Assembly: GCA_029865325.1 (NCBI GenBank)
Contig: JAOUHF010000016.1
Location: 1-33,952, forward strand
Direction of reading: 5' to 3'
Length of the DNA: 33,952 nucleotides
From: Thermoleophilia bacterium
GTDB lineage: Bacteria > Actinomycetota > Thermoleophilia > Gaiellales > Gaiellaceae
Part shown: piece after piece, positions 1 to 33,952 of the stretch
Position numbering within the stretch: position 1 is the first letter of the stretch
Layout of the letters: every line of letters begins with the position of its first letter
Notes under the pieces: model-generated
What the model was told of the DNA's origin: nothing
Seen by the model: the letters and a program-made list of their open reading frames with translations, nothing else
Databases searched by the model: none
Made by a program: the position numbers and the translations under genes

Positions 1-93
1 AGCGAGCAGGGACACCACGACTCCTTTGCCGAGCATGTCAAGCGCTGTCTCCAGCGGGATCTCCTCGAGCCTGATGAAGGTTGCGTCGGCCAC
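1..93 (-). CDS. N-terminal part of an unidentified protein, truncated by window edge
   Basis: Open frame from GTG at 93 reading VADATFIRLEEIPLETALDMLGKGVVVSLLA; just downstream of the ADH gene on the same strand. Confidence 0.35.
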   Translation of the reverse strand, partial: MADATFIRLEEIPLETALDMLGKGVVVSLLA

Positions 94-113
94 TGGCCGA
101 GACGGTCCGCGGC

Positions 114-1142
114 TCAGGGTTGAACCACCGTCCGCACCTCATCGCTGAATGCTTCCAAGCGGTCCAGGGCAAGGTTGATGGCGTCTGCCTCGAGCGGGAT
201 ACAGGCCGTGACGGCCGGCGCCAGATTCAGCTTGCCCTCACGCGCGAAGGCGATCAATTCGGGAAGCTCCGCCGCCAGGTGATCCGAGACGCCGATGATC
301 TCAGCTTCCTTGTTGATGACTTCGGGATACGGCGCCACCGGAAAACTCTCCTGTGTGATGCCGACCAGCGCGGCGCGACCCTTGATCGCGAGTGACCCCA
401 CGGCTTGTTGCATTGTCAACGGCAGACCGACCAGTTCCAGCGCTACGTCCACGCCCCGACCGTCGGTCAACACTTGAATTGCGGCCACGGGATCGTCGCT
501 CGCTGCGTCGACCGGCGTCGCGCCCAGCGTGGCGGCGAACGCCAGCTTGTGCGGGTTGATATCCACGGCGAAGACTGCAGCGGCGCCCAGCGCTTGCGCG
601 AGTTGGATCGCGGAGCTCCCCAGTCCACCTGCGCCGAACACGGCAACGCTTTCGCCCGGCCGCAAGCGGGCCTGGCGCAGGGCGTGCAGCGACGTGGCCG
701 ACGAGCACATCAGGATCGCGCCTTGCGGAAACGGGACCTCGTCCGGCAACGCAAAGACACTCCGCTCAGGCATCAAGACGAATTCCGCGTAACCGCCGGC
801 GCGATGCTTGCCCATCATCTGCCCGTCTCGGCAAAACTGCTCATTGTCTGCGCGACACCATTCACAGGCGCCACAAGTGGCGAGGTAGTGAAGACAGACG
901 CGGTCGCCGCGCTTCGCGGTTTGAACCTCGCCGCCGACGATTTCGACGATCCCCGAGACTTCGTGCCCCAACGTCAGTGGCAGCGACGCGACGCTCGAAA
1001 TGCCGGCGCGATAGTGCGCGTCCGAGTGGCAGATGCCCGCAGCCTTCACGCGGACGAGCACGTCGCGGGGGCCAGGTACAGGAACGGGAAGGTCGTGAAG
1101 TTCCAGCGCCTGACCGGGGTGGACGAGGCGGACGGCTTTCAC
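114..1142 (-). CDS. Zinc-dependent alcohol dehydrogenase (MDR superfamily)
   Basis: 342 aa; GICHSDAHYRAG, GHEVSGIVEIVG, structural-zinc cysteines CGACEWCRADNEQFC, Rossmann GAGGLGSSAIQLA. Confidence 0.93.
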   Translation of the reverse strand: MKAVRLVHPGQALELHDLPVPVPGPRDVLVRVKAAGICHSDAHYRAGISSVASLPLTLGHEVSGIVEIVGGEVQTAKRGDRVCLHYLATCGACEWCRADNEQFCRDGQMMGKHRAGGYAEFVLMPERSVFALPDEVPFPQGAILMCSSATSLHALRQARLRPGESVAVFGAGGLGSSAIQLAQALGAAAVFAVDINPHKLAFAATLGATPVDAASDDPVAAIQVLTDGRGVDVALELVGLPLTMQQAVGSLAIKGRAALVGITQESFPVAPYPEVINKEAEIIGVSDHLAAELPELIAFAREGKLNLAPAVTACIPLEADAINLALDRLEAFSDEVRTVVQP

Positions 1143-1242
1143 TTTGCGCCACGATAACAGCGGCCATGAGGAGGCCTGATGCGGGCATGAGCGGTGGGGA
1201 TCGTCGCTCCGTGTCCGCTTGCGCAGCTACCCATACGCCCGC

Positions 1243-1479
1243 ATGACCGACCGACGATCGAAACGCCGTGCGCGGTCCGGCTTCGACTTCAAGGGCCATA
1301 CCGAGGAGATCGGGCTGAAATCCATCAATCTCGTGTGCGAGCGACTCGACGCCTTATTCCCCGAAGAGGACGGCGGCGGATCTTCTCGGTCTTCTTCTTC
1401 CCAGCCTCGACCTCGAACCCGAGCGCCTCAAGAGCAGGACGGCAATTCGGCTAGTGCGGCATCGCTTGTGTTCGGTTGA
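1243..1479 (+). CDS. Hypothetical protein, possibly frameshifted fragment
   Basis: ORF MTDRRSKRRARSGFDFKGHTEEIGLKSINLVCERLDALFPEEDGG; C-terminal third becomes low complexity while another frame becomes protein-like. Confidence 0.25.
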   Translation: MTDRRSKRRARSGFDFKGHTEEIGLKSINLVCERLDALFPEEDGGGSSRSSSSQPRPRTRAPQEQDGNSASAASLVFG

Positions 1480-1675
1480 ACGCAGTGTCTCGCGCTTGGC
1501 ACATACCGGTGAACGCGGCGACAATCGGCCACTCCTCCGGGCAGCCGGACACTTCTTCTCTGCGAGTTGGCCCCCTTAGAACGTCGGAGGTCGCCTCACC
1601 GTTGAACAGACCGAGAATGTCCCAGCGACAGCGGCCAACGCTAAGGCACGCGGCTGTGACGAGCCCTCGGGACAC

Positions 1676-1749
1676 CGCTGATCCTGCCTACTCGGAACTA
1701 CCGAACTGCATCGCGGCTGCCGCTGACCCCGCCTACCCGGAACTACCGA
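1676..1749 (-). repeat. Tandem pair (45-bp period) of the FGSSG-stop tail repeat
   Basis: cgctgatcctgcctactcggaactaccga (1676) and cgctgaccccgcctacccggaactaccga (1721); minus strand ends in TTCGGTAGTTCC(G)GGTAG-like sequence. Confidence 0.7.
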
Positions 1750-1929
1750 GCCGTCAGCCGCGCTTCAGCGTCCAGAGGACGGCGTGCGCTTCACCGAGGA
1801 AGAAAGCGGCGGCCACCCCGAGGTGCTACCTCGGTACTAAACACCGACGTCGAAGGACCGGCGATGTGAGAGCCTCGGAAGCTCGTGTAGAAAGGCGCGC
1901 CGTCGCTTCTCGGCCGAAAGGGGGCATAC

Positions 1930-2193
1930 GTGAGCCTTGTATTGACCCTTCCTCTCGCTGACTGGGGCATGCACGACGACGTCGGCGGTGGATGGATGAT
2001 CGTGATGATGTTCTTGATGCTGCTCTTCTGGGTAGCAGTCATCCTCGGGATTGTCTGGCTCGCCCGCGGTGGAGGCGGCGGCTGGCGAGAACCGCGAAGG
2101 GAGACGCCGACCGAGATCCTCGACCGCCGATTCGCCGAAGGTGCGATCTCGGTGGAGGACTACCAGGAACGGCTAAAGGTCCTCACGGGCTAA
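1930..2193 (+). CDS. Small membrane protein with C-terminal SHOCT domain
   Basis: 87 aa; one hydrophobic segment then ETPTEILDRRFAEGAISVEDYQERLKVL, typical SHOCT; GTG start after AAAGGGGG. Confidence 0.75.
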   Translation: MSLVLTLPLADWGMHDDVGGGWMIVMMFLMLLFWVAVILGIVWLARGGGGGWREPRRETPTEILDRRFAEGAISVEDYQERLKVLTG

Positions 2194-2287
2194 GCCCAGC
2201 ACTTCGGTCAGAATAGACATGTGGTCTTCTACGCACGCGGCTTGATGATGTGTTCGTGATCATGACCAGACACGTCGAAGGAGAGCC

Positions 2288-2725
2288 GTGCGTTCGAGGA
2301 ATCTTGTCCTCTTTGCCGTCATTGCCGCCCTTGCCGTAGGGGCGGCACTTGCGACAGGCATCATCGGAACCGGTCCGGATCACGATGATCCGGGGCAGGG
2401 CGCGACCGGCTACGTGCGTGAGCATCCGGTGGACGTGCCCACGTCTGCGCGCACGGTTTCCGTGTCATCTGACATGCCGATGCCGTCCGCACACGCCCGG
2501 ATGCTCTCGGCGATGCTCATCGAAGGCCACCTCCCCGACGCGCCCGTGATGGCGGAGGTCATGACCGACACCGATTGCGCGCCCGACGCACAGATGATCT
2601 CGCACTGCCGCAACGAGATGCAGCTGTCCAACGGAGAGAAGATCGTCGTTCGCCACCCACACGACATGCGCGACGTACCGTGCCTCGCGCCGGGTGAGCG
2701 CGTGCGACTCGTTCCCACGGCCTAG
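2288..2725 (+). CDS. Secreted/membrane-anchored protein of unknown function
   Basis: 145 aa, N-terminal signal/TM segment NLVLFAVIAALAVGAALATGII; AAGGAGAG upstream of GTG start. Confidence 0.6.
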   Translation: MRSRNLVLFAVIAALAVGAALATGIIGTGPDHDDPGQGATGYVREHPVDVPTSARTVSVSSDMPMPSAHARMLSAMLIEGHLPDAPVMAEVMTDTDCAPDAQMISHCRNEMQLSNGEKIVVRHPHDMRDVPCLAPGERVRLVPTA

Positions 2726-2774
2726 TCTCCGCTTCCGAATCTTCTAGACCGGTGACGCACTCGCAGCTTTCACC

Positions 2775-2812
2775 GTCCACAGAACTCTCGCTCCCAGCAC
2801 TCCGGGCCGCAT
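2775..2812 (-). repeat. Copy of the CPECWEREFG tail repeat (degenerate)
   Basis: Minus strand reads GPECWEREFCG. Confidence 0.55.
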
Positions 2813-2874
2813 GGGGCCGTGTCCCCAGAAGCCATCTCGACGACATAGCCTGAGTCCGTCATCATCTCTTCCGT

Positions 2875-3057
2875 GATCGTTTCGCGATCATCGACCTGCG
2901 CTCCAGCCCCGACCATCCGCTCGGGGACGCGCTCGAGACCTTCATCCGCCGCGAGGACGCCGAGCGCTTTGTCGCGGAGGGGCGCAGCGACGATCCCGAG
3001 CCTGCGAGCTACCTGCGGATCGAGGAGCGGGAGCTAGAGGCGGGCGGGCGGAACTAG
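2875..3057 (+). pseudogene. Start-less copy of the LRIEERELEAGG tail family
   Basis: Frame reads DRFAIIDLRSSPDHPLGDALETFIRREDAERFVAEGRSDDPEPASYLRIEERELEAGGRN-stop; in-frame TGA at 2851 and no ATG/GTG/TTG between it and the conserved region. Confidence 0.6.
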
Positions 3058-3097
3058 GTACCACTGAGGGTGGCGTTAATGACCGTGCCCGCCTGAG

Positions 3098-3514
3098 TCA
3101 GGTTTGGGTGTCGCCGAGCTGACGTAGGAGCGAGCCGGTGTCCGCAATCTCCCATGCCTCGACGATCAAGCCGTCCCGGAAGTGGGCGAAGACCACCTGG
3201 TCAATCATGAAGCTCTCTCCCTGGGCACGGATGCCCGCGAACTCACCAACGAGGGTGCCAGTGACGACGACCCGAGCGACCGCCCGCGACTCCAGGGCGA
3301 TGGTCTCCTGAACGTCATGGCGGATGTCTGGCATCGCGGCTTTCGCGTCGACCCAAACAGCCTTCTCCCCCTCGACACCCTGTGTGGAGAGCCCAAGCGG
3401 AGCATGGACGATCACGTCGGGGTGCAGGTAGCGGTCGAACGCGTCGACGTCGCCGCGATCACCTGCGGCTAGCCAGTCGCGGAGCAGCGTCTCGTGCGGA
3501 TGCATCTCCGGCAT
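3098..3514 (-). CDS. SnoaL/NTF2-like ester cyclase family protein
   Basis: From internal ATG: MPEMHPHETLLRDWLAAGDRGDVDAFDRYLHPDVIVHAPLGLSTQGVEGEKAVW...; typical NTF2-like polyketide-cyclase layout. Confidence 0.8.
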   Translation of the reverse strand: MPEMHPHETLLRDWLAAGDRGDVDAFDRYLHPDVIVHAPLGLSTQGVEGEKAVWVDAKAAMPDIRHDVQETIALESRAVARVVVTGTLVGEFAGIRAQGESFMIDQVVFAHFRDGLIVEAWEIADTGSLLRQLGDTQT

Positions 3515-3528
3515 GATCACCGATGGCC

Positions 3529-3577
3529 GAACTCGCGCGCTACCTGCGGATCGACGAGCGGGAGCTTCAAGCGGGCG
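3529..3577 (+). repeat. Fragment of LRIEERELEAGG tail family
   Basis: Reads ELARYLRIDERELQAGA; overlaps the region upstream of the NTF2-like gene. Confidence 0.6.
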
Positions 3578-3768
3578 CGTATCTCTGGCGCTCGTACGCG
3601 GATCCCCTGATGGCACCGGGTGCAATTCGCGGCTATGGTGGATGAGCGCGTTGGTTGTCTCTGACGCCGTGGAGGATTTCAACTTCCTCTTCGATTGTCT
3701 CCCCCGACCTAGCGCAGCAGAGAGTTCGTTTTGGGCTCCCTGTCCTGATCGGAACGAAGGAGCATCAC

Positions 3769-4083
3769 ATGTTCGCCACCATTCGTCGTTACGACGGCGT
3801 GGACCAGAATCGTACGGTCGAGCTGACCCGCAAGGTCAACGAAACCCTCGTCCCGAAGCTCGAGAAGCTGTCGGGGTTCAAGGGCTACTACCTGATGGAT
3901 GCCGGCAACGGCGTCTTCAGCTCGTTCGGTCTCTTCGAGACGCCTGAGCAGGGCATGGAGTCGACGAAGCTCGTCACAACGTGGATCCGCGAGGAGAAGC
4001 TCGACACGATTCTCCCCAACGAGCCCAAGATCACGAGCGGCAAGATCGTTGCTCACAGCGACCGCGTTCTCGTCGCCGCGTAG
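3769..4083 (+). CDS. Small protein, likely ABM-like (dimeric alpha-beta barrel) fold
   Basis: 104 aa MFATIRRYDGVDQNRTVELTRKVNETLVPKLEKLSGFKGYYLMDAGNGVFSSFGLFETPEQ...; followed by a terminator hairpin. Confidence 0.75.
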   Translation: MFATIRRYDGVDQNRTVELTRKVNETLVPKLEKLSGFKGYYLMDAGNGVFSSFGLFETPEQGMESTKLVTTWIREEKLDTILPNEPKITSGKIVAHSDRVLVAA

Positions 4084-4105
4084 CTCGACCGCACCGCATT
4101 CGACG

Positions 4106-4129
4106 GAGGGCCCGGCTTGCCGGGCCCTC
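4106..4129 (+). terminator. Strong GC hairpin, likely terminator
   Basis: GAGGGCCCGG-CTTG-CCGGGCCCTC, 10-bp perfect stem 23 nt after the 4083 stop, followed by ATTCGT. Confidence 0.75.
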
Positions 4130-4183
4130 ATTCGTCGACGGAGCCACGTTGAAGCTCTTTCCCCGCGTTTGCCGCCTTCGTAC

Positions 4184-4249
4184 GATCCCGAGCTCGCGAG
4201 CTACCTGCGGATCGAGGAGCGGGCGCTAGAGGCGGGCGGGCGGAACTGA
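4184..4249 (+). repeat. Fragment of LRIEERELEAGG tail family
   Basis: Reads DPELASYLRIEERALEAGGRN-stop; nearly identical in nucleotides to 2989-3057. Confidence 0.7.
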
Positions 4250-4286
4250 GAGGCAAAGACAAGTGAGCCGGCTCGGCAAACCCGCC

Positions 4287-5513
4287 TCAGGTACTGACGA
4301 GGAGAACGAGCGCCTTCCGCGAACTCGCGCCGAGCGCGTCGCGTGCCTCAAGCCTCACACGGAACCTTCCGATCCGACGCGGGGTCCCGGCGATCGTGCC
4401 GGTCTTCGACAAAAGCCTGATGCCGAGCGGGAACTTGCCACGGACCACCCTCCACTTCAGGGGCTGGACGCCTCCCACCGTTTTCAGCTTCAGTCGGTAC
4501 GTGCGTGCGAGCTTCGCGGACCTCAAGCGGAAGGTCTTGATCGCGAGCCTTGGCGCAACGATCAACGCAGTGCTCGCGTTCGCCACGCGTCCTTCGCTGT
4601 CCGTCGCGGTAATGGCGAACGCAAAGTTCCCCGCCGTCTGAGGCGTTCCGCTGATCGTGCCTCGTGTCGCGTCGAGTGCGACGCCGGGGGGCAATGCGCC
4701 CGACTCAAGCGCCCATGCGTAAGTGCCGGTTCCGCCCGTTGCGGTAAAGGTCTTCCCGACGCGGATCCCGACTTCACTGCTCGGCCGCTGCACCGAGCCG
4801 AGCGGGGACTTCACGCTCACGGGCTGGCGGACGGCGAGCGTGTATGTCTGTGTGTCAAAGGGGCTGCCGTTCTCGGCCTTGACGACGAACTGGTAGCTCC
4901 CCTCAGAAGTGGGTGCTCCGCTCAAGACACCAGATTTCGAGAGGGTGATGCCTGGAGGAAGCACTCCCGACTCCAGCGACCAGGTCGCCTGCACCTCGGG
5001 GCCGGTGGGCGGGTTTAGGCCCACAACCTGCTTCGTCGCGAGTGTGTCGGTATAGGCCTGGCCAACGGTGGCCGGCTTGACGGACGGGTTAATGATCGCG
5101 AGTCCCGGGTCGATCGGGATGCTGAATTCGCGTTCCGATCGATCCTCGCGTTCGCACCAAGAAGGTCCCCCTTGCGCGAAGGTGAGGTCGTGGTCCCACA
5201 CCCAGAAACGCGCCAGACCGGCGCCCGTGGGGACGCCGGAGATGACACCGTCTCTCGACATCGAGAGCCCCGTCGGAAGCGAGCCGTTGACGATCTCGAA
5301 CCAGTCGTAAGGTTCGCAGCCCGAGCCCTCCTCGGACTCGATCTCGATCTCATACGGCACGCCGACATACCCCGTCGGACAACGGAGCAGAGCCGCCTCA
5401 CCCGGCGTTTCTCGACACGCGCCGTTGTCGCCCTCGAAGTCCGCGGCAGATGCGCCGGTCACGACGATTGCCGCAAGCACACCGACGACGATGAGGGCGA
5501 GTTTCGACCGCAT
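4287..5513 (-). CDS. Secreted protein with multiple putative Ig (He_PIG-like) repeats
   Basis: 408 aa with signal peptide; repeated motifs GSLPTGLSMSRDGVISGVPTGAG, GVLPPGITLSKSGVLSGAPTSEG, GALPPGVALDATRGTISGTPQTAG, GKFPLGIRLLSKTGTIAGTPRRIG. Confidence 0.87.
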   Translation of the reverse strand: MRSKLALIVVGVLAAIVVTGASAADFEGDNGACRETPGEAALLRCPTGYVGVPYEIEIESEEGSGCEPYDWFEIVNGSLPTGLSMSRDGVISGVPTGAGLARFWVWDHDLTFAQGGPSWCEREDRSEREFSIPIDPGLAIINPSVKPATVGQAYTDTLATKQVVGLNPPTGPEVQATWSLESGVLPPGITLSKSGVLSGAPTSEGSYQFVVKAENGSPFDTQTYTLAVRQPVSVKSPLGSVQRPSSEVGIRVGKTFTATGGTGTYAWALESGALPPGVALDATRGTISGTPQTAGNFAFAITATDSEGRVANASTALIVAPRLAIKTFRLRSAKLARTYRLKLKTVGGVQPLKWRVVRGKFPLGIRLLSKTGTIAGTPRRIGRFRVRLEARDALGASSRKALVLLVST

Positions 5514-5760
5514 TGGCTCGGAATATATTCGGTGACGAAAGTAAGCGTCTTGTGGGCTACCGGCGTGCCGCGCTCACGCGCGACGAACTAGCGGCTGATT
5601 CCTCGTATGTTCGCTCAGGTCTCGCAGGGTGAGTCGAGCGCGGCGGAAGCAGTGCGCTCGAGCGCGATAGGATGAAGCGGATCTGGGCGAAGTGGCAGGC
5701 GGTCGGCAAGATCTAGTCGCCTGGGCGCTCCACTCGCCGCATCAGGGCAACTTCTGAGCC

Positions 5761-5815
5761 CGCCCACCCGGAACTACCGAACTCCCGCTCCCAACCCTCG
5801 GGGCAGAAGACGAAC
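5761..5815 (-). repeat. Copy of CPECWEREFG tail repeat
   Basis: Minus strand reads PFVFCPEGWEREFGSSGWA. Confidence 0.65.
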
Positions 5816-5964
5816 GGCTCCCCTAGCCCTCACCCCACGGAGCCGCTTCGCCTTGCTCGCCTATCGGGGGCCCCCCTTCGAGGGAAATCCGCCGGAATCC
5901 GCAAGTTTTGGCAACTGAGCGCGTCTACTCAGTGAAGGACATCCCCCGAGACAGGAGACAGGGC

Positions 5965-6393
5965 ATGAAGCTCAGATTCTTGCTCATAGGAGTGATGGCG
6001 GCCGGACTTGCGGCCTCGGCCGCGATCGCAGCTCCTCCGCCCGGAAAGGGCAAGCCGGAAACAGCCGGCAAGCCCGCAACGACCGGACTGACGTGCAAGC
6101 CGAAGGTCACCGTCGTGCTGAAGGGAGCGCTCACGAGCGCCTCGGCGGACTCGCTTGGCATGAGCGTGACGCGTTCCAATCGGTGGGGGCGAGCGTACGC
6201 CGGAGCCGGCACGGCGACGGTGATCGTCGACGACAAGACGAAGGTTCGCCGAAACGGCAAGAAAATGCTGACGGACCTCGAAGTCGGCGACTGGCTGCTC
6301 GTCCAGGCGAGAGCGTGCAAGGCCGACCTCCTCGCGGAGGAAGCGCCCGCTCTGACCGCCGTACGGGTCGTCGCTCACCCGGCGAAGGCGTAA
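5965..6393 (+). CDS. Exported protein, DUF5666-like / OB-fold-like
   Basis: Signal peptide MKLRFLLIGVMAAGLAASAAIA, then VTVVLKGALTSASADSLGMSV..VIVDDKTKVRRNGKKMLTDLEVGDWLLVQARA. Confidence 0.7.
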   Translation: MKLRFLLIGVMAAGLAASAAIAAPPPGKGKPETAGKPATTGLTCKPKVTVVLKGALTSASADSLGMSVTRSNRWGRAYAGAGTATVIVDDKTKVRRNGKKMLTDLEVGDWLLVQARACKADLLAEEAPALTAVRVVAHPAKA

Positions 6394-6427
6394 AGGCAGC
6401 AGACAGGCTTCTCCACGGGGGAACGCA

Positions 6428-6480
6428 GCGGGAAGGGCGATCACACCACCGGGCGGCGGCACCCGTGTCGCCCTTCCCGC
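6428..6480 (+). terminator. Inverted repeat, likely terminator
   Basis: 13-bp perfect arms GCGGGAAGGGCGA (6428-6440) and TCGCCCTTCCCGC (6468-6480), downstream of the 6393 stop. Confidence 0.65.
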
Positions 6481-6532
6481 AAAGAACGGGACTCAGAGGT
6501 ATCGACGCCCTGCCGCCAGGCGAAAGGCGGCA

Positions 6533-6733
6533 ATGGACACAGGCGACACTGTGATATACGGGGGCAGCCGCTTCGTCGTCCGAGGCATTGATCCAGCGGG
6601 CGTTGATCCGCGCTGTGTCTACCTGGAAGATGCCAAGACCGGGAAGAGAGTCTCAGTTACCTACGAAGAGCCGGCGCGCGCAGCGCGGAACGATGCCGTC
6701 CTCCATGTCGTAGACGACGAAGACCCCGCTTAG
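6533..6733 (+). CDS. Hypothetical small protein
   Basis: 66 aa MDTGDTVIYGGSRFVVRGIDPAGVDPRCVYLEDAKTGKRVSVTYEEP...; protein-like composition. Confidence 0.5.
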   Translation: MDTGDTVIYGGSRFVVRGIDPAGVDPRCVYLEDAKTGKRVSVTYEEPARAARNDAVLHVVDDEDPA

Positions 6734-6735
6734 GC

Positions 6736-6822
6736 CGCGAGGACGCGGAGCGCTTCATCGAGGAGGTTCGCGGCGACGATCCCGAGCTCGCGAGCTACCT
6801 GCGGATCGAGGAGCGGGTGGAG
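6736..6822 (+). repeat. Fragment of LRIEERELEAGG tail family
   Basis: Reads REDAERFIEEVRGDDPELASYLRIEERVEYRT; starts right after the 6733 stop. Confidence 0.65.
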
Positions 6823-6840
6823 TATCGGACGCGACTCGGG

Positions 6841-7059
6841 CTAACCCGGAACGGAGACGCGGACGGAGGGGGTGTCCGTGCCCTCAGGGTCATGGACGTA
6901 CTGCCCTCCATGCGTTCCTCGGATGAAACGAAAACCGGTCCGCCGGGCGGTGCTTTCTCTGATGTTGCCCCGAAGGTAGTCGCGTAACTCCGCGATTTCG
7001 ACATCGAGCAGGTCGGCCAGTCGCTTCTCGATCTCCTTCGCACGGTCGCCGCTGATCAT
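6841..7059 (-). CDS. Hypothetical small protein
   Basis: 72 aa MISGDRAKEIEKRLADLLDVEIAELRDYLRGNIRESTARRTGFRFIRGTHGGQYVHDPEG...; amphipathic helical N-terminus. Confidence 0.45.
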   Translation of the reverse strand: MISGDRAKEIEKRLADLLDVEIAELRDYLRGNIRESTARRTGFRFIRGTHGGQYVHDPEGTDTPSVRVSVPG

Positions 7060-7103
7060 TGGCTGAGTGAAGCGACCGCGTCGGATGTCGGATATACGAG
7101 CGC

Positions 7104-7130
7104 CGCCGCTGACCCCGCCTACCCGGAGCC
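7104..7130 (-). repeat. Partial copy of the SSG-stop tail plus its 3' flank
   Basis: gccgctgaccccgcctacccgga, matches the 1721 copy including bases beyond the stop. Confidence 0.5.
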
Positions 7131-7378
7131 GCGGAGGCGGGGGGCGACGAAGATGGATGACCGGCCACGCATACGCGAGAGAAGAACAGCGACGACCTGT
7201 CGCAAATTGCGCCGGATTTCGTCCGTCAGTGCTTGACCGGCGAGCAGGCGGTCCTTAGAGTCGCCGATGTACCGAGTACGGAGCGTCTGAGGTTGATGGC
7301 TCCCCGAGAGGCACTCGCTTCGGCGAAGGTCAGTCGGGTTGCCGGACGAGGTCGCCACCGGCTCGGTGCATTTTCGTG

Positions 7379-7420
7379 GTCCTATCCCGCTCCCAGCATT
7401 CCGGGCAGAAGACGAACTAT
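7379..7420 (-). repeat. Copy of CPECWEREFG tail repeat
   Basis: Minus strand reads FVFCPECWERDR. Confidence 0.6.
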
Positions 7421-7537
7421 CCGTGGATGAGGAAGGCCCGTCGGGTGGCGGGGGTGCCGCGCTCGTGCGGAGGAAACCAATGCGGAAGAGCCAACTGCTC
7501 CAAGCAAGTCCTGACAACTGCTTGCAGGAGGCCATCT

Positions 7538-7708
7538 ATGTGGTACGGAATCGGCTTCGCCGCTCTCCTCTGGATCATCCTCTTTGTCTGGCTCGGCCTC
7601 AGAACGCTCCGAAACGGACACGGATGGATGTTCTTCCTCGGGATCTTCCTCCCGCTGCTCTGGATCATCGGCGCGTTCATGCAGCCTGCCAACCGGCAGG
7701 CGTACTGA
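7538..7708 (+). CDS. Small two-TM membrane protein
   Basis: 56 aa MWYGIGFAALLWIILFVWLGLRTLRNGHGWMFFLGIFLPLLWIIGAFMQPANRQAY; RBS GCAGGAGG before ATG. Confidence 0.65.
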   Translation: MWYGIGFAALLWIILFVWLGLRTLRNGHGWMFFLGIFLPLLWIIGAFMQPANRQAY

Positions 7709-7742
7709 CCCCGTAGACGACCCGAGTACTTAGAGGGAACGG

Positions 7743-7762
7743 GGCCCGCCGAGTGGCGGGCC
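7743..7762 (+). terminator. Hairpin, likely terminator
   Basis: GGCCCGCC-GAGT-GGCGGGCC, 8-bp stem 35 nt after the 7708 stop. Confidence 0.6.
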
Positions 7763-7768
7763 TCCCGC

Positions 7769-7815
7769 CTACCCGAAACTACCGAACTCCCGCTTCCAGC
7801 ACTCCGAGCAAGTCG
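7769..7815 (-). repeat. Copy of CPECWEREFG tail repeat
   Basis: Minus strand reads CSECWKREFGSFG-stop. Confidence 0.65.
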
Positions 7816-7934
7816 CGACCAGTAGCTATCGCACCACAGCGTCTAGAGAACGACGGGCGTCCGGCTGCGGGGGGTCTTCGAGTACGAGGCCGTCCGTTTC
7901 TGGGAGAAGCTCCTCGTCCACAGGCACGGCGGTC

Positions 7935-8093
7935 TCATTTGCCGGCCTTGCGTCCGAGCCCGACGGGATTCAGCCTGCCACCGTGGAGCGCGCATATTCC
8001 GTCGACGTCGCTTACAGCCTTCGATCGGCATTGGACACCGGCCCGCGTGGTCGCTTGACAGGGTGTCGTGGTTCGTCGTATCTCAGGAAACAA
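7935..8093 (-). CDS. Small HGG-motif Cys-rich protein
   Basis: CQATTRAGVQCRSKAVSDVDGICALHGGRLNPVGLGRKAGK; C-x(9)-C-x(10)-C-x2-HGG layout. Listed ORF start lies inside the tRNA; a TTG at 8093 is a more plausible start. Confidence 0.4.
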   Translation of the reverse strand: MFPEIRRTTTPCQATTRAGVQCRSKAVSDVDGICALHGGRLNPVGLGRKAGK

Positions 8094-8097
8094 AGAA

Positions 8098-8113
8098 CCC
8101 CGTCTATGCGGGG
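8098..8113 (-). terminator. Hairpin downstream of tRNA-Ala
   Basis: Minus strand CCCCG-CATAGA-CGGGG followed by T-rich TTCTTTGTTT. Confidence 0.55.
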
Positions 8114-8118
8114 CTCCA

Positions 8119-8191
8119 TGGAGCGTACCGGGATCGAACCGGTGACCTCCGGCTTGCAAAGCCGGCGCTCTCCCAGCTGAGCTAACGCCCC
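8119..8191 (-). tRNA. tRNA-Ala(UGC)
   Basis: Minus strand GGGGCGTTAGCTCAGCTGGGAGAGCGCCGGCTTTGCAAGCCGGAGGTCACCGGTTCGATCCCGGTACGCTCCA; full cloverleaf, anticodon TGC, CCA not encoded. Confidence 0.97.
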
Positions 8192-8215
8192 GAGCAGGTT
8201 CAGTCTAGAGATCGG

Positions 8216-8893
8216 CTAGGCGCTCGGCGGCGCTCCCCGAAGACCGTTCTGCTCGAGAGCGCGGAGCGAATCCCCAAAGCCGCGCTCGGTCGGGGCAGGT
8301 CGCGTTTCGCGCTCGAGACGCCGAAGCCGCTCGTCGATCTCGGCGAGTTCGGCCTTGCTCGTGATCGGCGTGCCGCCTCCTGTCGATCGCTCGCCCTCGG
8401 CGAGGGCGGTCTCGCGGCTAGCAAGCTCTTCGCTCAGCGCCGCGAGCTCTGCCTGAGTGCGCGCGAATGCCTTCTCTGCTTCCTGGAGCGCAGCCAGACG
8501 CGCCTCGATGTGTGCAAGGCGCTCCTCGGGCGTTTCCGCCGCTCCGGCGGCCCGCCGGGCGAGATCCGCTTCCATCTTCAGGTAGGCGCGCTCTCTCGCG
8601 GCGAGCTCGTGTTCCCGACGGCTCAGTTCCTGTGCATGCGCGGCCAGACCCACCTGCGCGTGCGCGACCGCCTCGTTGTCCTCGATAGAAAGCTTGCGCC
8701 CCGAGGTCCGGTTCGCACGCGCAAGCGCATCCGACAGCTCACGTTCGCGCTGCTCGACCGCCGCGACCCTCTCAGCGAGTTCGCGGCGGAGCATGCCGAG
8801 CTCCTGCTCGGCAGCCAGGCGGATCGCTCGGAGGCGCTCCTGCTCACTCTCGATCGAGATGGGCTCGAGGTTGTGGCGGCCGAAAAGTCCCAC
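8216..8893 (-). CDS. Coiled-coil protein of unknown function
   Basis: From GTG at 8893: VGLFGRHNLEPISIESEQERLRAIRLAAEQELGMLRRELAERVAAVEQRERELSDALARAN...; extended Ala/Glu/Arg heptads. Confidence 0.75.
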   Translation of the reverse strand: MGLFGRHNLEPISIESEQERLRAIRLAAEQELGMLRRELAERVAAVEQRERELSDALARANRTSGRKLSIEDNEAVAHAQVGLAAHAQELSRREHELAARERAYLKMEADLARRAAGAAETPEERLAHIEARLAALQEAEKAFARTQAELAALSEELASRETALAEGERSTGGGTPITSKAELAEIDERLRRLERETRPAPTERGFGDSLRALEQNGLRGAPPSA

Positions 8894-8940
8894 GCGTCGA
8901 TGATATGCGCGGGGCGGACGTTCTCCTGCTCGCAGCGCCG

Positions 8941-9180
8941 TTACGCGGCGCGCTCGAGGCGCTCTTCCGCACGGGCGCGGCGGACGATCTCTTCGCGCTC
9001 GCCGAAGCGGAGGCGGGCCTTCTCCATGCGAAGTACCTGCCAGAGCTCCTGCAGGCGAGCGTCGAGAGCCTTGATCTCGTCCTTGACGGTCGAGTCGAGA
9101 CCTTGGGAGAGGCGCCTCCACAGAACTTGGCGCTCTTCCGAGAGCTGCTCGATTTCGAGATGAAGCTGATTGGGTGTCAC
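8941..9180 (-). CDS. DUF2630-like small helical protein
   Basis: LHLEIEQLSEERQVLWRRLSQGLDSTVKDEIKALDARLQELWQVLRMEKARLRFG resembles DUF2630 (from memory). Confidence 0.6.
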   Translation of the reverse strand: MTPNQLHLEIEQLSEERQVLWRRLSQGLDSTVKDEIKALDARLQELWQVLRMEKARLRFGEREEIVRRARAEERLERAA

Positions 9181-9235
9181 GTTCGGTGAAACGTGCATCC
9201 GTGCGATCGCATTCCCGGCTCGGACAGCCGATGTG

Positions 9236-9562
9236 TCAGTCGTATCCGAGCTCGGCGATCCGATCCTCATCGAGCCCGAAGTAGTGCGCGAGCTCGTGGA
9301 GCACCGTGATGCGGATCTCCTCGCGGAGCACCTCGGGATCCGGAAAGGACTCCTCGAGTGGGATCCGATAGATCGAGATCTTGTCGGGAAGCGAGCCGGC
9401 CATGTCGCCGCGCTCCGGGAGCGGGACTCCGTGGTAGAGGCCGAGGAGATCCGGGTCTTCCGGGTTCTCGTCTTCCACCACGACAGCCACGTTCTCGAGC
9501 GCGTCGGCGATGTGAGGTGGGAGCACGTCGAGCGCTGCTTGCACCTGATCCTCGAACGTCAC
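9236..9562 (-). CDS. Metallopeptidase family protein (minimal zincin)
   Basis: 108 aa with HELAHYFGLDEDRIAELGYD zincin motif and IPLPERGDMAGSLPDKISIYRIPLEE-type context. Confidence 0.88.
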   Translation of the reverse strand: MTFEDQVQAALDVLPPHIADALENVAVVVEDENPEDPDLLGLYHGVPLPERGDMAGSLPDKISIYRIPLEESFPDPEVLREEIRITVLHELAHYFGLDEDRIAELGYD

Positions 9563-10178
9563 CGAATCACGAGGGCCATCAGCGCCTTCTGCGTGTACAG
9601 GCGGTTCTCGGCCTGCTCTCAGGCGAGACAGCGGGGCCCGTAGAGCACGTCCGGGGTGATTTCCTCACCGAGATGCGCGCGGAGACAATGCGTCGCGCTA
9701 TTGCGTCCGGGTCGGCGAGCGCGAGGAGGCCGGCGTCAACGCCGTTCGGCTCGAGCGCCCGGAGTCGCTCCTCGCGGTGATCGTCATGGCCCATGCTCGT
9801 CCAGACATCGGCGTACACGGCTCGTGCGCCGCCCACCGCTTCACGCGGGTCGTTGACAAGCTCGACGATGCCGCCGTTCGAGCGGGCATCGTCGGCCGCA
9901 GCGGCCACGAACTCCGCGCTGGGCTCGTAGCCCGCCGGCGTGGCCGCGACGAACTCCATTCCGAAGCGGCCGGCGATCCGCGCGACGCGGGTGCGGGTCG
10001 ACGGCTTGTGGAAGATGAGGCCGATCGTTCGACCGGGGAGAAGTCGTAGCTCTCGCCGGCGTGCCCGTTCGGCCTTCAGCTCGTCGGCGAGGTCGAGCAG
10101 CATCTCGAGCTCTGCACGCGACCACGCGGCTATTCGCGTGAAATTGCGGCCCTTGAGATCGCTCGGAACGCGTGCCAT
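9559..10178 (-). pseudogene. argF: Decayed ornithine carbamoyltransferase
   Basis: N-term ...LIFHKPSTRTRV joins directly to ARIAGRFGMEFVAATPAGYEP (middle missing); then frameshift where HCLRAHLGEEITPDVLYGPR and EQAENRLYTQKALMALVIR-stop appear in another frame with an internal stop (CLA-stop-EQ). Confidence 0.85.
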
Positions 10179-10218
10179 TCGCTCAAGTTACAGCGTGCAA
10201 CTCGGATAGAGTCGGAGC

Positions 10219-10746
10219 ATGTCCACGTTTGCTCAGAGCTTGAACGAACAGGTTGGCTACGAGTTCGCCGCCTCGCAGCAGTACATCGCAATCGCGGCCT
10301 ACTACGACGCGCAGACGCTCCCGCAGCTCGCCGCGCACTTCTATCGCCAGGCGGTCGAGGAGCGAAATCACGCGATGATGATGGTCCAGTACCTACTCGA
10401 TGCCGGCGAGGAGGTACGCGTTCCGGGTGTCGATGCGCCGCAGGCAGGGTTCGCGGACGCGGTCGCTCCAGTCTCGCTCGCCCTCGCGCAGGAGAAGCGC
10501 GTCACCGCCCAGATCGTCGACCTCGTGAAGCTCGCGCGAGAGAGTGGCGAGCTCGTGGGTGAGCAGTTCCTCCACTGGTTCCTCCAGGAGCAGCGTGAAG
10601 AGGTCGCCTCGATGACCGACCTTCTTGCTGTGATCGAGCGCGGAAAGGACAATCTCCTGCTCGTCGAGGAACATCTCGGCCGCGCTGCGGGAGGCGAGAA
10701 CCCGCTCGAGGCCGGAGCTCCGCCCGCCGCCGGCGGGGCTCTGTAG
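10219..10746 (+). CDS. Ferritin
   Basis: 175 aa MSTFAQSLNEQVGYEFAASQQYIAIAAYYDAQTLPQLAAHFYRQAVEERNHAMMMVQYLLDAG... with ferritin ligands. Confidence 0.93.
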   Translation: MSTFAQSLNEQVGYEFAASQQYIAIAAYYDAQTLPQLAAHFYRQAVEERNHAMMMVQYLLDAGEEVRVPGVDAPQAGFADAVAPVSLALAQEKRVTAQIVDLVKLARESGELVGEQFLHWFLQEQREEVASMTDLLAVIERGKDNLLLVEEHLGRAAGGENPLEAGAPPAAGGAL

Positions 10747-10772
10747 ACGCCGCGCGCGTCGCCCTTTCGCGC

Positions 10773-11171
10773 ATGCACGAGCTGACGATCCAGACCGCGC
10801 GTCGAAGTCACATCCTCGACATCACGCGCGACGTGCGCGAGGCGATCGCGGGTGAGAAGGGGTCGGCGATAGTGATCTATGTCCCGCACACGACGGCCGG
10901 AGTGACGATCAACGAGCACGCGGATCCGGCGGTCGCCCGCGACTTCGAGTCCGCGCTCGAACGAATAGTGGAAGACGGGTGGCCGTGGGAGCACATCGAG
11001 CCGGGCGAGGAGAACGCACCCACGCATGTGCGCGCAGCGCTCATAGGACCGAGCGTGGTGATACCGCTCCGCGATGACGGCTCGCTCGCACTGGGGACCT
11101 GGCAGGGGATCTTCTTCTGCGAGTTCGACGGCCCGCGTGACCGGAGCGTCTGCGTCGCCGTGCTCCAATAG
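10773..11171 (+). CDS. YjbQ/UPF0047 family protein
   Basis: VYVPHTTAGVTINEHADPAV, HVRAALIGPSVVIPLRDDGSLALGTWQGIFFCEFDGPR. Confidence 0.93.
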   Translation: MHELTIQTARRSHILDITRDVREAIAGEKGSAIVIYVPHTTAGVTINEHADPAVARDFESALERIVEDGWPWEHIEPGEENAPTHVRAALIGPSVVIPLRDDGSLALGTWQGIFFCEFDGPRDRSVCVAVLQ

Positions 11172-11175
11172 CGAG

Positions 11176-12543
11176 ATGGCCGCGCCAGTTCACAAAGGAG
11201 AGGAGCTCGAGCTCTCCATCGAATCGCTCGCCTACGGCGGCAACGGCGTAGCGCGCCACGACGGGTTCGTCGTCTTCGTGCGCGGAGGATTGCCCGGCGA
11301 TCGCGTCCGCGCGCGCGTTACCAAGGTCAAGCGCGGCTTCGCCGAAGGATTCGCGAGCACCGTCCTCGAGCCCGGGCCTGACCGTGTCGAGGCTCCGTGC
11401 CGCCACTTCGGAACGTGCGGCGGCTGCAGGTTCCAGGACCTCGCATACGACATGCAGCTCGAGCAGAAAGCGCAGCAGGTGCGCGATGCGCTCGTACGCA
11501 TCGGGCGAATCGCCGACCCGCCGCTCGAGCCCATCGTGCCGGCGACGTCGATCTACGGCTACCGCAACAAGCTCGAGTACTCGTTCACCGCCGGCGAGGA
11601 GGAGGTCGAGCTCGGCTTCCATCGCGCCGGGCGCTGGGACGAGGTGATCGGCATCGAGGAGTGCCTGCTGACGACCGACGTCGGCAACGCGATCAGGCTT
11701 GCCGTTCGCGACTGGGCGCGAGAGGAGGGGCTCGAGCCCTACGACCAGACTACGGGTAAGGGATATCTGCGGCATCTCGTCGTCCGGGAAGGAAGGAACA
11801 CGGGCCAAGCGCTCGTCGTCCTCGTGACCGGGCCCGGCGAGCGTTTCGAGGCGGGGTACGTCGTCGATGTTCTCCGGCGCTTCCCAGAGGTGCGCTCGAT
11901 CCACTGGGCGATCAACGACACACCCGCGGAGCAGACGAACCTTCCGACGAAGCTTCTCTGGGGTGGCGAGGCGATCGAGGAGGAGATCCTCGGGCTCCGC
12001 TTTCGAGTGCGTCCATCCGCGTTCCTGCAGACGAACACGGAGATGGCCGAACAGCTCTACAGCCTGGCGCGCGACTTCGCCGGACTGACCGGCACCGAGA
12101 ACGTCTTCGACCTCTATTGCGGGACAGGCACGATCGGACTCGCGCTCGCTCCAGACGCTTCTTCCGTGTGGGGCCTCGAGATCTCAGAGGAGGCGGTGGC
12201 CTGCGCGATCGAGAACGCCGAGCTCAACGGGATCGAGAACGCACAGTTCTTCGCCGGGAACGTGGGGCAAACGCTCGAAGAGCTCGCCGAGAAGGCCGGC
12301 ACGGCCGACGTCGTCGTCGTAGACCCGCCGCGCGCTGGGCTTGCGGGCAAGGCGCTCCGGCGCACCGGAGCGCTCGCTGCTCGACGGATCGTCTATGTCT
12401 CGTGCAATCCGACCACGCTCGCATCCGACGTTCAGGTTCTGCGGGACGACTACGGATACACGCTCGTGCGCTGCCGTCCCGTCGACATGTTCCCGCACAC
12501 GCCGCACGTCGAGTCGGTATCGCTTCTCACTCGAGACTCGTAG
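11176..12543 (+). CDS. rlmD: 23S rRNA (uracil-5-)-methyltransferase, RlmD/TrmA family
   Basis: TRAM-like N-term, CRHFGTCGGCRFQDL Fe-S, FDLYCGTGTIGLALA, VVVDPPRAGL, YVSCNPTTLASDV. Confidence 0.9.
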   Translation: MAAPVHKGEELELSIESLAYGGNGVARHDGFVVFVRGGLPGDRVRARVTKVKRGFAEGFASTVLEPGPDRVEAPCRHFGTCGGCRFQDLAYDMQLEQKAQQVRDALVRIGRIADPPLEPIVPATSIYGYRNKLEYSFTAGEEEVELGFHRAGRWDEVIGIEECLLTTDVGNAIRLAVRDWAREEGLEPYDQTTGKGYLRHLVVREGRNTGQALVVLVTGPGERFEAGYVVDVLRRFPEVRSIHWAINDTPAEQTNLPTKLLWGGEAIEEEILGLRFRVRPSAFLQTNTEMAEQLYSLARDFAGLTGTENVFDLYCGTGTIGLALAPDASSVWGLEISEEAVACAIENAELNGIENAQFFAGNVGQTLEELAEKAGTADVVVVDPPRAGLAGKALRRTGALAARRIVYVSCNPTTLASDVQVLRDDYGYTLVRCRPVDMFPHTPHVESVSLLTRDS

Positions 12544-13279
12544 CTCGAGAACGCACGTCGCGCACGTTTCGCCAGAGCAGGTCGGCGTTCGGGATCAGGA
12601 ACCCCAGGCACACCGCCGGCAGAGCCGGAAGCCCGGCAATGCCGTCCCAGGTCCACACGAGAACGAGCGTGCCGGCGAGGAAGCCCGCCATTCCGAGCCA
12701 CGTCCACATGACGCGAAGTGCAAAGCGGTCGGCCGCCGCGAGAAAGAGCGCGAAGAACAGAATGTCGGGCGGACCGATGTTGACCGTCGCCGTCTCGCCC
12801 GGATTCGGGAACGCGACGGATATTCGTTCGAAGAGCCCCGGCCGCTGCTCGACGACGTACTCGGTTGGGCCGGACGCGACGGACCAGATGTCCACCCACG
12901 GCACGAGCACGGCAACGAGCGCGATCCACCACAGCTCCTCGAAGAGCGTGAGGAACCAGAACCCGACGAGGGCGTAGCAGGCGAGCTTCGCGACGTTGGC
13001 AGCCGAATCGACGTCGAGCAGCGTGAGAGTCAGTGCGGCGACACCGACAACGGCCGCGGAGGCGAGAAGGACCCGGTTACCGGCTCGTGCGAGCGGTAGC
13101 GCGATCCAGATCGCGGCTGCGAAGGCCGGAAAGACAACGGCGCTGTGGAAGGCGACGTCGAGGCCTGAAGGAAGTCCGGGCAGGTGCTCTGCGCCGGCCC
13201 CGTAGGCGACGAGCGCGGCGAGGAGCGCCGTGAGCGCGCCGGCCCGTCGTCGAGTCAGTAAGGCGGTTGTGCTGCCCAC
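12527..13279 (-). CDS. Multi-TM membrane protein, possible presenilin/SPP-like (A22) protein
   Basis: 250 aa polytopic; VPWVDIWSV, IGPPDILFFALFLAAADRF and GLPALPAVCLGFLI are placed like the YD, GxGD and PAL motifs. Confidence 0.5.
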   Translation of the reverse strand: MGSTTALLTRRRAGALTALLAALVAYGAGAEHLPGLPSGLDVAFHSAVVFPAFAAAIWIALPLARAGNRVLLASAAVVGVAALTLTLLDVDSAANVAKLACYALVGFWFLTLFEELWWIALVAVLVPWVDIWSVASGPTEYVVEQRPGLFERISVAFPNPGETATVNIGPPDILFFALFLAAADRFALRVMWTWLGMAGFLAGTLVLVWTWDGIAGLPALPAVCLGFLIPNADLLWRNVRDVRSRATSLE

Positions 13280-13848
13280 CAGGGGCCGAGTGCCTTGAAG
13301 GCGTTCCAGAATGCGGTCTTCGCAGGCTGCTCGTCGATGGACTCGTCTATATCCGGCGTCACCAGTGCGTCGATGGTCGAAGTGAACCGCTGCATGACAC
13401 CGAGCGCGGTCGGGTCGAAGGCGTCGGACAGCGGGAAACGCAGATCGTTGATGAACGCGACCGTCTGCTCGCCCATCGCCACCACGAGTTTCGGCTGGAC
13501 GATGTACAGCTCTCGCGTCAGCCAGGCCGCCGCGTCCGTCGGGTCCTCCGTGCCGAACTTCAGGCAGTTCGTTCCATACACGGCGAGAGGGTCGACCTGG
13601 AGTCGCTGGAGCGACTTCAGCACGGCTTGGCCCGAACGGCCAAAGAACGCGACCCCCTCCTGGATCTCCGACGGCTGCGGTGAGAACTTCAAGAGGAAGA
13701 CGTCGGCCAGCGGATGGCCCGATCCGAGCACCGGAATCCTGAGCTCGTCACCTGCGCGCGCGAGCTCGTCCCCGAGCTCGTTGATCTCGGAGATGGCCTT
13801 CTTGAGGTAGCGCTCGTAGATCTCGTCGGTGGGTGCGGCCGCGGGCAC
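13255..13848 (-). CDS. Divergent uracil-DNA glycosylase-fold protein
   Basis: From GTG at 13848: LGSGHPLADVFLLKFSPQPSEIQEGVAFFGRSGQAVLKSLQRL...YGTNCLKFG...LVVAMGEQTVAFIND; UDG superfamily layout. Confidence 0.7.
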   Translation of the reverse strand: MPAAAPTDEIYERYLKKAISEINELGDELARAGDELRIPVLGSGHPLADVFLLKFSPQPSEIQEGVAFFGRSGQAVLKSLQRLQVDPLAVYGTNCLKFGTEDPTDAAAWLTRELYIVQPKLVVAMGEQTVAFINDLRFPLSDAFDPTALGVMQRFTSTIDALVTPDIDESIDEQPAKTAFWNAFKALGPWWAAQPPY

Positions 13849-13870
13849 GGAGTCCCAAGCACCTTCTCTC

Positions 13871-15601
13871 TCAGCGAACCTTTTCCTTGACCTGAGCGAC
13901 CCACTTGAGCGATTGGAGGTAGGCGAGCGACTTCGGTCGGCGCAGGATCTCGGCCGTGCGAAGGGAGAGGAGAAACTCTTCCGGGCCTTCGAATCGACGC
14001 ATTCGCACGGCTCCAGTTCCCACACCCTGGAGCACATGAGCATCCGATCCCGCGCCCTGCAGCAGCCGATACTTCTGAGCGAAGCGCAGCGCCTCGTCGT
14101 TGAACGAATCGCGGAGGAGTCGCGCATTGAACACCTCGAACACGTCGATCTCGGCGACGTGGCGGTGCAGCGTCGCCGGGTCGGGGATGGCGTGGAGGCG
14201 GTCGAACGGGTGCGGGAGGTAGACGAGGCCGCCCTGCTCGCGGATCGCTTCGATGGTCTCCGAGAAGGACATACCCCGCGGGATCTCCTCGGTGAGGAAC
14301 AGGCCGATGACCTCGCCCTGGCTGTCGGTCTTGATCTCCTCGCCGGGGATTACTATGAGATCTCGCTTGCGGGCGCGCTCCACTGCTTCGAGGGCACCGC
14401 CGAACGCGTTGTGGTCCGTGACCGCGATCCCTCCCAGGCCGATCTGCTCTGCGTGGTCGACGAGGTCGGCCGCAGGCGTCGAGCAGTCGTGCGACCACTC
14501 CGTGTGCATATGGAGGTCGACCGCGAGCCAGTCGCGATCCGCGAGTGGGTCGTCCTCGGTCTTGGAGGTCACGCGATCCCGTCGCTTACGGACGAGGCGT
14601 CGGTAAACGGCGTCGAGCTCGGTGGCAACGCGACCGAAGCTCTGGTGCTCAGCCTGCGCCCGCTCCTCCGCTCCGACTCGCGCGCGGACAGCTTCGTCGG
14701 CGACCAGTTCCGCCACCTCGTGCACCACGGCCTCGGGTGGCTCCGCCGGAACGATCGCAAGACCGCAAGCTCCAGCCTCCAGCTGGAGGCGCTCCTCACC
14801 TATGGGCGCCGGGACGAAGATCACTGCCTCGGAGAGCGCGGCCGCGCGCTGATTCATACGGCGCGCCGACCGCACGTGGACCTGACCGCGAACCGTTCGC
14901 GGGATCGTGGGACGAAAGCCGAGCGGCTTCGTGTGCAAGAGCGTGAGCTCCCAATCGGGGAGCTCACGAATGAGGTTGAGTAGCGCTCGCGTGACTGGCC
15001 GTCCGGCCGACTCGAGCTCGCCGACGATCACGTTGCGCTTGGTCGTGGGCCGGAAGAACGTTGTGTCCACGCCCAACGGAACAAGGCGATAGTCACCTTC
15101 GAAGCGATCGGCGGCGGCTTGCGCCGTCTGCTCCGAGGTCGCGAGAAGCGCGTCGATTCGGATACGGAGCCGATCCCGCCGCGAGCGACGAGCGGGATAT
15201 CCCAGCCGCTCGGGTGAGAAGAAGGTCGCCGCCGTCAGCGCGCGCGTCGATGTCAACGCGAGATACGACAGGCTCGGGAGCCCGGGCTCGAACCCGTGGA
15301 CGACATCGAAACGCCCACTGCTCAGCGCCAATCGCAAGTTCGCACGCACGGCGACCGGCACGCCCATGTGCGTCCGACGCGAGAGCGGAATCGAAGGGCC
15401 GATCGCGATTACCTCTGCATCGATACCGCGCTGGAGGGCGCGACGGCCCGCGAGAAGATCGCGCGCTCGCGAAGACGGAGCGAGCACCGTGACCCCGTGG
15501 CCGAGCGCACGGAGCGCCGCGGCTGCGCCGGCGACGTGCGCGTTGACCTCGTGCGGCTGCGACCACGCAAACGGCGTGACGAAGCAGATACGGAGGCCCA
15601 C
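13871..15601 (-). CDS. Glycosyltransferase (GT4-like) fused to C-terminal PHP phosphoesterase domain
   Basis: N-term LRICFVTPFAWSQPHEVNAHVAGAAAALRALGHGVTVLAP; C-term DLHMHTEWSHDCSTPAADLVDHAEQIGLGGIAVTDHNAFGGALEA...GSDAHVLQGVG. GTG start at 15601. Confidence 0.88.
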   Translation of the reverse strand: MGLRICFVTPFAWSQPHEVNAHVAGAAAALRALGHGVTVLAPSSRARDLLAGRRALQRGIDAEVIAIGPSIPLSRRTHMGVPVAVRANLRLALSSGRFDVVHGFEPGLPSLSYLALTSTRALTAATFFSPERLGYPARRSRRDRLRIRIDALLATSEQTAQAAADRFEGDYRLVPLGVDTTFFRPTTKRNVIVGELESAGRPVTRALLNLIRELPDWELTLLHTKPLGFRPTIPRTVRGQVHVRSARRMNQRAAALSEAVIFVPAPIGEERLQLEAGACGLAIVPAEPPEAVVHEVAELVADEAVRARVGAEERAQAEHQSFGRVATELDAVYRRLVRKRRDRVTSKTEDDPLADRDWLAVDLHMHTEWSHDCSTPAADLVDHAEQIGLGGIAVTDHNAFGGALEAVERARKRDLIVIPGEEIKTDSQGEVIGLFLTEEIPRGMSFSETIEAIREQGGLVYLPHPFDRLHAIPDPATLHRHVAEIDVFEVFNARLLRDSFNDEALRFAQKYRLLQGAGSDAHVLQGVGTGAVRMRRFEGPEEFLLSLRTAEILRRPKSLAYLQSLKWVAQVKEKVR

Positions 15602-15634
15602 GGTCGAGCGAGTGTAGACCCGTACAGTGCTCAC

Positions 15635-15853
15635 ATGACCGAGGTGACGATCAAGGCCCGCGCGAACGGGCCGTACAAAGTGGAGGGTCCGGTGCGTGTG
15701 TTCGATGCGGACGGAAACGAGTTCGTTCTTCCGGACGGGAGCGCGATCGTGCTCTGCCGTTGCGGGCATTCGCAGAACAAGCCGTTCTGCGACGCGTCAC
15801 ACCGGCGGGTCGCGTTCGTCTCGGACGACGTCGCGCAGCGCATCGCCCGCTAA
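15635..15853 (+). CDS. CDGSH-type iron-sulfur protein
   Basis: 72 aa with CRCGHSQNKPFCDASH. Confidence 0.93.
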   Translation: MTEVTIKARANGPYKVEGPVRVFDADGNEFVLPDGSAIVLCRCGHSQNKPFCDASHRRVAFVSDDVAQRIAR

Positions 15854-15855
15854 GC

Positions 15856-17031
15856 ATGCGGGAAGACCGCAGCGGGCTCCGGTTTCGCCCTGATGTCCAT
15901 CCCTCGGCGGCGCACGAGGGTCGGCGCGTGCGAACCACGGCACTCGACTTCGACCGACGCCCGATTCTCGTCTTCTGGGAGACGACGCGGGCTTGTCTCC
16001 TCGCCTGCCGTCACTGCCGCGCCGAGGCGCAGGCGGCGCCCGTCGCCGGCGAGCTCTCGACGGATGAGGGTCTGGCGCTCGTCGAGTCGCTCGAGGGCTT
16101 CGGACGACCTGCCCCGGTCCTGGTGCTTACGGGAGGAGACGTGCTCATGCGCCGCGATCTCGCGGGGCTCATCGCGCGTGCTCGCGGTTGCGGGGTGCCG
16201 GTCGCTCTCGCCCCGAGCGTGACGCCGCTGCTCACGGACGAGCGGCTGTCCGACCTTCGCGAGCACGGCGTGAAGGTTGCCTCGTTGAGCCTCGACGGCG
16301 CGGTACCAGGCACGCACGAGGGCATCCGGCAAGTCGGCGGGCACTACGCGGCGACGCTCGCGGCAATCAAGCGCTTCCGCTCGCACGGATTCGTCGTGCA
16401 GGTGAACACGCTCGTGTGCGCCGAGAACGTGGAGGAGCTGCCGCAGGTCGCCCGGATCGTGCAGACGGCGGGAGCGTCGATCTGGGAGCTTTTCTTCCTC
16501 GTCCAGGTGGGTCGCGGGACGGGAATGTCCGAGCTCTCTCCGGACCAGATAGAGGACGTCTGCCACTTCCTCGTCGACGCGTCTCGCTACGGCTTCATCG
16601 TGCGCACTGTCGAGGCCCCGATGTTCCGACGGGTAGTCGAATGGCGCGCGGAAGGTCGAGCCTGCGTGACGGGCGCCCTGTACGAGCGACTCGCTGAGGA
16701 GCTCGCGGCCAAGCTCGGCCAGCCTGCGGGCAGCCCGAGAGCTCAGACGAAGGGGACGCGGGACGGGCGCGGGATCGTGTTCGTGTCGAGCGTCGGAGAC
16801 GTCACGCCGGCTGGATTCCTGCCGATCGCCCTCGGCAACGTGCGGGAGCGGAGCATCGTCGAGATCTACCGGGACGACCCCCTGCTGCACGACATTCGTG
16901 CGGCGCGTTTCAGCGGGAAGTGCGGCCGCTGTGAGTACCGTGACCTCTGCGGGGGCTCACGCGCTCGCGCTTACGCCGCGTCAGGCGATCCGCTCGCCGA
17001 GGATCCCGCCTGCGCGTACGTTCCCGCCTGA
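15856..17031 (+). CDS. Radical SAM/SPASM protein (TIGR04053-like)
   Basis: RPILVFWETTRACLLACRHCRAEAQ with CxxxCxxC; C-term SGKCGRCEYRDLCGGSRARAYAASGD SPASM cysteines. Confidence 0.9.
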   Translation: MREDRSGLRFRPDVHPSAAHEGRRVRTTALDFDRRPILVFWETTRACLLACRHCRAEAQAAPVAGELSTDEGLALVESLEGFGRPAPVLVLTGGDVLMRRDLAGLIARARGCGVPVALAPSVTPLLTDERLSDLREHGVKVASLSLDGAVPGTHEGIRQVGGHYAATLAAIKRFRSHGFVVQVNTLVCAENVEELPQVARIVQTAGASIWELFFLVQVGRGTGMSELSPDQIEDVCHFLVDASRYGFIVRTVEAPMFRRVVEWRAEGRACVTGALYERLAEELAAKLGQPAGSPRAQTKGTRDGRGIVFVSSVGDVTPAGFLPIALGNVRERSIVEIYRDDPLLHDIRAARFSGKCGRCEYRDLCGGSRARAYAASGDPLAEDPACAYVPA

Positions 17032-17114
17032 CGGCGAAGCAGGACGACGCTTGTCGCGGTCGTCCAGAGGAAGACGACCATGCCGACGAGAGCCGAACCT
17101 GGGAACCGCGACCA

Positions 17115-17141
17115 GAGCAGCGGCGACTATCGCCGCTGCTC
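17115..17141. terminator. 12-bp perfect hairpin between convergent genes
   Basis: GAGCAGCGGCGA-CTA-TCGCCGCTGCTC. Confidence 0.6.
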
Positions 17142-17150
17142 CCATCCGGA

Positions 17151-17171
17151 AGATCCGCCTGAGGCGGATCT
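17151..17171. terminator. 9-bp perfect hairpin 3 nt past the ino1 stop
   Basis: AGATCCGCC-TGA-GGCGGATCT. Confidence 0.6.
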
Positions 17172-17174
17172 CGG

Positions 17175-18665
17175 TCACGCCTTGGCGGCCGCCTTTTTCG
17201 CGGGCCTGGTGACCGTGTTCTTGGTGATGAAGCGCTCGATCTGCTCGCGCGCCTCGTCGTCACGGATCTGCTTGGGCGGCGACTTCATGAGGTACGCGCT
17301 AGGTGCCTCGAGCGCACCCGAGATCCCGTTGTTGAGTGCGAGCTTCGCGAGCCGCACGGCGTCGATGACGATGCCGGCCGAGTTCGGCGAATCCCAGACC
17401 TCGAGCTTGAGCTCGACGTTCAGTGGGACGTCGCCGAACGAGGAGCCCTCCATGCGGATATAGGCCCACTTACGGTCTGTGAGCCAGGGCACGTAGTCCG
17501 ACGGGCCAACGTGGATGTTCTTGTCGCCGATGTCGTAGTCGAGCATCGACGTCACCGCGTTGGTCTTCGAGATCTTCTTCGACTCGAGGCGCTCACGCTC
17601 GAGCATGTTGAGGAAGTCGGAGTTGCCGCCGACGTTGAGCTGCATCGTCTTGTCGAGGTGGACGCCGCGATCGCCGAAGAGCGTCGTCAGGACGCGATGT
17701 GTGATGGTCGCGCCGACCTGAGACTTGATGTCGTCGCCGATCACCGGCACGCCGGCGGCCTCGAACCGCTTGTGCCAGTACGGCTCACGCGCGATGAAGA
17801 CGGGCATGCAGTTCACCATCGCGACGCCGGCCTCGAGGATCTGCTCCGCGTACCACTTCGTCGCCGCTTCGGAGCCGACCGGGAGATAGTTCACGACAAC
17901 GTCCGTGCCGGTCTCCTTGAGGATGCCGACGACGTCGTCGGTCTGACCCGGAGCCTTCTCGACCACCTGTGAGAGGTACTTGCCGATGCCGTCGTGCGTC
18001 ATGCCGCGCGAGACCTTGACGCCGGTCTTCGGGACGTCGGCGAACTTGATCGTATCGTTCGGGTGCGCCCACATCGCCTCGGACAGATCCACGCCGACCT
18101 TGCCCTTGACGACGTCGAACGCTGCGGTGAACTCGATGTCCGAGATGTGGTACCCGCCGAGGTCGACGTGCATGAGCCCCGGAACCGTGTCCTCAGGGGA
18201 GGCGTTCTTGTAGTACTCGACCCCCTGGAGGAGCGAGTTGGCGCAGTTCCCTACGCCTATGATCGCGACGCGCACCTTCTCCTGCGAGCGCGCACCGTTC
18301 TTCGAGCCGTTCTGAGTTGCCATGAGTTCCTTTCTCGTGCTTCCGTTGGGGATGCCGAGCCCGTCGGCAAGCGCGGCGAGGATGACCTCGTTGGCGCTCG
18401 TTCCACGGCGACGGGCGTCGGATTCGATCTCGTCCTTTAGCTCCGGCGGGACGCGGAGCAGAATGACTGGGCTTCCACCTGCTAGCACTTTGCGGCTGCG
18501 ACCGCTCGGGAGGTATGGCACGGAGAACTCAGCGGCAAGAAGGCCGACGGCTACGTCGTTGACGTTCGAGCCGCGACGTGCTGTCTCGCGGACGAGAGCG
18601 GCCTTGAGCGATGCGGGCATTCTCACCAAAATGCCCGCGCGCTTTCGTGAAGTGCTAGCAGCCAA
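17175..18665 (-). CDS. ino1: Inositol-1-phosphate synthase with in-frame upstream tandem ribbon-helix-helix region
   Basis: [23 protein letters not shown]...; MIPS. Canonical start likely ATG 18323 (AGAAAGGAACTCATG), but frame stays open upstream to TTG 18665 encoding [34 protein letters not shown] and [37 protein letters not shown]. Confidence 0.85.
18480..18492. promoter_or_regulatory. TGCTAGCACTTTG element, internal copy
   Basis: Exact 13-bp inverted copy of CAAAGTGCTAGCA at 18663-18675. Confidence 0.45.
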
Positions 18666-18677
18666 AGTGCTAGCACT
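18651..18677. promoter_or_regulatory. Candidate operator: AGTGCTAGCA (18651) plus 12-bp palindrome AGTGCTAGCACT (18666)
   Basis: Direct repeat with 15-bp period overlapping the RHH start; second copy is a perfect palindrome. Confidence 0.6.
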
Positions 18678-18700
18678 CTATCAGCCGGACGTCTTCGCCG

Positions 18701-19381
18701 CTAAGCCGTCTGCTCAGCGAGCTCGCGAAGCTGCTTGCGAACGAAGAGCATCCGCTGGACGACTGTGACCCAGGCCATCGCGGCAAGAATGTAGATGGGC
18801 CACTGGAGCAATCCCCAAGGGGCGAGGCCGAGCCCGACCGAGATGAGTACGACGCGCTCGACGCGCGATCCGAATCCGATGTCTGCGCGGAGGCCGAGCG
18901 CCTCGGCCTTCGCTCGCGTGTAGGAGACGAGGAACGAGCCTATGACTGCCGCGAAGGTCGCGACGAGAGCGACCTCGTTTCCGTCGCGCATGAATACGAG
19001 TCCGATCGCGGCCAGCATCGCTGCCTCACCGAGGCGATCGAACGTCGAGTCGAGAAAGGCGCCGAAGACCGTGCCCTTGCTCGCTGCTCGTGCAAGTGCG
19101 CCGTCGAGGATGTCGGCGATCGATCCGATCACGAACAGGGAGCCACCGAGCCAGAAGAAGAGCTTCTCGTTTCGCTCCTCGAAGCCGACGACCACCGCTC
19201 CGGCGAGACACAGAGACACACCGGCGAGCGTCAACATGTCCGGCGTCAGCTTCGTCTTCGCGACGCCCCGCATCGACCGCGCGAGGATCTGTCGCGCGGC
19301 GTCCGTGTACTCCTGCTTGACGCGGTCGAGCTGGCTGACGCTCACCTCGTCTTTCGACGAGGGCCGCTCTTCGTCGCTCAT
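18701..19381 (-). CDS. CDP-alcohol phosphatidyltransferase (likely phosphatidylinositol-phosphate synthase)
   Basis: From ATG 19381: LTPDMLTLAGVSLCLAG...GSIADILDGALARAASKGTVFGAFLDSTFDRLGEA, i.e. D-G-x2-A-R-x8-G-x3-D-x3-D. Confidence 0.93.
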   Translation of the reverse strand: MSDEERPSSKDEVSVSQLDRVKQEYTDAARQILARSMRGVAKTKLTPDMLTLAGVSLCLAGAVVVGFEERNEKLFFWLGGSLFVIGSIADILDGALARAASKGTVFGAFLDSTFDRLGEAAMLAAIGLVFMRDGNEVALVATFAAVIGSFLVSYTRAKAEALGLRADIGFGSRVERVVLISVGLGLAPWGLLQWPIYILAAMAWVTVVQRMLFVRKQLRELAEQTA

Positions 19382-20118
19382 GCGCGCTGCTGGCGCAGCA
19401 TCCGGACTCGACGGAGCGCGAGTCCCGTCGCCACCGCGAGCAGGAACCCGGCGACGACGTCGAGCCAGTAGTGGTTCCCGGTCGAGATGACCGAGAACGC
19501 GACCCATGCCGGCCACGCGAGCCACAGAGCCTTAGCGACTCGCGAACGGACGAGCCCGAACATCACGATGCCCACGATCAGCGCGTCCATCGCGTGCAGG
19601 CTCGGCATCGCTGCATATGGATTCGAGGCGAACGAGATGAGGCCGCTGTCGTGGTTGATCGACGAGAACTGCCCGAGTGTGTCGACGAAGCCCCACTCCG
19701 GGAACATTCGCGGTGGTGCTGTCGGCATGAGGATGTAGCCGACCAGTCCGGCGAGGTTTGCCGCAATGAGCCAGTTCCGGAAGCCGGCGAACTTCTCCTG
19801 GTGACGGAAGTAGACCCACAGGAGTGTCACGCCTACGACGGCGAACTGCGAGAGCCAGTATGTGTACGACGTGAGCGTGACCATGATCGACGACGTGTCG
19901 ACAACGCGCTGCACAGCGGGCTCGAACAACGCGCCGAGCCCTTGCTCCTTCCGGAGCACCCACTCGCCGTTGTGGAATGCGCTTGCGACGCTCCGGTCCG
20001 CTGCACCGCGCGCCACCTGGTAGACGACGTAGAAGCCCATCCAGATGACGAACTGGAAGCCCAGGTGCGCCCAGCCGCGGGGCAGGCGCCGGGATGTATC
20101 GGCGACGAAGCTCGACAC
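19378..20118 (-). CDS. PAP2/AUR1-like phosphatase family membrane protein
   Basis: MPSLHAMDALIVGIVMFG...ISTGNHYWLDVVAGFLLA; overlaps next gene by ATGA. Confidence 0.88.
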   Translation of the reverse strand: MSSFVADTSRRLPRGWAHLGFQFVIWMGFYVVYQVARGAADRSVASAFHNGEWVLRKEQGLGALFEPAVQRVVDTSSIMVTLTSYTYWLSQFAVVGVTLLWVYFRHQEKFAGFRNWLIAANLAGLVGYILMPTAPPRMFPEWGFVDTLGQFSSINHDSGLISFASNPYAAMPSLHAMDALIVGIVMFGLVRSRVAKALWLAWPAWVAFSVISTGNHYWLDVVAGFLLAVATGLALRRVRMLRQQRA

Positions 20119-20130
20119 GACCGCTCGATT

Positions 20131-21173
20131 CTAGCGCTCGATCCCGCGGTTGGAAGTGGAGGTCGGTCCAGCCTCGGGACTCGGCGCATACGAGACCAGC
20201 GCGCGCATGTAGTTCCCGCGCTCGAACGCTGCCGGATCGGGGCATGAGGCCTGGCTCAGGCTCCCCTTCAGCTGCTCGACGGAGGCGTACTCCCTCTCCG
20301 TCATCCAGGTTCGGAGCCCAGCGCCCAGATCTGCCATGACGCTCGGGCCTCGTGCAAGCGCCGCGGACGCGACCATGACCACGTCTGCTCCTGCGAGCAG
20401 GAGCTTGAGGGCGCTCTGCCAGTCATGCACTCCGGTCGTGGCGGCCAGGCTCACGCGAACGCGGCCGCGGAGGATCGCGATCCAGCGGAGGGGAAGCCGA
20501 AGCTCGGCGGGCGTCGAGAGCGCCAGCCACGGCGAGATCTCGAGTGTTTCGAGGTCAATGTCTGGCTGCAGGAAGCGGTTGAAGAGGACGAGCCCGTCGG
20601 CGCCCGCGTCGGAAAGCTGGGCGGCCATGTGCGCGAAAGCCGTGTAGAACGGGCCGACCTTCACCGCGAGCGGGATCGACACCGCCTCGCGCACTTCTCT
20701 GACGAGTCGGATCGTTCGCGCCTCGACGTCGACCGCAGAGACGTCGACGTCCGTCTCCACTGCGTAGACGTTCAGCTCCAGCGCGTCCGCTCCCGCGTCC
20801 TCGCACAAGCGGGCGTACCGCAGCCAGCCTCCCGGAGAGACGCCGTTCAAGCTCGCGATGACGGGTATCGCGAGAGCGGCCTTGGCCTGGCGCAGGTGCT
20901 CGAGGTAGGCCTCGGGACCCGTTGAGTAGTCCTCGAGCTCTGGAAACCACGTGGTTGCCTCGCCGAAGCTGTGCGTCTGATGCTCGAGAAGCTCGTGAAC
21001 GTCGATCTGCTCGTGCTCGATCTGCTCTTCGAAGAGAGAGGGGAGAACTGCGGCACCGATTCCGTGGCGCTCGAGCTCCTGTAGCGACTCGAGATTGCTC
21101 GTGAGCGGCGATGCCGAAGCCACGATTGGACTTCGGAGGCGGAGCCCGAGGTACGTCGTCGTGAGATCGGGTG

Positions 21174-21177
<4 letters not shown>
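20131..21177 (-). CDS. Dihydroorotate dehydrogenase-like protein
   Basis: TTYLGLRLRSPIVASASPLTSNLESLQELERHGIGAAVLPSLFEEQI...; DHOD-like family commonly next to nifJ. Confidence 0.88.
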
Positions 21178-24725
<3,548 letters not shown>

Positions 24726-24879
24726 AGGCTCACGGTCCGACGGGGTGGCGGTATCGGGGCGAACGCTGAACCCGGTTCGGAGTTCCCGCAACGGATGGGC
24801 GGGCAAGAATGAGCCCCACATCAGTGCGACTGATCGAAGCGCGCGTGAAATCGACTTGAGCTGATCGTCGCGCGCACGC

Positions 24880-25848
24880 ATGCTCTCGCCCATGGCTGCG
24901 CGACATGGCGTGCGGGTGTGGCTTGCCCTGGCGACGGTATATCTCGTCTGGGGCTCCACGTTCATCGCACTGGCCATCGCGGTTCGCGATCTCCCCCCGT
25001 TTCTCGCCATGGCCATCCGGCATCTCGTAGCGGGCGGGATCCTGCTCGCATTCGCGCTGTCCAGGCGCGATCGGTCGGGCGATCGCATAGGGCGTCCGCA
25101 GATCGTCGCCGCGTTCATCTTCGGGGGCCTTCTCTTCGTCACGGGCCACGGAGCACTGGCCTGGGCCCAGCAGACCATCCCCGCGGGGATCGCAGCCCTC
25201 CTGGTGGGGACCATTCCGATCTGGATGGCGCTCTTCGACCGCGTGGCGTTCGGACGCCGGTTGCAGCTCTCGACCTATGCGGGGATCGCCCTTGGATTTG
25301 TGGGCCTTGCATTCCTCTTCGATCCATTCGGCGACGGCTCGGTGGACCGGCTTGCAGCGCTCGTGATCGTGCTGAGCGCGATGTGTTGGGCCGCTGGATC
25401 GCTGTACTCTCGCGGCGCTCCGCTCCCAAGGCATCCGCTCGTATCGGCCGGTCTCGCGTCGGTCTGCGGCGGCACTCTGCTCACCGGGTACGCACTTGTG
25501 TCCGGCGAGGTCGGGGAGGCCGTCTGGACGCGTGACGCGATTCTCGCGCTCGGGTACCTCGTCGTCGCCGGCAGCCTGGTCGGCTTCACGGCCTACGTCT
25601 GGCTCCTCCGCTCTGCACCCACCTCGCTCGTCTCCACGTACGCGTACGTGAATCCGATCGTCGCTGTCCTTCTCGCCTGGGTGCTTCTCCGCGAGGAGAT
25701 CACGCTGCAGATGGTGGTTGCGGGCGGTGCGGTGCTCGTCTCCGTCGCCACGATCCTGCGCTCGAGCAGGACCACCGTTGAGCCCGGCAGAGGTCTCTTC
25801 ACCCGGAGGCCGGTTGCCGCGGTGGCGGCCTCCGAGCCGACCGCTTGA
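24880..25848 (+). CDS. EamA/DMT family transporter
   Basis: LALATVYLVWGSTFIALAIAVRDLPPFLAMAIRHLVAGG; ten-TM DMT pattern. Confidence 0.92.
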   Translation: MLSPMAARHGVRVWLALATVYLVWGSTFIALAIAVRDLPPFLAMAIRHLVAGGILLAFALSRRDRSGDRIGRPQIVAAFIFGGLLFVTGHGALAWAQQTIPAGIAALLVGTIPIWMALFDRVAFGRRLQLSTYAGIALGFVGLAFLFDPFGDGSVDRLAALVIVLSAMCWAAGSLYSRGAPLPRHPLVSAGLASVCGGTLLTGYALVSGEVGEAVWTRDAILALGYLVVAGSLVGFTAYVWLLRSAPTSLVSTYAYVNPIVAVLLAWVLLREEITLQMVVAGGAVLVSVATILRSSRTTVEPGRGLFTRRPVAAVAASEPTA

Positions 25849-25863
25849 CCGCGCTCGACGGCT

Positions 25864-26358
25864 TCAGACTCTGAACTCGCGACGGGCCATCTGCTCGCCT
25901 GAGCGCCAGTGCTCCCGCGAGACAAGGTCGTACATGACCTCGACCTGTCCGAGAACGTCGAATCCGCGGGAGTGGAAGAAGCGGAGAGTCTCGGCGTTGC
26001 GTGCCGCCGGGCGCGCGAACACCGTTCGCAGGCCGCGTTCCCTGGCGGTGGCAATTACCACGTCGACGAGTGCGCGCCCAATGCCGCGGCCACGATACGG
26101 CGGGCTGACCACGATCGGCTCGAGCTCGGCCTGGGTCCCGTCCGGGATCATCCCGACGAGTCCCACGACGTCGTCGTCGCACTCGGCGACCCAGATGTTC
26201 GTCGCGCCGACCGCTGCAAGATGCTGGTCGAAGTGTGCTCCGGGGTCGTCGCCACCGATCTCGGGCGCCCCATAGAGATCCCGATGCCACTCCGTCAGCT
26301 GGACCCAGAGCGTGCGGCACGCTTCGAGGTCGATGGCGCGGTAGCCGCGTACGTTCAT
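25864..26358 (-). CDS. GNAT family N-acetyltransferase
   Basis: [18 protein letters not shown]...[36 protein letters not shown]. Confidence 0.92.
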
Positions 26359-27356
26359 CCGCCGATGTAGGACATCTCGACTTTGCGCAGGCTCGAGGTG
26401 TCTTCGGTGCGAAGCTCGGAGTAGCGGTCGGTTCGGCGTTCCCAGACTGCTCTGATAGCGGCATCGAGCTCGCCGTCGCTCGCTCCCGAGCGGAGAATCG
26501 CACGTAGGTCGTGACCACGGATCGCGAAGAGGCAGGTGTAGAGCTTCCCGTCGGCCGAAAGCCGGGCCCGCGTGCAGTCTCCGCAGAACGGCTGCGTGAC
26601 CGAGGCGATCACTCCGATCTCTCCCGCCCCGTCGCGGTAGCGATAGCGCTGCGCAACCTCGCCGCGATAGGCGGCCTCGACCGGCTCGAGCGAGAACTCC
26701 GCTCCTATGGCCGCGACGATCTCGGCCGCCGGAACGACGTCGTCGAGCCGCCACCCGTTCGAGGCCCCGACGTCCATGTACTCGATGAATCTCACCGCGT
26801 GACCGGTCCCGCGGAATCGGCGCGCGATGTCGACGACTGAGCCCTCGTTGAGACCGCGCTTGACGACGACGTTGACCTTCACCGGCAAGCCGGCGTCGGC
26901 TGCGGCGTCGATCCCTGCCAGGACGCGCGCGACAGGGAAGTCGACGTCGTTCATCGTGCGGAAGACCTCGTCGTCGAGCGAGTCGAGGCTGACGGTCACG
27001 CGTGTGAGGCCGGCATTCGCGAGCGCTTCGGCCTTCTGCGCGAGGAGTGCCGCGTTCGTCGTGAGCGTGAGATCGAGGTCGCCGAGCGCAGCGAGGCGTC
27101 CGACGAGAAGCTCGAGGTCGCGCCTGAGAAGGGGCTCTCCTCCCGTGAGGCGAAGCTTGTGGACGCCGAGGTCGACGAACACGCGGGCGGCGCGCTCGAT
27201 CTCCTCGAACGTGAGCAGCTCCCGCCGCGGCAGAAAGCGGTAGTCACGGCCGAAGATCTCGCTCGGCATGCAATAGACGCAGCGGAAGTTGCAGCGATCG
27301 GTGACCGAGATGCGGAGGTCTCGCAGCGGCCGCCCGAGGGTGTCCGTCAAGCCCAT
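26355..27356 (-). CDS. moaA: GTP 3',8-cyclase
   Basis: [37 protein letters not shown]-term [22 protein letters not shown]. Confidence 0.95.
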
Positions 27357-27402
27357 CGTGAAGAGCGTAGAGAATCCGCGCGGTGACCCGACGCGGCCTG
27401 AA

Positions 27403-27429
27403 CGTGGGGGAACCCATGGTTCCCCCACG
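27403..27429. repeat. 12-bp perfect inverted repeat in divergent intergenic region
   Basis: CGTGGGGGAACC-CAT-GGTTCCCCCACG between moaA and an EamA gene. Confidence 0.8.
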
Positions 27430-27534
27430 AGCCCCCTCCTTCGTCGCTGCGCTCCGTACGGCGCCAGCTGGCCTACGAGCGAGTAAATCGCCCCTCGGCC
27501 CCCCGGCGCGGTTCAGAGCCAAGGGAGGTACGGC

Positions 27535-28431
27535 GTGGTGAGGGCACGCGCGCGGTTGCCTCTTCTCGCTCTCGTCGGCGTCACCGCGATCTGGGGCGTC
27601 ACGTTCGTCCAGGTTCAGGATGCCCTCGCTCTCTATCCGCTCTTCGCCTTCCTCGCAGTGCGCTTCGCGATCTCGACTCTCGCGCTTGCTCCGTTCGCGT
27701 GGAGGTCGCTGCGAACGCTTCCGCGGGAGGGTTACATCGCGGGTATCGGGGTGGGAGCTCTGCTCGCGGCTGCGTACGGCCTGCAGACGGCCGGGCTCGA
27801 ACTCACGACCGTCGCGAGCACCGGATTCATCACCGGGCTCTATGTCGTCTTCACTCCGCTACTCGCACTCGTACTCTTCGGAACAGCCGTGCCGCGTGCT
27901 CTGTGGGTTGGTGTGGCGCTTGCCGTTGCCGGACTCCTGCTCCTGAGCGGGGTTCCTGGAGGCTCGGCCCTCGGCAACGCTCTCGTCCTCGCGAACGCGG
28001 TGTTCCAGTCGTTCCAGATCACCGCGATGGAGAGGTTCGCGCCGCGCTACGACCCGCGTGCGCTCACGTTTCTGCAGATGGCGACGTCGTTCGTCGGCTT
28101 CACGCTGATCGCTGTCTCTCTGGGCCAGCTCGAGGTGCCGGAGGGGCGGACGGTCTGGGGTGCGCTCCTTGTCACGGGGATCTTCGCCGGTGCGCTCGGG
28201 TATCTCATCGCGACCTGGGTGCAGGCGCGCACCACGGCTGCAAGGGCAGCCTTGGTGTTCACGCTCGAGGCACCGTTCGCGGCGCTTTTCGGAGTCCTGC
28301 TCGCCGGCGAGGTGCTCGGGTGGGTCGGCTGGGTCGGGTGCGCCGTGATGATGACCGGGATCGTCCTCGCAGAGCCCGCGGCGGCCGCGACGCTGCGCCG
28401 GTTCTCGCGGCGAGGCACAGTGCGCACGTGA
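27535..28431 (+). CDS. EamA/DMT family transporter
   Basis: LLALVGVTAIWGVTFVQVQDALALYPLFAFLAVRFAIST; ten-TM. Confidence 0.92.
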   Translation: MVRARARLPLLALVGVTAIWGVTFVQVQDALALYPLFAFLAVRFAISTLALAPFAWRSLRTLPREGYIAGIGVGALLAAAYGLQTAGLELTTVASTGFITGLYVVFTPLLALVLFGTAVPRALWVGVALAVAGLLLLSGVPGGSALGNALVLANAVFQSFQITAMERFAPRYDPRALTFLQMATSFVGFTLIAVSLGQLEVPEGRTVWGALLVTGIFAGALGYLIATWVQARTTAARAALVFTLEAPFAALFGVLLAGEVLGWVGWVGCAVMMTGIVLAEPAAAATLRRFSRRGTVRT

Positions 28432-29279
28432 CGCCGATCGTCCTCGGAGCGCTCTCGGCGTTTCTCTTCGGCGCCATGACGGTGTTCGTCAGGATCGCTC
28501 TGAGGAGCGGGGTAGCGCCCGAGGCTGGCACGCTCTTTACGATCCTGCCCGCGCTGGCAGTCACGGCCATCTGGGCTGCTGCCCGCGGCGAGTGGGATGT
28601 CGCCGGCGCGTGGCCGTTCCTCCTGGCGGGGTTGCTCGCTCCAGGCATCTCACAGATCCTGTTCACGTTCGCGGTTCGCGATGCCGGCGCCTCGCGAACC
28701 TCCGTCGCGGTCGGCACCGCGCCGCTGTTCGCGGTCGCGATCGCCCTCGTGTTCCTCGACGAGCCGCTCGTCGCGGGGCTCATCGTCGGTGCCGCCCTGA
28801 TCGTCGCAGGCGGAATCCTGCTCGTGAGCGAGCGTGCGCGACCCGACCACTTCCGGCGGCTCGGCCTCGTCGTCGCAATCGGCGCGACGGTTGCGTTTGC
28901 GACCAGGGACAACGTCATCCGTTGGCTCGGAACAGAGGCGACCGATGTCGAGCCCGGCCTGGCCGCCTTCGTCACGGTGCTTGCCGGGGCTGCCTTGACG
29001 GGCTGCTTCGTCGCCGTGAGCCATGCGCCGCTCACCCGTCGAGCCGCGGTCGCCTTCCTGCCCGCCGCGCTTTGCTACGGCGTCTCCTATGTCCTTCTCT
29101 TCGAAGCCTTCTACCGCGGGCGTGTGTCGGTGGTCTCGCCGATCGTTGCGACCGAGTCGCTCTGGGGCGTGACTCTCTCGTGGCTCGTGCTTCGTCAATC
29201 CGAGCGCGTCGGGCTGCGGCTGATCGCGGGCGCTGCGCTCGTCGTTGCCGGCGGGGTGCTGATCGGCGTGTACCGCTAG
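28428..29279 (+). CDS. EamA/DMT family transporter
   Basis: From GTG 28428: MTPIVLGALSAFLFGAMTVFVRIALRSG; GTGA overlap with preceding gene. Confidence 0.9.
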   Translation: MTPIVLGALSAFLFGAMTVFVRIALRSGVAPEAGTLFTILPALAVTAIWAAARGEWDVAGAWPFLLAGLLAPGISQILFTFAVRDAGASRTSVAVGTAPLFAVAIALVFLDEPLVAGLIVGAALIVAGGILLVSERARPDHFRRLGLVVAIGATVAFATRDNVIRWLGTEATDVEPGLAAFVTVLAGAALTGCFVAVSHAPLTRRAAVAFLPAALCYGVSYVLLFEAFYRGRVSVVSPIVATESLWGVTLSWLVLRQSERVGLRLIAGAALVVAGGVLIGVYR

Positions 29280-29704
29280 CCGCGCAGGCGTTGTTCAATG
29301 CGCTCGAGGCGGTCCTCGATCCGAGCGAGTGACTCGTGCACGGGCGGATGCTCGGCAAGCTCGCCCTTCTGCTGCACGCGCTGTGCACGGGCGACGAATC
29401 CCGACGTGACGATCGCGGTAACGAGGGAAATCAATGCCACGCCGAACACCATCACGAAGACCGCGGCGAGCCGCCCCCCGTCCGTCTGAGGCACCTCGTC
29501 GCCGTAACCAACGGTCGTCACCGTCTGGGCCGCCCACCACAACGCGTCTCCGAACGAGTCGAAGCTCCTCGGCGAGAACACCTCGACGAAGACGGCAGCG
29601 CCTAGCGTCACGAGAACCGTGAAGACGGCGAGGTAGGGGATGACACGGCCTGTGGTCGCCGCGCGCTCCATCCTCGCAATCCGGCGCTCCGAGAACAGCC
29701 TCAC
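29276..29704 (-). CDS. Two-TM potassium channel
   Basis: 142 aa; ALWWAAQTVTTVGYGDEVP selectivity filter between two TMs, C-terminal short coiled coil, no RCK domain. Confidence 0.9.
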   Translation of the reverse strand: MRLFSERRIARMERAATTGRVIPYLAVFTVLVTLGAAVFVEVFSPRSFDSFGDALWWAAQTVTTVGYGDEVPQTDGGRLAAVFVMVFGVALISLVTAIVTSGFVARAQRVQQKGELAEHPPVHESLARIEDRLERIEQRLRG

Positions 29705-29786
29705 CGCGAAGGGGTTCTGGAGGCGCTTCAGTTCTCCTTCGCCGCTGATCTGCTACGGTGCGACTAAGATTTTCATTCGTTCCTAG

Positions 29787-29793
29787 ACTCAAG
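29787..29793 (+). promoter_or_regulatory. HAIR-like half-site (ACTCAAG) upstream of dnaK
   Basis: ACTCAAG 14 nt before dnaK ATG; consensus left half CTTGAGT not recognisable at N7 spacing. Confidence 0.35.
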
Positions 29794-29807
29794 AAAGAGG
29801 AGAGACC

Positions 29808-31718
29808 ATGGCAAAGACCATCGGAATCGATCTCGGCACGACCAACTCGTGCATGGCCGTGCTCGAGGGATCCGAGCCCACCGTCATCCCGAACGCCGAG
29901 GGCGGGCGCACGACGCCGTCCGTTGTCGCCTTCGGGCGTGACGGACAGCGGCTCGTCGGCGCTCCCGCAAAGCGCCAGCAGGTCACGAACCCGCAGAACA
30001 CGATCTTCTCGATCAAGCGGTTCATGGGGCGCAAGTTCGAAGAGGTCTCGGAGGAGATGAAGATCGTCCCGTACGAGGTCGCCAAGGGCTCGAACGACGA
30101 CGTGCGCGTTGCGGCCGAGGGCACGGAGTACGCCCCGCCGGAGATCTCGGCGATGATCCTGCAGAAGCTCAAGCACGACGCGGAGGCGTACCTCGGCGAG
30201 TCGGTCACCGACGCCGTCGTCACGGTTCCGGCGTACTTCAACAACGCCCAGCGCGAGGCGACCAAAGACGCAGGAAAGGTCGCCGGGCTCAACGTCCTGC
30301 GGATCATCAACGAGCCGACGGCAGCCGCACTCGCGTACGGCCTCGACAAGGAGGGTGCCGAGCAGACCATCCTCGTCTTCGACCTCGGTGGCGGCACCTT
30401 CGATGTGTCCGTTCTCGATCTCGGCGACGGGGTCTTCGAGGTCAAGGCGACGAACGGTGACAACCACCTCGGCGGCGACAACTTCGACAAGGCGATCGTC
30501 GACTGGATGATCGCGGAGTTCAAGCGCGACCAGGGAATCGACCTCGGCCAGGACCCGATGGCGCTCCAGCGGCTGTACGAGGCGTCCGAGAAGGCCAAGA
30601 TCGAGCTCTCGTCGACGATGACGACGCAGATCAACCTCCCCTTCGTCACCGCCACTCCCGAAGGGCCGAAGCATCTCGATCTCCAGCTCACGCGGGCGAA
30701 GCTCGACGAGCTCACGCACGCTCTCCTCGAGCGCACGGTCGCGCCGACGAAGCAGGCCATCGCCGATGCGGGCCTCACCGCAGCCGACATCGAGCACGTC
30801 GTCCTCGTCGGGGGAATGACGCGCATGCCGTCGGTGCAGGAGAAGGTCAAGGCGCTCATCGGCAAGGACCCGCACAAGGGTGTGAACCCGGATGAGGTCG
30901 TCGCCGTCGGCGCCGCCATCCAGGCCGGCGTGCTCAAGGGCGAGGTCAAGGACGTGCTCCTGCTCGACGTGACCCCGCTCTCGCTCGGGATCGAGACCAG
31001 AGGCGGCGTCTTCACGAAGCTGATCGAGCGAAACACGACCATCCCGACCCGCAAGTCCGAGACGTTCACGACTGCCGAGGACAACCAGCCTTCGGTCGAG
31101 ATCCACGTCGGTCAGGGTGAGTCCGAGATGGTGGCGTTCAACAAGACGCTCGGGAAGTTCCAGCTCGTCGGGATCCCGCCGGCGATGCGCGGGATGCCGC
31201 AGATCGAGGTCTCGTTCGACATCGACGCCAACGGGATCATCAACGTGTCGGCCAAGGATCTGGGCACGGGTAACGAGCAGCAGATCCGCATCGAGGGAGG
31301 CTCCGGCCTCTCCGGCGACGACGTCGAGCGGATGATCTCCGAGGCCGAGTCGCACGCGGAGGAGGCTCACCGGCTGCACGAACTTGCCGACGCGCGAAAC
31401 GCGGGGGAGCAGCTCGCGTACCAGACCGAGCGCACGCTCGCGGAGCACCGAGACAAGGTCGAGGAGGCAGAGGCGTCCACGATCGAAGGTCGGATCATGG
31501 AGCTGAAGCAGGCGGTCGAGGGCAGCGACGTCACTGACATCCGCGCGAAGACCGAGGCGCTCGAGACGGCAGCCCGATCGCTCGCCGACGCGATCTACGC
31601 ACAGGCCTCTGCGCAAGCGACCTCGCAACCCTCCGGGAACGGCAGCGCCGGTGACAACGAAGTCGTCGAGGACGCCGACTTCGAGGTGATCGACGAGGAA
31701 GAGGCCGCGAAGTCGTGA
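29808..31718 (+). CDS. dnaK: Molecular chaperone DnaK
   Basis: [21 protein letters not shown]...; full Hsp70. Confidence 0.98.
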
Positions 31719-32260
31719 GCGGCGAACACCTTGACGCCACAGTGGAAGAGGAGTCAGATCCCACGGGTCTGACTCCAGAGGCCGAGGGGTCGGACGAAGC
31801 GGGCCCGACCCCAGACGTCGACCCCATGGCCCAGCTGGCGGCCGAGCGCGATGAGTACCTCGCCGACCTCCAGCGGCTCGCAGCAGAGTTCGAGAACTAC
31901 CGCAAGCGAGCGGCGCGCGACCAGGAACGTCTGGTCGCGCACGCCCACGAGCGGCTCGTCCGCGAGCTGCTTCCCGTTCTCGACGACCTCGAACGGGCGC
32001 TCGAGGCGGCCGAGCGTCACGAGGAGGCGGCACTCGTCGGCGGCGTGAAGCTCGTCGAGCAGTCGCTGCGCATGGCACTCGTGAAGGAGGGGCTCGTCGA
32101 GATCGATACCGACGGAGCGTTCGATCCTCACGTCCACGAGGCGCTCCTCGCGCGGCCTCACGGCGACGGGGAATCCGGCGCGGTGCTGGAGGTCGTCCAG
32201 CGCGGGTATCGGCTCGGCGACAAGGTCGTCAGGCCTGCCAAGGTGATCATCGCCGAATGA
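31715..32260 (+). CDS. grpE: Nucleotide exchange factor GrpE
   Basis: [19 protein letters not shown]...[27 protein letters not shown]; overlaps dnaK stop. Confidence 0.95.
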
Positions 32261-33348
32261 CGCGTAGCCCGTACGAGGTGCTCGGTGTCGCGAAGAACGC
32301 CTCCGACGACGAGATCAAGAAGGCGTATCGGAAGCTCGCCCGTCAGCACCACCCCGATCGCAACCCGGACGACGCCAGCGCGGAGGAGCAGTTCAAGGAG
32401 GCGCAGTCGGCCTACGACGTGCTCTCCGACCCCGAAAAGCGTCGCGCCTACGATACGTTCGGCTCGACAGGTGGTCGCGGTTTCCCGGGCGGCGCCGACA
32501 CGGGTGGCGCTCGGTTCGAAGAGTTCAACCTCGGCGACCTGGGAGACTTGCTCGGAGGCATGTTCGGTAGTGGCGCTCGGCAGCGGGGCGGCCGACAGCC
32601 GATTCGAGGCGACGACCTCGAGACGCACGTGAGGATCTCCTTCGAGGACTCGCTTAGAGGCATTCAGGTGCGTGTCCCGGTCGAAGCCGAGACCGCGTGC
32701 TCCGTCTGCCATGGCACGGGTGCCGAGCCGGGGACTTCCCCAGTCGTCTGTCCGCAGTGCGCGGGGCGCGGCGTCGTGTCCGATGCGCAGGGATTGTTCG
32801 CGTTCTCGCAGCCGTGCCCCAGGTGCCAGGGGAACGGCTCGATCGTCGAGAAGCCGTGCCGGCACTGTCGCGGCGCGGGGCGTGAGCGAACCATGAAGAA
32901 GTACGCCGTCAAGGTTCCGCCAGGAGCCCGGAGCGGCACGCGCGTCAGGCTCAAAGGGAAGGGCGAGGCGGGCCGCAGCGGCGGTCCGGCGGGCGACCTC
33001 TACGTGGTTGTCGACGTCGAGCCGTCACCCCTGTTCGAGAGGCGCGGTGCCGATCTCGTTCTCGACGTGCCGGTGACCTTTGCGGAAGTTGCGCTCGGGG
33101 CCAGCGTCCAGATTCCGACTCCGGACGGCTCCGTTTCGCTCAAGGTCCCGGCGGGGACGGAGAGCGGAAGGCTCCTGCGAGTGAAGGGCCACGGAGCGCC
33201 GCATCTCAAGGGGAGCGGGCGAGGCGATCTGCTCGCACGCGTGAAGGTGACGATTCCCAAGAAGCTGACGAAGGCCGAGCGTGATGCGCTCGAGGGGTAC
33301 CAGAAGGTGTCGCGCGAGAACCCTCGTGAGCAGGTGTTCGCGCCATGA
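32257..33348 (+). CDS. dnaJ: Molecular chaperone DnaJ
   Basis: [34 protein letters not shown]; four CxxCxGxG-type zinc repeats. Confidence 0.97.
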
Positions 33349-33533
33349 CCACGCCGGCGCGTAAGTGGTGGCGGGGGGCTGTTGCTCTGGGAGTCATATT
33401 CGTCCTTATCAACATCTACGAGCTGGTCTTTGCCGACGGTGGCTGGCCGCAGATCGTCGGTGTGCCGATCGGTATCACGCTCGTGGCCGTCGGAATCGCC
33501 GGAAAGCGCGGCTGGCAAGGGGTGCGCCTCTGA
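33345..33533 (+). CDS. Small two-TM protein embedded in heat-shock operon
   Basis: 62 aa [66 protein letters not shown] overlap with dnaJ, TGATG overlap with hspR. Confidence 0.75.
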
Positions 33534-33898
33534 TGCCCGACCGCCCGCGCTACATGATCTCTGTGGCTGCCGAGCTCGTGGGCATGCATCCCCAGACGCT
33601 TCGGCTCTACGAGAACAAGGGTCTTGTGCGACCTGGACGCACGCCGGGCGGTACGCGCCTGTACTCGGACGGGGACGTCGAGCGCCTCCAGCTCATCCAT
33701 CGGCTCACGACCGAGCTCGGCCTCAATCTCGCCGGCGTCGAGCATGTGCTTCGGCTGCAGGACGAGCTCAGCCGAGCGCGCGTCCGGATGGAGCGGCTGG
33801 AGCGTGAGCTCCGCGCCGAGATCGCTTCGGTGCATCGGTCGTACAGGCGCGAGGTCGTGCTCTATCGGTCGGCGCAGCCCCCGGCTTCGAGGAGATGA
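33533..33898 (+). CDS. hspR: Heat-shock repressor HspR (MerR family)
   Basis: [55 protein letters not shown]. Confidence 0.93.
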
Positions 33899-33899
33899 C

Positions 33900-33952
33900 A
33901 TGGACTTCAGCAAGCTGACCCTCAAGAGTCAGGAGGCGCTCGCAGGCGCACA
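33900..33952 (+). CDS. clpB: ClpB N-terminus, truncated by window edge
   Basis: MDFSKLTLKSQEALAGA, canonical ClpB start, following hspR. Confidence 0.85.
   Translation, partial: MDFSKLTLKSQEALAGA

What the first reader, a model, noticed from the sequence alone, without database searches (positions are those of the whole stretch)
1676..7815. Second dispersed module on the '-' strand: FCPECWEREFGSSG-stop
Fragments at 1676-1749 (two), 2775-2812, 5761-5815, 7104-7130, 7379-7420 and 7769-7815 read, on the minus strand, as variants of VFCPECWEREFGSSG-stop. Similarity in some copies continues past the stop (GCGGGGTCAGCGGC), so the unit is not purely coding. All are on the same strand and interleaved with the opposite-strand LRIEERELEAGG module, which suggests the two modules are linked. 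A CPEC pair suggests a short zinc-binding tail.
Basis: partly seen in the sequence, partly recalled or inferred. Interest (0 to 1): 0.68.

Follow-up and report, generated by a model that had tools for sequence, protein, structure and literature searches.

The report
Mosaic repeat relics in tRNA-flanking islands
The "CPECWEREFGSSG" pieces are not a small zinc-binding peptide; read on the other strand they are the non-coding front part of one broken-up, genus-specific ~316-base repeat whose back part is a degraded small gene, and its pieces pile up, mostly pointing the same way, in the variable DNA that collects just behind tRNA genes.

Summary
The fragments are real and repeated genome-wide, but three of the seven (1676-1749 twice, 7104-7130) contain only the 'SSG-stop + tail' part, not CPEC. 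They belong with the LRIEERELEAGG pieces to ONE ~316-nt repeat, in order T (42 nt) - CW (~24-35 nt) - M (~60 nt) - A (186 nt, a 61-codon ORF). On the A strand, 'CPECWEREFGSSG' is the antisense of T-CW. Codon-position analysis shows A was protein-coding (third-position changes about 2x, p 8e-17). T-CW shows no such signal in any frame (95% power), and the CxxC survives in 11 of 19 copies, so the zinc-tail idea fails. About 44 pieces in this 2.6-Mb genome are old (median identity 75-80%), mosaic, co-oriented within clusters (31/35 neighbours), and confined to one genus. 26 of 44 lie within 7 kb downstream of a tRNA 3' end, none upstream. In sister species, pieces lie inside islands bracketed by direct repeats of the tRNA 3' half. 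The tRNA orthologous to the window's tRNA-Ala carries an att-bracketed island with a tyrosine integrase. Best reading: decayed backbone or cargo pieces of integrative islands stacked repeatedly at tRNA genes. How the repeat itself spread is not shown.

The parts
1675..1707 (+). T unit (consensus 13-45); on the minus strand reads SSG*+tail
1708..1749 (+). complete T unit (consensus 1-42), in tandem with the previous one
1775..1822 (+). weak, divergent piece of A (consensus 212-259, 79%)
2779..3057 (+). nearly complete repeat: CW - M - A (consensus 38-316, 91%); A reads FAIIDLRSSPDHPLGDALETFIRREDAERF...LRIEERELEAGGRN*
3527..3577 (+). 3' piece of A (consensus 255-305, 88%)
4182..4247 (+). 3' piece of A (consensus 249-314, 98.5%), sharp 5' truncation
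5739..5815 (+). T-CW unit (consensus 1-66 plus AGAAGACGAAC); minus strand reads FCPEGWEREFGSSG*
6734..6817 (+). internal piece of A (consensus 207-290, 98%)
7099..7127 (+). T piece only (consensus 6-34); no CPEC
7385..7417 (+). CW unit only; minus strand reads FCPECWERD
7764..7810 (+). T-CW piece (consensus 21-66); minus strand reads CSECWKREFGSFG*
8119..8191 (-). tRNA-Ala(TGC); its 3' end faces the repeat cluster; synteny with sister species stops here

Best explanation
The pieces are decayed, mosaic copies of one genus-restricted ~316-nt repeat: a non-coding leader (T-CW-M, the supposed CPEC module in antisense) followed by a former small gene A (61 codons). Step 1 (shown): A was once translated and selected; T-CW shows no such selection. 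Step 2 (shown): the copies are old, broken at recurrent junctions, and most sit in variable regions immediately downstream of tRNA genes. Step 3 (shown in sister species, inferred for the window): those regions are islands integrated by site-specific recombination into the tRNA 3' half, because they are bracketed by direct repeats of the tRNA and one carries a tyrosine integrase. Step 4 (inferred): the repeat was a backbone or cargo module of such islands. Serial, one-way integration and decay at the same tRNA ends (accretion) left many pieces in one orientation between unrelated accessory genes, and recombination between pieces made the mosaics.
For: One repeat: joined copies at C126, C65, C1, C96 and reverse junctions A-T at C156, C96, C8. 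Coding A / non-coding T-CW. Sharp repeat ends: 28 of 69 pieces end at consensus 305-316 (p 6e-22) and 14 start at 1-16 (p 8e-6). tRNA: 26 of 44 pieces within 7 kb downstream of a tRNA 3' end, 0 upstream; 6 of 13 clusters within 3 kb, p 1e-5 to 1e-3. att-like tRNA repeats: G006 tRNA-Val +5.96 kb enclosing all four pieces of that locus, G010 tRNA-His +1.96 kb enclosing one, C96 tRNA-Lys +2.8 kb, G006 tRNA-Ala +5.98 kb; integrase PF00589 (5.7e-22) beside the last, at the ortholog of the window's tRNA. Co-orientation 31/35, p 1.7e-6. Genus only.
Against: No att copy of tRNA-Ala was found in the 8.1 kb available in the window (contig end), nor at C156, C65, C67, C122 or the other cluster tRNAs tested. 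No strong repeat piece was found in the G006 tRNA-Ala island that has the integrase, so the integrase and the repeat have not been seen in one island. Orientation relative to the tRNA is mixed between clusters (about 6 antiparallel, 4 parallel). About half of the clusters are on contigs without a tRNA. The cluster test treats contigs as independent and the genome is a draft MAG.
Confidence: 0.55

Rival explanations
1. Independent small non-autonomous transposon (MITE-like): the repeat moved by itself, with an enzyme supplied in trans, and only survives in the tRNA-flanking islands because insertions there are harmless.
For: Dispersed short repeat with sharp ends, many truncated copies; the window island is only about 55% coding by the genes I could assign.
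Against: By inspection the two ends (GCATCAGGGCAGCCGC... and ...GGCGGGCGGAACTAG) are not inverted copies; no very young pair of copies; strong local co-orientation and pieces inside att-bracketed islands are not predicted. Target-site duplications were not tested systematically.
Confidence: 0.2
2. Integron-like gene-cassette array: T-CW/A pieces are attC-type recombination sites between cassettes.
For: Co-oriented repeats alternating with unrelated small accessory genes.
Against: No integron integrase above cut-off in the genome; the long T-CW hairpin shows no pair with changes on both sides; accessory genes in both orientations; A is a former gene, not a site.
Confidence: 0.07
3. Ordinary pseudogene debris: A is a small host gene family with its upstream region, duplicated and fragmented by decay in low-selection regions.
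For: Coding signal in A, stops and frameshifts in many copies, old star-like copies.
Against: No intact parent family was found in 300 genomes of the class, plasmids, phages or viral contigs; free-standing T-CW units with sharp ends and A-T junctions; truncated A pieces are not in frame with upstream ORFs.
Confidence: 0.15
4. One reading: a dispersed short zinc-binding C-terminal peptide CPECWEREFGSSG-stop.
For: Open frame with CPEC in some copies.
Against: No codon-position signal, wobble phase of that frame is the least variable; CxxC in 11 of 19 copies; no shared start; three of seven listed places lack the motif.
Confidence: 0.03

Closest known systems
Small noncoding repeats (SNRs) of Deinococcus radiodurans (described as mosaic-type, 295 copies, absent from D. 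geothermalis; PMC1978522)
   Same: Short, dispersed, mosaic repeats restricted to a narrow lineage.
   Different: Here one module is a former protein-coding gene, copies are co-oriented, and they sit downstream of tRNA genes.
Neisserial intergenic mosaic elements (NIMEs, dRS3/RS; PMC3898611)
   Same: Short modules in variable order forming intergenic arrays beside variable genes, linked to integrase-mediated recombination.
   Different: No 20-bp dRS3-like inverted repeat was seen; the tie here is to tRNA integration sites.
Rickettsia palindromic elements / prokaryotic MITEs (PMC10969869)
   Same: Short repeats with open frames.
   Different: No sign of in-frame fusion to upstream ORFs and no terminal inverted repeats.
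tRNA-integrated genomic islands with accretion and decay (CIME/IME; PMC5704250; hotspots PMC5635113)
   Same: att-like direct repeats of the tRNA 3' half, integrase beside the tRNA in a sister species, islands without a recognisable integrase.
   Different: The passages I read do not describe a repeat family marking the layers; here the pieces would be a tracer of them.

Membership tests
Short zinc-binding peptide / C-terminal tail | Reading frame under protein-level selection | tested here: not met
   T-CW phases 10.9/11.2/13.7%, p 0.37; CPEC-frame wobble ratio 0.87 (0.62-1.15), power 95%
Short zinc-binding peptide / C-terminal tail | Conserved Cys pair | tested here: not met
   CxxC in 11 of 19 copies
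Mosaic intergenic repeats (SNR/NIME kind) | Dispersed multi-copy short repeat, lineage-restricted | tested here: met
Mosaic intergenic repeats (SNR/NIME kind) | Modules joined in different combinations with recurrent junctions | tested here: met
   T alone, T-T, T-CW, T-CW-M-A, A-T, inverted T/A; recurrent ends at 1, 42, 66, 316
MITE | Terminal inverted repeats | tested here: not met
   ends compared by inspection, not complementary; no inverted pair at the ends of the near-full copy at 2779-3057 among those listed
MITE | Target-site duplications | not tested
   no empty sites available
Integron cassette array | Integron integrase (TIGR02249) | tested here: not met
   no match over cut-off in the genome
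Integron cassette array | attC hairpin | tested here: not met
   no covariation support for a hairpin in T-CW
tRNA-integrated island | Direct repeat of the tRNA 3' part at the far end | tested here: inconclusive
   met at G006 tRNA-Val and tRNA-Ala, G010 tRNA-His, C96 tRNA-Lys; not found for the window's tRNA-Ala within 8.1 kb to the contig end
tRNA-integrated island | Integrase gene in the island | tested here: inconclusive
   present in the G006 tRNA-Ala island; none in the window cluster
tRNA-integrated island | Variable content: synteny stops at the tRNA 3' end | tested here: met
   window 8118 against G003, G006, G010

The most novel reading that the evidence does not exclude
T-CW-M-A is the conserved core (regulatory or recombination module plus a 61-aa accessory protein) of an undescribed family of very small tRNA-integrating elements of this genus, and the co-oriented pieces are a readable layer-by-layer record of serial integrations.
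Probability: 0.25. Interest if true: 0.6.

Novelty: new variant of a known kind. Interest (0 to 1): 0.42.

Why it matters
Small ORF-like repeats such as CPECWEREFGSSG can be annotated as peptides; here a codon test separates a real former gene (A) from an antisense coincidence (T-CW). If the accretion reading is right, the repeat is a tracer that lets one count and order past integrations at tRNA genes in a lineage known mostly from draft metagenome-assembled genomes; about half of bacterial gene-transfer hotspots lack evidence of mobile elements (PMC5635113), so such tracers would be useful.

Tried and rejected
Peptide reading of CPEC (codon test; CxxC count). Structured RNA for T-CW: single-sequence folds at most modestly better than shuffles and no covariation. 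Integron. C-terminal tail fused to different proteins: upstream open stretches are no longer in the A frame than in the other two. Replication-strand bias: GC skew of the contigs is near zero and does not follow orientation. Structure of A: AlphaFold gave pLDDT 54, not used. Known families for A: no significant hit in Pfam or NCBIfam, nothing significant in PDB, and no match in plasmids, phages or viral contigs.

Full report
CHECK OF THE OBSERVATION. The listed places contain repeated DNA in one orientation. A 71-nt query from 5745-5815 finds about 16 other places in the 2.59-Mb genome at E<0.01, the best non-self at 1.5e-14. Aligning the copies with their flanks shows that the seven listed places are not equivalent. 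1676-1749 (two) and 7104-7130 hold only a tail unit T (GCATCAGGGCAGCCGCTGACCCCGCCTACCCGGAACTACCGA on the + strand). 7379-7420 holds only a unit CW (TCCCGCTCCCAGCACTCCGGGCAGAAGACG), and 2775-2812 is the CW start of a longer copy. 5761-5815 and 7769-7815 hold T followed by CW. The peptide CPECWEREFGSSG-stop is the antisense reading of T-CW.

ONE REPEAT, NOT TWO MODULES. The LRIEERELEAGG pieces (unit A) are on the same contigs (hypergeometric p about 1e-9 to 3e-12) and are physically joined to T-CW by a ~60-nt unit M. C65:11811-12112 and C1:1777-2085 read T-CW-M-A, and window 2779-3057 and C96:10491-10738 read CW-M-A. A is a 61-codon ORF, VIVYAIIDLRSSPDHPLGDAVETFIRREDAERFIEEVRGDDPELASYLRIEERELEAGGLN*, broken by stops, frameshifts or truncation in many copies. 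Junctions in other combinations also occur: A followed by T (C156:527-699, C96:8696-8763, C8:16999-17074), T-T (window 1675-1749), and T-CW inverted against A (C156:1483-1715). No other repeat family of comparable copy number was found in these regions.

CODING TEST. Counting substitutions against the consensus by codon phase: A has 9.7, 9.0 and 18.5% at codon positions 1, 2 and 3 (ratio 1.97, bootstrap 1.73-2.27, p 8e-17). The signal holds in the truncated pieces alone (p 4e-6). T-CW has 10.9, 11.2 and 13.7% (p 0.37), and the wobble phase of the CPEC frame is if anything the least variable (ratio 0.87, 0.62-1.15). An A-like signal would have been seen with 95% power. The CxxC is kept in 11 of 19 copies. 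So A descends from a translated gene and the CPEC peptide is most likely an accident of the antisense strand. A hairpin in T-CW is not supported by covariation.

ENDS AND AGE. 28 of 69 pieces end at consensus 305-316, the stop codon of A (p 6e-22), and 14 begin at 1-16 (p 8e-6); 42 and 66 are further recurrent ends (the pile-up at 66 partly reflects that free T-CW units continue with a different sequence than the joined copies). 5'-truncated A pieces are not preferentially in frame with upstream ORFs. Copies are old: the best pair within the genome is 95% over 66 nt, with medians of 75% (A) and 80% (T-CW), and the tree is star-like and poorly resolved. The repeat occurs in several sister species of one genus (G003, G006, G009, G010). 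No convincing relative was found outside the genus, in plasmids, phages or viral contigs.

WHERE IT LIES. Of 44 pieces in the genome, 26 lie within 7 kb downstream of a tRNA 3' end and none within 7 kb upstream. 6 of 13 clusters have a piece within 3 kb downstream (binomial p 1e-5, or 1e-3 with a wider window). In the window the tRNA is tRNA-Ala(TGC) at 8119-8191 (-). Conservation with G003, G006 and G010 covers the tRNA, and in G003 and G006 the genes beyond it, and stops at its 3' end apart from isolated gene matches. The region 1-8118 is only about 55% coding by the genes I could assign. Its genes are unrelated: alcohol dehydrogenase, SHOCT-like, SnoaL-like and Ig-like proteins plus small unknowns. 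Within clusters, 31 of 35 neighbouring copies point the same way (p 1.7e-6).

ISLANDS. Direct repeats of the tRNA from about the anticodon loop to the 3' end were found downstream of four tRNAs. G006 tRNA-Val at +5.96 kb (45 nt, 80%) encloses all four repeat pieces of that locus. G010 tRNA-His at +1.96 kb (47 nt, 89%) encloses one A piece. C96 tRNA-Lys at +2.8 kb (54 nt, 93%) encloses none. G006 tRNA-Ala, the ortholog of the window's tRNA, has one at +5.98 kb (46 nt, 96%). Beside the last is a 401-aa ORF with a phage-integrase domain (PF00589, 5.7e-22). Such footprints are those expected of site-specific integration into tRNA genes (established knowledge). Stacking of decayed and new elements at one target-gene end is described for integrative elements (PMC5704250), and many gene-transfer hotspots lack recognisable mobile elements (PMC5635113).

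EXPLANATION. Shown: a single mosaic repeat, a former gene plus non-coding leader, old, lineage-restricted, co-oriented, mostly downstream of tRNA genes, and inside att-bracketed islands in two sister species. Inferred: that it was a module of the integrating islands and that serial one-way integration explains the co-orientation. Not shown: an island carrying both integrase and repeat, an att copy in the window itself, or the enzyme that spread the repeat. Orientation relative to the tRNA differs between clusters, which a single integration geometry would not predict.

COMPARISON. It resembles the mosaic SNRs of Deinococcus radiodurans and the NIMEs of Neisseria as a kind. It differs in having a coding-derived module and in its place behind tRNA genes. 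It fails tests for an integron array and for a zinc-binding peptide, and lacks the inverted ends of a MITE.

Noticed in passing
L104 (G000:C96) 3376-3430 and 6251-6323: A 54-nt copy (93%) of the tRNA-Lys 3' part lies 2.8 kb downstream of the tRNA, bracketing a small island without repeat pieces.
   Followed up: partly
L092 (G006:C136) 1124-2804: tRNA-Glu and tRNA-Val, adjacent in G000:C96 (6378-6527), are separated by about 1.5 kb in G006.
   Followed up: no
L096 (G010:C2) about 2550-2582: The first 33 nt of tRNA-His are duplicated (100%) about 180 nt upstream of the gene, as if left by an earlier integration or excision.
   Followed up: no
L028 (G000:C172) 2725-2970 and L099 (G010:C144) 3220-3491: A T-CW piece sits just upstream of a homologous cyclase-like gene start in both species (46 and 36 nt away); in G000 that gene is only a fragment. 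It may be an inherited copy or a shared 5' region.
   Followed up: partly
L161 (G007:C1:680000-693000): In the only single-contig genome of the genus the gene next to the window's tRNA-Ala is conserved but no tRNA is found beside it.
   Followed up: no
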